DNA of 64,000 nt, from positions 62,001 through 126,000 of the forward strand of contig CACWPL010000005.1 of assembly GCA_902762785.1 (NCBI GenBank), given 5' to 3'. Positions within the stretch are counted from its first letter, which is position 1, and each line of letters starts with the position of its first letter. The position numbers and the translations under genes are program-made. This DNA is from an uncultured Ruminococcus sp. (GTDB lineage: Bacteria > Bacillota > Clostridia > Oscillospirales > Ruminococcaceae). Shown here one piece after another: positions 1 to 64,000 of this stretch. The notes below the pieces were generated by a model that did not search any database, had not been told where the DNA came from, and was given only the letters and a program-made list of their open reading frames with translations.

Positions 1-272
1 ATGACCAGATTCAGCGGGATCAGCAGGCCGTGCAGCACGAACCGCACCCGGCTCAGGAGCGGCAGGATCGGCGGCAGGATCATCCCGCCAAAGCCGATGA
101 CGATGGCGTCGAAGCAGAGCCCCACGCCTAATAGCGCCATGCATAGGATGATCGGCTCGTGCTTTTTGTGATGGTCGATGAAGAGCAGGACGGTCACGAT
201 GACCTCGAGGAGCGCGATGCCCCAGGTCAGGTAGACCGCATCGTCCACCAAGAAATTGCGTACAGCTTCCAT
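1..272 (-). CDS. Putative integral membrane protein, C-terminally truncated by window edge
   Basis: The frame begins at an ATG (270-272) preceded by a good GGAGGGG ribosome binding site and stays open to the left edge, so only the first 90 or so residues are present. Three hydrophobic segments are visible: about residues 16-32, about 42-63, and a third near the edge. A short basic/His linker (DHHKKHE) separates the first two. This is a small multi-pass membrane protein; I do not recognise the family. It has its own promoter just upstream and is separated from dapB by a terminator, so it is a distinct transcription unit. Confidence 0.6.
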   Translation of the reverse strand, partial: MEAVRNFLVDDAVYLTWGIALLEVIVTVLLFIDHHKKHEPIILCMALLGVGLCFDAIVIGFGGMILPPILPLLSRVRFVLHGLLIPLNLV

Positions 273-308
273 GATACCCCTCCAAAATGATATGCTATCT
301 ATTACCCT

Positions 309-337
309 ATTGTACCATAAATATTGCCGATCGTCAA
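309..337 (-). promoter_or_regulatory. Promoter of the left-edge membrane protein
   Basis: On the minus strand there is TTGACG (332-337), 17 bp, then TACAAT (309-314), about 37 nt upstream of the start codon. Confidence 0.7.
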
Positions 338-351
338 GCATAAATTGTGGA

Positions 352-390
352 CAAAAAACGTGCCCTCCTCGTGTAAACGAAGAGGGTACG
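352..390 (-). terminator. Intrinsic terminator after dapB
   Basis: A GC-rich hairpin (CGTACCCTCTTCGT paired with ACGAGGAGGGCACG) is followed on the minus strand by a run of six T. It lies just beyond the dapB stop codon and closes the asd-dapA-dapB operon. Confidence 0.85.
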
Positions 391-416
391 TGTGAGTGAC
401 GATCGTTCAGTTCCGA

Positions 417-1178
417 TCAGAGGGTCATGAGTGCGCTCATGTCGTACATGCCAGGCTTCTGTGCGGCGAGGAACACGGCCGCATTGACCGCGCCGACCGC
501 AAAGACCTCCTTGGAGGCTGCGCTGTGCGAGAGGGTGATGACCTCGTCGTGACCGGCGAAGATGATGTCATGCTCGCCCACGATCGTGCCGCCGCGGATG
601 GCGTGCATGCCGATCTCCGTCTTCTCGCGCTTCTGGCGCTTGGAGTGGCGGTCGTAGACGTAATGATAGCTGTTGCCCATGGTCTCGTTGATAGCGTTCG
701 CGAGCATCAGCGCGGTGCCGGAGGGGGCGTCGATCTTCTGGTTGTGGTGCTTCTCCACGATCTCGATGTCGAACTGGCCGCCAAGGATGGACGCGGCCTT
801 CTTGGCGAGCTGCACGAGCAGGTTGATGCCGAGCGACATGTTGAACGAGAAGAACACCGGGATCGTCTCCGCGGCCTTGTGGATGGCCGCGAGCTGGGCC
901 TCGTCATAGCCCGTGGTCGCGAGCACGGCGGGGACGCCGTTCACGAGGCAGTAGTCGAGCAGACTGCTCAGCAGCGCCGGGTTCGAGAAGTCGATGATGA
1001 CATCGGGCTTCTCCGTCAGTGCCGCGAAGCTCTCGAAGATCGGGAAGTCGCCGTACTGCTTGGTGTTGATGTCGATGCCGGCGCAGATGCGGCAGTCCTC
1101 ACGGCCGGAAACAGCCGCGGCGACCGCATGTCCCATCTTGCCGTTGGCACCGGTGATGAGGATGTTGATCTGTCCCAT
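417..1178 (-). CDS. dapB: 4-hydroxy-tetrahydrodipicolinate reductase
   Basis: DapB reduces the DapA product with NAD(P)H in the diaminopimelate/lysine pathway in the cytoplasm. The 253-aa protein has the N-terminal Rossmann motif GANGKMG (residues 10-16) and the family signature EKHHNQKIDAPSGTA (142-156), which holds the catalytic His pair and Lys148. The length is slightly shorter than the usual 260-270 aa but nothing is missing. The start has an AGGAGG site. It is the last gene of asd-dapA-dapB, 24 bp after dapA, followed by a strong terminator, and so falls under the lysine riboswitch upstream of asd. Confidence 0.97.
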   Translation of the reverse strand: MGQINILITGANGKMGHAVAAAVSGREDCRICAGIDINTKQYGDFPIFESFAALTEKPDVIIDFSNPALLSSLLDYCLVNGVPAVLATTGYDEAQLAAIHKAAETIPVFFSFNMSLGINLLVQLAKKAASILGGQFDIEIVEKHHNQKIDAPSGTALMLANAINETMGNSYHYVYDRHSKRQKREKTEIGMHAIRGGTIVGEHDIIFAGHDEVITLSHSAASKEVFAVGAVNAAVFLAAQKPGMYDMSALMTL

Positions 1179-1202
1179 GGCTTTCTACCTCCTAAAAATG
1201 GA

Positions 1203-2108
1203 TCAGTCCACGGCCGGGACGGGCATCCCGAGGCGCTGCATGGCCGCGAGCAGACGTGCCACGTTCTCCGCGCCCATCTTGGTCAGCGGCATCCGACAGG
1301 CACCGGCAGGCATACCGAGCTGGTTCATGGCCTCCTTGACCGGGATCGGGTTGACCTCGCAGAAGAGGGCGTTGATGAGCTCGAGGTACTTGATCTGGAG
1401 CTCACCGGCGGTCTTGAAGTCGTTGTCGAGGCAGAGCTGGCAGATCTCGTGGGTCTCCTTCGGCAGGATGTTCGACAGCACGGAGATGACGCCCTTGCCG
1501 CCGAGCGACATGATCGGGACGATCATATCGTCATTGCCGGAGTAGATGTCGATGAGGTCGCCGCAGGCAGCCGCCACCTGTGCGGTGTAGCTGATGTTGC
1601 CGGAGGCCTCCTTGACCGCGGCGATGTTCTTGTGGTGGGCGAGCTTCTCGAGCGTCTCCACCGCGATGTTCATGCCGGTGCGGCCGGGGATGTTGTAGAG
1701 GATGATCGGGATGTTCACGCTGTTGGCGATGATCGTGAAGTGGTCGATCAGGCCGGACTGCGTGGTCTTGTTGTAGTACGGGGTCACGAGAAGCAGACCG
1801 TCGGCGCCGAGATTCTGCGCCTCCACGCTCAGCTCGATGGCGTAGCGGGTGTCGTTGCTGCCGGTGCCGGCGATGACGGGGACGCGATGGTTCGTGCGCT
1901 CGACGGCATAGCGGATGCACTCGCGGTGCTCCTCGTCGCTCATGGTCGAGGACTCGCCGGTGGTGCCGCAGATGACGATGGCATCGGTGCCGTTGTCGAT
2001 CTGGTAGTCGATGTTCTTGCCGAGGCCGTCGAAGTCGACAGACCCGTCAAGATGGAAGGGCGTCGTGATGGCGACGGCTGCACCGGTGAAGATGGGATCC
2101 TTCTTCAT
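1203..2108 (-). CDS. dapA: 4-hydroxy-tetrahydrodipicolinate synthase
   Basis: DapA condenses aspartate semialdehyde with pyruvate, the committed step towards diaminopimelate. The 301-aa TIM-barrel protein shows GTTGE (48-52), the proton-relay Tyr138 in YNIPGRTG and the Schiff-base Lys166 in AVKEASGN. An AAGGAGTG site precedes the ATG. It lies between asd and dapB. The 89-bp gap to asd contains a small hairpin (2144-2164, GTCCCG/CGGGAC) that could be an mRNA processing or pausing element. Confidence 0.97.
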   Translation of the reverse strand: MKKDPIFTGAAVAITTPFHLDGSVDFDGLGKNIDYQIDNGTDAIVICGTTGESSTMSDEEHRECIRYAVERTNHRVPVIAGTGSNDTRYAIELSVEAQNLGADGLLLVTPYYNKTTQSGLIDHFTIIANSVNIPIILYNIPGRTGMNIAVETLEKLAHHKNIAAVKEASGNISYTAQVAAACGDLIDIYSGNDDMIVPIMSLGGKGVISVLSNILPKETHEICQLCLDNDFKTAGELQIKYLELINALFCEVNPIPVKEAMNQLGMPAGACRMPLTKMGAENVARLLAAMQRLGMPVPAVD

Positions 2109-2197
2109 ATCAGTTCACTCCTTGTCTATAGAGATGCGGCGCTGTCCCGCCGTGCGGACGGGACATGGCCAAAAGTATCAAAAAGCATCAAAGGGCA

Positions 2198-3280
<1,083 letters not shown>

Positions 3281-3403
3281 AACACATTTCTCCTTTTCGG
3301 GCGATGCGCGCCGTGATGCTGTGATAAGCGCGGCATATCGCCTCTTTTGGCATTTTTGCCCCCGGCAGGATAGTGCCGGCTGCAAAAAAATTTGGGGAAT
3401 ATT

Positions 3404-3427
3404 GAAAAAACCGGTTGAAAACCGGTC
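3404..3427 (-). terminator. Riboswitch-controlled terminator upstream of asd
   Basis: On the minus strand ACCGGTT-TTC-AACCGGT is followed by six T, between the lysine aptamer and asd. This is the expected expression platform: lysine binding should favour this hairpin and stop transcription before asd. Confidence 0.9.
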
Positions 3428-3465
3428 CATCATGCGTTATAATAGAATTATTGGCGAAGTATGCC

Positions 3466-3630
3466 GATAGCTCTCCATCACACATGATGACAGTGCGGCA
3501 CCTGTTCGATACAGCACCAGAGCGGGGATGCTCATGTCCCTCTCTTCGGCGGCCTTGCCTTTTGCGGTCCTTCACCGGGCTCGAGCGCCCTCCGGACCGG
3601 TACTCATCGCAGCCGCACCTCTATCCTATC
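3466..3630 (-). ncRNA. Lysine riboswitch (L box)
   Basis: Read on the minus strand, this leader holds the conserved L-box blocks in order: AGAGGTGCGG, GAGTACCG, GGTGAAGGACCGC, GCCGAAG, and the closing GTGTGATGGAGAGCTATC. The 3' CTATC pairs with 5' GATAG to close P1. Its location, 5' of asd-dapA-dapB and followed by an intrinsic terminator, fits lysine-repressed attenuation. The transcription start predicted from the promoter falls right at the 5' edge of the aptamer. Confidence 0.95.
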
Positions 3631-3634
3631 TACT

Positions 3635-3663
3635 ATGATAGCATTTCTAAGACGATTTGTCAA
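3635..3663 (-). promoter_or_regulatory. Promoter of the asd-dapA-dapB operon
   Basis: TTGACA (3658-3663), 17 bp, TATCAT (3635-3640) on the minus strand. The sequence after the -35 (AATC) matches an extended motif seen at several other promoters in this window. Confidence 0.85.
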
Positions 3664-3695
3664 GTACCCTGCGAAAAAATATTGTTTTCCTCCCC

Positions 3696-3784
3696 CTCTC
3701 GCCCCGCCGCACGCGGGAGAGACTAAACACAAACACAAACGAAAACAAGGAGGAAACTCTCGCCCCGCCGCACGCGGGAGAGAC
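3696..3784. repeat. Pair of 28-bp direct repeats with internal palindrome
   Basis: The same 28 bp, beginning CTCTCGCCCC and ending GGGAGAGAC, occur at 3696-3723 and 3757-3784 with 33 bp of A/C-rich sequence between them. Each copy can fold (CTCT/AGAG and CCCGC/GCGGG). The pair lies in the queA leader, between the divergent asd promoter and queA. No U-run follows either copy, so they are not ordinary terminators. Confidence 0.8.
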
Positions 3785-3819
3785 GGCGGATACTAAAGAA
3801 AAGGAGCCGAGATACTGCT

Positions 3820-4863
3820 ATGAAACGTTCCGATTTTTACTATGACCTGCCCCAGTCCCTGATCGCGCAGACGCCGGTGGAGCCGCGCAGCGCCTCGCGG
3901 ATGCTTTGTGTCGACCGGGACACCGGCGCGCTCGCGCACCGGCATTTCTACGACCTAGGCGACTACCTGCGGCCGGGCGACCTGCTCGTGCTCAACGACA
4001 GCCGCGTCCTCCCTGCCCGTCTCTACGGCGAGAAGGAGGGCACCGGCGGCTTCGTGGAGTTCCTCCTGCTCGAGCAGAAGGGCGACAAGCGCTGGGAGAT
4101 CATCTGCCGTCCCGGCAAGAAGTGCAAGCCCGGGGCGCGGTTCACGTTCGGCGGCGGACGGCTCCGCGCGGAGGTCCTCGAGGTGCTCGAGGACGGCGAC
4201 CGCATCGTGCAGTTCGAGTGTGACGGCAACTTCTACACCGCCCTCGAGGAGGTCGGGCAGATGCCGCTGCCGCCGTATATCACCGAAAAGCTCGCCGACA
4301 AGGAGCGCTACCAGACCGTCTACTCCCGCGAGCTCGGGTCGGCGGCGGCGCCCACGGCGGGGCTCCATTTCACCAAGGAGATGCTCGCCTCGCTCGAGGC
4401 CGCGGGCGTGCGAATCGGGTATGTGACGCTGCACGTCGGGCTCGGCACCTTCCGGCCGGTCAAGGAGGACGACATCCTCCAGCATCATATGCACACCGAG
4501 CACTTCCTGCTACCCCAGAAGACCGCCGACCTCATCGAGCAGACCCGCCGCGAGGGCGGGCGTGTCATCGCGGTCGGCACCACGTCCTGCCGCACGCTCG
4601 AGAGCGCGGCCCAGCGCTGCGGGGACGTCCTCACCGCCTGCGAGGGCGACACGGACATCTTCATCTACCCCGGCTACGAGTTCCGCGTCATCGACGGCCT
4701 CATCACCAATTTCCACCTCCCCGAGAGCACGCTCATCATGCTCGTCTCGGCCTTCATGGGCTACTGGAACACGATGTACGCCTACCGCGCGGCCGTGCGG
4801 GAGGAGTACCGTTTCTTCTCCTTCGGCGACTGCATGTGCATCCTCCCGCAGATGGGGAAATGA
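3820..4863 (+). CDS. queA: S-adenosylmethionine:tRNA ribosyltransferase-isomerase
   Basis: QueA transfers the ribosyl part of SAM to preQ1 in tRNA, forming epoxyqueuosine at the wobble position of GUN-anticodon tRNAs. The 347-aa product is full length: an N-terminal FYYDLPQSLIAQTP block, LLVLNDSRVLPARL, PTAGLHF, LHVGLGTFRPV and the C-terminal TNFHLPESTLIMLVSAF are all family hallmarks. AAGGAG stands upstream of the ATG. It is transcribed alone, divergent from asd and closed by a terminator. No tgt or queF is nearby, and I found no preQ1 riboswitch in the leader. Confidence 0.97.
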   Translation: MKRSDFYYDLPQSLIAQTPVEPRSASRMLCVDRDTGALAHRHFYDLGDYLRPGDLLVLNDSRVLPARLYGEKEGTGGFVEFLLLEQKGDKRWEIICRPGKKCKPGARFTFGGGRLRAEVLEVLEDGDRIVQFECDGNFYTALEEVGQMPLPPYITEKLADKERYQTVYSRELGSAAAPTAGLHFTKEMLASLEAAGVRIGYVTLHVGLGTFRPVKEDDILQHHMHTEHFLLPQKTADLIEQTRREGGRVIAVGTTSCRTLESAAQRCGDVLTACEGDTDIFIYPGYEFRVIDGLITNFHLPESTLIMLVSAFMGYWNTMYAYRAAVREEYRFFSFGDCMCILPQMGK

Positions 4864-4877
4864 CCATAGATACAGAA

Positions 4878-4910
4878 GAACGCCCCTGCGTGTGCAGGGG
4901 CGTTCGTTTT
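4878..4910 (+). terminator. Intrinsic terminator after queA
   Basis: GAACGCCCCTGC-GTGT-GCAGGGGCGTTC followed by GTTTT. The hairpin sits between convergent queA and the minus-strand Thr-rich gene and may act in both directions. Confidence 0.85.
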
Positions 4911-4946
4911 GGTATCGTGTTCGTATCGTGTGACGGATGCCGCCGG

Positions 4947-5588
4947 TCACTCCACCAGGTCGCCCTCGACAGGGGCAGGCGCCGGTTCGGGATCGGGCTC
5001 GACGGGTACGGGGGCAGCCGTTGGAGGCGGTGCAGGCGGATCGGTCTGGACAGGCAGCGGAGGCGCTGTCATCGGATCCTCCTGCGGCACCTGCTGGACG
5101 GTCGTCGTCACAGAGGGCGGGATCACGGGCTCAGGCATCGCCGTATGCGGCTCGTTCGGGTCGACCACACCACTGGTCTGCGCCGTCACAGATGTGGAGA
5201 CAGCGGGCGCGGTCATCACGGCCGTGGTCGCCTTCTTGGTCACGGTCGGCTTGGTCGCGAAGGGGTCGGCCGTCGTGCCGCCGTTGTTATTCTTGAACTC
5301 CTCGACCGAGCGCGAATAGCCGCTGATGTTCGCCGACCAGGTCGAGAGCGTGATGCGGCGCGTCGTGTGGACGGTCTCCGATGCGATGGCGAACGCGGTG
5401 GTCTCGCCCGGCGGCGGCGTGGTGGCCGACAGCACCGGCGTCACGATCACGGTCCGCTCCTTGGGGGTGATCGGGAAGAACATCAGCACCAGCAGCGTCG
5501 CCGCCGTCAGCGCAAGGATGCACGAGCAGACGACCAAGGTCGCCTTCGTGGACTTCTGAAGACCATCAGTGATACGGGAATGCTTCAT
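4947..5588 (-). CDS. Single-pass membrane protein with Pro/Thr-rich extracytoplasmic tail
   Basis: The 213-aa protein has a short basic N-terminus and one hydrophobic segment at about residues 17-38 (a type II anchor). The rest is low-complexity, rich in Thr, Pro, Ala and Val and increasingly Pro/Glu-rich towards the end, as in cell-wall-spanning linkers. I recognise no catalytic domain. It follows an AraC-type regulator by 8 bp and is probably co-transcribed with it. Possible roles are a surface stalk or an O-glycosylated wall protein; both are inference. Confidence 0.7.
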   Translation of the reverse strand: MKHSRITDGLQKSTKATLVVCSCILALTAATLLVLMFFPITPKERTVIVTPVLSATTPPPGETTAFAIASETVHTTRRITLSTWSANISGYSRSVEEFKNNNGGTTADPFATKPTVTKKATTAVMTAPAVSTSVTAQTSGVVDPNEPHTAMPEPVIPPSVTTTVQQVPQEDPMTAPPLPVQTDPPAPPPTAAPVPVEPDPEPAPAPVEGDLVE

Positions 5589-5596
5589 ATCTACGC

Positions 5597-6457
5597 TTAT
5601 CTCCTCTTTTTGCCGCTGTCCTTCTTCTCATCGGCAGCGGCCTGTCTGTAGATGCGCCGGTAGGCCGTGGGGGTCATGCCGACATGTCTCTTGAACTGCC
5701 GCATGAAGTATACGTCCGTCTCGAAGCCGCTCTTCTGGGACACGGCGGCGATGGGCTCGTCGGAGGTCTCGAGGAGGCGCTTCGAGCACGCGATGCGGCT
5801 CGCGATGACGTCTTGCGTACAGGTCGTGCCAAATGCAGCGAGATAGATCTTGTGGAAATACGGGCGGCTGATGCCCAGCTCGTTGCAGATGTCCTGGATG
5901 AACCAGCTCGACTCCGGGTGGGAGTAGATGCGGTGGCGCAGGGCCGTGAGCTTGTCGTAGTGCGGGACCTCGGCGGCGCGCGTCACGGAGCCGTCCGAGC
6001 CCTCGCGCATCAGGCACATCAGCAGTGCCAGCCCATGCTCAGCCATCTCGCGGCTCAGCGGGTCGACGGCGTCGATGGTCGCCAGCAGGAGCTTCCAGAT
6101 CTCCTCGATCACGAGCGGCTGCGCGAGCGTGTGGGTCTCGCGGAGCGTCAGGCCGATGGACTCGAGGCGCTCGAGATAGTCCGCACGGAGGGTCGCCTGC
6201 ATGTACCGATAGGCCGTGCTCCCCTGCGTCTCCACGCTGATGCTGTTCTCATACGGGATCATCAGGAAAGTGAACGGCTGCATGTAATACTGCTTGTCCT
6301 CGATCCTCAGGATCGCGCGGACGCCGCTGAGCACGAAGAGCACGTCACGCTCCTCATTGCCCACGCCCGGGCGTTTCCAATCCCTCTGGTATACGACGGT
6401 GCCCGCCTGCTGCTGCTCTCCGCAGCGCGCAAGGCACATCTCCTTCCGCCTGATCAT
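5597..6457 (-). CDS. AraC/XylS-family transcriptional regulator
   Basis: The 286-aa protein has an N-terminal cupin-like ligand/dimerisation region and a C-terminal double helix-turn-helix AraC domain over about the last 100 residues (FIQDICNELGISRPYFHKI, then AVSQKSGFETDVYFMRQFK and MTPTAYRR). I chose the ATG at 6457 because an AAGGGGG site lies 8 nt upstream; the frame is open 38 codons further without a clear site. The promoter at 6578-6606 supports a leader of about 110 nt. The likely ligand is a sugar or other small molecule, but the target genes cannot be named from the sequence. Confidence 0.9.
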   Translation of the reverse strand: MIRRKEMCLARCGEQQQAGTVVYQRDWKRPGVGNEERDVLFVLSGVRAILRIEDKQYYMQPFTFLMIPYENSISVETQGSTAYRYMQATLRADYLERLESIGLTLRETHTLAQPLVIEEIWKLLLATIDAVDPLSREMAEHGLALLMCLMREGSDGSVTRAAEVPHYDKLTALRHRIYSHPESSWFIQDICNELGISRPYFHKIYLAAFGTTCTQDVIASRIACSKRLLETSDEPIAAVSQKSGFETDVYFMRQFKRHVGMTPTAYRRIYRQAAADEKKDSGKKRR

Positions 6458-6577
6458 GTGTTTTTCCCCCTTGTATCTTGCCGGCAGGTGCAGGCCCCGC
6501 ATCCCCATGCGGTCTGGTCGGACCTCGCAGCCGGTGATCTCTGTCTGGTGTCCCTTCATGATGGGGCACATATTTAT

Positions 6578-6606
6578 ATATTAACACATTTCTCGCGATT
6601 TGTCAA
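6578..6606 (-). promoter_or_regulatory. Promoter of the AraC-type regulator gene
   Basis: TTGACA (6601-6606), 17 bp, TAATAT (6578-6583) on the minus strand. The -35 is followed by AATCGCG, part of the extended motif discussed in the findings. Confidence 0.75.
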
Positions 6607-6739
6607 CTACTTAGGGGCGGTCATTTGTCAAATATCGGCATCTGCTATGATCAGAGGCAGGAATCGCTCTTATTTATAATAGACAGTATACAAAAAGCAA
6701 GCGTGACAAAAAAGTTTTTTCTTTTTTCCTGTTGGATGC

Positions 6740-6768
6740 TTGACATTGGCGTCCTTCTATGGTACAAT
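6740..6768 (+). promoter_or_regulatory. Promoter of the TetR-type regulator gene
   Basis: TTGACA (6740-6745), 17 bp, TACAAT (6763-6768), about 90 nt upstream of the chosen start codon. Confidence 0.8.
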
Positions 6769-6860
6769 GATATATATGGCAATAATTGTCACTTGTAATA
6801 GAAAGACAAAAGCACGCGCATGTCCCTGCGGACAGTGCGGCGCCAAGGAAGGGGTCAAGT

Positions 6861-7463
6861 ATGCCATCTGAGACATTTTTCCGGCTCCCTGTCTCCAAGC
6901 AGGAGCGGATCCTCGCGGCCATCCGGGAGGAGATCAACAAGGCCTCCTATGACGACCTTTCGGTCGGCAGCATCATCCGGGAGTGCGGCATCTCCCGCGG
7001 GAGCTTCTACCAGTATTTCCACAATAAAGAGGACATTTTCCGCTTCATGATCGCGGAGTACCGCTCCAGCGTCATCGACTACGCCAAGACGCGGATGCAG
7101 GAGAACGGCGGCGACCTGTTCGACACGGTCGAGGCCACCTACCGCCATACCGTGCGGATGCTCTGCTACAAGGACCCGCGCAGCTATCGGCAGAATCTGT
7201 TCTGCAACATCCCGCTCCTCGCGGACATCTGGACGGATCCTGCGCATAATGCCGACGTTTACGGCCCGCTCCTCCCCATGATCGACCGCTCGCGCCTGAC
7301 CGTCACCACCGACGGCGAGGTGCATACGCTGCTGTCCATGTGCATCACGGTCGCGGTCAAGGAGCTCTTCGGCATCCTCATCGCGGATGACAGCGAGCCG
7401 GTCGCGCTCGAGCATTTCCTGCCCAAGCTCGCCCTCCTGCGCGCCGCCTATTCGCGCCAGTAA
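6861..7463 (+). CDS. TetR/AcrR-family transcriptional regulator
   Basis: The 200-aa protein starts at the ATG at 6861, which has AAGGAAGGGG upstream; an earlier in-frame ATG has no site. Residues about 10-60 form the TetR DNA-binding domain (QERILAAIREEI, then VGSIIRECGISRGSFYQYF and NKEDIF). The C-terminal helical part, the ligand pocket and dimer face, is not diagnostic. It is transcribed alone and divergently from the AraC gene, with no efflux gene beside it, so its target is unknown. Autoregulation is possible because the promoter lies only about 90 bp upstream. Confidence 0.92.
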   Translation: MPSETFFRLPVSKQERILAAIREEINKASYDDLSVGSIIRECGISRGSFYQYFHNKEDIFRFMIAEYRSSVIDYAKTRMQENGGDLFDTVEATYRHTVRMLCYKDPRSYRQNLFCNIPLLADIWTDPAHNADVYGPLLPMIDRSRLTVTTDGEVHTLLSMCITVAVKELFGILIADDSEPVALEHFLPKLALLRAAYSRQ

Positions 7464-7521
7464 CGCGGCATCACCATTGGTATGCCCGCGAGGACGTCAC
7501 CCTATCCATCCTACACACGAA

Positions 7522-7761
7522 CGCCCCGCTGTGCCTTGCAGCGGGGCGCAGTCTGTCAAAAAAGTCGTTTTTCTAGGCGGCTTCTCCCCACCCCCCTGCC
7601 CCCCGCCCCCAGGGGCGGGGGGAGAAAATGGCGGCCCTGCGGGCCCCTGCGGGCCGCCGCCGCTTTTTCCGCCGCCTTACGGCGGCGGTATCAAGAAGCA
7701 TCTAACGATAAAAAGGAGGTTTTTCGACAAGCTGCGCCCCGCTGTGCCTTGCAGCGGGGCG
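7522..7761. mobile_element. MITE-like 240-bp element with long inverted ends
   Basis: An identical 27-bp palindromic hairpin (CGCCCCGCTG...CAGCGGGGCG) lies at 7522-7548 and 7735-7761. Just inside each copy are matching flanks in opposite orientation: CAGTCTGTCAAAAAA on the left, and CAGCTTGTCGAAAAA when the right end is read from the minus strand. The whole is therefore bounded by terminal inverted repeats of roughly 45 bp. The interior has two further hairpins (about 7590-7625, CTCCCC/GGGGAG, and 7669-7688, CCGCCGCC/GGCGGCGG) and no gene. I found no clear target-site duplication. It fills the gap between the TetR gene and the ANTAR gene, where its hairpins may also end transcription from both sides. 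Confidence 0.55.
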
Positions 7762-7765
7762 TCTC

Positions 7766-8335
7766 TCATGCGCCGTACTGCGCGAGGACGCGGGCGGCGG
7801 TCTCGCGGCGGGTGGTGCGGCCGTCCATGGACTGCTTCTCGATCCAGCGGTGCGCCTCCGGCTCCGTCATGCCGCGCTGCTCCATCAGCACGCACTTCGC
7901 GCGGCTCACCAGGCGCATCTCCTCGAGCTTGCCCTGGAGCTTGGAGTTCTCCCGCTGGAGCATCGCGATCCGCGCGGCCGTGGCCTCCACGAGCCGCAGG
8001 GACTGGTGCAGCGCCGCACGGTCGATCGGACGCGGCAGCACGCAGACACCGTACACGCCGACCTTCTCGGCCATGTCCTCGGCGATGTCCCCCTTGCAGA
8101 GGAGGAGGATGCCCGCGCCGGTGCTCTCCGCAGCCGTCACGGCAAGGTCATGGCCGAACTCGTCCGTCAGCGGCGTGTTCACGAGGATGAGCGGGAACGA
8201 CGTGGTCCCGAGCAGACGCCGCGCCTCGCTCCCGCTCACCACGGTCGTGAGGCTCGTGCATCCGTAGCTGCGCAGGAATCCGCCGAGCTGCTCGCCCGCC
8301 TGCGCCGATCCCGAAACGATCAGGGCACGGTCCAT
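7766..8335 (-). CDS. ANTAR-domain response regulator (NasT/AmiR-like)
   Basis: The 189-aa protein has an N-terminal receiver-like domain (about 1-115) and, after a coiled-coil linker (about 120-137), a C-terminal ANTAR RNA-binding domain (about 135-185: RAKCVLMEQRGMTEPEAHRWI then MDGRTTRRETAARVL). ANTAR proteins of this type bind paired RNA hairpins and prevent transcription termination. The receiver is degenerate: the usual phosphoacceptor Asp region reads LILVNTPLTDEFG, so activation by phosphorylation is uncertain. It lies 30 bp downstream of a GS-family gene on the same strand, an arrangement typical of nitrogen control. Confidence 0.88.
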   Translation of the reverse strand: MDRALIVSGSAQAGEQLGGFLRSYGCTSLTTVVSGSEARRLLGTTSFPLILVNTPLTDEFGHDLAVTAAESTGAGILLLCKGDIAEDMAEKVGVYGVCVLPRPIDRAALHQSLRLVEATAARIAMLQRENSKLQGKLEEMRLVSRAKCVLMEQRGMTEPEAHRWIEKQSMDGRTTRRETAARVLAQYGA

Positions 8336-8365
8336 CCCATCCCCTCCTTTCTGCCTGTGTTCGGG

Positions 8366-9655
8366 TCAATTATCCCAAAAATAGCGCTCCTCGAACTGTG
8401 CCTTGTCCTCGGCGGCACGGTAGAGGGCGAGCTGCTGCTCCGTGCTGGCGAAGAAGCTCTCCCGCACGGTCTCCGGCAGTACCCCCGCTACGAACGCCGA
8501 CTCCTTCGCCGCCGTGAGCGCCGCCTCGAGCGAATCCGGGAGGCGGTCGAAGGGCTTTGCGGTGCCGTCCGCACGGGTCGTCTCCGAGAGCGTCAGGCCG
8601 CGCGCGATGCCGTCCATGCCGGCTGCCAGCAGGAGCCGGAAGGACAGGTAGGGATCGCAGCAGCAGTCCGGGCTGCGCACCTCGATGCGCGGATGGATGC
8701 CCACCTGCCCCGGGATCCGCACGAGCGGACCGCGGTTCTCGAACGACCAGCAGATCTCGTTCGGCGCGCCGCTGTGCCGCAGGCGCGCATAGGAATTGAC
8801 CGTCGGGTCGAGGAAGAGCGTCATCTCGGCGATGTGGGCGAGGATGCCGGCGATGAAGCTGCGTCCCTCCGCGGGGAGGGCGCCGTCCTCGAGGCGGAAG
8901 ATATTGCGGCCGTCCTTCATGACATTGAGGATGACGGTCAGGGCGCTGCCGTAGCTCCCCGGCAGCGGACGCGGCATGAACGACGCGAACAGGCCGTTTT
9001 GCGCCGCGATCGTCTTGACGGTGGACTTGTAATGCACCATATGGTCCGCGGCGGTGACGGCGTCCGCACAGGCGAAGTCGATCTCGTTCTGGCCGGGGCC
9101 GTACTTGTGGCAGGAGCTCTGCGGGGCGAGGCCCATCTCCTCGAGGGAGAGACAGATCTCGCGGCGGGTGTTCTCGCAGCGGTCGAGCGGGGCGACGTCG
9201 AGGTAGCCGGCGCGGTCGTGGGGGCGGCGGGTGGGGCGTCCCTCCTCGTCGAGGTCGAAGAGGTAGAACTCGCTCTTGGTGCCGATGGTGCAGGTGTAGC
9301 CATCCGCGGCCATTTGGCGGACGCCGTCGGCCAGCACGGCGCGGAGGTCGCCCGGGTAGGGCGTGCCGTCCAGACGGCGGATGTGGCAGAAGAACCGCAC
9401 GACCCGTCCGGACTTCGGCCGCCACGGCAGGACAGAGAGCGTCCCGCCGTCCGGCACGAGGAGCAGGTCCTCGGGGCAGTCCGAGAAGCCCGCGGCGTCC
9501 ACGGGGATGCCGTAGGTGAAGGCACGGGGCAGCTCGCTGGGCATGATGGCGATGTTCTTGAGACTGCCGCGCATGTCGCTGAAGGTCAGGCGGATGAACT
9601 TGACGTCATTTTCCGCTACGAATCGCAGGATCTCGTCCTGAGAGAATGTGTCCAT
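8366..9655 (-). CDS. Glutamine synthetase family protein (type I-like), active site altered
   Basis: The 429-aa protein aligns along its whole length with type I glutamine synthetase: the N-terminal beta-grasp domain (1-95), SEFYLF (128-133), GPGQNEID (186-193), the MPRPL block (227-231), TVNSYARL (285-292), ENRGPLVRIP (306-315) and RIEVRSPD (323-330). However, the nearly invariant GSGMHxN block reads GSALTVI (236-242), so the metal/ATP-binding His is a Thr and the following Asn an Ile. It may be a GS paralogue with a different substrate, or a regulatory pseudo-enzyme. It has its own promoter and is followed by the ANTAR regulator. Confidence 0.88.
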   Translation of the reverse strand: MDTFSQDEILRFVAENDVKFIRLTFSDMRGSLKNIAIMPSELPRAFTYGIPVDAAGFSDCPEDLLLVPDGGTLSVLPWRPKSGRVVRFFCHIRRLDGTPYPGDLRAVLADGVRQMAADGYTCTIGTKSEFYLFDLDEEGRPTRRPHDRAGYLDVAPLDRCENTRREICLSLEEMGLAPQSSCHKYGPGQNEIDFACADAVTAADHMVHYKSTVKTIAAQNGLFASFMPRPLPGSYGSALTVILNVMKDGRNIFRLEDGALPAEGRSFIAGILAHIAEMTLFLDPTVNSYARLRHSGAPNEICWSFENRGPLVRIPGQVGIHPRIEVRSPDCCCDPYLSFRLLLAAGMDGIARGLTLSETTRADGTAKPFDRLPDSLEAALTAAKESAFVAGVLPETVRESFFASTEQQLALYRAAEDKAQFEERYFWDN

Positions 9656-9670
9656 GACAGTACCTCCCCG

Positions 9671-9689
9671 ACGGCCGGGGCGCGGCCGT
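9671..9689 (-). other. Hairpin in the 5' leader of the GS-family gene
   Basis: On the minus strand ACGGCCG-CGCCC-CGGCCGT lies directly in front of the GGGGAGG ribosome binding site. It could influence translation or be an RNA target, but its loop does not match the six-base loop expected for ANTAR sites. Confidence 0.5.
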
Positions 9690-9720
9690 GCGCGTTGATG
9701 ATATACTTATTATCCTACTT

Positions 9721-9749
9721 ATTATACTACTTTTCAGCACCATTGTAAA
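9721..9749 (-). promoter_or_regulatory. Promoter of the GS-family/ANTAR operon
   Basis: TTTACA (9744-9749), 17 bp, TATAAT (9721-9726) on the minus strand. Confidence 0.85.
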
Positions 9750-9760
9750 GTGGTCACGGC

Positions 9761-9802
9761 AAAAAAAGACACGCCCGACGGCGTGCCTTTAGGGGGCGTG
9801 TC
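9761..9802 (-). terminator. Terminator overlapping the flavin reductase-like stop codon
   Basis: GACACGCCC...GGGCGTGTC followed by seven T on the minus strand. The 5' arm includes part of the stop codon of the upstream gene. Confidence 0.85.
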
Positions 9803-10307
9803 AGCCCTTCCTGTACGCGGCGACGATGCGGCCGATGTACATCTTGTGCATCTCGTCGAGGCCGTAGTAGCGCTCCAGGATCTCGGGGTCGCCGATGGCA
9901 TCGGCGTCGAGCATCTGGGCGTAGACCTTCTCGCAGACCAGCACGATGGACGCCTCCTCGAACGCCACCGCCCCGTCGAGCGTGACGGGCGTCAGGCCGG
10001 TCTCCTTGACCTTGTCGAAGTCGCGGCCGGAATGGCTCCCGCAGTAGGCGAGCGTTGGCCGCATCTCCTCCGGGAACACGCTGATCGTGAACCGGCTGTC
10101 CTTCTCGAGGAACTCGTGCGTATAGCGCGAGGTGCGGACGTAGGCCGTCACGGAGGGAGCGTTCCAGATCTCGCCGAGCGCGCCCCAGGAGCAGGTCATG
10201 GTGTTGAAGGCCTCCGGGGTGCCGGCCGTCAGCAGGAACCAGGTCCCGCCGATCGTCGAGAACGGCTCGATCCCGAGGGCGTCAGGGGTCGTTTGGATAA
10301 ATGCCAT
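9801..10307 (-). CDS. Flavin reductase-like (FMN-binding split barrel) protein
   Basis: From the ATG at 10307 (AAAGGA site) the protein is 168 aa. It has the features of small flavin-reductase/split-barrel proteins: FSTIGGTWFLLTAGTPEAFNTMTCSWG near the N-terminus, here split as GGTWFLLTAG and NTMTCSWGALGEIW, then RTSRYTHEFLEKD and FTISVFPE. These regions normally bind FMN and would support an oxidoreductase or flavin-binding role. It is last in the efp-linked cluster, with a terminator at its stop codon and another separating it from the zinc-ribbon gene. The substrate is unknown. Confidence 0.85.
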   Translation of the reverse strand: MAFIQTTPDALGIEPFSTIGGTWFLLTAGTPEAFNTMTCSWGALGEIWNAPSVTAYVRTSRYTHEFLEKDSRFTISVFPEEMRPTLAYCGSHSGRDFDKVKETGLTPVTLDGAVAFEEASIVLVCEKVYAQMLDADAIGDPEILERYYGLDEMHKMYIGRIVAAYRKG

Positions 10308-10350
10308 TGCGATCATCCTTTCTTCCGGGCGTCCCCTTCTCGGGGCGCCT

Positions 10351-10384
10351 TTAAAAGTACAGCAGCGGGCGCACCGCTGCTGTA
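10351..10384 (-). terminator. Terminator after the zinc-ribbon gene
   Basis: An 11-bp perfect stem (TACAGCAGCGG/CCGCTGCTGTA) is followed on the minus strand by CTTTT. It lies between the zinc-ribbon gene and the flavin reductase-like gene. Confidence 0.8.
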
Positions 10385-10394
10385 TCCTGCTAGA

Positions 10395-10844
10395 TCAGTC
10401 CTCGTCGCTGTCGTCAGCGGGGATGAGCTCGTCCATCTCCTCGTCGTCGAAGTCGAGGATCAGCTCCTGCCCGCACTTCGGGCAGACGGTCTCCCCCTCC
10501 TCGAGGGTCGCCTCATCGAGCACGAACGTCTCGCCGCACTCCGGGCAGACGGTCTCGTACTGGTCCTCATCGAAGATGTCGCCGCAGCCGCCGGGGCAGA
10601 GGTCACAGGGATCCTCGTCCTCGTCGTCGTCATCCTCATACAGGTCGTCCTCGAGATCGCCGAGGTCCGCATCCAGGATGTCGCACAGCTCCTCGAGCTC
10701 TGCCACACGGTCCTCCAGCTCCTCGACATACTTCAGCACGCCGTCGAGCGCATCGCAGACAGCGTAGAACACCTTGCCCTCCTTGGATGCCGGGTCAACG
10801 CCCTGTCCGTCCAGAAGGCCCTTGAGATATGCGATCTTATCCAT
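10395..10844 (-). CDS. Acidic zinc-ribbon protein (CD1247-type N-terminal domain)
   Basis: The 149-aa protein begins MDKIAYLKGLLDG, a short helical domain I associate with the CD1247-type family of clostridia. A coiled coil (about 30-65) and a strongly Asp/Glu-rich stretch follow. The second half holds CxxC pairs (CPECGET, CPKCGQE) and CDLCPGGC, probably one or two zinc ribbons. It ends in another acidic tail. The start was chosen for its AGGAG site. It follows efp by 15 bp and is likely co-transcribed with it, a common association in this bacterial group. The function is not established. Confidence 0.85.
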   Translation of the reverse strand: MDKIAYLKGLLDGQGVDPASKEGKVFYAVCDALDGVLKYVEELEDRVAELEELCDILDADLGDLEDDLYEDDDDEDEDPCDLCPGGCGDIFDEDQYETVCPECGETFVLDEATLEEGETVCPKCGQELILDFDDEEMDELIPADDSDED

Positions 10845-10859
10845 AGTCAACACTCCTGT

Positions 10860-11417
10860 TTATGCGCGCTCCATGTACTCGCCGGTACGGGTATCCACGC
10901 GGATCATGTCGCCCTCGTTGATGAAGAGCGGTACGCGGACCTCAGCGCCGGTCTCGAGGGTAGCGGGCTTGGTGGCGTTGGTGGCGGTGTCGCCCTTGAC
11001 GCCGGGCTCGGTCTCGGTGACCTGGAGCTCTACGAAGAACGGCGGCTCTACGCCGAATACGTTGCCCTTATAGGACAGCACCTTGACCTCCATGTTCTCC
11101 TTGACGAAGGCGAAGGAAGGGCCGAGCTTGTCCTTGCCGATCGGGATCTGCTCGTAGCTCTCCATGTCCATGAAGTAGTACAGATCGCCGTCCTGGTACA
11201 GGTACTGCATGTCCTTGCGGTCGATGTAAGCGGTCGGGAACTTGGCAGTCGGGTTGAAGGACTGCTCGACGACGGCGCCGGTGATGACGTTCTTGTACTT
11301 GGTACGAACGAAAGCCGCGCCCTTGCCGGGCTTTACATGCTGGAACTCGACTACCTGTACGACATTGCCGTCCATCTCAAAGGTGACGCCGTTTCTGAAA
11401 TCGCCTGCTGTGATCAT
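10860..11417 (-). CDS. efp: Elongation factor P
   Basis: EF-P binds ribosomes stalled on polyproline and stimulates peptide bond formation. The 185-aa protein has the three-domain layout of the family; the loop that reaches the peptidyl-transferase centre reads KPGKG (29-33), with the modifiable Lys at 32. The C-terminal OB domain shows the standard [20 protein letters not shown]. It has its own strong promoter and leads the unit that continues into the zinc-ribbon gene. Confidence 0.97.
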
Positions 11418-11495
11418 AAAATAACCTCCGTAATCTGTTTGCCCTAGTTAGGCCTTGTGCCGCACGTCACAAAATGCGCACGACGATACATGTAT

Positions 11496-11524
11496 ATTAT
11501 ACCATATCCACGCGGATCTGTCAA
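11496..11524 (-). promoter_or_regulatory. Promoter of efp
   Basis: TTGACA (11519-11524), 17 bp, TATAAT (11496-11501) on the minus strand. The 14 bases from the -35, TTGACAGATCCGCG, are identical at the rpsU promoter. Confidence 0.9.
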
Positions 11525-11579
11525 TAGGCATTTTCAGGCTCATGGAGACGTTTTTTTCGGACGCACGCGCCGCGCACGA

Positions 11580-11603
11580 AAGCCCCCTCCGGGGAGGGGG
11601 CTT
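11580..11603 (-). terminator. Probable terminator after the dockerin-protein gene
   Basis: AGCCCCCTCC/GGAGGGGGCT forms a strong hairpin shortly after the stop codon, but only three T follow it on the minus strand, so termination efficiency is uncertain. Confidence 0.6.
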
Positions 11604-11608
11604 GGGGG

Positions 11609-13750
11609 TCAGGTCGTGGGTATTTCATTGACGATGATCGAGCCATTGTAGACCGTTGGCGTGAAGGTCGCGCCGTCGCTGCGGTAGACGAGGGCATCCT
11701 TGAAGATGATATCATACCTGCCAGGGTTCGCGTCAGCAGGGATCCGTATTTCGCATACCGCGATGATGCTCCCGTTGGGTGCGGCCTGTGCAGGCATCCA
11801 TTTTGCATACATGGGATTCACGGGGATAGAGCACCAGTTTTCATAGGCATGATATGGACCGTGTATCCATATCAGCGAAAGAGGTCCAGCGAGATCGATC
11901 GAGCATTGCATGCCATAGCATCCGACATCGTTGTAAACATAGACCGGGACGAATACGGTCTCGCCCGGATACGCTTCGAGCTCCGGGATCTCCCAGTACA
12001 TATTGCTGCTGAGAATCTGGATGTTCCCGGTGTCTTTGGTGATGCTGTAGTCCTTCCTGCCCTTGACGACGATCGCAGACCTGGTGGTCTTGTTGAGATA
12101 CGAGACGGCCTGCGCGAGGGTATGGCGGGCGAAAAGGAAGCCGAAGATGTTGTCCAGGATCTCGTTGGCGGTGCCGCTGTCGGTGATGGCGCTGTTGTAG
12201 CCGACGACGGTGGAGGCACCGCGGCTGATGAGCATGTCGGCGATGCCGGAGTCGGCTTTGGCCTCATTGCCCATGGCGCCGGGACTGTTGATGTACCAGA
12301 ACGACCCGCTCAGAGAGTCCTTGCCGTAATACTTCTCGAAAAAGCCCTTGCCGACGGCATAGCGGCAGGTCAGGAAGGACAGCGCCGTGATGGCGACGCG
12401 GCCGGACTGGATGTCGGCATCGTCCGCGTCCCACTTGGACTGCGTGCCGAGCAGGAGGTATTCGTCCCCATAGATGTCCGTTTTCTTGCGGTAGGACTTG
12501 GTGGAGAGGATGACGGCGCCATACCCCCCGAGCTGCTTCATGCGGTCGAGCGTCACCTCATTGGAGGCGCCGAACCAGGAGGTGTCCTTGAAGACCTCCG
12601 CGCTGCCGGAGCCGAGGCTGCTAGCAAGGTCATTCCCCCAGGAGACGGCATGGACTTCATCGCCCAAGTCATTATAGAAGGGGCAGATCACCGCGACCTT
12701 ATTCTTGCTGGTCTTGACCTCCGTGGGCTTGCCGTTGGTGCGGGACAGCGCAGCGATCTCCGATTCATACCAATAGGTCTCAGAAGCGAGCTCCGTGACG
12801 TGTTCGATCAGATGACCATCTGGATCGTAGACCTTCTCCATGGCGTCAAAAGGATCAGGGCCGGGCAAGGAGAGCGAGCCGGTCACAGACGCCTGTGCAT
12901 CCTGTGCCTCCACCGGCGCGAGCTTGCGCGGCGACCAGTCGTACCCATCAGAAGGCTCCTGCGGCGCCTCGGTGGGCTCCTGCGGCGGCTCGGTGGGATC
13001 CTGCACGCGCCACTCCGGCGGCACCCACATGCCGGTGATGTGGTAGATGGTCTCAAAGAAGATGATCTGCTGATCCTCGTCGTACTCGAGGGACGTGATC
13101 TCGGCACAGTCCTCCAGATAGATGTGCGCTTGCGTGAACGTCATCGTGCTGATCCGCTGCATCAGCGCTTCAAAGCCCGCCTTCTCCTTCTCCTCGAGAT
13201 CCCGGTAGAACGCGACCTCGAAGGGCTCGCTCTCGACGCCCATCGCGGCGGCGCGGTAAGCCACGGTCGCGATCTCGTCGCCGGTGAGGGTAACGACGGC
13301 GGTATAGATGCCGTCTGCGGCCTTTTCATCGCCGTCCCTGCCGTCATCGTGCATCGCGGCGAGGGCGGTGCCGTCCGCGTCGAGGAGCTGCACAGCGCCC
13401 TCGGCGAGCGGCGCGACCTCCGTCACCTGCACGGTGAACGTCACGTCCGTGGGCGTGCCGAGGTAGACGTCCGGGCAGTCCGCCGAAAGGGGCGCCAGCG
13501 ACGGGACGCCGCTCGTGGTCACGGAACGCTTGGCGAGCGCCAGATCGAACACGTCGATCACGCCGTCCCCGTTCACGTCGATCTCACGGCCCGATCCCGC
13601 ATAGCCGCCGTCATGGACATAGGCCTGGATCGCCTTGATGTCCTCTAGCCCGAGCGGCTGCGTCTTCTCCGACACGGCCGCGGCCGGGATGGCGTCCGCG
13701 AGCATCGAGCCGGCCAGGAGCAGGGCCGCGAGTCTTTGCCATCGTTTCAT
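11609..13750 (-). CDS. Secreted dockerin protein with caspase-like core and cohesin-like C-terminus
   Basis: From the ATG at 13750 the protein is 713 aa. A signal peptide spans 1 to about 25. A dockerin-like module follows (33-78), with one good calcium loop, DVNGDGVIDVFD (58-69), and a weaker first repeat. An Ig-like domain lies at about 95-180 and a Pro/Glu linker at 250-268. Residues about 350-565 resemble the C25/CHAT caspase-like fold, but the expected catalytic His and Cys positions read ILSTKSY and INSPGAMG, so it is probably inactive. Residues 588-708 (AYPGETVFVPVYVYN...NGSIIV) look like a cohesin domain. The protein may bridge a scaffoldin and a dockerin partner on the cell surface. 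It is transcribed alone. Confidence 0.75.
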   Translation of the reverse strand: MKRWQRLAALLLAGSMLADAIPAAAVSEKTQPLGLEDIKAIQAYVHDGGYAGSGREIDVNGDGVIDVFDLALAKRSVTTSGVPSLAPLSADCPDVYLGTPTDVTFTVQVTEVAPLAEGAVQLLDADGTALAAMHDDGRDGDEKAADGIYTAVVTLTGDEIATVAYRAAAMGVESEPFEVAFYRDLEEKEKAGFEALMQRISTMTFTQAHIYLEDCAEITSLEYDEDQQIIFFETIYHITGMWVPPEWRVQDPTEPPQEPTEAPQEPSDGYDWSPRKLAPVEAQDAQASVTGSLSLPGPDPFDAMEKVYDPDGHLIEHVTELASETYWYESEIAALSRTNGKPTEVKTSKNKVAVICPFYNDLGDEVHAVSWGNDLASSLGSGSAEVFKDTSWFGASNEVTLDRMKQLGGYGAVILSTKSYRKKTDIYGDEYLLLGTQSKWDADDADIQSGRVAITALSFLTCRYAVGKGFFEKYYGKDSLSGSFWYINSPGAMGNEAKADSGIADMLISRGASTVVGYNSAITDSGTANEILDNIFGFLFARHTLAQAVSYLNKTTRSAIVVKGRKDYSITKDTGNIQILSSNMYWEIPELEAYPGETVFVPVYVYNDVGCYGMQCSIDLAGPLSLIWIHGPYHAYENWCSIPVNPMYAKWMPAQAAPNGSIIAVCEIRIPADANPGRYDIIFKDALVYRSDGATFTPTVYNGSIIVNEIPTT

Positions 13751-13810
13751 ATACATGACCTCCCTTTCTATCATGCATCCCGCCAAAAAGCACGGCAGGA
13801 TGTTTTTTTC

Positions 13811-13839
13811 ATTATAGCACATCCGGGGCGCAGCGTCAA
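13811..13839 (-). promoter_or_regulatory. Promoter of the dockerin-protein gene
   Basis: TTGACG (13834-13839), 17 bp, TATAAT (13811-13816) on the minus strand, about 60 nt before the start codon. Confidence 0.85.
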
Positions 13840-13885
13840 CGCTCACGCCGGAGGACCTTTCTTTTTTTCAGAGAGACGGCGCGGC

Positions 13886-14071
13886 TCACGTCTTCTCCCG
13901 CAGATACCGCCGCAGATCCAGATAGCACGCGATCGACGCCGCGATCCCGAGCGCCGCCCCGATCAGTAGCGGAGGCAGACTCGTCTTCATCGACAGGATC
14001 GCCGTCATCAGCGCCGCGAAGAGCGGCTTCCATGCGATATCCAGCACCAGTTTGCGTTCCTTTTTGTCCAT
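13886..14071 (-). CDS. Small membrane protein
   Basis: The 61-aa protein has a charged N-terminus (MDKKERK), a hydrophobic segment from about 12 to 50 that is broken near Lys29 and may cross the membrane twice, and a basic tail (DLRRYLREKT). AAGGAGC stands upstream of the ATG. It starts 11 bp after the GNAT gene and is the last gene of the aroQ-peptidase-GNAT run. I do not recognise a family. Confidence 0.6.
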   Translation of the reverse strand: MDKKERKLVLDIAWKPLFAALMTAILSMKTSLPPLLIGAALGIAASIACYLDLRRYLREKT

Positions 14072-14081
14072 GTCTTGCTCC

Positions 14082-14654
14082 TTATTTATCAGACGTCTCC
14101 TCGACCATGCCGATGTGGAAACGCTGCATCGCTTTTTTGCCCATATACCGTTCCATCAGACGCGCATACCCCGCGGCGTCCACGTCCCCGCCGACACCGA
14201 GCACGTCGAACACGACCGGCCCCTCCTGCACGCGCCGGTGCAGGTCCTCGAAGCCATTTCGCAGGTAGAACGCCCGCCGGCGCTCGCGCTCCTTCGCGTT
14301 CGGTGCGGACGGATCGAGCGGCTCGATCGCGAGGAAGAGCCGCCGCCCCGCGTAGTGCCGGATGGCCGCGGCGAGCGTGCCGCTGCCGATGCCCTGTCCC
14401 CGGCACGCCGCATCCACCGCGAGATAGAACACATAGGACAGCGTCCCATCGCTGACGACATACAGCATCCCGACCGTCTCGGCACCGCGGCGGATCGCGA
14501 ACAGGTCGACATACGGCCGTTTTCGCCGCATCCACAGCATCCAGAACGGCGCCCGCTCCTCCGGCGGGAAGGCCTCCCGGTAGATGGCAGACAATCGCCG
14601 CCGGTCACGCAGGGAGGGCGTCTCCAGGCGGATCTCTGCGTCGTTCACACGCAC
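14082..14654 (-). CDS. GNAT-family N-acetyltransferase
   Basis: The 190-aa protein has the acetyl-CoA pyrophosphate-binding motif RGQGIGSGTL preceded by VFYLAVDAACRGQG, and RAFYLRNGFED later, the usual motif A and B of the GNAT fold. The substrate is unknown. Its start overlaps the end of the M24 peptidase gene by 10 bp (a GTG at 14654, or 14648), so translation is probably coupled. Confidence 0.88.
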   Translation of the reverse strand: MRVNDAEIRLETPSLRDRRRLSAIYREAFPPEERAPFWMLWMRRKRPYVDLFAIRRGAETVGMLYVVSDGTLSYVFYLAVDAACRGQGIGSGTLAAAIRHYAGRRLFLAIEPLDPSAPNAKERERRRAFYLRNGFEDLHRRVQEGPVVFDVLGVGGDVDAAGYARLMERYMGKKAMQRFHIGMVEETSDK

Positions 14655-15721
14655 ACCAGCTCGTTCGGGATCTTCGTGAGGGTGCGGCAGGCGTCGTCCG
14701 TGATGACGACGAAGTCCTCGATGCGCACGCCGAAGCGGCCCGGCAGGTAGATGCCCGGCTCGATCGTGACGACGTTGCCCGGCTCGAGGACGGTCGTGCG
14801 GCGGGCGGGGCTCGCCACGGGGTACTCATGGATCTCGAGGCCGACGCCGTGCCCGAGCGAATGGCCGAACGCCTCGCCGTAGCCTGCCTCGCGGATGACG
14901 GCGCGCGCGGCCTCGTCCAGCTCTGCGCCCGTGATCCCCGGACGCGCCACCGCGCGGGCGATGTCCTGCGCCGCGCGGACGATCTCGTAGACCTCGCGCA
15001 TCTCGCTCGTCGGCTCCCCGACGCAGACGGTGCGGGTCATGTCGCTGTGATAGCCGTCGACGACCGCGCCGAAGTCCATCAGCACGAAGTCGCCCTGCCG
15101 GATCTCGCGGTCATCCGGGACGCCGTGGGGCATGGACGTGTGTGCGCCGGTCAGCGCGATGGTCTCGAAGGACAGGTCCTCCGCCCCGTGACGGCGCATG
15201 TGGAAGTCGAGGAAGAGCGCGACGTCCCGCTCCGTCATGCCCGCATGGAGCTCCTGGAGGAGCGCCGCGAGGGCGTCCTCGGCGAGCTGCTGGGCGGCCT
15301 CGATGCGCTCGAGCTCCGCCGCGCTCTTGACGGTGCGCAGGGCGTAGAGGGCGTCGCTCAGGGTCGAGTCCGTGAGGAATTCGATGCCCTGGATCCTTTT
15401 GAGGACGGCCGCGCGCTGGAGCGTCAGGCTCATGGACTGCACCGCGCAGGTCCGGGCGCCGTGCGCCTTCATGACGGCCGCGAGCTGCCCGAGGACGGCG
15501 TTCTCCTGCTCGATGACGGTGCAGTGGCGGACGACCTCGCGCGCCCGCTCGATGTAGCGCGAGTCGATGATGAGGACGGTCTCGTCCTCAAAGACGAGCA
15601 CATAGCCCGCGGAGGACTTCATGCCGGTCAGGTAGCGCCGGTCGATGTCATCGGTGATGAGGGCGCAGTCGGCCTTGCCCTCCAGCAGCGCGCGCAGGCG
15701 TGCGATCCGTTCCTCCATCAC
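14645..15721 (-). CDS. Xaa-Pro aminopeptidase/dipeptidase (M24 family)
   Basis: The 358-aa cytoplasmic metallopeptidase removes N-terminal residues before proline. It has an N-terminal creatinase-like domain (about 1-130) and the pita-bread catalytic domain with the metal ligands in order: [17 protein letters not shown] (two Asp), [14 protein letters not shown] (His), TIEPGIY (Glu) and VRIEDFV (Glu). The length fits PepQ/PepP-type enzymes. It overlaps the end of aroQ by 4 bp (ATGA) and is itself overlapped by the GNAT gene. In many clostridia this gene pair sits beside efp, as it roughly does here. Confidence 0.95.
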
Positions 15722-16158
15722 TGCACCTCCATCTCGGCGAGCGCGCGGACGGCCAGGTCGTAGCTCATCAGACCGAAGCCCGAGATGCTCCCTTTGCAGA
15801 CCGGCGCGATGACGGAATGCGAACGAAACGCGTCACGCGCGAAGATGTTGCTGATGTGGACCTCGATGACCGGGATGCGGATGGCCTTGATGGCGTCCGC
15901 GATGGCGTAGCTGTAGTGGGTGTAGGCGCCCGCGTTCAGCACGACGCCCCGGCAGGTCTTCCGGCTCTCGTGGAGCTTGTCGACGAGGTCGCCCTCGTGG
16001 TTGGATTGGTAGACCTCCGCCTCGAGGCCGAGCTCGGCGGCGAGCGCCGTGAGATGGGCATTGAGCGTCTCGAAGCTCGTGTCGCCGTAGATTCCCGGCT
16101 CGCGTTCGCCGAGCAGATTCAGGTTCGGACCGTGCATGATCAGGATCTTGTTGGACAT
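15718..16158 (-). CDS. aroQ: 3-dehydroquinate dehydratase, type II
   Basis: AroQ converts 3-dehydroquinate to 3-dehydroshikimate in the shikimate pathway. The 146-aa protein is typical in length, with HGPNLNLLGEREPGIYG (catalytic Tyr at 24), NAGAYTHYSYAI and VIEVHISNIFARD. It heads the unit aroQ-peptidase-GNAT-small membrane protein. Only 47 bp separate it from the rpsU terminator, and I see no clear promoter there, so read-through from rpsU is possible. No other aro genes are nearby. Confidence 0.97.
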   Translation of the reverse strand: MSNKILIMHGPNLNLLGEREPGIYGDTSFETLNAHLTALAAELGLEAEVYQSNHEGDLVDKLHESRKTCRGVVLNAGAYTHYSYAIADAIKAIRIPVIEVHISNIFARDAFRSHSVIAPVCKGSISGFGLMSYDLAVRALAEMEVQ

Positions 16159-16205
16159 GGTGTACCTCCTAGTATCTCATGAAGGGGCATCTGCCCCTGT
16201 GATTC

Positions 16206-16237
16206 GCAAAAGGGGACCATCTGACGATGGTCCCCTT
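16206..16237 (-). terminator. Intrinsic terminator after rpsU
   Basis: AAGGGGACCATC-GTCA-GATGGTCCCCTT then TTGCG on the minus strand. The stem is perfect and 12 bp long, but the U-run is short, leaving room for read-through into aroQ. Confidence 0.75.
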
Positions 16238-16247
16238 CTGTTTGAAC

Positions 16248-16421
16248 TCAATACTTGCGCTTACGAGCGGCCTCGGACTTCTTCTTACGCTTTACCGAAG
16301 GCTTCTCGTAGTGCTCTCTCTTACGAACCTCGGCAATGACGCCGTCCTTGGCACAGGATCTCTTGAAACGCTTCAGAGCGGTATCCAGAGACTCGTTCTT
16401 GCCAACGCGTACTTCTGCCAT
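16248..16421 (-). CDS. rpsU: 30S ribosomal protein S21
   Basis: A 57-aa basic protein beginning [19 protein letters not shown] and ending in a Lys/Arg-rich helix ([14 protein letters not shown]). The sequence and size match bacterial S21, which sits on the 30S platform near the Shine-Dalgarno helix. GGGAGGG is the ribosome binding site. The gene is single, with its own strong promoter about 220 bp upstream, an unusually long leader and a terminator. Confidence 0.96.
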
Positions 16422-16633
16422 TTATTTTCCCTCCCTTTGCCACCAAGACAGAGGTCCTATCTGCGGATCACCAGAGCGTCTCGAAAACGCCCGGACAGTC
16501 CTCGCTTTGGATAGTGATATCTGAAACCTTTCTGGACTCAGCTCGGGACGCGATGCAGATGCATGCGCGAGCGGCACTGGAAAGGAACAGTTGTCTCAGA
16601 TGAATTTGGAGCCGTTTGCCCCCATAGGATCAT
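16422..16633 (-). promoter_or_regulatory. Long structured 5' leader of rpsU
   Basis: About 210 nt separate the predicted transcription start from the S21 start codon. The leader contains several self-complementary stretches, such as GCGTTTTCGAGACGC and CAGATAGGACCTCTG. No ORF is evident. A ribosomal-protein autoregulatory leader is plausible, but I do not recognise a described class. Confidence 0.45.
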
Positions 16634-16639
16634 AAAATT

Positions 16640-16668
16640 ATTATAACACAGCCGCGCGGATCTGTCAA
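16640..16668 (-). promoter_or_regulatory. Promoter of rpsU
   Basis: TTGACA (16663-16668), 17 bp, TATAAT (16640-16645) on the minus strand. The -35 and the eight bases after it are identical to those of the efp promoter. Confidence 0.9.
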
Positions 16669-16696
16669 TACTTTTTTCATAAATTGCGGAGCTTTG

Positions 16697-19102
16697 TTAT
16701 TTTACAACAAAATTCACGAGCTTATTTTGTACATAGATCTGCTTGACGACCGTCTTGCCGGCCATGGCCTCAGCGATCTTGGGGTCTGCGGCGGCCTGGG
16801 CGAGGACATCGTCCTTCTCCGCGCCGACCGGGACGTTCAGACGGCCCTTGAGCTTGCCGTTGACCTGTACCACGATCTCGACCGTCTCATCCTGGCAGAG
16901 GGACTCGTCGAACTTCGGCCAGCTCTGCTCGTTGAGGACGCCGCCGAAGCCGTTCTGCTCATAGATCTCCTCGCAGAGGTGCGGGGCGAACGGGTCGAGC
17001 AGGATGCAGAGCGTGCGCAGCTCCGCCTTGTTGACGCTGCCGGCCGCATAGAGGTCGTTGACGAGCGCCATCATGGCGGCGATGGCCGTGTTGAATTTCA
17101 GGCTCTCGATGTCCTCGGAGACCTTCTTGATGGTCTTGTGGAACTTCGCGGTAAGCTCCGGGCGGTAGGCATCGCCGTCGATGAGCATGTCCTGGAGCGC
17201 CCAGACGCGGTCGAGGAAGCGCTTGCAGCCCTTGATGCTGTTGGTGCTCCACGGCGCGGTCTTCTCGAAGTCGCCGACGAACATCTCATAGAGACGCAGC
17301 GTATCGGCGCCGTACTGACGGATCACGTCGTCCGGGTTGATGACGTTGCCGCGGGACTTGGACATCTTCTGGCCGTCCTCACCGAGGATCATGCCATGGG
17401 ACGTGCGGCGCATGTACGGCTCCTTGCACGGTACCGCGCCGATGTCGTACAGGAACTTGTTCCAGAAACGGCTGTAGAGCAGGTGCAGCGTGGTGTGCTC
17501 CATGCCGCCGTTGTACCAATCGACGGGCATCCAATACTGGAGCGCCTCCTTGGAGGCGAGCGCCTCGGTGTTGTGCGGGTCGCAGTAGCGCAGGAAGTAC
17601 CAGGACGAGCCTGCCCACTGGGGCATGGTGTCGGTCTCACGCTTGGCGGGGCCGCCGCAGCACGGGCAGGTGGTGTTGATGAAGCTCTCGAGCGTGGAGA
17701 GCGGGGACTCGCCGTTATCGGTGGGCATGTAGCTCTCGACCTCCGGAAGGGTCAGCGGGAGCTCCTCCTCGGGGATGGCGACCCAGCCGCACTTCTCGCA
17801 GTACACGACCGGGATGGGCTCGCCCCAGTAGCGCTGACGGGAGAAGACCCAGTCACGCAGCTTGAAGTTGACCTTGCGGTGGCCCTTGCCGGTCTCCTCG
17901 AGCCAGTCCTTGATCTTGACCTTGGCGTCCTCGACGGACAGGCCGGTCAGGAAGCCGGAGTTGACCATGACGCCGGTGGCGCAGTCGGTGAAGGCGGCCT
18001 CCTCGATGTTGCCGCCGGCCACGACCTCGACCATCGGGATGCCGAAGACCTTGGCGAACTCCCAGTCACGGTCGTCATGCGCCGGGACGGCCATGATGGC
18101 GCCGGTGCCGTAGCTCATGAGGACATAGTCCGAGATGAAGATCGGGATCTCCTGGCCGTTGACAGGGTTGATCGCGGAGACGCCCTCGAGGCGCACGCCG
18201 GTCTTCTCCTTGTTCATCTCGGTGCGGTCGAAGTCGCTCTTGCGGGCGGCCTCGTTCTGGTAGGCGCGGATGGCGTCCATGTTGGTGAGCTTGTCCGCCC
18301 ACTTGTCGATCATGGGATGCTCGGGCGCGATGACCATGTAGGTGGCACCGAAGAGGGTGTCGGGACGGGTGGTATAGACGGTCAGGGTGTCGCCGGCGGT
18401 GGTGCCGAAATCGACCTCGGCGCCCTCGCTGCGGCCGATCCAGTTGGTCTGGGTGGTCTTGATGCGGTCGAAGTAATCGACATCCGCGAGATCGTCGATG
18501 AGGCGCTGGGCATAGGCCGTGATCTTCAGCATCCACTGGCTCTTGACCTTGCGGATGACCTCGCCGCCGCAGCGCTCGCAGCAGCCGCCCACGACCTCCT
18601 CATTGGCCAGCACGACCTTGCAGGACGTACACCAGTTGACGGCCATCTCCTTCTTGTAGGCCAGGCCCTTCTTGAAGAGCTGGAGGAAGATCCACTGTGT
18701 CCACTTGAAGTAGGCGGGGTCGGTGGTGTTGACCTCACGGTCCCAGTCGAAGGACAGACCGATCGACTTGAGCTGCTGCTTGAAGCGCGCCACGTTGTTC
18801 TTGGTGACGATGGCGGGGTGGATCTTGTTCTTGATCGCGAAGTTCTCGGTCGGCAGGCCGAAGGCGTCCCAGCCCATCGGGAAGAGCACGTTATAGCCCT
18901 CGAGACGGCGCTTTCTGGCCACGATGTCCATGGCCGTGTACGGACGCGGATGGCCGATGTGCAGGCCCTGCCCGGACGGGTAGGGGAACTCTACCAGCGC
19001 ATAGAACTTCGGCTTGGTAAAGTCGTTCTCCGCATGGAACGTCTTGTGGTCGTCCCAATACTTCTGCCACTTCTGCTCGATCTTTTGATAATCATACTTC
19101 AT
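16697..19102 (-). CDS. leuS: Leucyl-tRNA synthetase
   Basis: LeuRS charges tRNA-Leu. The 801-aa protein has the HIGH motif at 48-51, a zinc-ribbon insert ([13 protein letters not shown] then CCERCGGE), the CP1 editing domain with [19 protein letters not shown], the KMSKSRGNV loop in the second half and the C-terminal anticodon-binding domain ending in [16 protein letters not shown]. The length is typical of bacterial LeuRS. It closes the long housekeeping run that begins with the SpoU gene. No T-box leader fits in the 70 bp before it. No terminator is obvious before the rpsU promoter. Confidence 0.98.
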
Positions 19103-19171
19103 GGGGATCCGTCCTCTCTAAATGATATATGTGCCAAATGTAAGGTATGCCGCGTGTGGGCGGCGTATCTG

Positions 19172-19534
19172 TCAGTCCTCCTTGTCGATCATCCCGGAGA
19201 TGTCGACCTCCTCGGCATCTGCCCAGAGCTGCTCGAGACGGTAGAACTCGCGCATGTCCTGGCAGAACACATGGACGATCACGTCCGTGTAGTCGAGGAT
19301 ATACCAGTTCGAGCCGTTCATGCCCTCGCGGTGGTGCGGCTCGATGCCCTGCTGGGAGAGCTGGAACTCCACCTCCTCGGCGAGGGTCTTGGTGTGGGTG
19401 GTGCTGTTGCCGTTGGCGATGATGAAATAGTCGCCGAGGATCGTCAGGTCGGTCACATGCAGCACGCGGATGTCCTCCGCACGCTTGGAGTCGAGCGCCC
19501 GCACGGCGATCCGGATCTTCTCTTCTGCTGTCAT
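19172..19534 (-). CDS. rsfS: Ribosomal silencing factor RsfS (Iojap family)
   Basis: RsfS binds L14 on the 50S subunit and blocks subunit joining when nutrients fall. The 120-aa form starts at the ATG at 19534 with AAAGGAG upstream. It has the typical DIRVLHVTDLTILGDYFIIANG and later GSNWYILDYTDVIVHVFCQDMREFYRLEQLW. It lies between the LCP gene and leuS, in the common Firmicutes order nadD-yqeK-(lytR)-rsfS. Confidence 0.96.
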   Translation of the reverse strand: MTAEEKIRIAVRALDSKRAEDIRVLHVTDLTILGDYFIIANGNSTTHTKTLAEEVEFQLSQQGIEPHHREGMNGSNWYILDYTDVIVHVFCQDMREFYRLEQLWADAEEVDISGMIDKED

Positions 19535-19564
19535 AAGTCTAGCTCCTTTGGGAAGTTTGGACAT

Positions 19565-20800
19565 TTAGTCGTACATGTTCTTATAGCTGTTCTTGAGCCT
19601 GGGCCCCTCGGCGGTGCCGTCGTCGACGTCCTTGAGGGTCGCGCCGTTCTCATCGAAGAGCGTGGAGCGGTAGCTGCCCTCCTGCACGAACTCGCAGAGC
19701 GTGCTCTGGTCGGGGCGGAGGGGTACCTGCTGGGTGCGGAAATATTCATTGACGATCTCGAGCGCGGCCGACTTGTGGACCGACCATCCGTCATAGCCGT
19801 TGATCTTGGCGCCCTCGCCGGGGAGCATGAAGACATGGACATTGTTCATGTCGATGGTGCCGGCAAGGTCGGCGATGCGGGCGATGTCATCGACGCTCAG
19901 GTCGGTGGCGATCAGCTCCTGGCCGTAGACCTTATTGGTGGCGCTGAGGATCTCGAGGGAGTTCATGCTGATGGCCTTCTTCATCGCGGCCGCCATGAAC
20001 AGACGCTGTGCCTGGACACGGCCGATATCCGCGAACTCGTAGCCGTAGCGGAAGCGGAGGAGCCACTCGGCCTGCTCGCCGCTGAGGGTCTGCTCGCCCT
20101 CGTAGATGATCTTATCGGCCTCGAAGACCATGGTGAAGGGCATGTCGATCGGCACGCCGCCCACGATGTCCACGATCTCGACGATGTTGTCGCAGGTGGT
20201 GGTCACATAGGCGTCGACCGGCACGCCGAAGCTCTCCTGCACGGCCTTCACGACGCGCTGGATCGGCGTGTGGCGGCTGGCGTTGTTGGAGTAGATGCTG
20301 TTGAACTTATAGGTCGGGGCCATGCCGTAGTCCGGCATGAAGGTGTCACGCGGGATCTGGAGGATGTTCAGGCTCGCGTTGTAGAGGTCGAACTGCATGA
20401 GGTAATTGACGTCATGCAGGTTGCCGCTGCCGTTCTCGCGGGAGTCGAAGCCGAGGAACAGGATGGTGAACTGTCCCTCGATGGTCTGGTGGATATCCAG
20501 ACCGTCGCTGAGGGAGTGGTCGACCTCGGGCTTATACTCGACCGCCACCTGATCGTTGACATCCTGGTTGATCTCGCCCTCGATATACTTGACGGGCTGG
20601 CGGGTCTTGAAATACTTGGTCACGGACATCTGCTGGGTGACGGTGCCGTTCTTATACGAGATGATCGGCGCATTGAACGCCATCAGCACCACCAGCATGA
20701 TCGTCAGCAGGACGGCCGCGAACTTCACGAGGATGTTGACGGCGACGGTCTCCTGTGCCTGGCGCTTGCGGCGGGTGCGTCTCGATTCGTTCTTGCTCAT
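19565..20800 (-). CDS. LytR-CpsA-Psr (LCP) family cell-wall glycopolymer transferase
   Basis: LCP proteins attach teichoic acid-like polymers to peptidoglycan outside the membrane. The 411-aa protein has a basic cytoplasmic N-terminus (SRRTRRKRQ), one membrane segment at about 26-45 and the extracytoplasmic LCP domain. Recognisable blocks are TILFLGFDSR, LQIPRDTFM, YKFNSIYSNN, VDIVGGVPIDMPF and LSGEQAEWLLRFRYG, which carry the conserved Arg/Asp residues for pyrophosphate lipid binding. It stands between yqeK and rsfS with almost no spacing. Confidence 0.93.
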   Translation of the reverse strand: MSKNESRRTRRKRQAQETVAVNILVKFAAVLLTIMLVVLMAFNAPIISYKNGTVTQQMSVTKYFKTRQPVKYIEGEINQDVNDQVAVEYKPEVDHSLSDGLDIHQTIEGQFTILFLGFDSRENGSGNLHDVNYLMQFDLYNASLNILQIPRDTFMPDYGMAPTYKFNSIYSNNASRHTPIQRVVKAVQESFGVPVDAYVTTTCDNIVEIVDIVGGVPIDMPFTMVFEADKIIYEGEQTLSGEQAEWLLRFRYGYEFADIGRVQAQRLFMAAAMKKAISMNSLEILSATNKVYGQELIATDLSVDDIARIADLAGTIDMNNVHVFMLPGEGAKINGYDGWSVHKSAALEIVNEYFRTQQVPLRPDQSTLCEFVQEGSYRSTLFDENGATLKDVDDGTAEGPRLKNSYKNMYD

Positions 20801-21400
20801 TTACTGTGCTCCCTTTCCGAGGCTGCCGGCGTTCTCGCGCCGCAGCAGATAGTAGTTGTATGCCTCGACCGTGTTCTGTGAGATCAAGGCCTCCTTCTTC
20901 AGCACGGAAACGATGGCGTCCCCTAATGCCGTGAACATGGCGTCCTGAAGGTCCTCCTGTGCCAGGCGGCGCATCTTGGCCACGCCCTTGTAGTCGCGCT
21001 CGTCCGAGATCATGTCGGCCATGTAGATGATCTCCTCGAGGAGGCTCATGCGCGCACGCCCGACCGTGTGGTAGCGGACGGCGTTCAGGATGTCCTGGTC
21101 GTCGACGCCGAACTCCTCGCGGATGAAGTGCGCCCCGGCGATGCCGTGCCACAGCTTGCGGGAGCGCTGCTCGGCCAGGTCCGGCACGAACTGCCCCGCC
21201 ATCATCAAGCGGTACTGCTCCTCGAAGGGCGCCTCCTTGCAGATGTCGTGGACGAGGCCCGCGAAATAGGCCTTCTCCTGATCGGCCCCGTAGCGCTGTG
21301 CGAGCTGCTTGGCCGCTCGCGCCACGTTGCAGGAATGGCGGAAACGCTTCTGGCTCAGCCGATGCTCCAGAAACGCGATCTTATCCTTCACTTGGTACAT
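20801..21400 (-). CDS. yqeK: YqeK-type HD-domain hydrolase (probable Ap4A hydrolase)
   Basis: The 199-aa HD-superfamily protein has the metal-binding pattern RFRHSCNVARAA (His) and FAGLVHDICKEAP (His-Asp), with further His residues in LWHGIAGA and VRYHTVGR. YqeK proteins are known to hydrolyse diadenosine tetraphosphate symmetrically. I chose the ATG at 21400, which places it 5 bp after the nadD stop codon; the frame itself is open further up. It is next to nadD, as in most Firmicutes. Confidence 0.92.
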   Translation of the reverse strand: MYQVKDKIAFLEHRLSQKRFRHSCNVARAAKQLAQRYGADQEKAYFAGLVHDICKEAPFEEQYRLMMAGQFVPDLAEQRSRKLWHGIAGAHFIREEFGVDDQDILNAVRYHTVGRARMSLLEEIIYMADMISDERDYKGVAKMRRLAQEDLQDAMFTALGDAIVSVLKKEALISQNTVEAYNYYLLRRENAGSLGKGAQ

Positions 21401-21405
21401 CAGAA

Positions 21406-22008
21406 TCACTTCCCTGCGTACAGATGTCTCTCTTCTATATATTGTACTATTTTTTCCGACAAATAGCAAGGATCAAGACTGCCTTTTCTGACCATTTCTC
21501 GGATCTTTGTGGAAGATACTTCAAAGCTGTCAACATGGATGACTCGGATCTCGCCAAAACGACTAAGCTGTGCGGCGGCCTCGTTCAGACGTTCGTCCTC
21601 TCCGGGGGCACGGGCGATGCCGGCGACGTTCGCAAGGCGCAGGATGTCCTGCCAACGGTACCACGAGGAGAAGGACAGGAGCATGTCGCTGCCCATCAGG
21701 AGCCAGAGCTCGTCGTCGGGATGGGTCTTCGCAAAATGCTCCACGGTATACCAAGTGTAGCTCACGCGCTCGCTTTGCAGCTCGTAGTCGGAGACATGGA
21801 GCCACGGATACGCCTCTGCGGCGAGCCGGCACATGGCGAGGCGGTCGGCCTCGGGGGCATAGGCGTCCATGGAGCGGTGGGGGGAGATCTTCGAGGGGAT
21901 GAGCCAGACCTCGTCGAGCGCCAGCGCCGCGCGGACGCTCTCGGCCAGATGCATATGGCCGCGGTGGGGCGGGTTGAAGCTCCCGCCGAAGATGCCGATG
22001 CGCTTCAC
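21406..22008 (-). CDS. nadD: Nicotinate-nucleotide adenylyltransferase
   Basis: NadD forms deamido-NAD from nicotinate mononucleotide and ATP. The 200-aa protein has GIFGGSFNPPHRGHMHLAE with the HxGH-type signature near the N-terminus, WLIPSKISPHR, LLMGSDMLLSF and the C-terminal ISSTxIR-like VSSTKIREMV. It overlaps yhbY by 4 bp (ATGA) and is followed by yqeK. Confidence 0.97.
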   Translation of the reverse strand: MKRIGIFGGSFNPPHRGHMHLAESVRAALALDEVWLIPSKISPHRSMDAYAPEADRLAMCRLAAEAYPWLHVSDYELQSERVSYTWYTVEHFAKTHPDDELWLLMGSDMLLSFSSWYRWQDILRLANVAGIARAPGEDERLNEAAAQLSRFGEIRVIHVDSFEVSSTKIREMVRKGSLDPCYLSEKIVQYIEERHLYAGK

Positions 22009-22304
22009 TTCGCGCGCGGCAGCTCGATCACCGGCTCGTCCGGGTTCGGCTTGTAGAGCACGAAGCGGCTGCCGATCACCTGCACCACATCCGCGCCGGT
22101 GGCCTCGGCGAGGGCCTCGGCGGCCTCACGGGCGGAGAGCTCGCAGTTGTCGAGGACGCGCAGCTTGATGAGCTCGCGCTTGCGCAGGGCGTCCGCGGTC
22201 GTGGTGATGAGATTCTCGGAGATGCCGCCCTTCCCGACCTGTCCGATCGTGTCGTAGCGCTGCGCGATGCCGCGCAGGAAGGCTCTTTGCTTGCTCGTCA
22301 GCAT
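22005..22304 (-). CDS. yhbY: YhbY-type CRM-domain RNA-binding protein
   Basis: A 99-aa single-domain CRM protein: LTSKQRAFLRGIAQRYD, QVGKGGISENLI and ELIKLRVLDNCE match the family, which binds pre-50S ribosomal particles. It overlaps both neighbours (rdgB by 7 bp and nadD by 4 bp), so the three are translationally coupled. Confidence 0.95.
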   Translation of the reverse strand: MLTSKQRAFLRGIAQRYDTIGQVGKGGISENLITTTADALRKRELIKLRVLDNCELSAREAAEALAEATGADVVQVIGSRFVLYKPNPDEPVIELPRAK

Positions 22305-22879
22305 GATGCACCGTACCTTTCTTGGAACACGTCACTGAGCTGCCGGAGGGCTGCGCCGCGGTGGCTCAGTGCATTTTTTTCGTCAGATGTCATCTCGGCG
22401 AGGGTCCGCTCGCCGCAGAGGAAGACGGGGTCATAGCCGAAGCCGTTCGTCCCGCGCTTCTCATGGGAGATGGTGCCGTGGCAGTCGCCCGTGACGGTGC
22501 CGGAGCCGTTCTCGTCCACATAGGCGACCACGCAGCGGAAATAGGCCGTGCGTGCCTCGTCCGGGACGCCCGCCATCTTCTCGAGCAGGCGCTCGCACTG
22601 GATCTCCTTGGGCGCCCAGCGTGCGGAGAACACGCCCGGCGCACCGCCCAGCGCATCCACGCACAGACCGCTGTCGTCCGCGATGACGGGGCATCCGGCC
22701 AGCTCGTAGACGGCGCGCGCCTTGATGAGGGCGTTCTCGGCGAAAGTCGCGCCGTTCTCCTCCGGCTCGATGTCGATGCCCGCCTCACGCTGCGAGATGA
22801 CCTCGATCCCCAGCGGGGACAGGATCTCGCGCGCCTCGCGGAGCTTGTTCTCGTTGTTCGTTGCCATGACGATCTTCAT
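22298..22879 (-). CDS. rdgB: XTP/dITP diphosphatase (non-canonical purine NTP pyrophosphatase)
   Basis: This house-cleaning enzyme removes ITP/XTP and their deoxy forms. The 193-aa protein has MATNNENKLREAREIL, the ADDSGLCVDAL catalytic block, PGVFSARWA, EKRGTNGFGYDPVF and LSHRGAALRQL, all diagnostic. It lies 12 bp after ftsY and overlaps yhbY. Confidence 0.97.
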   Translation of the reverse strand: MKIVMATNNENKLREAREILSPLGIEVISQREAGIDIEPEENGATFAENALIKARAVYELAGCPVIADDSGLCVDALGGAPGVFSARWAPKEIQCERLLEKMAGVPDEARTAYFRCVVAYVDENGSGTVTGDCHGTISHEKRGTNGFGYDPVFLCGERTLAEMTSDEKNALSHRGAALRQLSDVFQERYGASC

Positions 22880-22891
22880 GCGCGTACCTCC

Positions 22892-24424
22892 TTACTTCTT
22901 CCGTCCGAACGGCCACCAGCCGCGCTTCTTGGGCTTCTCCTCCTCGACGGGGGCCTCGTCCTCCGCGGGCTCGCCGGCGGTCTCGTCCGTCTCGTCGGTG
23001 TCGAGCGGCGCCTCCTCGGGGATGACGTCGAGCGGGGCATCGTCGGTCTCGTCAGCGGGCGGCTCTTCCGGTGCTTCAGCGGCAGGAGTCTCGTCTGCGG
23101 GGGTCTCGGCGGGGACGGTCTCTTCCTCTACAGACAAGGCATCGTCCGCTGCCGTGGCATCCTCATCGGCGGTCTCGCTGGCACCCTCGTCGGGAGTCGC
23201 CTCGACGGTCTCCTCCTCGCGGCGGCCGAACGGCCACCAGCTCCGCTTTTTCGGCTTCGGGGCAGGAGTCTCCTCCGGCTCTGCGGGCGCCTCCTCGGTG
23301 ACGTCCTCCGTCACGTCCTCGGCGACATCCTCCGTCACATCCTCGGCGACACCCTGTGCAGCGTCCTCAGCAGCATCCTGAGCGACATCCTCAGTCACGT
23401 CCTCCACGACATCCTGTGCAGCGTCCTCCACGACGTCCTCCACATCCTCAGCGACATCCTCAGCGACATCCTCCGCACGCGTCCCGGGGATCGAGGTGGG
23501 CTTGTAGGCATCCTGGGAATGGTCGAAGAGGGCGCGGACGAAATCGGCATTGTTGAACGGCTGCAGGTCCTCGATCTTCTCGCCGACCCCGACCAGCTTG
23601 ACCGGGATGCCCAGCTCGTTCTTGATCGAGATGACGATGCCGCCCTTGGCCGTGCCGTCGAGCTTGGTCAGGACGATGCCCGTGAGCTTGGCGACCTCGC
23701 CGAACAGACGCGCCTGCGAGACGGCGTTCTGGCCGGTGGTGGCGTCGAGGACGAGGAGCGTCTCGATGGCGCATCCCTCGGCGCGCTGCTCGATGATGCG
23801 CTGCATCTTGCGCAGCTCCTCCATGAGGTTCTTCTTGTTTTGCAGACGGCCGGCCGTGTCCACGATCACGACGTCATACTCCCGCGCGATCGCGGCGGAG
23901 ATGGCGTCGAACACGACCGCGGACGGGTCGGAGCCCTCCCCGTGCTTGACGATCTCCACGCCCGCACGCTGTGTCCAGACCTCGAGCTGGTCGATGGCCG
24001 CCGCACGGAAGGTGTCCGCCGCCGCCACGAGGACGCGCTTGCCCTCGCTCTTGAGCTGGTGGCTCAGCTTGCCGATGGTCGTCGTCTTGCCGGCGCCGTT
24101 GACGCCGATCACCACGACCACCGAGGGCTTGGTGGAGAGGTCGAGGGGCGTCTCCTCGCCCATCATGTCGCTGATGATCTCCTCGATGAGGTCCATGATC
24201 TTGGCCGGGTCCTTGACGCCGCGCTCCTTGACGAGCCCGCGCAGCCGGTCACAGATCTCCATGGACGTCTGCGCGCCCATGTCGCTCATGATCATGGTCT
24301 CCTCGAGCTCCTCGAAGAGGTCCTCGTCGATCTTGGTGAAGGAGTTCAGGACGCGCTGGATGGAGCCGGTCATGGCGTCGCGCGTTTTTTGCAGTCCCTC
24401 CTTGAGCTTTTGGAAAAATCCCAT
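22892..24424 (-). CDS. ftsY: Signal recognition particle receptor FtsY with acidic C-terminal extension
   Basis: FtsY docks SRP-ribosome complexes at the membrane. Residues 1 to about 315 are a complete NG GTPase: short amphipathic N-terminus (MGFFQKLKEGLQKTR), GVNGAGKTTTIGKL, DTFRAAAIDQL, VDTAGR, TKLDGTAKGG and GVGEKIEDL. About 195 extra residues follow: an Ala/Glu/Asp/Val-rich repeat (319-375), then KPKKRSWWPFGR (391-402), another acidic stretch, and a terminal KPKKRGWWPFGRKK (497-510). Acidic A domains with a KKRG-aromatic membrane motif normally stand at the N-terminus, as in E. coli, so the layout looks permuted. The gene lies between smc and rdgB. Confidence 0.95.
   Translation of the reverse strand: MGFFQKLKEGLQKTRDAMTGSIQRVLNSFTKIDEDLFEELEETMIMSDMGAQTSMEICDRLRGLVKERGVKDPAKIMDLIEEIISDMMGEETPLDLSTKPSVVVVIGVNGAGKTTTIGKLSHQLKSEGKRVLVAAADTFRAAAIDQLEVWTQRAGVEIVKHGEGSDPSAVVFDAISAAIAREYDVVIVDTAGRLQNKKNLMEELRKMQRIIEQRAEGCAIETLLVLDATTGQNAVSQARLFGEVAKLTGIVLTKLDGTAKGGIVISIKNELGIPVKLVGVGEKIEDLQPFNNADFVRALFDHSQDAYKPTSIPGTRAEDVAEDVAEDVEDVVEDAAQDVVEDVTEDVAQDAAEDAAQGVAEDVTEDVAEDVTEDVTEEAPAEPEETPAPKPKKRSWWPFGRREEETVEATPDEGASETADEDATAADDALSVEEETVPAETPADETPAAEAPEEPPADETDDAPLDVIPEEAPLDTDETDETAGEPAEDEAPVEEEKPKKRGWWPFGRKK
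23280..23475. repeat. Short in-frame tandem repeats inside ftsY
   Basis: Variants of a 12-15 bp unit (GTCCTCGGCGACATC and similar on the plus strand) recur through this stretch and encode the ED-V/A repeats of the FtsY C-terminal region. Expansion or contraction by slippage is plausible. Confidence 0.75.
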
Positions 24425-24461
24425 ACGGTGCCTCCTTATATGATAGGTGTTGGCTAGGGCG

Positions 24462-27400
24462 TCATGCCTCGTCCACCGGGGCGTCCTCGGGCTGCTCGAG
24501 CTTGAGCAGGCGCGAGATGCCGTCCTCCTGCATGGTCACGCCATAGAGGACGTTCGCCTCCTCCATCGCGCTGCGGCGGTGGGTGACGAGGACGAACTGC
24601 GTGCTGCCGGTGAAGCTGTGCAGATAGCGGGCATACTTGCGGACATTGGCCTCGTCGAGCGCGGCGTCGATCTCATCGAGGATGCAGAACGGCGCGGGAC
24701 GGAGCCGCAAGATCGCGAAATAGATGGCGATGGCCACGAAGCTCTGCTCACCGCCCGAGAGCGAGATCAGGTTCTTGATGACCTTGCCGGGCGGCGCGAC
24801 GTTGATCTCGATGCCCGAGGTCAGCACGTCCTCGGGGTCGGTGAGCTTTAGCTCGGCCTTGCCGCCGCCGAAGAGATCGACGAAGATCTCCTTGAAATGA
24901 CTGTTGATGATGGCGAAGCTCTCCGAGAAGATGCGGCACATCTCCCCTGTCAGCTCGCCGATGAGCTTCTCGAGCTCGGCCTTGGACTTGCGGACGTCCG
25001 CCATCTGGCCGGAGAGGAACCTGTAGCGCTCGGAGACCTCGCGGTACTCCTCGATCGCGTCGACATTGACGCTGCCGAGGGCACGGATCTTCTGCTTCAG
25101 CTCCGTCAGGCGCTTGCGGGCGGCCGGCATGTCCTCAACGGGCGCGGCCTGTGCCTGTGCCTCGGAGCAGGTCAGCTCGTAGACCTCCATGAGCTTGGCG
25201 ATGATGCCGTCGTTCTCGCTGCGCAGGGCCGTCTCGCGCTCGGTGAGACGCGTCACCTCGGCGGAGAACTTCTCCTTGGCCGCGTGCAGCTCCTTCATCC
25301 CCTCCTGGATCGTGCGGATGCGGATGCTCTGGGCGTCGTGCGCCTCGGCCGCGGTCTTGGCCTTGGATTCGGCGTCGGTGATGCGCTGCTCGGTCTCGGC
25401 GAGGAGCTTCTCCTTGGCCTCGACATCGGCGGTCTTCTCGCGGATGACGGTGCGGTAGCCCTCGAGCTCGGCGCGGTACTGCTCGTCACGCGCATCGGCC
25501 TGCTCCACGGCGGCCTGTGCCGTGTCGAGACGACTCTGTGCGGCCTCACGGTCCTTCTCGGCCTCAGCCATGCGGATCTGGAGGGCACTGTACGCGGCCG
25601 CACGCGTCTCGCGCTCCTGCTGGAGCTGGGTGCGGCGGTCGTTCGAGCCGGACAGACCGGCCTCCGCGGCGGCGATCTCCTTGTCCTTGGCGGCATACGC
25701 GGCCTTTGCGGCCTCCACGGCGGCGGCGGCCTCCGCGGCCTGCTGCCGCAGCACGGTCATGCGCGTCTCGGACTCGGCGCCCCGCTGGCGGTACTGGCTC
25801 ACGGGGAACGCCTGACGCTCGGCCTCGGTCTGCGCTTGCAGGAAGGCCTGCTGGCAGGCGGTGAACTGCTTGGTCTCGGCCTCGAGCTTGCGTTCCGCAA
25901 CAGAGGCTGCGTTCGCGCACTGGCGGGCGGTCTGCTCGGCATCGGCGCAGTCGCGCGCGAGCTGGGCGATCTCGTCCTGGAGGGCCTTCAGCTCGGTCTT
26001 ACGGGTCAGCATGCCGCCCGTCTTTTGGACGGAGCCGCCCGTGAACGAGCCGCCGGCGTTGATGACCTGGCCGTCGAGGGTCACGATGCGGAATTTGAAC
26101 CCGAAGCGCCGCGCGATCTCCGTCGCACGGTCGATGTCCTCAGCGATGACGATGCGGCCGAGGAGGTTCTCCGCGATGCCGCGATACTGCGGCTCGCACG
26201 TCACCAGCTCGCTCGCGACGGCCACGAAGCCGCGCATCCCGTCGAGACCGGGCTCGTGGAGGACGCGTCCCTTGATGGTCGTCAGGGGGAGGAAGGTGGC
26301 GCGTCCGGCGCGGTTGTCTCGCAGGAAGCGGATGCCGGCCTTCGCGGCATTTTCATCGGACACGACGATGTTCTGCACCGCCGCCCCGAGCGCCGTCTCC
26401 ACGGCGATGCCGTAGCGCGGGTCGACCTGGATGAGCTGGGCGACGTTGCCGTGCATCCCGACGATGCGCCCGTCCTGGACGGCACGCATGATGGCCTTGA
26501 CGCTGCCGGAGAAGCCCTCCATGCTGTTCTCAAGGTCGGTGAGGATGCGGTGGCGCTGCTTCTTTTCTCGCATCTGGAAGCCGATCTGCCGGAACGTCTC
26601 CTCGGCGGCGGCCTTCTCGTCCGCGGCCGCCTTGACATCCGCACGGCAGGACGCGAGCACGCCCTCCTGCGCGGTCACGGCCTTCTGCGCCGTCTCCATC
26701 GCGGCGAGCGCGGCCTCATAGGCGGCCTCGGCCTCCTTCAAGCGCTCGGCGTCCGCGGCCGTCTCCTCCTCGAGGGAGGTGATGTCGGCGGCCGTCTGGG
26801 CGGCGCGCTCCTCGGCGGAGCGGATGCCGTATTGCAGCTCGTTGCGCGCGAGGTACTGCTTTTGCAGCGCCTCGTTCGCCTCGCGGGACTTCTCGTCCTC
26901 CGAGCGGTATTCCTCCTCGAGCTGCTCGAACGCGACCTTGGCGGCGTCGAGATCGTCTGACGTGGTCTCGAGCGCCTTTTGCATGTCGGCCAGCTCCTGC
27001 TCGGCGGCCTCGAGCGTGGCGATGACGCGGGCCTGCTCCTGGAGCTCCTGCGCGTGGCGCGCCTGGGCGAGCTTCAGGGCCTCCTCATTGTGGACGATGT
27101 CATTGCGCCAGACGGCTGCATCGCGCTTGGCGGCGGCGGCCGTCTCCCGCAGCTCCTTGACGAGGGCGCGAGCGCTCTCGGAGTCCTCCGCGCACTGCTG
27201 CATCAGCTCATAGCCGCGCTGCACCTTCTCCTCCTCGGCAGCGATGTCGCGCTCGGCGTCGGTGTACTGCGTCTGCGCGGCGAGGAGCTTATCGCCCATC
27301 TCCTGCAAGCGCACCGCCAGTACGGCGAGCTGTGCCACCCAGACGGAGATCTCCAGCGCCTTCTGCTCCTGCGCGAGCACGACGAACTTCTCCGCCTTCT

Positions 27401-28028
27401 CGGCCTGGTGCTTCAAGGGACCGACGCGGCTCTCCAGCTCGGAGAGGATGTCGTTCAGGCGCTCCATGTTGTCCTGGGCGGCGGCGAGCTTGCGCTCGGC
27501 CTCGGTCTTGCGGTAGCGGAATTTCGAGATGCCGGCGGCCTCCTCGAAGATCTCGCGGCGCTCGTTCGACTTGGCGCCGACGATCTCGGCGATGCGTCCC
27601 TGGCCGATGATGGAATACCCGTCGCGGCCAAGGCCCGTGTCCATGAAGAGCTCGTTGATGTCCTTCAAGCGGCAGGACTTGCCGTTGATGCGATACTCAC
27701 TGTCGCCGGAGCGGTAGAGCTTGCGGGTGACGGCGATCTCGTCGCCGTAGCCCTCGAGACGCCCCTCGCTGTTGTCGATGACGAGGGTGACGGCGGCGAA
27801 TCCCATCGGCTTCCTGCCAACAGTACCGGAAAAAATAACGTCCTCCATCTTGTTGCCGCGCAGCGTCTTGGTGGACTGCTCCCCCAGTACCCAGCGCACG
27901 GAGTCTCCGATATTACTTTTTCCGCTGCCGTTCGGACCGACGACCGCCGTCAGACCCTTGTCGAAATTCAGGCGGATCTTGTCCGGGAAGGACTTGAAGC
28001 CCTGTAATTCGAGATATTTTAAAAACAT
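24462..28028 (-). CDS. smc: Chromosome segregation ATPase SMC
   Basis: SMC forms the condensin core that organises and separates daughter chromosomes. The 1188-aa protein has the N-terminal Walker A GPNGSGKS (31-38), two long coiled-coil arms, a hinge around 500-670 (GMHGNVAQLIQVDPRYGIAVETALGAA is its start, here cited by key residues GMHGNVAQLI), the LSGGEQ signature and the Walker B FCILDEIDAALDEANV. It overlaps the radical SAM gene by 10 bp and precedes ftsY by 37 bp, the usual rnc-smc-ftsY order. ScpA and ScpB are not in the window. Confidence 0.98.
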   Translation of the reverse strand: MFLKYLELQGFKSFPDKIRLNFDKGLTAVVGPNGSGKSNIGDSVRWVLGEQSTKTLRGNKMEDVIFSGTVGRKPMGFAAVTLVIDNSEGRLEGYGDEIAVTRKLYRSGDSEYRINGKSCRLKDINELFMDTGLGRDGYSIIGQGRIAEIVGAKSNERREIFEEAAGISKFRYRKTEAERKLAAAQDNMERLNDILSELESRVGPLKHQAEKAEKFVVLAQEQKALEISVWVAQLAVLAVRLQEMGDKLLAAQTQYTDAERDIAAEEEKVQRGYELMQQCAEDSESARALVKELRETAAAAKRDAAVWRNDIVHNEEALKLAQARHAQELQEQARVIATLEAAEQELADMQKALETTSDDLDAAKVAFEQLEEEYRSEDEKSREANEALQKQYLARNELQYGIRSAEERAAQTAADITSLEEETAADAERLKEAEAAYEAALAAMETAQKAVTAQEGVLASCRADVKAAADEKAAAEETFRQIGFQMREKKQRHRILTDLENSMEGFSGSVKAIMRAVQDGRIVGMHGNVAQLIQVDPRYGIAVETALGAAVQNIVVSDENAAKAGIRFLRDNRAGRATFLPLTTIKGRVLHEPGLDGMRGFVAVASELVTCEPQYRGIAENLLGRIVIAEDIDRATEIARRFGFKFRIVTLDGQVINAGGSFTGGSVQKTGGMLTRKTELKALQDEIAQLARDCADAEQTARQCANAASVAERKLEAETKQFTACQQAFLQAQTEAERQAFPVSQYRQRGAESETRMTVLRQQAAEAAAAVEAAKAAYAAKDKEIAAAEAGLSGSNDRRTQLQQERETRAAAYSALQIRMAEAEKDREAAQSRLDTAQAAVEQADARDEQYRAELEGYRTVIREKTADVEAKEKLLAETEQRITDAESKAKTAAEAHDAQSIRIRTIQEGMKELHAAKEKFSAEVTRLTERETALRSENDGIIAKLMEVYELTCSEAQAQAAPVEDMPAARKRLTELKQKIRALGSVNVDAIEEYREVSERYRFLSGQMADVRKSKAELEKLIGELTGEMCRIFSESFAIINSHFKEIFVDLFGGGKAELKLTDPEDVLTSGIEINVAPPGKVIKNLISLSGGEQSFVAIAIYFAILRLRPAPFCILDEIDAALDEANVRKYARYLHSFTGSTQFVLVTHRRSAMEEANVLYGVTMQEDGISRLLKLEQPEDAPVDEA

Positions 28029-29035
28029 GCATTACCCCCAACATGTACTTGGAAAGGTGGGACGGCCTCGTCCCCACAGATCCGGATGCCGATGCCATAG
28101 GTATCCTGAAAATAACGGACGTTCGCCCTTTTCTGCCCGACCGCCTTGCTGATGCAGCGCGGATGGACGCGGACCGTCCATGTCCGCGCCGGATGTGTCC
28201 CGTCTGCCGTGATGACGGCCTCGATGCGGGCGCGGTAGAGACGGCTCTCGCACAGCTCCCGGAAGGCCGGGTGGTAGTACCCGCCGACCGCCTCTGCACT
28301 GACGCCGTCGCTCGCGTGGAGCCCGACCTTGATGACGCGGATGCCGCGTGCGCGGAAGGTCTCCATCGCCGCCGCCGTCTCCGTGACCATCTCGTCGAAC
28401 GGGCGCGGGACATAGGCGCCGGACGCGTGGAGCGCAGCGAGGCGTGTCCCCTTTAAGATGACGGTCGGATAGATCCGCACCGTGTCCGGGCCGATCGCGC
28501 AGACCGCCTCGACCGTCCGCCGGTCGGACGCGGCATCGGCCGTGTAGAGACCGGGCATGATCTGGAGCCCCAGCTCCATCCCCGCCGCGCGGATCAGCGC
28601 CGACGCACGGGAGACGTCCGCTGCCGTGTGGCCGCGGTCGTTCGCCGCGAGGACGGCGTCGTCCATCGACTGCGCGCCCAGCTCCACGGCGGTGACGCTG
28701 TACCGACGAAGTGTCTCCAAAACAGACGTATCGACCGTGTCCGGCCGTGTCGAGAGACGGATCCCCCGGCACTGGGCGGCATAGGGCGCGGCGGCCTCGA
28801 GGAGCGCGGTCATGTAGCCGCGCGGGAGGGCGGTGAAGCTGCCGCCGAAGAACGCGATCTCGGCGGCGGCACGCTCGTCCGCCGAAAAGGACGCCACCGC
28901 CTCCCGGCAGACGGCCTCGACCTCGTCCGGCGCGGGCGGGGCGGGATGGCCGGTGATGGTGTGCTGGTCGCAGAAGGCGCACCGATGGGGGCACCCTGCG
29001 TGCGGCACGAAAATGGCGATGTTCTTATGTTTCAT
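28019..29035 (-). CDS. Radical SAM protein (Elp3-like, Firmicutes type)
   Basis: The 338-aa protein starts at the ATG at 29035, overlapping the rnc stop region. CPHRCAFCDQ supplies the CX3CX2C ligands of the [4Fe-4S] cluster. FFGGSFTALP, STRPDTVD, VELGAQSMDD and QIMPGLY follow the Elp3/HemN-like radical SAM barrel. It lacks the acetyltransferase domain of true Elp3. A homologue often lies between rnc and smc in clostridia. The substrate is unknown; tRNA or other RNA modification is a guess based on the family. Confidence 0.9.
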   Translation of the reverse strand: MKHKNIAIFVPHAGCPHRCAFCDQHTITGHPAPPAPDEVEAVCREAVASFSADERAAAEIAFFGGSFTALPRGYMTALLEAAAPYAAQCRGIRLSTRPDTVDTSVLETLRRYSVTAVELGAQSMDDAVLAANDRGHTAADVSRASALIRAAGMELGLQIMPGLYTADAASDRRTVEAVCAIGPDTVRIYPTVILKGTRLAALHASGAYVPRPFDEMVTETAAAMETFRARGIRVIKVGLHASDGVSAEAVGGYYHPAFRELCESRLYRARIEAVITADGTHPARTWTVRVHPRCISKAVGQKRANVRYFQDTYGIGIRICGDEAVPPFQVHVGGNACF

Positions 29036-29717
29036 AGCCCATGAGCTTGAGGGCTTCACAGGCGGCCATCTGCTCGGCCTCCTTCTTGGACTTGCCCGTG
29101 CCGCGGCCGATGACATTGGAATTGAGGCACACGTCGACCTCGAAGGTCTTGTTGTGGTCGGGGCCGCTCTCCGAGATCAGCAGGTACTCGACGCGCTCCT
29201 CGGGGTTCTTCTGCACGACCTCCTGGAGGGCGGTCTTGTAGTCGCCGAAGAGGATCGCGCGGTCCTGCGGGAGGGTGTCCGGGATGAAGCGCAGGATGTG
29301 CCTGCGGGCGGGCTCGAGGCCGCCGTCCAGATAGATCGCTGCGATCACGGCCTCGAACGCGTCCGCCAAAATGGACGGGCGCTCACGGCCGCCGGTGTGC
29401 TCCTCGCCCTTGCCGAGACGCAGGAACTCTCCGAGCCCGATCTGGCGCGCGAACCGATGGAGCGAGCGCTCGCATACCAGCGCCGCACGGATGCGCGTCA
29501 GCTCGCCCTCGGGCAGCTCCGGGAACCGCTCGAACAGGTGCTGCGACACCACGACAGACAGCACGCTGTCGCCCAGGAACTCCAGGCGCTCGTTGCTGCT
29601 GCATTGCTTTTTCTTTTCATTGGCATAGGAGGAATGGGACAGCGCTTCGCCGATCAGGGCGGTGTTCTTGAAAACGTAGCCGATGCGTTCCTCTAAAATA
29701 TGGATGTCCGTTTCCAT
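29025..29717 (-). CDS. rnc: Ribonuclease III
   Basis: RNase III cleaves double-stranded RNA, including rRNA precursors. The 230-aa protein has the catalytic signature NERLEFLGDS (42-51), the second acidic cluster LADAFEAVIAAIYLDGG and a C-terminal double-stranded RNA-binding domain ending GKSKKEAEQMAACEALKLM. It starts 7 bp after plsX ends. An acpP gene commonly stands in that gap in other bacteria but is absent here. Confidence 0.98.
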   Translation of the reverse strand: METDIHILEERIGYVFKNTALIGEALSHSSYANEKKKQCSSNERLEFLGDSVLSVVVSQHLFERFPELPEGELTRIRAALVCERSLHRFARQIGLGEFLRLGKGEEHTGGRERPSILADAFEAVIAAIYLDGGLEPARRHILRFIPDTLPQDRAILFGDYKTALQEVVQKNPEERVEYLLISESGPDHNKTFEVDVCLNSNVIGRGTGKSKKEAEQMAACEALKLMGYET

Positions 29718-29724
29718 GACGGTA

Positions 29725-30720
29725 TCATTCTCCCTTCATTTCCGCGATCGTTCGCGTGATCTCCTCTATCATCTGTCCGTCGACGCAGCGCTTGGCCTGC
29801 CGGATGGCGTTGAAGAACGCCTTGGCATCCGAGCTGCCGTGCGCCTTGATGACGGGGCTCGCGGCGCCCAAAATGACGCCGCCGCCCTCCTCCTTGTAGT
29901 CCATCTGCTTGCGGAAGGCCTTGATGTCGCCGAGGATCATGAACGCCGAGAGCTTGCCGCGCACGCCCGAGAACCAGCCTTTCAGCTTGTCGCGGAAGAG
30001 CTCGCCCATGCCCTCGTAGAGCTTGAGGATCATGTTCCCCGCGAAGCCGTCGCAGACGATGACGTCGTACTTCCCCTCGGGGAGCTCGCGTGCCTCGGCA
30101 TTGCCGACAAAGTTGACCGGCGCCTCTTTTAGGAGACGGTAGGTCTCCAGCTCCAGCTCGCGCCCTTTGGTCTCTTCGGCACCGACGTTGAGCAGTCCTA
30201 CGCGCGGGCGCTCCACGCCGCGGACGCATTTCATGTACGCGCTCCCCATGACGGCGAACTGCACGAGCATCTCCGGGCGGCACTCGATGTTCGCGCCGGC
30301 GTCGAGCAAAATGAACTTGTCGCGGGCGGTGGGGAGCATGGCGGTCATGGCGGGACGCTTGATGCCCTTGATGCGGCGGGTCAGGAGGGTGGCGCCGGTG
30401 ACGAGGCCGCCGGAGCTGCCCGCGCTGACGAAGGCGTCGCCCTTGCCGTCACGGAGCGCCTGGAGGCCGACCGCGAGGGACGTGTCCCTGCCCTCCTTGA
30501 CGATGGTCGTGGGGACGGCGTGGATGTCGAACACGGCGGGCGCGTGGAGCACCTCCATGTCCGCGATGCTCACACCGATGGATGTGGCGCAGTTCTGGAG
30601 CTTTTCGGCATCGCCGGTGAGGATCATGTCGACCCCCAGCTCGTCCTTGGCCTGTCTTGCGGCGCGGATCACCTCCGAAGGGGCATTGTCGCCGCCGAAT
30701 GCGTCTATGATGATCTTCAT
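29725..30720 (-). CDS. plsX: Phosphate acyltransferase PlsX
   Basis: PlsX converts acyl-ACP to acyl phosphate, the first step of phospholipid synthesis with PlsY. The 331-aa protein starts MKIIIDAFGGDNAP and has SAGSSGGLVTGATLL, LLDAGANIECRPEML, LNVGAEETKG and VICDGFAGNMILK, all family landmarks. It sits upstream of rnc and downstream of the leucine-rich-repeat gene. Confidence 0.97.
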   Translation of the reverse strand: MKIIIDAFGGDNAPSEVIRAARQAKDELGVDMILTGDAEKLQNCATSIGVSIADMEVLHAPAVFDIHAVPTTIVKEGRDTSLAVGLQALRDGKGDAFVSAGSSGGLVTGATLLTRRIKGIKRPAMTAMLPTARDKFILLDAGANIECRPEMLVQFAVMGSAYMKCVRGVERPRVGLLNVGAEETKGRELELETYRLLKEAPVNFVGNAEARELPEGKYDVIVCDGFAGNMILKLYEGMGELFRDKLKGWFSGVRGKLSAFMILGDIKAFRKQMDYKEEGGGVILGAASPVIKAHGSSDAKAFFNAIRQAKRCVDGQMIEEITRTIAEMKGE

Positions 30721-30753
30721 GATGTTACCTCGGGATGGGTGGGTGTTGTTTTT

Positions 30754-31659
30754 TTAGATGGTACGGCCGCAGCGGGTGCATTTGCTGCCGAATAGTCCCG
30801 TTTTGACACGGCCAGCACAGTGGGGGCAGAACTTGGTGCGGTCGAAGCAGCCATTAAATAGCCACTCGATGTGTGTCGGCGCTTGGATCTTGGTTGGGTC
30901 GAGGGAAAAGCAATTTCCAAAAATAGGACAATCGATTCTTTTCACATTGTTCGGGATACTGATCGAGGTCAGGCCTGTGCATCCCGCAAAAGCATTTCTT
31001 CCAATCGTTGTCACACTGTTTGGGATCGTGAGCGAGGTCAGGCCGGTGCAGCCGAAAAAAGCACCTTGTCCGATCTCCGTCACACTGTTTGGGATCGTGA
31101 TCGAGGTCAGGTTCGTGCAGCCGTTAAACGCGGATTTGCCGATCTTTGTCACGCTGTTTGGGATCGTGACTGAGGTCAAGCGGGTGCATCTAATAAAGGT
31201 ACTTTCTTCGATCTTCTTGACCCCGTTCGGGATCGTGAGCGAGGTCAGGCTCGTACAGCCGAAAAAAGCATATTCCCCAATCTCCGTCACACCGTCCGGG
31301 ATCTCTATTGAATTCAGGCTCTTGCAGTCTTCAAACGCATTTTTGCCGATCTCCTTCACCGTATCCGGGATCGTGACGCGCTCCACGGAGAGCCCACTGA
31401 AGCACTCGCACCCCAAGATCTTCACCGTCCGCGGGATCTCTACGATGGGGGAGACGCCCTTGTACTTCACGAGCGTCCCCGCGTTGATCTCAAAGTCGCT
31501 GTTCGCCGTCTGCGCGGGTGCGGGCGCGCCGCCGCCCTGTAGGAGCTGGCGTGCGGCCTCGAGGGTGTACTCCGTGCCGCAGTCCTTGCATACATACATG
31601 CCATTGCCCTGCCGGACGAGCGTGCCGCCGCCGCAGAGCTCGCAGATGATACCTGCCAT
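30754..31659 (-). CDS. BspA-type leucine-rich-repeat protein with terminal zinc ribbons
   Basis: The 301-aa protein has no signal peptide. It begins with a zinc ribbon (Cys6, 9, 24, 27) and a short Ala/Pro linker. About eight 23-residue BspA-type leucine-rich repeats follow (consensus LTSITIPNSVTEIGxxAFxGCT). The C-terminus holds a second zinc ribbon (CPHCAG...CTRCGR). The repeats usually mediate protein binding; BspA-like proteins are often surface-exposed, but this one looks cytoplasmic. It sits between trmFO and plsX, where most relatives have nothing, and its base composition is more AT-rich than its neighbours, which suggests late insertion. Confidence 0.85.
   Translation of the reverse strand: MAGIICELCGGGTLVRQGNGMYVCKDCGTEYTLEAARQLLQGGGAPAPAQTANSDFEINAGTLVKYKGVSPIVEIPRTVKILGCECFSGLSVERVTIPDTVKEIGKNAFEDCKSLNSIEIPDGVTEIGEYAFFGCTSLTSLTIPNGVKKIEESTFIRCTRLTSVTIPNSVTKIGKSAFNGCTNLTSITIPNSVTEIGQGAFFGCTGLTSLTIPNSVTTIGRNAFAGCTGLTSISIPNNVKRIDCPIFGNCFSLDPTKIQAPTHIEWLFNGCFDRTKFCPHCAGRVKTGLFGSKCTRCGRTI
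30945..31400. repeat. 69-bp periodic repeats encoding the leucine-rich repeats
   Basis: Copies of a unit containing GGGATCGTGANCGAGGTCAG recur every 69 bp (near 30952, 31021, 31090, 31159, 31228, 31297) with high nucleotide identity, indicating recent tandem duplication or homogenisation. Confidence 0.85.
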
Positions 31660-31683
31660 CGTGATTCCTCCTTATCGTATCGT

Positions 31684-32991
31684 TCAGTCCATCTCCGAAA
31701 GCGCGGCCTTCAGCCATTCCACGGCCTGCTCCGCGACATACTGATAGCGCTCCTGCTTGCCGCGGATGCGCGTCTCGGGGGGCGGGAGGAGGCCCATGTT
31801 CGCGCCCATCGGCTGGAAGTCCGCCGTGGTGCTCTCGCTGACGTAGGCCGCGAGCGCGCCCATCATCGTCCCGCGCGGGAGGAGATAGGCCGACTTGCCC
31901 TGGAGCTTGCGCGCGAGGCTCCTGCCCGCGACAAGGCCGCTCTGCGCCGATTCCATGTAGCCCTCCACGCCCGTCATCTGACCGGCGAAGAAGAGCGTCC
32001 CGTTCGTGCGGAGCGAGTAGTCGGCGGCGAGGAGGCGCGGACTGTCGAGGAAGAAGTTGCGGTGCATCACGCCGTAGCGCAGATACTCCGCATTTTCAAG
32101 CCCCGGGATCATCCCGAAGACGCGCTTCTGCTCGCCGAATTTGAGGTTCGTCTGGAATCCGACCAGACTGCACATCGTCCGCTCGCGATTCTCCCAGCGG
32201 AGCTGGACGGCCGCCCACGGACGGTGCCCCGTGCGGGGGTCGCGCAGTCCGACGGGCTTTAGCGGTCCGAAGCGCAGCGTCTCCATGCCGCGTCCTGCCA
32301 GCACCTCGACCGGCATACACCCCTCATAGACCCGAAAGACCGCCTTGTCGTGCTCATGGAGCGGCGCCTTCTCGGCGTTCACCAGCGCGTCCCAGAAGGC
32401 CTCGTATTCGGCCTTGTCCATGGGGCAATTCAGATAATCCGCCTCGCCGCGGTCATAGCGCGACTGGGCGAAGACCTTCGTCATGTCCAGACTGTCCGCC
32501 GACACGACCGGCGCGGCGGCGTCGAAAAAGCTCAGGCGCGCCCCGCTGACCGCTTCGATCGCCGGGACGAGCGCATCCGATGTCAGCGGCCCCGTCGCGA
32601 TGACGGCGTGTTCCGCCGGCAGCTCGCTGACCTCCTCGCGCACCAGCTCGATCAGCGGATGTCCCTCGATCGCCGCGGTCGCCATCTGCGAGAACTGTGC
32701 ACGGTCGACCGCGAGCGCCCCGCCCGCCGCCACCGCGCATTTGTGCGCGATGTCCACGAGGAGCGAGCCCTGCATGGCCATCTCCGTTTTGAGGAGACCG
32801 GCCGCAGAGCCGAGGCGGCTCGCTTTGAGGGAGTTCGAGCAGACCAGCTCGGCCAGTCCCTCGCTGTGATGCGCCGGGGAGAAGCGCTGGGGCTTCATCT
32901 CGTAGAGCTGCACGGGGATGCCCGCGTTCGCGAGCGCCCACGCGGCCTCGCAGCCCGCCATGCCGCCGCCGATCACCTTGACCGGCGTCAT
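31684..32991 (-). CDS. trmFO: Methylenetetrahydrofolate-tRNA-(uracil-5-)-methyltransferase
   Basis: TrmFO methylates U54 of the tRNA T-loop using methylene-THF and FAD. The 435-aa protein has the FAD-binding N-terminus VIGGGMAGCEAAWALA, CSNSLKA, GPLTSDAL, YLNCPMDKAEYEAFWDAL, GCMPVEVLAGRG and GQMTGVEGYMESAQSGL. It overlaps topA by 4 bp, the conserved topA-trmFO pair of Firmicutes. Confidence 0.98.
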   Translation of the reverse strand: MTPVKVIGGGMAGCEAAWALANAGIPVQLYEMKPQRFSPAHHSEGLAELVCSNSLKASRLGSAAGLLKTEMAMQGSLLVDIAHKCAVAAGGALAVDRAQFSQMATAAIEGHPLIELVREEVSELPAEHAVIATGPLTSDALVPAIEAVSGARLSFFDAAAPVVSADSLDMTKVFAQSRYDRGEADYLNCPMDKAEYEAFWDALVNAEKAPLHEHDKAVFRVYEGCMPVEVLAGRGMETLRFGPLKPVGLRDPRTGHRPWAAVQLRWENRERTMCSLVGFQTNLKFGEQKRVFGMIPGLENAEYLRYGVMHRNFFLDSPRLLAADYSLRTNGTLFFAGQMTGVEGYMESAQSGLVAGRSLARKLQGKSAYLLPRGTMMGALAAYVSESTTADFQPMGANMGLLPPPETRIRGKQERYQYVAEQAVEWLKAALSEMD

Positions 32992-35066
32992 TTCAGGCTC
33001 CTTTGGTAGCCGCAGCCTTCCTTCTCACAGACGAGCACGCCGCTGCGGCCGCCCTTCTGGAAGAGCGAGCTGCCGCACTGCGGGCACTTCTCCTCCATCG
33101 GCACGTTCCAGGTCATGAACGTGCAGTCCGGATAGCCGCTGCAGCCGTAGAACGTGCGGCCGCGCTTGGACTTCTTCTGGATGACCTTCTTGCCGCACCG
33201 CGGGCAGGTGCCGCCCGTCTCCTGGACGATCTGCTTGGTGTTGCGGCACTCCGGGAAGCCCGGGCAGGCCAGGAACTTGCCGTAGCGCCCGATCTTGATG
33301 ACCATCTTCCGCCCGCACTCCTCGCAGACGATGTCGGTCTCCTCGTCGGGGATCTTGACGTGCTTGCCGTCCATGGCCTCCTCGGCGGTGGTGAGGGTAG
33401 AGGCGAAGTCCTTGTAGAACGTCTCGAGCATGTTGACCCAGTCGGTCGTGCCCTGCTCGACGTTATCCAGCTCGGTCTCCATCTTTGCCGTGAAATCGGC
33501 ATCGACGATGTTCGCGAAGTGCTCCTTCATGACCTGCGTCGTCACCTCGCCGAGCGCCGTGGGACGGAGCTGCTTGCCCTCGCGCTCGACGTACATGCGC
33601 GCGAGGATGGTCGTGATCGTCGGCGCATAGGTAGACGGACGGCCGATGCCGTTCTCCTCGAGCGCCTTGATGAGCGTCGCCTCGGAATAGCGCGGGGGCG
33701 GCTGGGTGAAGTGCTGGTTGCCGTCGAGGCTGATGACCTTGAGGACGTCATTGAGGATGAGGGGCGGGAGCATCTTCTGGTCCTCCTCGGCGTCCTCGTT
33801 CTTCTCCTCGTAGAGGACGGTGAAGCCGTCGAACTTCACGGAGTAGCCCGACGCCTTGAAGAGGCACCCCTCCGCGTCGATGTCCACCGAGATGGTGTCG
33901 AGGAGGGCGTTGGCCATCTGGCTGGCGATGAAGCGCTCCCAGATGAGCTTGTAGAGCTTGAACTGGTCGTCCGTGAGGTCCTTCTTGACCTGCTGGGGGG
34001 TGAGGTCGGGCATGGAGGGACGGATCGCCTCATGTGCGTCCTGCGCGTTCTTCTTGGACTTGAACACGCGGGGCTTGTCGGGCAGATAGCTGTCGCCCCA
34101 GGTCTGGCGGATGTAGTCCGCGGCGGCCTGCTGGGCGTCGGCCGAGATGCGCAGGGAGTCCGTTCTCATGTAGGTGATGAGGCCGACGGCGCCCATCCCC
34201 TCGATGTCCACGCCCTCGTACAGCTCCTGCGCGGCCTTCATCGTCCGCTTGGACTGGAATCCGAGACGCTTGGAGGCCTCCTGCTGGAGGGTCGAGGTGA
34301 TGAACGGCGGGGCGGGCTGCTTCTTGGTGACGCGCTTCTTGATGGCGGTCACGGTGAACTTGGCCTTCTCGAGGCGGTCGAGGAGGCCCTGTGCCTGGAT
34401 CTCGTCCCCGATCTCGATCTTCTCTCCGTCCACGGCCGCGAGCTTGGCGGCGAACTGCTTGCTGCTGTGCGGCGAGCAGAGGACGGCGTCGATGCTCCAG
34501 TATTCCTTGGGGACGAACGCGCGGATCTCCTCCTCGCGGTCGACGATCAGGCGCACGGCCACGGACTGCACTCTGCCCGCGCTCAGGCCGCGCTTGACCT
34601 TCTTCCAAAGGAACGGGCTCAGCTTGTAGCCCACGAGACGGTCGAGGATGCGGCGCGCCTGCTGGGCGTTCACCAGGTCGAGGTCGATGCGGTGGGGGTT
34701 GGCCATGCCGGCCTGGACGCCGGACTTGGTGATCTCGTTGAAGGCCACGCGGTTGTTGGCGTTCATGTCCAGATGGAGCATCTGGGCAAGGTGCCAGCTA
34801 ATGGCCTCACCCTCGCGGTCCGGGTCGGTCGCGAGGTAGACGGTGTCGCTCTTCTTGGCGCGCTTCTTCAGCTCACGGATGACGTCCTCCTTGCCCTTCA
34901 TATCCAGATAATGCGGGGCAAAGCCGTGCTCGACATCGACGCCGAGCTTGGACTTGGGCAGATCGCGCACATGCCCCATGGAGGCGATGACTTCATAGCC
35001 GGGGCCGAGGTATTTCTGGATGGTCTTGGCCTTGGCCGGGGACTCCACGATAACTAGATCTGACAT
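32988..35066 (-). CDS. topA: DNA topoisomerase I
   Basis: Type IA topoisomerase that relaxes negative supercoils. Starting at MSDLVIVESPAKAKTI (ATG at 35066) the protein is 692 aa; the upstream open frame is not supported. It has the TOPRIM domain (TDPDREGEAISWHLA), the active-site GLITYMRTDS (nucleophile Tyr) and three C-terminal zinc fingers (CEECGRK, CPRCGKK, CPQCGSS). It follows dprA by 58 bp and overlaps trmFO by 4 bp. Confidence 0.98.
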   Translation of the reverse strand: MSDLVIVESPAKAKTIQKYLGPGYEVIASMGHVRDLPKSKLGVDVEHGFAPHYLDMKGKEDVIRELKKRAKKSDTVYLATDPDREGEAISWHLAQMLHLDMNANNRVAFNEITKSGVQAGMANPHRIDLDLVNAQQARRILDRLVGYKLSPFLWKKVKRGLSAGRVQSVAVRLIVDREEEIRAFVPKEYWSIDAVLCSPHSSKQFAAKLAAVDGEKIEIGDEIQAQGLLDRLEKAKFTVTAIKKRVTKKQPAPPFITSTLQQEASKRLGFQSKRTMKAAQELYEGVDIEGMGAVGLITYMRTDSLRISADAQQAAADYIRQTWGDSYLPDKPRVFKSKKNAQDAHEAIRPSMPDLTPQQVKKDLTDDQFKLYKLIWERFIASQMANALLDTISVDIDAEGCLFKASGYSVKFDGFTVLYEEKNEDAEEDQKMLPPLILNDVLKVISLDGNQHFTQPPPRYSEATLIKALEENGIGRPSTYAPTITTILARMYVEREGKQLRPTALGEVTTQVMKEHFANIVDADFTAKMETELDNVEQGTTDWVNMLETFYKDFASTLTTAEEAMDGKHVKIPDEETDIVCEECGRKMVIKIGRYGKFLACPGFPECRNTKQIVQETGGTCPRCGKKVIQKKSKRGRTFYGCSGYPDCTFMTWNVPMEEKCPQCGSSLFQKGGRSGVLVCEKEGCGYQRSLK

Positions 35067-35124
35067 GTTCTTGCTGCACGCTGGCAGCACACGCTCCTTT
35101 CCTATAGGAACAGCCGGCAGACGC

Positions 35125-36417
35125 TCAGGTCTCCTGGCTGAGGGCATAACGGTCGCGCCCGGTGTTGACGATCCAACCGAGCATCTCCATCTCCATGATG
35201 AGCACCGAGATCTGCTCGAACCGGAACCCGAGCTCCACGCAGAGCCCGTTCACGGTACATTCGCTCTTGGCGAGGCGCTCGAGGACGCGGCGCTGGTCGG
35301 CGTCGGCCTCCGCGGGGATGGCTGGCGAGTCGGACGTCTTGGACGTCTTGGGCGGCGCGGGATCGGCGGGGGCGTCCGCCTTGGGGGACGCGGCGGCGTC
35401 CGTGCGGCGCTTGCGCTTGACGGGCGACTTGCGGCGGGCAGGCTTCGGCGTCTCCTCTGCGAAGAGGAGCGAGTCCTGCGAGCGGCTGTCGTCCGCCGAA
35501 TCGAAAGCGGCGAGCTTATGGGGATATTTGAGATAGTAATTATACAGCACGTCCGTGTAATTGAACACCGGATAGGCGCCGTCCCGCAGGAAATTATAGA
35601 CGCCGCTGTAGCGCTTGTCGAAGAGGTCGTGCGGCGGGACGCAGAACACCTGCCGCCCCTGCTCACAGGCGATGTTCGCCGTGATGATCGAGCCGCTCTT
35701 CGCGCCCGCCTCCAGCACCAGGACGGATTCCGACAGGCCGGAGAGGATGCGGTTGCGCGTGGGGAAATTGGACGGGTACGGCTGCGACCCCGGGAAGTAT
35801 TCCGAGAGCAGCAGGCCGTCCTTGACGATCTCGGCCTTGAGCGCGCGGTTCTCGCGGGGATAATCATAGTCCACGCCGCAGCCGAGGACGGCGATGGTGG
35901 GCTTGCCCTCGTCGACCGCCGCCTTATGGGCGACGGCATCGAGCCCGAGCGCACACCCGCTGACGATGACCAGACCGCACCTTGCCAGGTCGCGGCAGAG
36001 CCATTCGCCGGTCTTGCGGCTATAGTCCGACGGCCGGCGCGTCCCCACGACGCCGAGCGTCATGCCGCGCGCGAGCACCTCCGGCCGTCCCTTGTAGAAC
36101 AGCACGGTCGGCGGGGCATAGATCTGGCGGAGCAGCGTCGGGTAGATCTCGCTCTCCCAGGTGATGATGCCGATGCCGTTCTTCTCGCAGAACGCCATCA
36201 CGTCCTTGGCCATCTGGAGGCTCGTCTGGGCGATGCGGCGGCGTTCTCTGTCCTCGATCAGGGGACTGTCCGGGTCGTGAAGCGCGTAAAACAGCGCCTG
36301 CGGCCCCGAGAACTGCTCGACCGCCGGCAGGATCCTCGCGCTGGCCACGCCGTAGACCATCACCAGCCAGAGCCAGTAGGCCGTCGATTCCGGGTACGTC
36401 GTCTGTGGTCTTTCCAT
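35125..36417 (-). CDS. dprA: DNA processing protein DprA
   Basis: DprA loads RecA on incoming single-stranded DNA during natural transformation. The 430-aa protein has a Rossmann-type core with LGVVGTRRPSDYSRK, IVSGCALGLDAVAHK, VLGCGVDYDYPREN and GAKSGSIITANIACEQGR. A long Ala/Pro/Lys-rich linker follows (about 325-370), then a C-terminal winged-helix domain. The ATG at 36417 was chosen for its GAGGTG site. It is first of the dprA-topA-trmFO group, after the SpoU gene. The linker is longer than usual. Confidence 0.96.
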   Translation of the reverse strand: MERPQTTYPESTAYWLWLVMVYGVASARILPAVEQFSGPQALFYALHDPDSPLIEDRERRRIAQTSLQMAKDVMAFCEKNGIGIITWESEIYPTLLRQIYAPPTVLFYKGRPEVLARGMTLGVVGTRRPSDYSRKTGEWLCRDLARCGLVIVSGCALGLDAVAHKAAVDEGKPTIAVLGCGVDYDYPRENRALKAEIVKDGLLLSEYFPGSQPYPSNFPTRNRILSGLSESVLVLEAGAKSGSIITANIACEQGRQVFCVPPHDLFDKRYSGVYNFLRDGAYPVFNYTDVLYNYYLKYPHKLAAFDSADDSRSQDSLLFAEETPKPARRKSPVKRKRRTDAAASPKADAPADPAPPKTSKTSDSPAIPAEADADQRRVLERLAKSECTVNGLCVELGFRFEQISVLIMEMEMLGWIVNTGRDRYALSQET

Positions 36418-36459
36418 CGCAGTCACCTCATCCTATATCATGCTATCTATGCAGACAGG

Positions 36460-37254
36460 TCACTGTCTGCGCATCTCCCACATCAGGATCCCCGCGGCCA
36501 TCGCGGCGTTGAGGGATTCCGGCCCGCCGGACATCGGGATGGTGACGGCGCGGCCGCAGGCGTCGATGACGTCCTGCGGGAGGCCGCTCCCCTCGTTCCC
36601 GATCCAGACGGCGCATCCGTCTCCCAGGAGGCCGTCCCGGAGGACGTCCGCCCCCTGTGCCGGCACGGCTGCGAAGGACACGATCTCCCTTCCGGCGAGC
36701 ATCGCGGCAAGGCCGAGGGCGTCGTCCGTCTCATAGACCGGCACACGCAGCACCGAGCCCATCGCAGCACGCACGACCTTGGGCGCGAACAGCTCGCAGC
36801 TCCCCGCCGACAGCACGGCCTCGATGCCGAGGGCGTCCGCGGTGCGGAGGATCATGCCCATGTTGCCGGGGTCCTGGAGGCCGCAGAGGACGAGATAGCG
36901 TCCCTCCGGCCGCAGCACGGTCTCGAGGGGCGCACGCTCCGGCACACGGCAGACGGCGAACACGCCCTGCCCGTGCGCGGTGTCGTGCATGGTCTCCCCG
37001 ACGGCATCGGAGATGCGCAGGAGCATCCCGCTCTCCTGTGCGGCCGTGAGGGCGTCCCCATGGTGTGCCCAGGCGGTATCCGTCACGAAGAGCTGCTGCA
37101 CCATGGCCGGATAGCGCAGCGCGTCAGCGACGATGCGCAGCCCCTCTGCCACGAAGAGCCCCTCCGCGCGGCGGGCCTTCTTCTGGTCACGCAGCTTGCG
37201 GTAGCGCTTGACGGCAGGGTTGTCTTTCGCCGTGATATAGACGTCCTTCGGCAT
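36460..37254 (-). CDS. SpoU/TrmH-family RNA 2'-O-methyltransferase
   Basis: The 264-aa protein has an N-terminal substrate-binding segment (VKRYRKLRDQKKARRAEGLFVAEG, cited by LRDQKKARR and FVAEG). The C-terminal SPOUT knot follows, with CGLQDPGNMGMILRTADALG, IWIGNEGSGLP and IPMSGGPESLNAAMAAGILMWE. This is the RlmB/YsgA-like layout that 2'-O-methylates ribose in rRNA or tRNA; the exact target is not determined. AAAGGAGG supports the ATG at 37254. It follows the rplT terminator and leads towards dprA. Confidence 0.93.
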   Translation of the reverse strand: MPKDVYITAKDNPAVKRYRKLRDQKKARRAEGLFVAEGLRIVADALRYPAMVQQLFVTDTAWAHHGDALTAAQESGMLLRISDAVGETMHDTAHGQGVFAVCRVPERAPLETVLRPEGRYLVLCGLQDPGNMGMILRTADALGIEAVLSAGSCELFAPKVVRAAMGSVLRVPVYETDDALGLAAMLAGREIVSFAAVPAQGADVLRDGLLGDGCAVWIGNEGSGLPQDVIDACGRAVTIPMSGGPESLNAAMAAGILMWEMRRQ

Positions 37255-37288
37255 GGCCGCGCCCTCCTTTCTGATGGGATGATAAGAT

Positions 37289-37328
37289 AAAGAAAACACG
37301 CTCTTTTGATAAGCAAAGAGCGTGTTTT
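37289..37328 (-). terminator. Intrinsic terminator after rplT
   Basis: AAAACACGCTCTTT and its complement AAAGAGCGTGTTTT enclose a short AT loop; the stem ends in TTTTCTTT on the minus strand. It closes infC-rpmI-rplT. Confidence 0.88.
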
Positions 37329-37337
37329 GATGTCAGA

Positions 37338-37691
37338 TCAAAGAGCAGCCTTTGCCTTCTCGGCGATCGCTGCGAAGCCCTCTGCATCATGGATCGCGAT
37401 CTCGGAGAGCATCTTTCTGTTGAGCAGGATGCCCGCCTTCTTGCAGCCGTTCATGAACGTAGAGTAGTTCATGCCGTTGATCTTCGCTGCAGCGGAGATG
37501 CGGGTGATCCAGAGCTGACGGAAATTCCGCTTCTTCTGGCGTCTGCCGATGTAGGCATACTGGCCGGACTTCATCACGGCCTGCTTGGCCATCTTGAAAT
37601 GCTTGCTCTTAGCGCCGAAGTAGCCCTTCGCGAGCTTCAGGGTCTTGTTTCTTCTCTTGCGCGTCATCATTGCACCCTTTACACGTGCCAT
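37338..37691 (-). CDS. rplT: 50S ribosomal protein L20
   Basis: A 117-aa basic protein matching L20 from end to end ([26 protein letters not shown] start, here cited by [31 protein letters not shown]). L20 is needed early in 50S assembly. In Firmicutes it also represses its own operon through the infC leader, which fits the attenuator found upstream here. Confidence 0.98.
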
Positions 37692-37822
37692 AATCTTTTA
37701 CCTCCAAATCTCGGGTCATGCGCGGCAGAGCGTTCCTCTGTGCGCGTTCGTCATATCTCCGACGGATCTGCGCCGGAGCTTACCTGCTTTCTCTTAACTT
37801 TGCGTTGTGTGCCGTTCCCGGA

Positions 37823-38044
37823 TCAGAGATACGGGCAGAGCTTCTTGATGGTCGGTGCGTTGGTCACATCGGCCACGCCGGCGCCTCTTGCGATGCGCTT
37901 GCGCTTGGTGTCCTTCTGGGTCAGTCTGTGACGCTTGTTGGTGTGCTGGTACTTCACCTTGCCACCGGCGGTCAGCTTGAAGCGCTTCTTCGCGCCGGAA
38001 TGAGTCTTGACCTTGATCTTCTTAGCAGTCTTTACCTTTGCCAT
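37823..38044 (-). CDS. rpmI: 50S ribosomal protein L35
   Basis: A 73-aa basic protein with KTHSGAKKRFKLTAGGKVK and HRLTQKDTKRKR, as in L35. It is the middle gene of infC-rpmI-rplT. The 131-bp gap before rplT and the 133-bp gap after infC contain no gene that I can support. Confidence 0.97.
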   Translation of the reverse strand: MAKVKTAKKIKVKTHSGAKKRFKLTAGGKVKYQHTNKRHRLTQKDTKRKRIARGAGVADVTNAPTIKKLCPYL

Positions 38045-38177
38045 TTCTGGGTTCCTCCTTGATAGATGTATGCCGCACGCGCGGCAAGGGTCTCGCTCTA
38101 TCCAGCAAAAAACTGAGTATAGAGCAGATATAGGGCTTGTCAGGGGCTTTGCGGCGGGCGTCTCAGGATGGATACGC

Positions 38178-38711
38178 TCACTTGCTCGCCTTCGGGTTGA
38201 TGAACATCACGATGCTGCGGCCTTCCATCTTCGCGGGCTTGTCGACCGTGCCGACCTCAGCGCACGCTTCCTTGAAGCGGTCGAGCAGCTCGGCACCGAG
38301 CTCCGGATGCGCGATCGCGCGCTTGCGGAAACGGACAGAGACCTTCAGCTTATCGCCGCCCTTCAGGAACTTGACCGCCTGGGCGACCTTCGTCTCGAAG
38401 TCGTGCGTGTCGATCGCGGAGAACATGCGGATCTCCTTGATGGACATGACCTTCTGGTTCTTCTTGGCTTCCTTCTCGCGCTTCTGCTGCTCGAAGCAAT
38501 ACTTGCCGTAGTCCAGGATGCGGCACACGGGCGGTGTGGCCTGCGGTGCGATCTTGACAAGGTCCAGATTCCGCTCATAGGCGAGCTTCTGTGCGTCACG
38601 CGCAGACATCACGCCGAGCTTCTGGCCGTTGTTGTCGATGACCAGGATCTCCTTGTCCCGGATCATCTCGTTGATCTGAATGTCCTTATTGTCCTTACTT
38701 ATTGCGGGCAC
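38178..38711 (-). CDS. infC: Translation initiation factor IF-3
   Basis: IF-3 keeps 30S subunits apart from 50S and checks start codons. The protein is about 177 aa, with DIQINEMIRDKEILVID, LDLVKIAPQATPPVCRILDYGKY (cited by PPVCRILDYGK) and the C-terminal HDFETKVAQAVKFLKGGDKLKV. No ATG suits the start. I place it at the GTG at 38711; the ATA at 38702, aligned with the unusual AUU start of other infC genes, is an alternative. It is first in the operon, behind a promoter and an attenuating terminator. Confidence 0.96.
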   Translation of the reverse strand: MPAISKDNKDIQINEMIRDKEILVIDNNGQKLGVMSARDAQKLAYERNLDLVKIAPQATPPVCRILDYGKYCFEQQKREKEAKKNQKVMSIKEIRMFSAIDTHDFETKVAQAVKFLKGGDKLKVSVRFRKRAIAHPELGAELLDRFKEACAEVGTVDKPAKMEGRSIVMFINPKASK

Positions 38712-38908
38712 CCCCAAGCTATGAGATTTGATAAAAAACAAAAATGAGCGCCGATATGCGCTCACCTCCTCGATGCCCCGCGCCGCACGCGCACAAGGAT
38801 GCTTGGATCCTGCGCCGGATGCCGCTCTGGGAACTATCGACCGCTTCGGTGGGTATCGCAAAGAGCGCCCCCGGACGGTGAGCCACACATGTGTCTGCTT
38901 TGTTTTCA
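38712..38908 (-). ncRNA. infC leader, probable L20-type autoregulatory attenuator
   Basis: About 195 nt lie between the predicted transcription start and infC and end in an intrinsic terminator. An early GGCGCTC (minus strand, 38863-38869) can pair with the GAGCGC that forms the 5' arm of the terminator, giving a mutually exclusive long-range antiterminator. This agrees with L20-controlled termination known for Firmicutes infC operons; binding by L20 is inferred. The remaining 38944-39049 stretch, up to the pilin promoter, shows no gene. Confidence 0.7.
38731..38764 (-). terminator. Attenuator terminator in the infC leader
   Basis: TGAGCGC-ATATCG-GCGCTCA followed by TTTTTGTTTTTT on the minus strand, ending about 20 nt before the infC start. 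Confidence 0.88.
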
Positions 38909-38914
38909 TCGTAT

Positions 38915-38943
38915 ATTATACCCCCTTTTCCTCCGTTTGTCAA
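38915..38943 (-). promoter_or_regulatory. Promoter of infC-rpmI-rplT
   Basis: TTGACA (38938-38943), 17 bp, TATAAT (38915-38920) on the minus strand. Confidence 0.92.
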
Positions 38944-39049
38944 GTCTTTTTTCTGGTTTTTTTGAAAAATATCCCGTGCCGTCTCCCCGCCCGTCCCGGA
39001 AACGGCGCAGGCGCGTCATTTTCGTCCAAAAGAAAAATCGCAGCGATCC

Positions 39050-39078
39050 TTGACAGATCCTCGAAGATGGTGTATAAT
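39050..39078 (+). promoter_or_regulatory. Promoter of the pilin-like gene (and possibly the phoH-recO series)
   Basis: TTGACA (39050-39055), 17 bp, TATAAT (39073-39078). The -35 is followed by GATCCTCG, close to the efp and rpsU promoters. Confidence 0.9.
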
Positions 39079-39164
39079 AGTTGTATCGTGGGTATCAGTG
39101 CCATGTCGCTGGGGACCATGTGCAACAGGCGCTGTACCATTTCGAGAGGGGGGCACCTTGCGCC

Positions 39165-39899
39165 ATGATGGACGTCAAAACAAATGATCAAAAAAGCAGC
39201 AGGATAGGCGATAGGGGACATATCCTACAGAGGGACGCTGCGGCGGTCGGCCGGCCTGTGCTGCGTGCCAAGGGCTTCACGCTCGTGGAGCTGATCGTGG
39301 TCATCGCGATCATCGGCATCCTCGCAGGCATCCTCGTGCCGTCGCTGGTCGGGTATATCAGGAAGGCGAATCGCCGCGTCGATCAGACCAATGCCAAGGT
39401 CATCTATGACGACGTGATGGCCGTCCTCCTGACGGACGACAGCAAGTATGACGGCCACATCCGCTACGGTGTCGCCGGACAGCAGACGCCGATGGAGTCC
39501 TATCTGGACATCCCGCCCGGGGGTAGCACGACCTACCGCAGCGTGACCGCCAACGTGGGCGACGATGTCGAGTCCTACCAGGTCGTCGTGACCTGCTACC
39601 TGGACGCCGAGTTCATCGGGCAGCGTGAGAAGCTGACCTGGATGCACGGCAATGTGGAGCGCGAGGCCTTCGCCAAGGCCCTCCAGATCCAGATGGAGCG
39701 CAAGTTCGACCGCTCTATGAACAAGAGCGCCATCCCGCTCAAGACCCATACCTACGACGGGCGCAAGCTCAACCGCTGGTACCTCTGCTACCCGCGCGGC
39801 GGCGACCCCATGGACATCGAGATCTGGATCGGCGATTCCACTGACAGCAATACGCCCTATTATCGCCTTTATCCGCATCCGTGCAACGAGTTCTCCTGA
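39165..39899 (+). CDS. Type IV pilin/pseudopilin-like protein
   Basis: The 244-aa protein (ATG at 39165, or 39168; GAGAGGGGG site) has a 36-residue leader ending in the prepilin peptidase site KGFTLVELIVVIAIIGILAG; cleavage before Phe would leave an N-methylated hydrophobic helix. The mature part has a conserved helical stem (VPSLVGYIRKANRRVDQ) and a globular domain of about 170 residues that I do not recognise. No pilus ATPase, platform protein or peptidase lies nearby, so it may depend on a distant assembly system or serve as a surface adhesin. It stands 50 bp before the phoH-like gene. Confidence 0.88.
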   Translation: MMDVKTNDQKSSRIGDRGHILQRDAAAVGRPVLRAKGFTLVELIVVIAIIGILAGILVPSLVGYIRKANRRVDQTNAKVIYDDVMAVLLTDDSKYDGHIRYGVAGQQTPMESYLDIPPGGSTTYRSVTANVGDDVESYQVVVTCYLDAEFIGQREKLTWMHGNVEREAFAKALQIQMERKFDRSMNKSAIPLKTHTYDGRKLNRWYLCYPRGGDPMDIEIWIGDSTDSNTPYYRLYPHPCNEFS

Positions 39900-39949
39900 T
39901 CTCGCAGGATGCCTTTCATCTCACAGCAAGGAGCAAGATCTGACACACC

Positions 39950-40933
39950 ATGACAGAAAAAACCATCAGTCTGACCAGAACGAACGACCCACAGGCCGTC
40001 TTCGGCACCTGTGACGAGAACCTTCATCTTTTGCAGCGTGAATACGGCGTGATCCTGACCGGCCGCGGCGCGGACATCCACATCGGCGGCGAGCCGGAGG
40101 ACATCGAGAAGGCCGCCGTTGCCCTGCGCCTCCTCGAGGAGCTCGCCGCCAAGGGGCAGCAGCTCTCCGAGCAGACCGTGCGCTACGTCATCTCGATGGT
40201 GGCGGACGGCGAGGCCGAGTCCGTGCGCGAGCTCGACGGCGACGGCATCCTCGTCACCGTCAGCGGCAAGGTCGTGCGCCCCAAGACCGTGGGGCAGAAG
40301 AAATATGTCGAGGCCATCCGAAAGCACACCATCGTCCTCGGCGTCGGGCCTGCCGGCACCGGCAAGACCTATCTCGCCGTGGCGCTGGCCGTCCGGGCGT
40401 TCAAGGCCCATGAGGTGCAGAAGATCATCCTGACGCGGCCGGCCGTCGAGGCGGGCGAGAAGCTCGGCTTCCTCCCCGGCGACCTCCAGGACAAGGTCGA
40501 CCCGTACCTGCGGCCGCTCTATGATGCGCTGTTCGATATGTTCGGCGCGGAGACCTTCGCGCGGCATATGGAGAAGGGCGTGATCGAGGTGGCGCCCCTC
40601 GCCTACATGCGCGGACGCACGCTCGACGATGCCTTCATCATCCTCGATGAGGCACAGAACACCACCTCCGAGCAGATCAAGATGTTCCTCACGCGCCTCG
40701 GCACGGGGAGCAAGATGGTCATCACCGGCGACATCACCCAGATCGACCTGCCCGAGAAGCGCAAGTCCGGCCTGATCGAGGCCATGCGCGTCCTGCGGCA
40801 CATCGACGACATCGCCACCATCAAATTTTCCGATAAGGACGTCGTGCGCCATAAGCTGGTGCAGGACATCATCAAAGCCTATGAGAACTACTACCAGGAA
40901 GGGAGAAGGAACAAACATGCAGCCGACAAGTAA
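39950..40933 (+). CDS. PhoH-like ATPase
   Basis: The 327-aa protein has a small N-terminal domain followed by a P-loop ATPase with GPAGTGKT (133-140), ILTRPAVEAGEKLGFLPGD, IILDEAQNTTSEQIKMFLTR (cited by LDEAQNTT) and MVITGDITQIDLP. PhoH-family proteins are thought to act in RNA metabolism and are usually linked to ybeY, as here. It overlaps the start of ybeY by 17 bp. Confidence 0.96.
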   Translation: MTEKTISLTRTNDPQAVFGTCDENLHLLQREYGVILTGRGADIHIGGEPEDIEKAAVALRLLEELAAKGQQLSEQTVRYVISMVADGEAESVRELDGDGILVTVSGKVVRPKTVGQKKYVEAIRKHTIVLGVGPAGTGKTYLAVALAVRAFKAHEVQKIILTRPAVEAGEKLGFLPGDLQDKVDPYLRPLYDALFDMFGAETFARHMEKGVIEVAPLAYMRGRTLDDAFIILDEAQNTTSEQIKMFLTRLGTGSKMVITGDITQIDLPEKRKSGLIEAMRVLRHIDDIATIKFSDKDVVRHKLVQDIIKAYENYYQEGRRNKHAADK

Positions 40934-41435
40934 GCTCAAAGTCTTCATCAAAAACAACCAGAACAGCGTAAAGATCCCTTCAGGCATCCGCCTGCTGATC
41001 CGGCGCTGCTGCCACGCGGTGCTGATCTCCGAGGGGTTCACCCAGGACGCGGAGGTGAGCGTCTCCTTCGTTTCCAATAACGAGATCCGCCGCCTCAACA
41101 AGACCTTCCGCGACAAGGACGCCACCACCGATGTGCTCTCCTTCCCGCTCACCAGCGAAGACGGCACCAAGGAGATCGACGCCGAGAACGGCTATGTCCT
41201 CCTCGGCGATGTGGTCATCTCCGCGGAGACCGCGTTCAAGCAGGCCAGCATCTACGGCCATTCCCTCGAGCGCGAGATCGGGTTCCTGACCGTCCACTCC
41301 ATGCTCCATCTGCTCGGCTATGACCACGAGAAGAGCCCCCTCGATGAGCGCATCATGCGCGAGAAGGAGGAGGCCGTGCTCGAGAAGCTCGGCATCTCCC
41401 GCGAGATGACCTTCACGAACTCCGAGGAGACCTGA
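40917..41435 (+). CDS. ybeY: Endoribonuclease YbeY
   Basis: YbeY is a zinc-dependent RNase involved in 16S rRNA 3'-end maturation and ribosome quality control. The 172-aa protein has TDVLSFPL, LGDVVISAETA and the metal-binding HSMLHLLGYDH pattern (HX3HX5H). The ATG at 40917 has AGAAGGA upstream and overlaps the end of the phoH-like gene; the frame is open slightly further. It is followed by era after 3 bp. Confidence 0.96.
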   Translation: MQPTSKLKVFIKNNQNSVKIPSGIRLLIRRCCHAVLISEGFTQDAEVSVSFVSNNEIRRLNKTFRDKDATTDVLSFPLTSEDGTKEIDAENGYVLLGDVVISAETAFKQASIYGHSLEREIGFLTVHSMLHLLGYDHEKSPLDERIMREKEEAVLEKLGISREMTFTNSEET

Positions 41436-41438
41436 CCT

Positions 41439-42332
41439 ATGACGAAGTCGGTATTCCTCACCCTCACCGGCCGGACGAACGCCGGGAAGTCTACTTTGCT
41501 CAATGCCCTGATCGGCGAGAAGATCGCGTCCGTCTCCAGCAAGCCCCAGACCACGCGCACGCGCATCACGGGCATCCTGACCAAGGACGAGACGCAGTTC
41601 GTCTTCATCGACACCCCCGGCCTGCACCGCGGCAAGACCCGCCTGAGCAGCCATATGATGAAGACCGCGCAGGATTCCGCCGCCGACGCCGATGTCGTCC
41701 TCTACGTCATCGACTGCACCCGTCCGCTCCATGAGCAGGACGAGGAGATGCTGAAGAGCATCGCGGCGCGGAAGATAAAGTGCATCATCCTCGTCAACAA
41801 GATCGACCTGCTCGCGGACAAGTCCAAGATGATGCCGCTGCTCCTCAAGCTCGAGAACAGCTATCATCCGCACGCCATCATCCCGGTGAGCGCCGCGCAG
41901 AAGGACGGCCTCGACGACCTCATGCAGACGGCCGCCGCGCTCGCGCAGCCCTCTGTCCATTTCTTCCCGGACGACGCCTTCACCGACCAGCCCGAGCGCG
42001 TGCTGGCCGCGGAGATGATCCGTGAGAAGCTGCTGCGGATGCTCCGGGACGAGGTGCCGCACGGCATCGCCGTCACCGTCGAGAAGATGCAGGAGCGCGA
42101 CGACCGCGACCTCCTCGACATCTCCGCCGTCATCTACTGCGAGCGCGAGACCCACAAGGGCATCATCATCGGCAAGAACGGCGCCATGCTCAAAAAGATC
42201 GCCTCCGCCGCCCGCCATGACCTCGAGCAGTTCTTCGAGATCCAGGTCGACCTCAAGTGCTTCGTCAAGGTCAAGGAGGACTGGCGCAATAAGGAGGCGC
42301 TGATCCGCAGCTTCGGCCTGACGGAGACGTGA
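41439..42332 (+). CDS. era: GTPase Era
   Basis: Era binds 16S rRNA and aids 30S maturation. The 297-aa protein has G1 GRTNAGKS (11-18), the switch region TTRTRITGI, G3 DTPGLH, G4 NKID and a C-terminal KH domain with the family-typical IIIGKNGAMLKKIASAAR. It is in the conserved ybeY-era-recO order. Confidence 0.98.
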   Translation: MTKSVFLTLTGRTNAGKSTLLNALIGEKIASVSSKPQTTRTRITGILTKDETQFVFIDTPGLHRGKTRLSSHMMKTAQDSAADADVVLYVIDCTRPLHEQDEEMLKSIAARKIKCIILVNKIDLLADKSKMMPLLLKLENSYHPHAIIPVSAAQKDGLDDLMQTAAALAQPSVHFFPDDAFTDQPERVLAAEMIREKLLRMLRDEVPHGIAVTVEKMQERDDRDLLDISAVIYCERETHKGIIIGKNGAMLKKIASAARHDLEQFFEIQVDLKCFVKVKEDWRNKEALIRSFGLTET

Positions 42333-42397
42333 CATCTGTATAAAATGCCCCATCCGGCGCATACTTCTTTCAAACGCACAGAAAGGAGCGATGCCGG

Positions 42398-42544
42398 ATG
42401 GACGCGCATTGGGAGACCTTCGAGGAGACCGGCAGCGTGGCGGATTACCTCGCCTACGCCGCCATAAAGGGGATGGAACATGCTGAACGTGAAGGGACTC
42501 GTCCTGGACCAGCGGATGCTGGGGGAGCAGGATCGGTCCATTGA
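42398..42544 (+). CDS. YqzL-like small protein
   Basis: A 48-aa frame with AAGGAG nine bases upstream of the ATG. Its first 21 residues (MDAHWETFEETGSVADYLAYA) resemble YqzL of Firmicutes, which has the same W-x2-F-x2-TG-x4-YL pattern and also lies between era and recO. The C-terminal half (after residue 30) overlaps the start of recO in another frame and is Gly/Ala/Pro-rich, unlike YqzL. The function is unknown. Confidence 0.65.
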   Translation: MDAHWETFEETGSVADYLAYAAIKGMEHAEREGTRPGPADAGGAGSVH

Positions 42545-43250
42545 CGTACTGACGGCCGAATACGGCGTCATCAATATCATCGTCAAGGGGGCGGCGAAGC
42601 TGTCGAGCAAGACCGGCAGCGCCACACAGCTCTTTGCGTATTCGCAGTTCAGTCTGGCGGAGCGCAAGGGGCGCGGCGGCGCGCGGATCCTCGGCAGCGT
42701 CGCGCCCATCCATATTTTTTACGGGCTTCGCAGCTCCGTGACGGCCGTGGCGCTCGCGTCCTATATGGCGCAGGCCGCCAAGATGGCCGTGCTCCCGCGC
42801 TCCGGCGTGCCGGAGATGCTGCGCCTGCTCCTCAACAGCTTCCACCACCTCTCCGAGCGGACCTACCCCGAGGCGCATGTCAAGGCTGTGTTCGAGCTGA
42901 GGGCGGCGGCGCTGCTGGGCTTTTTGCCGGACGTGGTGATGTGCCGCGTCTGCGGGCAGTATCTGCCGGCGGAGCTTTGTTTTTTCATCGAGGACGGCAG
43001 CTTCATCTGCGCCGAGCACCTCGAGGAGGGCGAGCTGCGGCACTATGTCACCATGCCCGCTGGGACGCTCCTTGCGATCCGGCATATCGTCCTGCGCGAG
43101 CCGGAGCGGATCTTCTCCTTCAAGATCGCGCCGCACTGTGAAGCGCCGCTCGCGGCGTTCGCGGAGCAGTTTTTGCGCTATCACATCGACTGTGAGCTGC
43201 CGGCGCTGGGGTATTACCGCCAGATCGTCGACAGTCTCACGCCAACATGA
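42480..43250 (+). CDS. recO: DNA repair protein RecO
   Basis: RecO helps load RecA on SSB-coated DNA in the RecFOR pathway. The 256-aa protein starts with the OB fold (MLNVKGLVLDQRMLGEQDR, then LTAEYGVINIIVKGA) and continues into the helical domain with a zinc-binding element (CRVCGQYLP...ICAEH). It overlaps the YqzL-like gene by 65 bp. A hairpin (GCCCCCGC/GCGGGGGC, 43256-43275) follows but has no U-run, so transcription may continue to mutS2. Confidence 0.95.
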   Translation: MLNVKGLVLDQRMLGEQDRSIDVLTAEYGVINIIVKGAAKLSSKTGSATQLFAYSQFSLAERKGRGGARILGSVAPIHIFYGLRSSVTAVALASYMAQAAKMAVLPRSGVPEMLRLLLNSFHHLSERTYPEAHVKAVFELRAAALLGFLPDVVMCRVCGQYLPAELCFFIEDGSFICAEHLEEGELRHYVTMPAGTLLAIRHIVLREPERIFSFKIAPHCEAPLAAFAEQFLRYHIDCELPALGYYRQIVDSLTPT

Positions 43251-43333
43251 CACCTGCCCCCGCATCTGCGGGGGCTATGAGCATGTCCGATCATTTTCGA
43301 TACATCTTTTGATACATATATAAAGGAGGCTAT

Positions 43334-45724
43334 ATGCAGCCATTTGAACAGGTCCTGGAATTGGACAAGGTACTGGCACGGGCGGCCGCGTTCACGTCGA
43401 ACGAGACGAGCCGCCGCATGATGCTGGAGACGCGTCCCTCCTCTGACCTCGCCGTCGTGCGGGAGGAGACGCTGAAAACGGACGACGCCCTGCGGCTCGC
43501 GATGCAGTTCGGCACGCCGCCGTTCCAGGGCTTCAAGAACATTTGCAATATGGTCACGCGCGCGGCGTCCGGCGCACGGCTCTCGCTGCGTGACCTCATG
43601 GACGTCGAGGATCTGCTCCGGCAGGCACAGGCGCTCTACCAGTGGTACGGCCATTGCAGCGAGACGCCGTCGTCGCTCGACTACCTCTTCTCGCTCGTCG
43701 TGCCGGACGATGCCCTGCTGACCACCCTCGAGCGCTCCATCGTCTCCGAGGAGGAGCTGGCGGATGCCGCGAGCCCCACCCTCGCCGAGGTGCGCCGCAA
43801 GCTCCTGCGCTCGCGGTCCCACCTGCGTGAGACGCTCGATAAGATGATCCGCGACAAGTCCATGCAAAAGTATTTGCAGGACGCCACCGTCACCCTGCGT
43901 GACGGGCGGTTCGTACTGCCGGTCAAGAGCGAGTACCGCAGCCAGGTCGCCGGCCTGATCCACGACACGTCCTCCTCGGGCGCGACCATCTTCATCGAGC
44001 CGATGCAGATCGTGGAGGCCAACAACGACATCCGCCTCCTCGAGAGCCTTGAGGCCGAGGAGATCGACCGCATCATGCAGAAGCTCTGCGCGGCCGTCGG
44101 TGCCCAGGCTCCTGCCCTGCGCCGGATGCACGACACCTGCGCCGAGCTGGACTATTACTTCGCCAAGGCCAACTACGGCGCCTCGATCAAGGCCGTCCGC
44201 CCCGCGATCGGGGACGATGGCGTCATCGAGCTGAAAAAGGCGCGCCATCCCCTGCTCGACCAGAGCAAGGCCGTCCCGATCTCGCTCGCACTCGGCGAGA
44301 CCCACAGCGCCCTCATCGTCACCGGCCCGAATACCGGCGGTAAGACCGTCGCGCTGAAAACGGTCGGACTGCTCACCGCCATGACCATGTGCGGTCTGCT
44401 GATCCCCGTCGCGGACGGGAGCCGCATCTCCGTCTTTCGCCACATCCTTGCGGACATCGGCGATTCCCAGAGCATCGAGCAGAGTCTCTCGACCTTCTCG
44501 TCCCACACGGTCAACGTCGTGGAGATCCTGAACACCGCCGACGACAGCACGCTCGTCCTGCTCGATGAGCTCGGCGGCGGCACCGACCCGGTCGAGGGCG
44601 CGGCGCTTGCCATCTCCGTCATCGACGACCTCAAGCAGTGCGGCACCAAGCTCATGGTCACGACGCATTACCAGGAGCTCAAGCTCTACGCCGCCGATGC
44701 CCCGGACGTGGTGAACGCGTCCTGCGAGTTCGACAGTGAGACGCTGCGGCCGACCTATCGGCTCATCATCGGCTCGCCCGGCAAGTCGAACGCCTTCGCG
44801 ATCTCCCGTCAGCTCGGGATGCCGGAGCATGTGCTCAAGCACGCAGAATCGCTGATCTCCGAGGACGACCTGCGCTTCGAGCACGTCATCGAGCGCTTCG
44901 AGGAGAGCCGACGCGCCCTCGAGGCCGAGCGGGAGGAGGCTGCGCGTCTGCGTGCCGAGGCCGAGGCGCTCAAGGCTGAGTGGCAGGAGAAGCGCGATGC
45001 GGCCGCCCGTGAGGAGAAGGACGTCCTCGAGCGTGCCGCCGCACAGGCCAACCGCATCCTCGACACGACCAAGGCACAGTCCAACGCCCTCCTCGACGAG
45101 CTCGACAAGCTCCGCAAGGAGAAGGATAAGGCCGATTTTTCGGCGCGTGTCTCCGCGGCCAAGGGCGCGAGCGGCCAGACCCTCCGCGACATGTACAAGA
45201 CCGCGAACCCCGTCATCGGCTCGACGGACGAGAACGGCGACTATGTCCTCCCGCGTCCGCTGCAAAAGGGCGACCGCGTCCTGATCGCCGACCTGAATCA
45301 GGAGGCGACCGTCAGCGCCGAGCCCGACCGCAAGGGCAATGTCATGGTGCAGATGGGCATCATGAAGATGAAGATCCAGATCGACCGGCTCCGTCTCCTC
45401 GACAAGACCAAGACGAATGCCGCCGCCAAGGCCAAAAAGCCCCAGCGCCGCGGCCAGGTCTCGACCAAGGTGGAGCGCAAGGGCTCCATGGAGCTCGACA
45501 TCCGCGGCTATGCCTGTGACGAGGGCGTGCGCGAGATGGAGCAGTTCATCGACGGCGCACTGATGTCCCACATCGGCACCGTGACGATCATCCACGGCAA
45601 AGGCACCGGCCTGCTCCGCAAGGCGATCCAGCAGCGGCTCAAGAGCATGAAGCGCGTCAAGTCCTTCCGCAGCGGCCTCTACGGCGAGGGCGAGGACGGC
45701 GTCACCATCGTGACGCTCGAATGA
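43334..45724 (+). CDS. mutS2: Endonuclease MutS2
   Basis: MutS2 suppresses recombination or, in Bacillus, acts on collided ribosomes. The 796-aa protein has the MutS core and ATPase (GPNTGGKT near 332, LLDELGGGTDPVEGAALA, TTHYQELK), a coiled-coil insert (about 510-600), a KOW-like segment (KGDRVLIADLNQEATV) and a C-terminal Smr nuclease domain (LDIRGYACDEGVREM, IHGKGTGLLRKAI). It lacks the mismatch-recognition domain of MutS. GGAGG precedes the ATG, and a strong terminator follows. Confidence 0.97.
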   Translation: MQPFEQVLELDKVLARAAAFTSNETSRRMMLETRPSSDLAVVREETLKTDDALRLAMQFGTPPFQGFKNICNMVTRAASGARLSLRDLMDVEDLLRQAQALYQWYGHCSETPSSLDYLFSLVVPDDALLTTLERSIVSEEELADAASPTLAEVRRKLLRSRSHLRETLDKMIRDKSMQKYLQDATVTLRDGRFVLPVKSEYRSQVAGLIHDTSSSGATIFIEPMQIVEANNDIRLLESLEAEEIDRIMQKLCAAVGAQAPALRRMHDTCAELDYYFAKANYGASIKAVRPAIGDDGVIELKKARHPLLDQSKAVPISLALGETHSALIVTGPNTGGKTVALKTVGLLTAMTMCGLLIPVADGSRISVFRHILADIGDSQSIEQSLSTFSSHTVNVVEILNTADDSTLVLLDELGGGTDPVEGAALAISVIDDLKQCGTKLMVTTHYQELKLYAADAPDVVNASCEFDSETLRPTYRLIIGSPGKSNAFAISRQLGMPEHVLKHAESLISEDDLRFEHVIERFEESRRALEAEREEAARLRAEAEALKAEWQEKRDAAAREEKDVLERAAAQANRILDTTKAQSNALLDELDKLRKEKDKADFSARVSAAKGASGQTLRDMYKTANPVIGSTDENGDYVLPRPLQKGDRVLIADLNQEATVSAEPDRKGNVMVQMGIMKMKIQIDRLRLLDKTKTNAAAKAKKPQRRGQVSTKVERKGSMELDIRGYACDEGVREMEQFIDGALMSHIGTVTIIHGKGTGLLRKAIQQRLKSMKRVKSFRSGLYGEGEDGVTIVTLE

Positions 45725-45741
45725 CCCCCATAGATGACGAC

Positions 45742-45774
45742 AGCGCCCTCCCCGGCATGGGGAGGGCGCTTTTT
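45742..45774 (+). terminator. Intrinsic terminator after mutS2, probably bidirectional
   Basis: AGCGCCCTCCCC-GGCAT-GGGGAGGGCGCT followed by TTTT. It lies between convergent mutS2 and the GH9 gene. Confidence 0.9.
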
Positions 45775-45786
45775 GGCGATATTCTG

Positions 45787-48579
45787 TCACTTCTTGCGCT
45801 TGAGCTTTACGAGCAGGTAGATGAAGATCTCCAGCGAGATCAGGCCGGCGAGGATGCCGCCCACGATCCACGGCACCTCCGGGGTGACGCCGTTGCCGGC
45901 GGGCGGTGCGGAGGGGCTGGAGAGATCCGAGACCTCGACCGTCAGATCCGCCGTGGCGGGCGCGGTCGCGGCGATCTCGGAGGCCGCCTCGGAGTCGTAG
46001 GTCTGCTTGGTGTTCGAGGTGCCGCTGCAGCCGTCGTTCCGGCCGACGGACTTCGCACCGGCCTCGATGCCGCCGTCTGCCTCGCAGAGGTACGCCGTCA
46101 CCCACGCGAGGGGCGCGTTCCAGTTGATCGTACACTCATTGACCGACCAGGCCTCGATGTGGTCCAAGTAGCACTTCTGCGGCGGGATCTGGCCCTTTTT
46201 CCATCCGGAGCCGCGAACCCACGGGTCCTCCATGCCGGAGTTCGGACCGCCCACCAGCACGCCGCACGGCGCCTTCGGGAAGTCCGGCGAGATCTGATAC
46301 GACCACCATCTGTGGTGGGGATACTGCGCACTGTGCGTGCCGTAGCCGGTGACGTAGGAATAGTCCATCGGGTCGCGGCCCAGGAGATAGTCCATCGCGG
46401 AGACCACGCCGCCGAGGTAGTCGGAGTTCGTGTTGAGGTCGTAGGCGAAGGCCAGGATGATCGCATTATCGGCCACGAAGGAGTTCGAGCCCCAGACGTA
46501 GCCCGCGTCGGTGTCCGCATAGCTGATCTGGCTCGCGCGGAACGGCAGACCGTAGCCCTGGCTCCGCTCGATGGTCAGATAGAGGTCGGCGGCCGCCTTG
46601 ATGCTGTCCTCCAGACGGGACGCGTCCTGGTCGGCGAGGTCGTCGCGGTGCAGCGCCATCGTCAGGGAGCCGAGCGCGGCGGTGTGGCCCCAGTCGAAGC
46701 TGCCGGTGATCCCGGCGGCCTCTCCCCCGCTCAGATCCGTCGGGATCTGGAGAAAATAGGGACTTGCCTGCATGTCCTTCCAATAGGCATCGTCGCCCGT
46801 GGTCGCGTAGAGCTCGCAGGCTGCCCAGTAGAACTCGTCCGTCGCATCGTCATCGCCATAGGCACCGCCGCCGACCGACTCGTCAAGGGGCGCGTACATG
46901 GCGGGATGCTTTTTGGCCGCTTCATAGGCATTTTTCGCCGCTGTCAGGCAGGTCTCCGCAAAGCTCGGGTCGAGCTCCTTCCAGAGACGCGCGCTCTGTG
47001 CAGCGCACGCGGCGAGGTTCAGGGTCGCGGCGGTCGTGGGGGGCTTGAGGATGCGCTCCTCGGGGTCGTCCGCAGGCGCGACGGCCAGCGCCGTCCACTT
47101 GATGTCGTGGACCTTGTGATAGGCCATGTCCTTGCAGTCGCCGTCCTTGACCATCATCTTCAGCATCCACTCCATCTCCCACCTTGCCTCGTCGAGGAGG
47201 TCGGGATAGCCGTTGCTGTTCTCGGGGAGCGCCATGGTGCCGTCGGCGTAGGCATCGTCCGTGCCGCGCAGATAGGCGCGCTCGTACTGATCCTGGAGGA
47301 GCCAGAGCGAGATGCCGCCGTTGACGACATATTTGCCGTGGTCGCCGGCGTCATACCATCCGCCGGTGACGTCCTGCGTGCCGGAGGAGGCGGTGTATCC
47401 CCAGGTCTGCTCGATCGTGGCGACGTCGGACGTGTGTCCCGCCGGACGCGCAAGGGACGCGGCATCGCCGGAGGTGATGTACTGCGACTCGATCGCGATG
47501 CCGGAGCGGTTCTGGTAGAAATAATCCAGCGCATCATACAGCATCCCCGAATACGCCGACCGCACGCCGATGTCGAAGCTGCGGCTCACGGCGCCCTCGG
47601 CGGTCGCGAGGGTGTAGGTGCCCTCGTCATGGAAGTCAGAGAAGTCGAGGATGTGGACGGTATCGCCCGAATCTGCGTCATATCCGAATACCTCGGACGT
47701 CCCCGACCACACGCTCTTGCCGGAGGAGTCCTTGACCTCGAACGCCACCGGATCGGACGCCGTCGAGAGCAGGGTCGCACGCTTCGGCGCGTTCGGGAAG
47801 TAGCCGACCTGGTTCGTCAGGATGTCCGCACGCTGCCACGGCTCGGGGGCGATGTAGTCGTTCGTGCTGTCGTTCATGTCGAGCAGCACGAGGTTATCGA
47901 ACTTGAGCTGTGTCCCGGCCGGGAAGCAGACGCTGGGCGTGTACTGGCCGTCACCGCCGAAATGGAACGTCCACTCGCCCGTCCCGGCGGCGTTCGTGGC
48001 ACGCTCGCCGTTGCTGCCGAGGGTGAACTCGTAGGCGAAGGTGTTCCACTGATTCCCGTTGATGTTGACGCCCTGCCAGGAATTGTAGTCCCCCCACTGG
48101 CCGTTCGGCGCGGCGCTGCGGAGCGCCTGCTCGACGTCCGCCTGGGAGGCCTTCTCGTCATAGGTCATGGTCAGCATGTTGCCATTGGAGTGCCAGAGCT
48201 CGGCATCGTCATTGGTCATGTCGCCGAGCTTGGCATACATCCACCCGGAATTGCTCGCCCAGACGCTGTAGGTCAGGCGGTAGGTGTGGCCGGAGACGAG
48301 CGTCAGGCTGCGGTGGCGGAACTGGCAGTCCCACCGATCCTCACCGCCATTGGACACGCCGCCGGGATTCTCGATCGTGATGTTATAGGTGCCGCCGTCG
48401 ATGGAGAAATCCATCTTGCCGGTCATGGACTCGCAGATGTGCCACGGCAGACCGACGCCGTCATTGAAGTCGGACTGGCCGAGCAGCTCACCGGCGCCCG
48501 CGGGGAGCGCGGCCGTCTGCCAGAGGAGCGCCGCTGCCGCAAGGACGGCTGCAGTGCGTTTCGTATGCGAATGGATCAT
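45787..48579 (-). CDS. GH9 endoglucanase, membrane-anchored, with N-terminal CBM and Ig-like domain
   Basis: The 930-aa protein would hydrolyse beta-1,4-glucans outside the cell. It has a signal peptide (1 to about 29), a CBM4/9-like carbohydrate-binding module (about 33-240), an Ig-like domain (about 250-340, LTNQVGYFPNAPKRA) and the GH9 barrel. Hallmarks are VTGGWYDAGDHGKYVV (catalytic Asp pair), HHRWWSYQ and NECTINWNAPLAWV (catalytic Glu). The C-terminus is a Ser/Pro linker, a hydrophobic segment (WIVGGILAGLISLEIFIYLL) and KLKRKK. It has no dockerin, so it is held by a membrane anchor rather than by a cellulosome. It starts 41 bp after the sensor/GGDEF gene on the same strand. Confidence 0.93.
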   Translation of the reverse strand: MIHSHTKRTAAVLAAAALLWQTAALPAGAGELLGQSDFNDGVGLPWHICESMTGKMDFSIDGGTYNITIENPGGVSNGGEDRWDCQFRHRSLTLVSGHTYRLTYSVWASNSGWMYAKLGDMTNDDAELWHSNGNMLTMTYDEKASQADVEQALRSAAPNGQWGDYNSWQGVNINGNQWNTFAYEFTLGSNGERATNAAGTGEWTFHFGGDGQYTPSVCFPAGTQLKFDNLVLLDMNDSTNDYIAPEPWQRADILTNQVGYFPNAPKRATLLSTASDPVAFEVKDSSGKSVWSGTSEVFGYDADSGDTVHILDFSDFHDEGTYTLATAEGAVSRSFDIGVRSAYSGMLYDALDYFYQNRSGIAIESQYITSGDAASLARPAGHTSDVATIEQTWGYTASSGTQDVTGGWYDAGDHGKYVVNGGISLWLLQDQYERAYLRGTDDAYADGTMALPENSNGYPDLLDEARWEMEWMLKMMVKDGDCKDMAYHKVHDIKWTALAVAPADDPEERILKPPTTAATLNLAACAAQSARLWKELDPSFAETCLTAAKNAYEAAKKHPAMYAPLDESVGGGAYGDDDATDEFYWAACELYATTGDDAYWKDMQASPYFLQIPTDLSGGEAAGITGSFDWGHTAALGSLTMALHRDDLADQDASRLEDSIKAAADLYLTIERSQGYGLPFRASQISYADTDAGYVWGSNSFVADNAIILAFAYDLNTNSDYLGGVVSAMDYLLGRDPMDYSYVTGYGTHSAQYPHHRWWSYQISPDFPKAPCGVLVGGPNSGMEDPWVRGSGWKKGQIPPQKCYLDHIEAWSVNECTINWNAPLAWVTAYLCEADGGIEAGAKSVGRNDGCSGTSNTKQTYDSEAASEIAATAPATADLTVEVSDLSSPSAPPAGNGVTPEVPWIVGGILAGLISLEIFIYLLVKLKRKK

Positions 48580-48620
48580 CTTCTCTTCTCCCTTTCCGCC
48601 GCTGTCGGCGTGATCTCTAT

Positions 48621-50531
48621 TTAGGAACGTGCCTTGCGCCGCGCGGTCTTGTTGGCGTACATGCGGGCATCAGCCTCGTCGAGGAACTGCTGGAGCGTGT
48701 CGTCCGCGCGGACGGTCTCACAGACATAGCCCAGGCTCACGCCCACCTCATAGGGCTTGCCGGCCTCCTCGTTGTAGCGCTCGAGGTAGCGCTGGATATA
48801 GCAGATGTAGCCCTGCACCATCTCCTCGGTGTAGATGTCGCAGCCGATGATGAGGAACTCGTCGCCGCCCGTGCGCGCGACGATCTCGCCGCGCTCCATG
48901 CTCTTGTTGAGCGCGTCCGCCACGACGGTGATCGCGTTGTCGCCCTCGACATGGCCATAGCTGTCGTTGATGGTCTTGAGGAGGTCGAGGTCGGCGGCGA
49001 TGACGAGCAGCCGCTTCTCCGGCGTCCCCTGCGCCTTCTCGAAGACGAGGGGCGCATAGTGCAGGAAGCCGTGGCGGTCGAAGATGCCCGTGAGCGCGTC
49101 GCGGATGGAGGCGGAGAACAGGCGCTGGTTCAGGCTGCTGAAATTGTTGCGGATGCGGATGAACTCCAGCGCGTTGTTGACGTTGCGCGTCCAGCGGTGA
49201 TAGAGCGAATCGAACGCCCGCACGGCCGTGCCGTAGCCGTAGACCGTGTAGCCGAAGCAGCGTTCGTTGAAGTGCAGCGGCGTGACGTAGTAGGCACGCG
49301 GGGCGTCACGGTCGTCGTGGAGCGCCGGGAACAGGTCGCGGCGCAGGAAGGTCTCATCGGTGACGATGCCCGTCTTGTCCGTACACGAGATGCGCAGGTG
49401 CATCCGCTCGGTGTAGTCGTCATAGTCGGACACATCGTCCGTGTTCTTGGAGAGGTCGTCCCACTCGTCGCACAGGCAGAGATAATAGTCGTTCCACCCG
49501 GACAGCAGGTAGAAATGCTCCATGATCTTCGCGAGGAGCTGGTCGAGGGTGGTGCAGGCGTTGAGCTTCTCGGCCATGGCCACGTCCTCATAGAGCTTGC
49601 GGTAGGCCTCTGTCTCACGCTGTTCGGCGCGATATTCCTTGAAATTGCGGAGGAAGTCCTTGCCGCAGCCGCAGGTCTCCGCCGGGACGAGCCGTCCCTC
49701 GTCGCACTGGACGGGCGGCGCCTCCTCGCCGGTGATGAGCCGATGCGCCCGCAGCACGCCCTCGATGCCGAGCCGCACGAGCGGGCGGACATAGGTCGTG
49801 ATCGAGGGGACATGCTCCGCGGACTTGGTGTCCGAATCGTAGCCTGCGATCAGGATGTCCCCCGGCACGCGGATGCCGCGCTCCATGAGGCGGTCGCAGA
49901 GGGTGATCGCAGCCATGTCGCACCCGCAGACGATGGCCTCGGGCATCTCGATCTTGCCGTCCGCGATGTCGTCGCCGAGCTTTTCGGCGGCCTGTGTCCA
50001 GAAATCGCCATAGATCTCGTAGCCGTCCGGGATGACGAGGCCATGGGCGGCCATGCTCTTCCGAAACCCGGAGAGCCGCGCCTCGGCCTGGAGATTCCCG
50101 CGGAATCCCGTCAGACAGAGGATCCGCCTGCACCCGTGGACGTCGATCATGTGGTCGGTGACGCCGGCGAAAGCCAGCTCGTCATTGACGGAGATGCTCG
50201 AAAAGCGAGGGTCGTCGCTCTCGATCGCCACGACCGGCACGCCGCAGCCCTCCAGGAGCAGCCGCTCGACCAGGTCGCGCAGGTTGTTGCTGTTGAACGA
50301 CGCCGGTGCGTAGATGACCGCATCGAACTGTGAAAAGTCCACCAGACTGAAGATCCTGTTCTCGCCGCGCTGGTACTCCGACTGGTTGTCGTAGCTCATG
50401 AAGGGCGAGAATACGACCACATCATAGTTCAATGCGAACGCCTGGGACAGGATGCCCTGCAAGAACATATGCTGGTAGCTCTTATAGCTGACACCGGCAC
50501 AGAGCACGGCGATCCGCCTGCGGTCCTTCAT
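48621..50531 (-). CDS. Diguanylate cyclase with LacI-type sugar-binding sensor domain
   Basis: The 636-aa cytoplasmic protein has no signal peptide or membrane segment. Residues about 5-300 form a LacI/PurR-type periplasmic-binding fold without a DNA-binding helix-turn-helix (FSPFMSYDN, ISVNDELAFAGVTDHMI, CLTGFRGN, IVCGCDMAAI, ILIAGYDS). A CGCG motif and a helical/GAF-like part (about 305-470) follow. The GGDEF domain spans about 478-636, with an intact active site ARTGGDEFLII at about 555 and no RxxD inhibitory site. It would make cyclic di-GMP in response to a sugar. The GH9 gene directly downstream suggests cellodextrin sensing; that is inference. The start was placed at the ATG at 50531. 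Confidence 0.85.
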   Translation of the reverse strand: MKDRRRIAVLCAGVSYKSYQHMFLQGILSQAFALNYDVVVFSPFMSYDNQSEYQRGENRIFSLVDFSQFDAVIYAPASFNSNNLRDLVERLLLEGCGVPVVAIESDDPRFSSISVNDELAFAGVTDHMIDVHGCRRILCLTGFRGNLQAEARLSGFRKSMAAHGLVIPDGYEIYGDFWTQAAEKLGDDIADGKIEMPEAIVCGCDMAAITLCDRLMERGIRVPGDILIAGYDSDTKSAEHVPSITTYVRPLVRLGIEGVLRAHRLITGEEAPPVQCDEGRLVPAETCGCGKDFLRNFKEYRAEQRETEAYRKLYEDVAMAEKLNACTTLDQLLAKIMEHFYLLSGWNDYYLCLCDEWDDLSKNTDDVSDYDDYTERMHLRISCTDKTGIVTDETFLRRDLFPALHDDRDAPRAYYVTPLHFNERCFGYTVYGYGTAVRAFDSLYHRWTRNVNNALEFIRIRNNFSSLNQRLFSASIRDALTGIFDRHGFLHYAPLVFEKAQGTPEKRLLVIAADLDLLKTINDSYGHVEGDNAITVVADALNKSMERGEIVARTGGDEFLIIGCDIYTEEMVQGYICYIQRYLERYNEEAGKPYEVGVSLGYVCETVRADDTLQQFLDEADARMYANKTARRKARS

Positions 50532-50584
50532 TTCGTCACACGCCCCCTTTTGGAATGATCTCACTGTCTGTATCGTGGCAAGAC

Positions 50585-50615
50585 GCACACAATACCTCAT
50601 TATCATTGTAGCAAA
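50585..50615 (-). promoter_or_regulatory. Probable promoter of the sensor/GGDEF-GH9 unit
   Basis: On the minus strand TTGTAC, 17 bp, TACAAT, in the 110 bp before the start codon. The coordinates are approximate and the -35 is weak. Confidence 0.5.
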
Positions 50616-50666
50616 AATAGTGCAAATGTACAATGCATAAATTATGAACGAAGCGAGAACAGTCCA

Positions 50667-50709
50667 TGAAAAACGCCGCCCCTTCCGCTGTTTGCGGGAG
50701 GGACGGCGT
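50667..50709 (-). terminator. Intrinsic terminator after ohrR
   Basis: ACGCCGTCCCTCCCGC and GCGGAAGGGGCGGCGT form a long stem with a few mismatches, followed by TTTTC on the minus strand. Confidence 0.85.
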
Positions 50710-50715
50710 GGGGGC

Positions 50716-51159
50716 TCATTCCATATCCGTGCTGTCGAGCAGCTTGTAGAGGAGCTGATAGAGGGTCGCGGCCTCGTCCTCGGTGAGACGAGCGCATCCT
50801 GCCATCGCGCGCGGGACGGACAATGCCTGTTCCCGGAGCGCCATCCCCTCCTCCGTCACCGACACGAGCAGCACGCGCTCATCCTCCGGCGAGCGGCGGC
50901 GCGTCAGCAGGCCCTTGGCCTCGAGCGCCTTCAGCACGGGCGTGAGGGTGCCGGAATCCAGGTGGAGCTGCTGGCCGAGCGCCTTGACGGAGATCTCCTG
51001 CATCTCCCAGACGACCATCATCGTGATATACTGCGTGTAGGTCAGGCCGAGCGCCTCAAGGTGCGGACGGTACTGCTTGATGATCTCCCGCGAGCAGGCG
51101 TAGAGCGGGAAGCAGATCTGGCTGCGCAGGAGCAGCGATGTATAGTCCTTTTCCGCCAT
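50716..51159 (-). CDS. OhrR-like MarR-family peroxide sensor
   Basis: The 147-aa protein matches Bacillus OhrR closely in pattern: QICFPLYACSREIIKQYRP near the N-terminus carries the reactive Cys16, and the winged helix reads ALGQQLHLDSGTLTPVLK followed by RRRSPEDERVLLVS. OhrR represses until its Cys is oxidised by organic peroxide. It ends the gpx-TSCPD-ohrR unit, so it probably controls its own operon. The ATG at 51159 lies just after the TSCPD stop codon. Confidence 0.9.
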   Translation of the reverse strand: MAEKDYTSLLLRSQICFPLYACSREIIKQYRPHLEALGLTYTQYITMMVVWEMQEISVKALGQQLHLDSGTLTPVLKALEAKGLLTRRRSPEDERVLLVSVTEEGMALREQALSVPRAMAGCARLTEDEAATLYQLLYKLLDSTDME

Positions 51160-51160
51160 A

Positions 51161-51427
51161 TCAGGACGCTTCCTGCTGGCTCTCATAGGCCTCACGCACC
51201 AGGCGCGAGAGCTGGTCCACGCAGGAGGTGGGGCGGCGCCCGCAGGTGTTGCCCTTGAACATCCCCTCGACCTGGTCGACCGTCCAACCCTCGACGACCT
51301 TGCCGATCGCCTTCAGATTGCCGTTGCAGCCGCCCGTGAACTTGACATTGTGTACCACATCACCATCGAGGTCGAAGGTGATGAGCATCGGGCATACGCC
51401 CTCGGGCTCCATCTCGTAGCGTTTCAT
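51161..51427 (-). CDS. TSCPD-domain protein
   Basis: An 88-aa protein with MLITFDLDGDVVHNVKFTGGCNGNLKAIGK (cited by VKFTGGCNGNL), VDQVEGMFKGNTCG and PTSCVDQLSRLV. It matches the small stand-alone TSCPD family related to the C-terminal domain of class II ribonucleotide reductases, where the Cys residues bind metal. The role is unknown. It lies between gpx and ohrR with 1-bp gaps and may take part in thiol or metal handling under peroxide stress. Confidence 0.88.
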   Translation of the reverse strand: MKRYEMEPEGVCPMLITFDLDGDVVHNVKFTGGCNGNLKAIGKVVEGWTVDQVEGMFKGNTCGRRPTSCVDQLSRLVREAYESQQEAS

Positions 51428-51428
51428 A

Positions 51429-51902
51429 TCACAATACCTCCTTGACTCTGTCCTCGAGCTTGGCCGGGGTGACGGTGGGGGCGAAACGGTCGATGACCTC
51501 GCCGTCGCGGTCGACGAGGAACTTGGTGAAGTTCCACTTGATGTTGTCGCCGAGCACGCCGCCCTGGCGATCCTTGAGGTACTTGAACAGCGGCGCGGCG
51601 TTCGGCCCGTTCACCTCGATCTTGGCGAACTGCGGGAAGGTCACGCCGTAGCGGCTCTGGCAGAAGTCCACGATCTCCGCCTCCGTCCCGGGCGCCTGCC
51701 CACCGAACTGGTTGCACGGGAAATCGAGGATCTCGAGGCCCTGCTCGTGGTACTGCTCATAGAGGTCCTGCAGGCCCTCATACTGGGGGGTGAAGCCGCA
51801 GCCGGTGGCGGTGTTCACGATGAGGAGGACCTTGCCGCGGTACTCCTCGAGGGAGACCTCCTTGCCGTTCACGTCCTTTACGGTGAATTCATAGATCGTC
51901 AT
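51429..51902 (-). CDS. Glutathione peroxidase-family thiol peroxidase
   Basis: The 157-aa protein reduces peroxides. Its active-site Cys35 lies in VNTATGCGFTPQY; the usual Gln and Trp partners are in FPCNQFGGQ and IKWNFTKFLVD. Cys replaces selenocysteine, and the reductant in such bacteria is generally thioredoxin rather than glutathione. It is the first gene of the peroxide operon, with a promoter that overlaps a possible operator. Confidence 0.95.
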   Translation of the reverse strand: MTIYEFTVKDVNGKEVSLEEYRGKVLLIVNTATGCGFTPQYEGLQDLYEQYHEQGLEILDFPCNQFGGQAPGTEAEIVDFCQSRYGVTFPQFAKIEVNGPNAAPLFKYLKDRQGGVLGDNIKWNFTKFLVDRDGEVIDRFAPTVTPAKLEDRVKEVL

Positions 51903-51971
51903 GATGGATCATCCTTTCTGATGTTGATACCGCTCTCAGCGGTGTGATCGTTCGTTCATTGTGCTAAATTC

Positions 51972-51990
51972 AATCAAGTACAATTTGATT
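51972..51990. promoter_or_regulatory. Candidate OhrR operator
   Basis: The inverted repeat AATCAA-GTACAAT-TTGATT overlaps the -10 of the gpx promoter. Its AT-rich palindrome around TACAATT resembles known OhrR boxes and is well placed for repression; binding is inferred. Confidence 0.5.
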
Positions 51991-52016
51991 ATAACAAATA
52001 AGATAGCGTTTGTCAA
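51988..52016 (-). promoter_or_regulatory. Promoter of gpx-TSCPD-ohrR
   Basis: TTGACA (52011-52016), 17 bp, TATAAT (51988-51993) on the minus strand. Confidence 0.9.
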
Positions 52017-52183
52017 GAGGAAAAACGCTTTTTTTCAAAAAATTTTTTGGGGGACGCAGATGCCGCCTAACGCCTCGGCAGTCCCCAAAGAGACGCTGTT
52101 CGACCATTCCGCATACGGTGGATCGTAAAGACCGCCGCCCAGCGGCGGAAAAGACGGCGCCAGACCGCCGGGAGCGCGAACAT

Positions 52184-52214
52184 CAAAACGCCCCCGGGCG
52201 AGCCGAGGGCGTTC
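52184..52214 (-). terminator. Terminator after the epimerase gene
   Basis: AACGCCCTCGG and CCGGGGGCGTT pair with one bulge, followed by TTG on the minus strand; it starts at the stop codon. The U-run is short. Confidence 0.65.
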
Positions 52215-52217
52215 GTG

Positions 52218-53171
52218 TCACTTGGTATTCTTGACCGTCCAGCGGAAGGAGCAATACTTCGAGGCCTTGCTGATGTCGAACATGTTGTTCGTCAGGATGC
52301 GGGTAAAGTCGAGGAAGCGGTAATTCTCCTTCTGCTCCTTGTTGCCGATCATGTTCTTGATGGCGCTGATGCTGGTGTTCGGGGGATTGCGCTGCAAAAT
52401 GGCACCGATGCGGTGGTTCTCCTTCATGTACTCGATGATCTCCGAGGCCATGGTCAGGTTCTTGTCCGCCATATTGTAGGTGCCGCTGTAGGTGTGGTCC
52501 TCCGCGCTCTGCACGAAGGTCAGCAGGAAGTCCACGAGATTGTGGACACAGCACATGTGGAAGCCGTACTCGCCCGTGCGGTAGACGAACTTGGTGTTGT
52601 CCTTCGGGTCGGTGATCTTCGCCTCCAGATTGCCGCAGAACTTCTTCGTGTAGACCGGCGCCACGCGCACGATCGCGACCATCATGCCCTTTGCACGGCC
52701 GATGTCCTTGATCATCGTCTGCTCCGACTCGTACTTGAGCTTGGCGTAGTTCGTGATGGGCTTGATGAAATCGTCCTCACGCAACGGCTCGCGGGTCTTG
52801 GGCATCTGGTAGACCTGCGTCGTGCTGATCAGGATGAACTGCTTGACGTCATGCGCGATCGCGAAGCGGTAGATGTAGCTGTTGCACGCCTCGTTCTCCT
52901 TGATCTCCTTCTCGGTGAAGATGTGGCCGAAGTCGTTGTCCGCCGTGCATGCCAGATGGATGACCGTATCGAAGTCGTTCTTTTCAAAAACATCCGCATA
53001 TTTGCCCTTTTCGTGCGGCTGCGCCTCGTAGAAGGAGAAGTTTTCCTTGCCCTCGTTGTAGTCGCTGTACTGACCGTCGACAGCCACGACCTCGTAGCCC
53101 TTCTTCAGGAACCCCGAGCAAACATGATCGCCGATCAGACCGCACCCGCCGGTGACCAATACTTTTCTCAT
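52218..53171 (-). CDS. NAD-dependent epimerase/dehydratase (extended SDR)
   Basis: The 317-aa protein has the nucleotide-binding TGGCGLIGDHV near the N-terminus and the catalytic YAKLK (YxxxK) after a Ser/Thr-rich LISTTQVYQ, as in UDP-sugar epimerases and dehydratases. The ATG at 53171 has AGGAGG upstream. It is a single gene with its own promoter and terminator and no sugar-nucleotide genes beside it, so the substrate cannot be named. Confidence 0.9.
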   Translation of the reverse strand: MRKVLVTGGCGLIGDHVCSGFLKKGYEVVAVDGQYSDYNEGKENFSFYEAQPHEKGKYADVFEKNDFDTVIHLACTADNDFGHIFTEKEIKENEACNSYIYRFAIAHDVKQFILISTTQVYQMPKTREPLREDDFIKPITNYAKLKYESEQTMIKDIGRAKGMMVAIVRVAPVYTKKFCGNLEAKITDPKDNTKFVYRTGEYGFHMCCVHNLVDFLLTFVQSAEDHTYSGTYNMADKNLTMASEIIEYMKENHRIGAILQRNPPNTSISAIKNMIGNKEQKENYRFLDFTRILTNNMFDISKASKYCSFRWTVKNTK

Positions 53172-53267
53172 AGAGCCATGCCTCCTGTTTCCAAGATATG
53201 GGACTGTCGACACGTGCCATAAAGTGTGAAAAAACGTGCCAAATATACAGACAGTACCGTTATATAT

Positions 53268-53296
53268 ATTATACCATAAATAAATAGATCTTGCAA
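53268..53296 (-). promoter_or_regulatory. Promoter of the epimerase gene
   Basis: TTGCAA (53291-53296), 17 bp, TATAAT (53268-53273) on the minus strand; GATC follows the -35. Confidence 0.75.
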
Positions 53297-53360
53297 GTCG
53301 TTTTGAAACTATTCACAAATATTTAATATCTCGCGTGATACGGCTCGACGATCGAACGGG

Positions 53361-53394
53361 AAAAAGCAGACAGGCAGCACCGGCGGTACTGCCC
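53361..53394 (-). terminator. Probable terminator after the sugar-binding lipoprotein gene
   Basis: GGCAGTACCG/CGGTGCTGCC forms a hairpin and CTTTTT follows about 9 nt later on the minus strand. Confidence 0.55.
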
Positions 53395-53419
53395 GCAGCT
53401 CGCTATTCGGCCGATCCGA

Positions 53420-54850
53420 TCAGCTATTGTTCGCGTCGTCGATCATGGTCTGCACCGGCTCCTTGATCTGTCCGAGGCACTCGTTCCACGGGGTGCCCTT
53501 GCCCGGCGCGCGCACGCCATACTCGCTGCTGTCGAGCATGTCGAAGAGGTCGGTGGTGATGCCGTTCTTGAAGTCGATGACGGGGTTCTCCATGGCCATC
53601 TCGTCCATCGTGTTCTTCATGTCGATCATCTCCTGAGTCCAGGAATAATCGTCGATGAACTGCTGGTCGGCGATGGCGCGGATGTCGTCATTGAGCATCG
53701 CCAGTCGCTTGCAGTCGAGGTACTTGGCCACGCCCTCGGGGTTCTGGCCGTCCTTGACGAAGCAGTAGGACTCCATGTTCGCCGGGATGTAATACGCGTC
53801 CGCCTCCGGGTCGCGCGGCATCGGCACGAACATGCAGTTCTGGCCGTAGGTCACCTGCCAGCCGGTCTGCACGCCCTTGAGGTTGGTCTCGTTGGCGACG
53901 CCGTAGAGCCCCCACAGGCCGATCGGGTAGAAGAGCTCCTTGCCCTCGCCGATGTACTCGGGCTTGGCCGTCCAGCCGAAGTCGCCGACGCCGATGGCGA
54001 TGAGGTCCTTGTTATACATGTCGTAGAGCCAGTTCTGCACGCGCTCGATGTCGCCGTTCGTCAGGTTGCTGACGAGCTTGCCGTCCTCCAGTCCGACATA
54101 CGGCACGCCGACGGTCGCGGAGAGCGCCGACTCGAACCACCAGCCGTCCAGGCCGAACTTCTGCTCCTCGACGTTGACGAACGCCTCGAGCATCTCCTCG
54201 AAGACGTCCCACGTCCACTCGCCGTTCTCGAACATCTCGGCCGGGTCGTCGAAGCCCAGCTCCTCGACCGTGTCGCGGTTGTAGACCACGGCGCAGTTGT
54301 CGCCGGTCATCTGGACGACGGCCATGTAGTGACCATCCTTCCAGGTGATGGAATCATTGATGTCCTTGACGTCCTCCCACAGGGGGCCGTCGAGGTCGAT
54401 GTAGTCATCGAAGGGCACGAACATGCCGCGGATGGCGCCCTTCGGGAAGGCGTCGAAGTTGCCGGCATAGAAGAAGTCGATGCCCTCGGAGGAGTTGATA
54501 TAGGTCGCGAGCTTGTCGTAGCGCTCAGCATACAGGCACTGGTACCACTCCACATTGCCGCCGTAGCGCTCCTGGAAGATGGCCAGGTCCGTCGGGGTGG
54601 ACTTGCCGGTGCCGTCCGGGTTGATGTCCCAGTCGGAGAGCCACTTGATGGTCTTGTTCTCGATGTCGCCGGTGAGGCGCTCATCGGCGGCCGCGAGGGA
54701 GGCGACCTCCTCACGGGTGGCGGAGTCCATCTCCTTGATCTCAAAGTCCGGCTCCGAGGAGCTGGTCGCCGCGCTGCCGCCGCAGCCGACGGCACCGAAG
54801 CAGAGGGTGCAGGCAAAGAGGGCAGCAAGGATGCGTTTTGCATTTCTCAT
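53420..54850 (-). CDS. ABC-transporter-type solute-binding lipoprotein (sugar class)
   Basis: The 476-aa protein has a lipoprotein signal ending in FGAVGC (lipidated Cys at about 22) and then a family-1-type extracellular solute-binding fold: TIKWLSDWDIN, YGGNVEWYQCLYAERYDKL (cited by NVEWYQ), IDFFYAGNFD, VVYNRDTVEELGFDDP and GEWTWDVFEEMLEAF. These are typical of oligosaccharide-binding proteins. The ATG at 54850 was chosen for the AGGAG spacing. It is unusual in standing alone: no permease or ATPase gene is near, so it must work with components elsewhere. Confidence 0.9.
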   Translation of the reverse strand: MRNAKRILAALFACTLCFGAVGCGGSAATSSSEPDFEIKEMDSATREEVASLAAADERLTGDIENKTIKWLSDWDINPDGTGKSTPTDLAIFQERYGGNVEWYQCLYAERYDKLATYINSSEGIDFFYAGNFDAFPKGAIRGMFVPFDDYIDLDGPLWEDVKDINDSITWKDGHYMAVVQMTGDNCAVVYNRDTVEELGFDDPAEMFENGEWTWDVFEEMLEAFVNVEEQKFGLDGWWFESALSATVGVPYVGLEDGKLVSNLTNGDIERVQNWLYDMYNKDLIAIGVGDFGWTAKPEYIGEGKELFYPIGLWGLYGVANETNLKGVQTGWQVTYGQNCMFVPMPRDPEADAYYIPANMESYCFVKDGQNPEGVAKYLDCKRLAMLNDDIRAIADQQFIDDYSWTQEMIDMKNTMDEMAMENPVIDFKNGITTDLFDMLDSSEYGVRAPGKGTPWNECLGQIKEPVQTMIDDANNS

Positions 54851-54939
54851 ACGATTCATTCTCCTGTCTCCGTGCGGGCGCACGGTCATTGTACGTTCCA
54901 ACAAGACGTCCTGTGTAAGAAAGACGTCCTATATCCATT

Positions 54940-54968
54940 ATTATAGCATAGATCCGCATTGATCGCAA
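54940..54968 (-). promoter_or_regulatory. Promoter of the solute-binding lipoprotein gene
   Basis: TTGCGA (54963-54968), 17 bp, TATAAT (54940-54945) on the minus strand. Confidence 0.75.
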
Positions 54969-55027
54969 GATACGTTTTGCACTATTTTTCCGAAGATCTT
55001 GCACTAATTTGCACAAATGGCCCGCCC

Positions 55028-55387
55028 TCAGACGGGCTCGTCATGGGCACCTGCGGGCTCGGTGACGTGCTCGAGCGCGTGGTAGAAGATCGTCCGCACA
55101 TGGGCATCCGCGAGCGCGTAGAACACGGTCTTGCCCTCGCGGCGGCTGCGCACGAGGCGCCCCTGCTTGAGGATGCGGAGCTGGTGGGAGATGGCCGAGG
55201 CCGTCATCCCCAGACGCGCGGCGATGTCGCTCACGCACAGCTCCCGGTCGAACAGCTCGAACAGGATCCGGACGCGGGTCGTGTCGCTGAACAGTCCCAG
55301 CAGGTCGGCCACGGCGCCCAGGATCTCGGGGTCGGGACGCTCCACGGGAATCTGGTGGGGGTGGGGGTCGGTGTGGCCGTGTTCCAT
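55028..55387 (-). CDS. ArsR/SmtB-family metal-responsive repressor
   Basis: The 119-aa protein has a His-rich N-terminus (MEHGHTDPHPHQ), the winged helix (VSDIAARLGMTASAISHQLRIL, cited by MTASAISHQL) and a C-terminal helix with Asp94, His96, His107 and Glu110. This is the alpha-5 zinc-site pattern of SmtB/CzrA-type sensors. It lacks the CxC site of arsenic sensors. Zinc or another divalent metal is the likely signal. No metal efflux gene is adjacent; the upstream gene is an SDR 22 bp away, with which it may be co-transcribed. Confidence 0.9.
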   Translation of the reverse strand: MEHGHTDPHPHQIPVERPDPEILGAVADLLGLFSDTTRVRILFELFDRELCVSDIAARLGMTASAISHQLRILKQGRLVRSRREGKTVFYALADAHVRTIFYHALEHVTEPAGAHDEPV

Positions 55388-55409
55388 GGCATCCTCCTTG
55401 TGATGTGGG

Positions 55410-56174
55410 TCAGATGGCGGGCATCACCCGTCCGCCGGAGACGGGGACATAGGCGCCTGTGGTAAAGCTGGCGAGGTCCGAGAGCAGGAACGCGACGGCC
55501 TGCGCGATCTCCCGGTCGGTGCCGCGGCGGCCGAGCGGGACGGTGCGGTCGTAGTCCGGGGCGGACTCGGTGCCGTTCGCACGGTCACGGTCGGAGACCG
55601 TCCAACCCGGGGCGACCTGGTTGACGGTGATCCCGCTCCCGCCGACCTCCTTGGCCAGCACGCGCACGATGCCGTCGAGCGCACGTTTTCCCGCGACATA
55701 GGCCGACTGCGTCGGCTCGGCCATCGCAGCGCACTCGGTATTGATCGCAACATAGCGGCCATATCCGGCCTTGACCATGTCCGGCAGGAAGGCCTTGGCG
55801 AGGTGGACGGTCTGCATGGCGCAGGAGGCGAACTGGCTCTGGAAGTCCTCGAGCGGCTGGTCGAGGAGGGTCGTCCAGGGGTACTGGATGACGGCGTTCG
55901 CGACGATGAGCTGCGGTGCGCCCAGCGTCTCCCGGACGGCGTCCCGCATGGCGCAGACGCTCTCGAACGAGGTCACGTCCGCCTGGAAGACGGCTGCGCG
56001 GCGTCCCATCGCGCGGATCTCCTCCGCGACGGCCTCGGCACGGTCGGTGCCGCGGTGGCAGTGGAGGGCGACGTCCGCGCCGCAGGACGCGAGCGTGCGG
56101 GCGATGGTGCGCCCCAGCTCCCCGGACGCGCCGGTGACGAGGGCGAGCTTGTCGGTCAGGTCGATGGTCAGCAT
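55410..56174 (-). CDS. Short-chain dehydrogenase/reductase
   Basis: The 254-aa classical SDR has TGASGELG (NAD(P) site) and the catalytic SAYVAGKRAL (YxxxK), though the residues before it read INTECAAMAEPTQ, with the usual Ser less obvious. The C-terminus GRRGTDREIAQAVAFLLSDLASFTTGAYVPVSGG (cited by AQAVAFLLSD) resembles 3-oxoacyl-ACP reductases. AAGGAGG supports the ATG at 56174. The substrate is unknown. Confidence 0.92.
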   Translation of the reverse strand: MLTIDLTDKLALVTGASGELGRTIARTLASCGADVALHCHRGTDRAEAVAEEIRAMGRRAAVFQADVTSFESVCAMRDAVRETLGAPQLIVANAVIQYPWTTLLDQPLEDFQSQFASCAMQTVHLAKAFLPDMVKAGYGRYVAINTECAAMAEPTQSAYVAGKRALDGIVRVLAKEVGGSGITVNQVAPGWTVSDRDRANGTESAPDYDRTVPLGRRGTDREIAQAVAFLLSDLASFTTGAYVPVSGGRVMPAI

Positions 56175-56212
56175 GGTGGGTACCTCCTTGGTGTCATTCA
56201 GTGTCACTGTTG

Positions 56213-56755
56213 TCATTTGTTGGAAGAAGAGACGTCCCCCGCGAGAAAGCGCCAGGGCATCGACAGCCACGGCTCCCCCGCGTACCCGATGCCGACGCGG
56301 GGCGCGGTCAGGATGGGCGGACGGGCGCCGTCGTCCTCGAACCAGAGGACATCGCCCGTGATGGCGAGGCCGTTTTGCGTGCGGTCGATCTGGAGCGCCT
56401 TGGTCAGGCGGCCGGGGCCGGGGGTCGTGTACCCCGCACGGAGCAGGACGCCCTGCGGCGCCTCGGCCGCGCCGGTGATGACGTTCGCGAGGGAATGGAT
56501 GCCGTAGCAGAGGTAGACGTAGACCGTCCCGCCCTCGCGCCAGAGCATCGAATTGCGCGGTGTACGGCCCTTATGGGCGTGACAGGCCTCGTCCTCGGTG
56601 CCGCGGTAGGCCTCGGTCTCGGCGATGCGCTCGCGCAGCTCCGTCCCGTCCGGGAGACGGTGGACGAGGACCTTCCCCACGAGCGCCGGGGCGACCGTGA
56701 GGCAGTCTCGCTGAAAAAACGCCGCATCGAGCCGTCTCACCGGACTGCCGTTCAC
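56213..56755 (-). CDS. 3-methyladenine DNA glycosylase (AAG/MPG family)
   Basis: A 180-aa base-excision-repair enzyme. Hallmarks are ETEAYRGTEDEACHA (with the catalytic Glu), RNSMLWREGGTVYVYLCYGIH (cited by VYVYLCYG) and GPGRLTKAL. The length is slightly short for the family but complete. It overlaps the end of rqcH by 4 bp (ATGA). Confidence 0.95.
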   Translation of the reverse strand: MNGSPVRRLDAAFFQRDCLTVAPALVGKVLVHRLPDGTELRERIAETEAYRGTEDEACHAHKGRTPRNSMLWREGGTVYVYLCYGIHSLANVITGAAEAPQGVLLRAGYTTPGPGRLTKALQIDRTQNGLAITGDVLWFEDDGARPPILTAPRVGIGYAGEPWLSMPWRFLAGDVSSSNK

Positions 56756-58503
56756 AGCTCCTCCCGGAGCGCCTCACAGAGGGCGGTGTCCGGCTTGACG
56801 TAGAGGGTCTGCTGGTCGGTGAAGATGACCATGCCCGGCTTGGCGCCGGCGGGCTTTTTGACATGGCGTACCTGCGTGAAGTCGACCGGCACCTGCGCGG
56901 ATTCGCGGGCGTGGCTGTGGTACGCCGCGAGCATCGCCGCCTCCCGGATGGCCGTCTCGGACGGCTCTGCGCCCTCGGTCACGAGGATGACGTGCGAGCC
57001 GGGGATGTTCTGGGTGTGGAGCCAAATGTCGGAGCGGGCGGCCTGCTTGAGGGTGAGCTGGTCGTTCTGGCGGTTGTTGCGCCCCACGAGGATCGGGAAG
57101 CCGTCCGACGAGCGGTAGCAGAGGGGCGGGAGCTGCTTGGGGGGCTTCTGCTTTTGGCCGCGCGTGCGGACATAGCCCTGCTGCGCCAGCTCCTCGCGGA
57201 GCAAAAGCAGCTCCTGCTCGGTGTCCGCGCGGCTCAGCACATCGAACACGCTCTCGAGGTAGGCCAGCTCCGCCTCGCCCTGCGCGATCTGCTCGGCGAG
57301 CTTTTCCTTGGCGGTCACGGCCTTGCGGTAGAGCGTGTAGTAGCGCTGGGCGTTCTGCGCCGGGGTGAGCTGCTTTTGCAGCGGGATGGTCACGGTCGGG
57401 GCGCCGTCCTCATAAAAGTCCTCCAAAACGGCCGATGCATCGCCCTTTTCCAGACGGTACAGATTGGCCGAGAGCAGGTCGCCATAGCGCTTGTCCTGCT
57501 CCATGCGGTCGGTCTCGGCGAGCTCCTGACGCTGGTTCTCGAGCTTGCGGGTGACGCGCTGTGTCCGCGTGACGATCAGCTTGAACAGGTCGGCGGCACG
57601 CTGCTTCATCCGTGCGCGGAGGTCGCGCTCGGTGTAGAACGCGTCGAGCGCCGCGCTCGCGCCGCTGCACGGCCGCACGACCATCAGCGCCCCGTACTGC
57701 TGGGGACGCAGGAAGGTGTAGTCCTTGAGGACACCGTCCGTGGTCGTGAGGATGGAGAAGCGGCAGTCGTCCTCCCGGAGCATCCGCGCGGTCTCGTGGA
57801 TGATGAAGAGGAGGCGGTCGGTCTGGTCCTGCGTGAGGGCGCGGCTGCGCACGCCGTCCCGGCAGACGAACCACGCCCACTCCCGCGCCAGCAGCGGCGA
57901 GACGCCCTCGAACAGGCTCACGAGCACCTTCGAGAGCTCGCCGTCCGGGGCGAGGAGAAGGGCGCTGACGATCGTGTCGTCAGGCGCCTCGAGGAAGTTG
58001 AGACGGCGCGCGCGGTGGGGCATCTCATAGGGGAACCCCGGCAGCAGGACGCGCTCGCGGGTGACGTCGGCATTGCGCTTGAGGCTGTCGATGACCTTGC
58101 CGTCCCTGCCGATGAGGATGCAGTTGGAATACCGCCCCATGACCTCGCAGGCGAGGGTCAGGCGGACGCTGTCGCCGAGCTCGTCGATGCAGTCGAAGTC
58201 AAGGAAGAGGATGCGCTCGAGGCCGTCCTGCCGCACGTCGACGAGTCGTCCGCCCCCGAGGTGCTTGCGCAGGAGCATGCAGAACATCGGCGGCGCGGCG
58301 GGGTTTTCGATGGCCGCCTCGGTCAGATGGACGCGCGCGCTGTCGCCGGAGATGCAGATGAGCACGCGTGCCGTCCCCTCGCGGCTGCGCAGGTGGAGGA
58401 CGATCTCGTCCTTCGAGGGCTGGTGGATCTTGTCCGCGCGGGCGCCGATGAACGGCAGCAGCTCGCGGCGGACGGTGTAGAGATAGGCGCCGTCAAATGC
58501 CAT
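56752..58503 (-). CDS. rqcH: NFACT-family ribosome quality control protein RqcH
   Basis: RqcH binds obstructed 50S subunits and adds C-terminal alanine tails to stalled peptides. The 583-aa protein has the NFACT-N domain (MAFDGAYLYTVRRELLPFI, key KIHQPSKDEIVLHLR), helix-hairpin-helix and coiled-coil regions, and the NFACT-R domain (GRNNRQNDQLTLKQAARSDIWLHTQNIPGSH, cited by DIWLHTQNIPGSH). Older annotations call it fibronectin-binding protein. It is followed directly by the mpg gene. Confidence 0.95.
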   Translation of the reverse strand: MAFDGAYLYTVRRELLPFIGARADKIHQPSKDEIVLHLRSREGTARVLICISGDSARVHLTEAAIENPAAPPMFCMLLRKHLGGGRLVDVRQDGLERILFLDFDCIDELGDSVRLTLACEVMGRYSNCILIGRDGKVIDSLKRNADVTRERVLLPGFPYEMPHRARRLNFLEAPDDTIVSALLLAPDGELSKVLVSLFEGVSPLLAREWAWFVCRDGVRSRALTQDQTDRLLFIIHETARMLREDDCRFSILTTTDGVLKDYTFLRPQQYGALMVVRPCSGASAALDAFYTERDLRARMKQRAADLFKLIVTRTQRVTRKLENQRQELAETDRMEQDKRYGDLLSANLYRLEKGDASAVLEDFYEDGAPTVTIPLQKQLTPAQNAQRYYTLYRKAVTAKEKLAEQIAQGEAELAYLESVFDVLSRADTEQELLLLREELAQQGYVRTRGQKQKPPKQLPPLCYRSSDGFPILVGRNNRQNDQLTLKQAARSDIWLHTQNIPGSHVILVTEGAEPSETAIREAAMLAAYHSHARESAQVPVDFTQVRHVKKPAGAKPGMVIFTDQQTLYVKPDTALCEALREEL

Positions 58504-58551
58504 AGGGGCCTCCTTCGTGTACGTTGTGCTTCAAAATATCCCCATCTATCG

Positions 58552-59163
58552 TCATTGCCAGGATGCCTTCGCGAGGCCGTCCTGGTAGGTATAGGTCATG
58601 GAGATGTCGTAGTCCTCGTAGCCGGACTCATTGCCCCAGGTGTATGCGGCCGGGGGCGTGTTCTTGACGAGCGTGCGCAGCGCCTTGACGGCGGCCTCGA
58701 CGTCCGGGTCGGGCTCGTCATCGTCGCCCATCGGCACCGGCGCACAGATCGAGGGTCCCGCGGCGCCGTGGTAGATCTCGAGGACGATGACCTGCCCGTC
58801 CGCGTCCTCGGCGGCGAGGTCGTAGCAATAAAAATCCTCATACAGCGCCGGGTCGTCCGGCTCGCCGAACACGGCCCAGATCCGGCCGAGCATCAGGGCA
58901 TAGTCGCCCTCATTGGCGCCGTCCTTACAAAGGGCGCTGTGGAACGCGTAGCCGCCCGGATGGTCGCTCTCATAGGCATCCGCGGCCTCCCACCAGGCAT
59001 CGTGATCGACCCGGGTGAACGTGTAGCCCAGGTCCTCGGGCAGATGCTCCTTGCCGGGATGATACTCCGCGGTCTGCTGCGGCGCGGGGACGGGCTCGAT
59101 CGGCTGCATGGCGCACCCCGTCATGGCGACGGCCAGCGCCAGCACAGTCACGGCGCGGCGCAT
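58552..59163 (-). CDS. Putative lipoprotein of unknown function
   Basis: The 203-aa protein has a signal peptide ending in the lipobox VAMTGC, so Cys17 would be lipidated. The rest is acidic, with YHPGKEHLPEDLGYTFTRVDHDAWW (cited by DLGYTFTRVDHD), a central GRIWAVFGEPDD and a C-terminal PAAYTWGNESGYEDYDI. I do not recognise a family. Its start overlaps the end of the methyltransferase gene by 16 bp, so the two are co-expressed. Confidence 0.8.
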   Translation of the reverse strand: MRRAVTVLALAVAMTGCAMQPIEPVPAPQQTAEYHPGKEHLPEDLGYTFTRVDHDAWWEAADAYESDHPGGYAFHSALCKDGANEGDYALMLGRIWAVFGEPDDPALYEDFYCYDLAAEDADGQVIVLEIYHGAAGPSICAPVPMGDDDEPDPDVEAAVKALRTLVKNTPPAAYTWGNESGYEDYDISMTYTYQDGLAKASWQ

Positions 59164-59981
59164 GGGGCATCCTCCTTCTCATAGACCAGCACCTCGAACG
59201 CCGCGAGCGTCTCGAGGGACGTGAGCGCGTCGAGGCGGGCGCGGTCGGCGGGGCTGGTGCGGTAGGCATAGGGGGTCATGCCGAAGAGGTCGGCGATGGC
59301 CTGGGGCGTGTCGAGCGAGATCATCCGCGATGTCTCGCGCTTTTCGAGGAATTTGAATCCCTCGAGCGCCGTGTCGTGGAGCTCGTTCTCATAGGGATGC
59401 TCGTAGACGGCGCATTTCAGCTCCCAAAGGTGCCGTGCGGCGGGGACGGCGAGGATGAGCCGTCCGCCGGGACGCAGGACGCGCCGGAACTCCTCCCCGC
59501 AGTACGGCGCGAACACGCTCATGACCGCGTCGCAGGACGCCGTCTGCACCGGCATGTGGAAGACGCTCGCGACCGCATACGCCGCGGACTTGTCGGCGCG
59601 GGCGGCGAGGTCGGCGGCGGTCTTGGAGATGTCGATGCCGAAGACGGTCAGGTCGGGACGCGCGGCGTGGATACCCTTGGTGTACCACCCCTCACCGCAC
59701 CCGGCATCGAGCAGGACGGCGCCCTGCGGGAGCGCGGCGGCGGCGTCCTGGAGAGTCTCCAAAAGATGCGCATAATGGCCGTTTTCTAGGAAACGGCGGC
59801 GGGAACGCACCATCTCGGGGTCGTCCCCGGGGACGGCGGAGCGCTTGCGGCTCGCGGGGAGCAGGTGGACGTAGCCGCTGCGGGCGGCGTCGAAGCTATG
59901 GCGTGCGGGGCAGCGGAGCGTGCGCGCATCCCACGCGAGGGGGGCGCCGCAGACCGGGCACATCCAGATCGTCTCAGACAT
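59148..59981 (-). CDS. RlmA-like 23S rRNA (guanine-N1) methyltransferase
   Basis: The 277-aa protein has an N-terminal zinc finger (CPVCGAPL...LRCPARHSFD) followed by SGYVHLLP and a class I methyltransferase with VLLDAGCGEGWY, FGIDISKTA and SVFAPYCGEEFRRVLRPGGRL (cited by RVLRPGGRL). This is the RlmA(I/II) layout, which modifies G745 or G748 in 23S rRNA. It overlaps the NIF3-family gene by 8 bp. Confidence 0.92.
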   Translation of the reverse strand: MSETIWMCPVCGAPLAWDARTLRCPARHSFDAARSGYVHLLPASRKRSAVPGDDPEMVRSRRRFLENGHYAHLLETLQDAAAALPQGAVLLDAGCGEGWYTKGIHAARPDLTVFGIDISKTAADLAARADKSAAYAVASVFHMPVQTASCDAVMSVFAPYCGEEFRRVLRPGGRLILAVPAARHLWELKCAVYEHPYENELHDTALEGFKFLEKRETSRMISLDTPQAIADLFGMTPYAYRTSPADRARLDALTSLETLAAFEVLVYEKEDAPCAAP

Positions 59982-60738
59982 ACTGCACCGGATCCCCCTC
60001 GACGAACTCCGTCACCGACAGGCCGGGGAACGCGCTGCGGAGCCTTTCCGCGAGGTACGGCACGGCGATGACCTCGGTGTGGTAATGGCCGCAGTCGATC
60101 AGGCCCATGCGGAGGGACTGCGCGGCGTACCAGCGGTCATGCTTGACATCGCCGGTCAGGAGGCAGTCGCAGTCGCCGGCGCACCCCTCGAGCATCGAGG
60201 ACCCCGCCCCCGAGCAGATGCCGAGGCGCTTGACGGGATGTGTCGTATCCCCGCCGAATCGGACGCTCGTGCATCCGAGGACGCGCTTGGCGGCGGCGGC
60301 GATGTCGGCGGTGTACATCTCCTGTGTCAGGGTGAGGATGCGGCCGCAGCCGTCCGGCTCGAGGAGGTCGCTCCCCTCGGCGCACGGCAGGACGGTGCGC
60401 AGGCGGTCGGCGAGGAGGTCGTTGATGCCGCCGGGGGCGATGTCGAGGGGCGTGTGGCAGCAGACGGCGCCGATGCCCTTCGCAGCGAGCTGGTAGGGCA
60501 CGCTCTCCGCGGTCAGCGTGCGGATCGGCTGGAAGATGATCGGGTGGTGCGCCACGATGGCGTTGCACCCGGTCTCAGACGCGCGCGCCACCGCCGCCGG
60601 CGACACGTCCAGCGAGACGAGGACGCCCGTGATCTGGCCGCGCGGGTCGCCGACCAGCAGGCCGGAATTGTCCCATTTTTCCTGCGTTGCGAAAGGGGCG
60701 AAGCTGTCGATGCAGCTTCGGATGTCTTGCAGAGTCAT
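59974..60738 (-). CDS. NIF3/YqfO-family protein (Nif3-like dinuclear metal centre)
   Basis: The 254-aa protein has the metal-binding features of the family: WDNSGLLVGDP, VAHHPIIFQPI (His pair), CCHTPLDIAPGGINDLLA (cited by HTPLDIAPGG) and near the C-terminus DCGHYHTEVIAVPYLAE. Members are often annotated as GTP cyclohydrolase 1 type 2 homologues, but the biological role is unsettled. It is usually paired with trmK, as here (4-bp overlap). Confidence 0.94.
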   Translation of the reverse strand: MTLQDIRSCIDSFAPFATQEKWDNSGLLVGDPRGQITGVLVSLDVSPAAVARASETGCNAIVAHHPIIFQPIRTLTAESVPYQLAAKGIGAVCCHTPLDIAPGGINDLLADRLRTVLPCAEGSDLLEPDGCGRILTLTQEMYTADIAAAAKRVLGCTSVRFGGDTTHPVKRLGICSGAGSSMLEGCAGDCDCLLTGDVKHDRWYAAQSLRMGLIDCGHYHTEVIAVPYLAERLRSAFPGLSVTEFVEGDPVQYV

Positions 60739-61406
60739 GTCTCGTCCTCCTTTAATAGACGTGCCAGCGCCGCGACGTCGGCCTCGACCGCCTCATCGGG
60801 GGCGCCGGTGTCGCGGATGCACTTGGCTTTTTTGACCAGTATGTCGTACCAGCGTTCACAGTACGCGCGGCCGTCCGTGTCCGTGAGGTCCATCCTCCCG
60901 AACCAGACCTCCCCTGCCTCGGGGACATGCGGCGTGCCGTCCTTCCGAACGGACATCACGGCATACAGGAACCGCCCGTCGCGGACGCAGTGCTCCGTCT
61001 CGGTCGAAAAGCCCTGTTCTGCGAGCCATCGGCGCAGGACGTCTGCGCGGGTCATCGGCTGCAGCACGAGGCGGATGCCCTCGAGCGGCCAGAGGCAGGT
61101 CTCGAGGATGTGGACGATGGTCTCCCCGCCCATCCCCGCGATGATGATGTCGGTCAGTCCCTCACACGGGACGTTCACGAGGCCGTCGGAGAGGATCGTG
61201 CGGATGCTCCCCTCCAGGCCGTGCGCCTCGATGGTACGCCGGGCGCTTTGCAGCGGGCCCTCGCCGATGTCCGCCGCGATGGCCGCCTCCGCCGTCCCCT
61301 GCTCGAGCAGGTACACCGGCAGCTTCGCATGATCCGTCCCCACGTCACACACATGCGCCCCCGGACGGATCATCGCGGCGCACGCGAGCAGTCTTGCTCC
61401 GAGCAT
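60735..61406 (-). CDS. trmK: tRNA (adenine-22-N1)-methyltransferase TrmK
   Basis: TrmK forms m1A22 in tRNA. The 223-aa protein has the SAM-binding CDVGTDHAKLPVYLLE, AAIADIGEGPLQSA, DIIIAGMGGETIVHIL and LVLQPMTRADVLRRWL. It is the first gene of the trmK-nif3-rlmA-lipoprotein-rqcH-mpg series. The promoter is not obvious in the 100 bp upstream. Confidence 0.96.
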   Translation of the reverse strand: MLGARLLACAAMIRPGAHVCDVGTDHAKLPVYLLEQGTAEAAIAADIGEGPLQSARRTIEAHGLEGSIRTILSDGLVNVPCEGLTDIIIAGMGGETIVHILETCLWPLEGIRLVLQPMTRADVLRRWLAEQGFSTETEHCVRDGRFLYAVMSVRKDGTPHVPEAGEVWFGRMDLTDTDGRAYCERWYDILVKKAKCIRDTGAPDEAVEADVAALARLLKEDET

Positions 61407-61471
61407 AGGTCTTTCCTTTCAGTGAGGGCATTGTTCACTCATAGAAAACAGCGCCTGACAAGCCATGGATC

Positions 61472-61504
61472 ATAAAAAACGGGGCATGACAAGTCATGCC
61501 CCGT
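61472..61504 (-). terminator. Intrinsic terminator after the DUF1858-type gene
   Basis: ACGGGGCATGA/TCATGCCCCGT followed by TTTTTA on the minus strand. It separates the two small Cys-rich genes from trmK. Confidence 0.88.
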
Positions 61505-61510
61505 CTACGT

Positions 61511-61711
61511 TCACTGATCCAGCAGTGCGTTGAGCTCGGCCACGAGGGCATCGGCGTCGACGCCGTGTACCATGCAGGCCTCCTCGATGGTCTCGCCGCG
61601 GGACGCAGGGCATCCCAGGCAGTGCATCCCGATGCCAAGGAACACCGGCGCTGTGCGCTCCAAGTCCTCGTCGAGGATGTCACCGATCACAGTCTCTTTG
61701 CTGACTTTCAT
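61511..61711 (-). CDS. DUF1858-type small cysteine protein
   Basis: The 66-aa protein has TVIGDILDEDLERTAPVFLGIGMHCLGCPAS with a CLGCP motif at about 31-35 (cited by GMHCLGCPAS) and then ETIEEACMVHGVDADALV. These are features of DUF1858 proteins, which also occur fused to redox or Fe-S proteins. The CxxC may be redox-active or bind metal. It follows the zinc-ribbon gene by 18 bp and ends at a terminator. Confidence 0.85.
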   Translation of the reverse strand: MKVSKETVIGDILDEDLERTAPVFLGIGMHCLGCPASRGETIEEACMVHGVDADALVAELNALLDQ

Positions 61712-61729
61712 CCTCAAAGACCTCTGCGA

Positions 61730-61999
61730 TCACTCGTCACGCATCTTTGCGAAGCACTCGCTGCAATATACCGGTCTGTCCTCGCGGGGCTGGAACGGTA
61801 CGCGTGCCTCGCCGCCGCAGCCGGCACATACAGCCGTGAACATCTCACGGGTGGTGCGATTCTTGCGGGCGTTGCGGCAGTCCTTGCAGCGCTGCGGCTC
61901 ATGCTCGAAGCCCTTCTCTGCGTAGAACTCCTGCTCGCCGGCGGTGAAGATGAAATCCTGTCCGCAGTCTCTGCACTTGATCGTCTTGTCTGTGTACAT
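61730..61999 (-). CDS. Small zinc-ribbon protein with four CxxC motifs
   Basis: The 89-aa protein has CxxC pairs at 9-12 (CRDC), about 38-41 (CKDC), about 58-61 (CAGC) and about 79-82 (CSEC), enough for two zinc sites. The N-terminal TDKTIKCRDCGQDFIFTAGEQEFYAEKGF (cited by CRDCGQDFIFTAGEQEFY) is typical of a widespread probable zinc-binding domain. The function is unknown. Confidence 0.9.
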   Translation of the reverse strand: MYTDKTIKCRDCGQDFIFTAGEQEFYAEKGFEHEPQRCKDCRNARKNRTTREMFTAVCAGCGGEARVPFQPREDRPVYCSECFAKMRDE

Positions 62000-62213
62000 A
62001 ATGGTTTACCTCACTTTGAGAAAATGGTTTGGGACTTTGGACGGATCGAGACCGACACCTTTGACCTATATGATCTGTGCCAGGTGCCGCCGGGCATGCC
62101 CGACAGTGCAGGAACAAAAAATATACGAACAACGCTCTGAGTTAAGCTACAAGCCCTTTGTCTATCGCAGTCCCCCCTCGCGGAGGACGAACGAACTGGA
62201 ATGTCGGAGAGCC

Positions 62214-62798
62214 TTAGCCCTCCTGGTCGCGCACGGCACGCATCTTGCGGCGTACCCTTTGCATCGTGCTGTCGACGGCCTTGACGGTCATCCCCAGCTT
62301 ATCGGCGGTCTCCTGGTAGGTCAGGCCGTCCAGGATGGTCTCCAGGACTGCCCACTCCCGGTCGGAGAGCAGCGCCATGACACGCATCCGTCTCTCGGCG
62401 AACGCCTCCTTGTCGGCCAAAATGGTCTCCGGCGTCTCGGGATCGGCCAGCTTGCCCTGTGCGTCCATGGCTGCGATCAGCTCGTCATCCGGGACGTCGC
62501 TGCGGCGCTCCCGACGCGCGTGATCCTCCATGCGATGCACGATACAGGTCTGTGCATAGGCCGCGAACGTCTTCCCCGGCCGCTCCTCATAGAGCGGGAT
62601 GGCATAGACGAGCGCGATCAGTCCCTCCTGGAGATAGTCCTCACGATCGGCCGCCGACCCGCCCGCGAACCGCGCGGCATGGTAGCGGATGAGACCGAAA
62701 AACCGTCCGATCAGCTCGCTCTGTGCATCGGCCGAGAACCGCGCGAGCCGCGCGAGCTCCTCATCGGAGCGCTCGGACAGCGCACGGGGGACACTCAT
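62214..62798 (-). CDS. RNA polymerase sigma-70-family factor (SigH-like)
   Basis: The 194-aa protein has region 2 (about 20-90: ELIGRFFGLIRYHAARF, DREDYLQEGLIALVYAI, KTFAAYAQTCIVHRMEDHAR) and region 4 (about 140-190: LSDREWAVLETILDGLTYQETADKLGM, cited by ILDGLTYQETADKLGM). It lacks region 1 and region 3, as in small alternative sigma factors; the sequence is nearer the SigH/Spo0H group than to ECF types. Its ATG at 62798 overlaps the stop of the upstream fumarase gene (ATGA). No anti-sigma gene is visible. Confidence 0.9.
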   Translation of the reverse strand: MSVPRALSERSDEELARLARFSADAQSELIGRFFGLIRYHAARFAGGSAADREDYLQEGLIALVYAIPLYEERPGKTFAAYAQTCIVHRMEDHARRERRSDVPDDELIAAMDAQGKLADPETPETILADKEAFAERRMRVMALLSDREWAVLETILDGLTYQETADKLGMTVKAVDSTMQRVRRKMRAVRDQEG

Positions 62799-63379
62799 AC
62801 GGCGCCCTCTGCCGTTTTGCACCAGGCGGCACGTCCCTGCGAGAACAGGTCGCCGCCCGCGGCGTCATTGCAGACCACCAGCGGCAGGTCCTCCACATAA
62901 AGACGCTTCACGGATTCGCACCCCAGGTCCTCGAAAGCGATGACCTCGAGCGACTTGATGCAGCGGGACACGAGCGCGCCCGCGCCCCCCACGGCACACA
63001 GATACACCGCCCCATTCCGGGCAACGGCGTCCTGCACGGCCTTGCTGCGCTCGCCCTTGCCGATCATCCCGGCGAGGCCGAGATCCAGCAGTCGAGGCGC
63101 ATAGGGGTCCATACGGCCGGACGTGGTCGGGCCGCATGAGCCGATGACCTTCCCCGGCGGGGCCGGGGTCGGGCCGGCGTAGTATATCACCGCACCCTCG
63201 ATGGGAAAGGGGGTGGGCTCACCTGCATCGAGCAGGGCGGAGATGCGCTTATGGGCAGCATCCCGCGCAGTATAGACGGTCCCAGTCAGCAGGATCTTCT
63301 CCCCGACCCGCAGGCCGGCGGACTTCAGCTCCTCTGTGCGGACCCGACGCGGTGCCTCTGGCATGGCGTCACTGATCAT
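62795..63379 (-). CDS. Class I fumarate hydratase beta subunit (Fe-S hydro-lyase)
   Basis: The 194-aa protein matches the beta subunit of the class I fumarase/tartrate dehydratase type: LLTGTVYTARDAAHKRI, YYAGPTPAPPGKVIGSCGPTTSGRMD (cited by CGPTTSGRMD), MIGKGERSKAV and the closing LPLVVCNDAAGGDLF. These enzymes add water to fumarate with a [4Fe-4S] cluster and need an alpha subunit, usually encoded next door; here the upstream neighbour is a DivIVA-like gene instead. The start at 63379 overlaps that gene, and Met at 63364 is an alternative. Confidence 0.9.
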   Translation of the reverse strand: MISDAMPEAPRRVRTEELKSAGLRVGEKILLTGTVYTARDAAHKRISALLDAGEPTPFPIEGAVIYYAGPTPAPPGKVIGSCGPTTSGRMDPYAPRLLDLGLAGMIGKGERSKAVQDAVARNGAVYLCAVGGAGALVSRCIKSLEVIAFEDLGCESVKRLYVEDLPLVVCNDAAGGDLFSQGRAAWCKTAEGAV

Positions 63380-64000
63380 CCGAAACGGATGCCTCGGCCT
63401 CCTTGATGAGGTCGCTCATGTTGAAGAACGCAGCGCCGCCCTTCTTGGGCTTGTTCATCGCAGCGGCATCCTTCTCCATGCTGCGGAGGACGTCGTCCTC
63501 CTTGGCCATGGCATCGAAATCGTCAAGGATGGAATTGGCGAAATTATCCGAAGAGCCGGGCTTCTTCTCGTCTCTGCGGGCAGCCGGACGGGGCGCTTCC
63601 ACAACAGGCACAGCAGGCGCAGCCGCGTTCATGACGGCCTCCATGCGCTCCTCGTCGACCTTGGTGTTCTCCTCCACGCTCTGACGCGCCTCGGAGAGGA
63701 TGCTCTTGGACGTGCTGATGCGGTCCTCGAGCTTCTTGGTCGCGGTCTGCATGAGCTCGGCGATCTGCTCCATGCTCTTCTCGAAGCCCTCGAGCTCGAT
63801 GTTCAGCATCGAGTGAACGGTCGCGGTCAGCTCGCGGACCTTAGCCTCCTGCTCAACAGCGTCCTTCTTGATCTGGACGGACTCCTCCTCGGCCTTGGTC
63901 TTGGCGGTGGTGAGGATGGTGTCGGCCTCGGCATTGGCGTTCGCGGAGCGCTCCTCGGCGTCCTTCAGCAGGCGCTCTGCCTCGGCAGTCGCGTCCTCGA
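63369..64000 (-). CDS. DivIVA-like coiled-coil protein, N-terminus beyond the window
   Basis: The frame is open from the right edge to its stop at 63369, so about 210 C-terminal residues are seen. The first part is a regular coiled coil rich in Ala, Glu and Lys (ERLLKDAEERSANANAEAD, then KAEEESVQIKKDAVEQEAK). An acidic linker follows (SSDNFANSILDDFDAMAKED) and a C-terminal FFNMSDLIKEAEASVSDD. This is what the C-terminal part of a DivIVA/GpsB-type division protein looks like, but the diagnostic N-terminal domain is not visible. It overlaps the fumarase beta gene by 11 bp. Confidence 0.65.
   Translation of the reverse strand, partial: EDATAEAERLLKDAEERSANANAEADTILTTAKTKAEEESVQIKKDAVEQEAKVRELTATVHSMLNIELEGFEKSMEQIAELMQTATKKLEDRISTSKSILSEARQSVEENTKVDEERMEAVMNAAAPAVPVVEAPRPAARRDEKKPGSSDNFANSILDDFDAMAKEDDVLRSMEKDAAAMNKPKKGGAAFFNMSDLIKEAEASVSDDQ

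Follow-up and report, generated by a model that had tools for sequence, protein, structure and literature searches.

The gene on the minus strand at positions 11609 to 13750 of the window, a 64,000-nucleotide stretch of DNA from an uncultured Ruminococcus sp., raises the question of what a protein does when it carries an N-terminal dockerin, a C-terminal cohesin, and, in the middle, a protease-type core without its active-site pair. Judging from its sequence, the 713-aa product is probably secreted, to act in a ruminococcal-type cellulosome as a monovalent adaptor scaffoldin; its core, of protease lineage, would now be a non-catalytic spacer or peptide-binding body. We computed directly the modules (from the sequence), the fold class of the core (from a model), the loss of the catalytic dyad, the occurrence of the core at one place in the genome, and, relative to five relatives, the insertion between efp and pepP. 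The features of the gene are as follows.

13811–13839, minus strand: promoter-like site TTGACG-17-TATAAT 5′ of the gene, 11 of 12 consensus matches
13759–13764, minus strand: ribosome-binding-like GGGAGG, 8 nt 5′ of the ATG, recognized by eye
11609–13750, minus strand: whole gene of the 713-aa protein, ATG at 13750, stop codon within the span
13676–13750, minus strand: signal peptide, residues ~1–25, assigned by eye, no predictor
13517–13669, minus strand: dockerin, residues ~28–78, helix 1 without a calcium loop, repeat 2 intact
13544–13579, minus strand: calcium loop DVNGDGVIDVFD, residues 58–69, from the sequence and the same-genome dockerin profile
13016–13501, minus strand: choice-of-anchor-X Ig-like domain and the alpha/beta stretch that follows it, residues ~84–245, from NCBIfam, profile, and model
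12716–13015, minus strand: proline/glutamate-rich linker and low-confidence stretch, residues 246–345, from sequence and model
12053–12715, minus strand: core of predicted caspase fold (C25/CHAT-like) without the catalytic dyad, residues 346–566, from profile and model
12497–12499, minus strand: Lys418 at the catalytic His position (His kept in 51 of 52 relatives)
12281–12283, minus strand: Pro490 at the catalytic Cys position (Cys kept in 51 of 52 relatives)
11627–12004, minus strand: C-terminal cohesin, residues 583–708, from BLAST and profiles

The 713-codon frame is intact on the minus strand, and the opposite, plus-strand reading of 11609–13750 is broken by a stop. The promoter scan of 11300–14200 gave four sites, against a mean of 1.1 in shuffles. 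No sortase motif was seen by eye at the C-terminus of the protein, Rfam gave no match over 9000–17000, and plasmid records gave no match. A first genome-contig scan with the 713-aa protein as the single query confirmed nothing. The full-length model was weak (mean pLDDT 61.9), with the core blocks at approximately 59–88 and the dockerin at approximately 44–54; Foldseek with this model returned mostly Ig-like and unrelated matches, with Craspase at rank 14.

A dockerin-type calcium loop at residues 58–69 had been proposed in an earlier, sequence-only reading of the locus, and it is present. Pfam Dockerin_1 scored 17.6 bits on residues 58–78, below its cut-off of 22.9, whereas a profile built on 30 of the genome's own dockerin loci gave 30.4 bits over residues 34–77 (34.7 in a second run), a homology that spans both helices. 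Of the two loops that characterize a type I dockerin, only the second (58–69) was found, the first being absent by eye: helix 1 is retained without a calcium loop, and the second repeat, DVNGDGVIDVFDLALAKR, is intact; many dockerins encoded in this genome have a similar second repeat (VFDLALLKR type). By eye, L159, L161, and L163, three relatives of the protein that are described below, lack the first loop as well. On these, the same-genome profile gave 28.3 bits for L161, 26.2 for L159, and 16.8 for L163, the last match being confined to the second repeat; Pfam Dockerin_1 gave a sub-threshold 20.6 bits for L159 and no match at E ≤ 0.01 for L161 and L163. Taken with the result for the 713-aa protein, these scores point to a lineage with a divergent dockerin that lacks the first loop.

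A half-dockerin of this kind can function, since the group 2 dockerins of Ruminococcus flavefaciens, in which one calcium repeat is identified (PMC2930009), are described as binding the ScaE and ScaH cohesins (PMC5301203). The helix-1 contact positions described for the group 1 dockerins of R. flavefaciens (PMC5429695) are not conserved in the 713-aa protein, which by hand mapping has Lys39 and Ala43 there, and the partner cohesin may therefore differ from the standard enzyme-binding one. From its sequence, the dockerin may bind another cohesin or none. Four other loci of the same genome (L046, L049, L052, and L053) carry dockerin repeats in an apparently swapped order, as seen by eye.

The domain list of the sequence-only reading, which comprised the dockerin, the core, and the cohesin, stands but had overlooked a choice-of-anchor-X domain. 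The NCBIfam family choice_anch_X (NF041940) matched residues 132–156 at 32.7 bits, above its cut-off of 25, and also matched all 11 members of alignment A4 at E ≤ 0.01. In the full-length model, most 10-residue blocks of residues 91–240 reached a pLDDT of 85–94. A profile of 10 relatives, built without the 713-aa protein, scored the X domain and core together at 209 bits, while the best of 2000 shuffles of the protein reached 4.1 bits.

The same profile, together with a structural model, upholds the earlier description of the core as having the layout of C25/CHAT peptidases. Pfam found no family at E ≤ 1 on the core, and thus no Peptidase_C25 match; the core relative in L110 was matched by Peptidase_C25 at 23.9 bits, just over the cut-off of 23. 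The core-only AlphaFold2 model (11 rows) had a mean pLDDT of 75.1 and a pTM of 0.79, and a Foldseek search with it gave 10 PDB matches at E ≤ 0.001. The Foldseek list includes Craspase or related chains (7xsr, 7zoq, 8d9f, 7xsq, and 7y84), caspase-9 (3v3k), separase (5mz6), and 8rot (DdvA), the last listed by name with its fold class left aside; two receptor entries (6li0 and 5xra) appeared with low TM-scores. The TM-score by query length was moderate, 0.42–0.53, for the first eight PDB matches, and a PDB profile search with alignment A7 found no sequence at E ≤ 1. In its predicted structure, the core is of the caspase type and matches Craspase CHAT, caspase-9, and separase, and the alignment shows no intact dyad in it.

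The core has lost its His-Cys dyad. His-Gly and Cys are present in all 10 relatives of the 11-sequence alignment, where the 713-aa protein has Lys418-Ser419 and Pro490; the replacements (HG to KS at 418–419 and C to P at 490) lie where the loss had been placed from the sequence. The dyad was kept in 26 of 26 relatives before the order-level search and in 51 of 52 distinct relatives once all family cores had been collected, a count that is to be read with the profile in mind, as it was built from dyad-bearing sequences and hence favours dyad-bearing matches. That set was taken at E ≤ 1e-4 to the core profile without the 713-aa protein, with identical and nested copies dropped. Six core columns show no variation across the 10 relatives; of these, the protein keeps L480, G511, and A512 and has lost H418, G419, and C490, which belong to the active site; it keeps 11 of the 16 columns conserved in at least eight of 10 relatives, and G517, a structural core residue, is also kept. 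The sole other dyad exception is L221, with Gly and Ser, from a different family of the same order; it is possibly an independently dead relative.

The core is rare. A three-sequence core alignment containing the 713-aa protein matched 14 of 396 family genomes, and 18 of 394 order genomes had a core match at E ≤ 1e-10, the source genome being included in both counts. Within the genus, it was found in the source genome and in none of the 37 others, 12 of these 38 genomes having a completeness of 90% or more and a contamination of 5% or less. The closest core relatives were found in the genus of G328 (30 genomes), in which five genomes, including G328, exceeded 300 bits. The scan of named genomes confirmed 20 loci, and at six of these (L159 to L164) the match was long; L159 to L163 are apparently the proteins of the G328-genus search, as their frame lengths are equal, and L160 is almost identical to L159. 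In the source genome, the core profile at E ≤ 1 matched one place, the gene itself, and the idea that the protein regulates an active paralogue of this genome was dropped on that ground. Of the proteins with the 53 distinct cores, only the 713-aa one had a detected cohesin, although many of the 53 core loci span only approximately 1.5 kb per side and the far ends of long frames may lie outside.

The C-terminal module, called cohesin-like in the sequence-only reading, is homologous to accepted cohesins over its full length, as determined by profile, BLAST, and comparison with the solved cohesin 5n5p. Pfam Cohesin (PF00963) remained below its cut-off of 24.1 on this module (14.5–19.9 bits), and the genome-wide Pfam cohesin search at E ≤ 0.01 did not include it among its matches. 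In contrast, a cohesin profile from 13 relatives without the 713-aa protein gave 70.6 bits, while the highest score among 2000 shuffles was 9.9. BLAST connected residues 585–713 with the cohesin of L009 (E 4.8e-13), which itself lies over the Pfam cut-off at 44.1 bits, and with repeated modules in large frames of 1300–2100 aa. The cohesin profile including the 713-aa protein led to 5n5p at E 2.3e-27, and the protein alone reached it at E 0.0027 over residues 583–708; this structure is ScaB cohesin 5 of R. flavefaciens (PMC5934362). In the structure prediction, residues 572–713 had a pLDDT below 50 because no cohesin row was available for the alignment. The model did not yield the cohesin fold, and the assignment therefore rests on sequence profiles. 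Across the protein, custom profiles for dockerin, cohesin, and core bore out the earlier assignments, whereas in Pfam Dockerin_1 and Cohesin were sub-threshold and Peptidase_C25 gave no match.

We considered where the cohesin came from and what it binds. A recent transfer of the cohesin piece was suspected from its GC3 of 0.656, against 0.85–0.90 in the signal-dockerin, X, and core parts. This reading was dropped because five cohesins of the genome's own multi-cohesin gene have a GC3 of 0.64–0.73 and because 8% of 1008 overlapping blocks of other genes in the window are equally low. In a tree, the cohesin lies near those of L009, L011, L012, and G117 on a long branch (1.9); the fork support was 80/81, the fork is left open in the drawing, and the composition differs. 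We make no claim that this cohesin derives from the Coh-Big_2-Doc proteins found in genus g108 (L009, L011, and L012). A viral-contig scan with the cohesin alignment confirmed nothing. Prediction of the cohesin partner from the 5N5P contacts (PMC5934362) was set aside, as a hand alignment gave equivalents of Gln778 and Ala811 only and was too uncertain.

The gene lies in a block of approximately 3.2 kb between efp and pepP (11418–14644), which consists of a GNAT acetyltransferase gene, a 61-aa frame, and the 713-aa gene; the 61-aa frame has no Pfam match. In all five readable genus relatives, the efp-pepP distance is approximately 105–125 bp and the block is absent; pepP was matched in 30 other genomes of the genus, the region was taken from seven of these, and two of the seven contigs end early. 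The absence in five relatives makes a gain of the block in this genome more likely than its loss elsewhere.

The genome surrounding the gene is rich in cellulosome modules. For Dockerin_1, 150 of 179 candidates were scored and 124 matched at E ≤ 0.01; Cohesin gave eight matches at this threshold, six of them over the cut-off. Clustered together are a cohesin-dockerin frame of 285 aa, a frame of 583 aa whose dockerin is not accompanied by a Pfam cohesin, and a 1797-aa multi-cohesin frame. On gene content alone, the host is predicted to make a cellulosome. The same genome encodes another single-cohesin protein, the 455-aa L056 (C6), with a divergent cohesin, two Ig-like stretches recognized by eye, and a dockerin; it was found with the A5 profile (E 9e-8) and missed by the Pfam cohesin search.

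Several known systems resemble the 713-aa protein in part. In Ruminococcus champanellensis, ScaH combines SGNH, cohesin, and dockerin, and ScaK combines GH25 and cohesin (PMC9210761). ScaH shares with our protein an enzyme-type domain, one cohesin, and one dockerin; its SGNH domain, however, is N-terminal and termed catalytic in that source, whereas the 713-aa protein has a dyad-less caspase fold between an N-terminal dockerin and a C-terminal cohesin. L029, by Pfam a GDSL lipase with Cohesin and Dockerin_1, has a ScaH-like layout, and its cohesin is related to that of the 713-aa protein. A dockerin with a single cohesin is also found in the adaptor scaffoldin ScaC of R. flavefaciens (PMC5301203) and in the 285-aa gene of the source genome, which differs in its cohesin-dockerin order and in having no further Pfam domain. 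For R. flavefaciens, LRR-Coh-Doc (ScaI) and Peptidase-UNK-Doc proteins are also described (PMC5301203).

The peptidase side of the protein has parallels as well. L159, L161, and L163, from metagenome-assembled genomes of sheep rumen, goat omasum, and pig, share the layout of half-dockerin, X domain, and core, with 29–31% BLAST identity to the 713-aa protein over 530–550 columns. They differ in that His-Gly and Cys are intact and no cohesin is found by Pfam; at the C-terminus, Pfam gives LRR_5 in L161 and L163 and nothing in L159. Candidatus Stygibacter (Cloacimonadota) is described as having a gingipain-like Peptidase C25 with a C-terminal dockerin, thought to be part of a cellulosome-like structure (PMC8542988), and dockerin-bearing C25 peptidases are therefore already published. 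By that description, the Stygibacter protein is an enzyme from another phylum, its dockerin is C-terminal, and no cohesin is mentioned in what is reported of it. RflaF_05439 of R. flavefaciens, in which an NlpC/P60-like module of solved structure occurs together with an X-dockerin (PMC3573020), likewise joins a cysteine-peptidase-like fold to a dockerin; it differs in its fold and in its retained catalytic triad, and its described layout includes no mention of a cohesin. PMC3123361 deals with the gingipain adhesin domain and with calcium motifs. In the open-licence literature, we found no report of a dead caspase-fold domain with both dockerin and cohesin, and nothing on a dockerin with clostripain or on dockerin and cohesin with a pseudoenzyme. 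What has been published are proteins that combine an enzyme, a cohesin, and a dockerin, and C25 peptidases that bear a dockerin; the combination with a dead core was not found in that literature.

The adaptor role is proposed because one dockerin and a single cohesin, both recognized by profiles, occur in one protein, together with a signal peptide assigned by eye. The 713-aa protein would be secreted; its N-terminal dockerin would attach it to a cohesin on one of the cell's scaffoldins, and the cohesin at its C-terminus would take one dockerin-bearing partner, as expected from established cohesin-dockerin biology. The core would descend from a lineage of dockerin-borne cysteine peptidases (dockerin, X domain, and C25/CHAT-like protease) and would subsequently have lost its His-Cys dyad. 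We infer from the sequence that the core performs no proteolysis; it would no longer cut and would instead space the two ends or bind a polypeptide. The term "small adaptor" used in the sequence-only reading fits the architecture of dockerin and cohesin, but not the size, as the protein has 713 residues and an extra Ig-like domain.

A possible but doubtful extension is that the pseudo-caspase is a cellulosomal binding module, whose dead cleft would capture polypeptides, such as a cleavage-site peptide, a protease, or an inhibitor, while the end modules place the catch in the complex. c-FLIP is an inactive caspase homologue that works by binding, and the caspase-8:c-FLIPL chain 3h11_B stands at rank 42 in the core-model Foldseek list. 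The likeness is an analogy, a non-catalytic caspase fold used for binding, and no kinship beyond the fold is claimed. If the dead domain binds peptides, protein handling would be linked to fibre-degrading complexes; if the pseudo-caspase reading is true, protein regulation or protein-substrate capture would be wired into a fibre-degrading machine.

The missing dyad could also mean that the gene is simply decaying: an inserted ex-peptidase with its active site gone, fused by chance to a cohesin, and on its way out. Its presence in one of 38 genus genomes and the missing block at efp-pepP in five relatives are compatible with this. Moreover, the core is 22–30% identical to five relatives (A7), which are 32–60% identical to one another, a pattern that might be taken as decay of the core. 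However, the core-to-X identity ratio of 0.58–0.73 in pairs with the 713-aa protein falls inside the 0.50–1.26 seen among relatives; faster change of the core is therefore not supported and was dropped. The frame is uninterrupted and preceded by promoter-like and ribosome-binding sites, the structural residues L480, G511, A512, and G517 are retained, and both end modules are still recognizable. We therefore regard decay, of the core as of the whole gene, as unlikely. No close relative suited to a selection test on the gene was found. The dyad could, conversely, have been rebuilt, the core remaining a hydrolase that uses, for example, Ser489 and Lys418 as a pair where the active site used to be. 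Lys418 does occupy the His position and Ser489 adjoins the old Cys position, but Gly419, invariant in all 10 relatives, is lost and Pro490 stands in place of the nucleophile. A caspase fold is not known to work with a Ser-Lys dyad, and this reading appears very improbable.

The remaining alternative concerns the N-terminal end. The protein might be a cell-surface docking protein, with the half-dockerin binding an anchoring (ScaE-type) cohesin and its own cohesin displaying a partner on the surface. The one-repeat group 2 dockerins of R. flavefaciens that bind ScaE and ScaH (PMC2930009, PMC5301203) and the missing first loop, by eye, in the 713-aa protein and in L159, L161, and L163 speak for it. 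The second repeat, however, is of the VFDLALLKR type common to many dockerins of the same genome, and no anchoring scaffoldin was identified in this genome, which makes surface docking distinctly unlikely. We favor the secreted adaptor scaffoldin, with one binding module at either end of a non-catalytic core.

Our results suggest that gut Oscillospiraceae have a lineage of caspase-fold peptidases that carry dockerins, and that a putative enzyme of this lineage seemingly became a connector; a component once catalytic would thereby have come to serve the cellulosome structurally. Connectors that bind at both ends are also of use in the design of enzyme complexes. With their intact His and Cys, L159, L161, and L163 (apparently the same as loci among L129–L133) are candidate cellulosome-borne cysteine peptidases. 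Two further proteins from Clostridia metagenome-assembled genomes, L165 and L167, join choice_anch_X and a caspase fold to a C-terminal dockerin, which Dockerin_1 scored at 31.0 bits in L167, over the cut-off, and at 21.8 bits in L165, under it.
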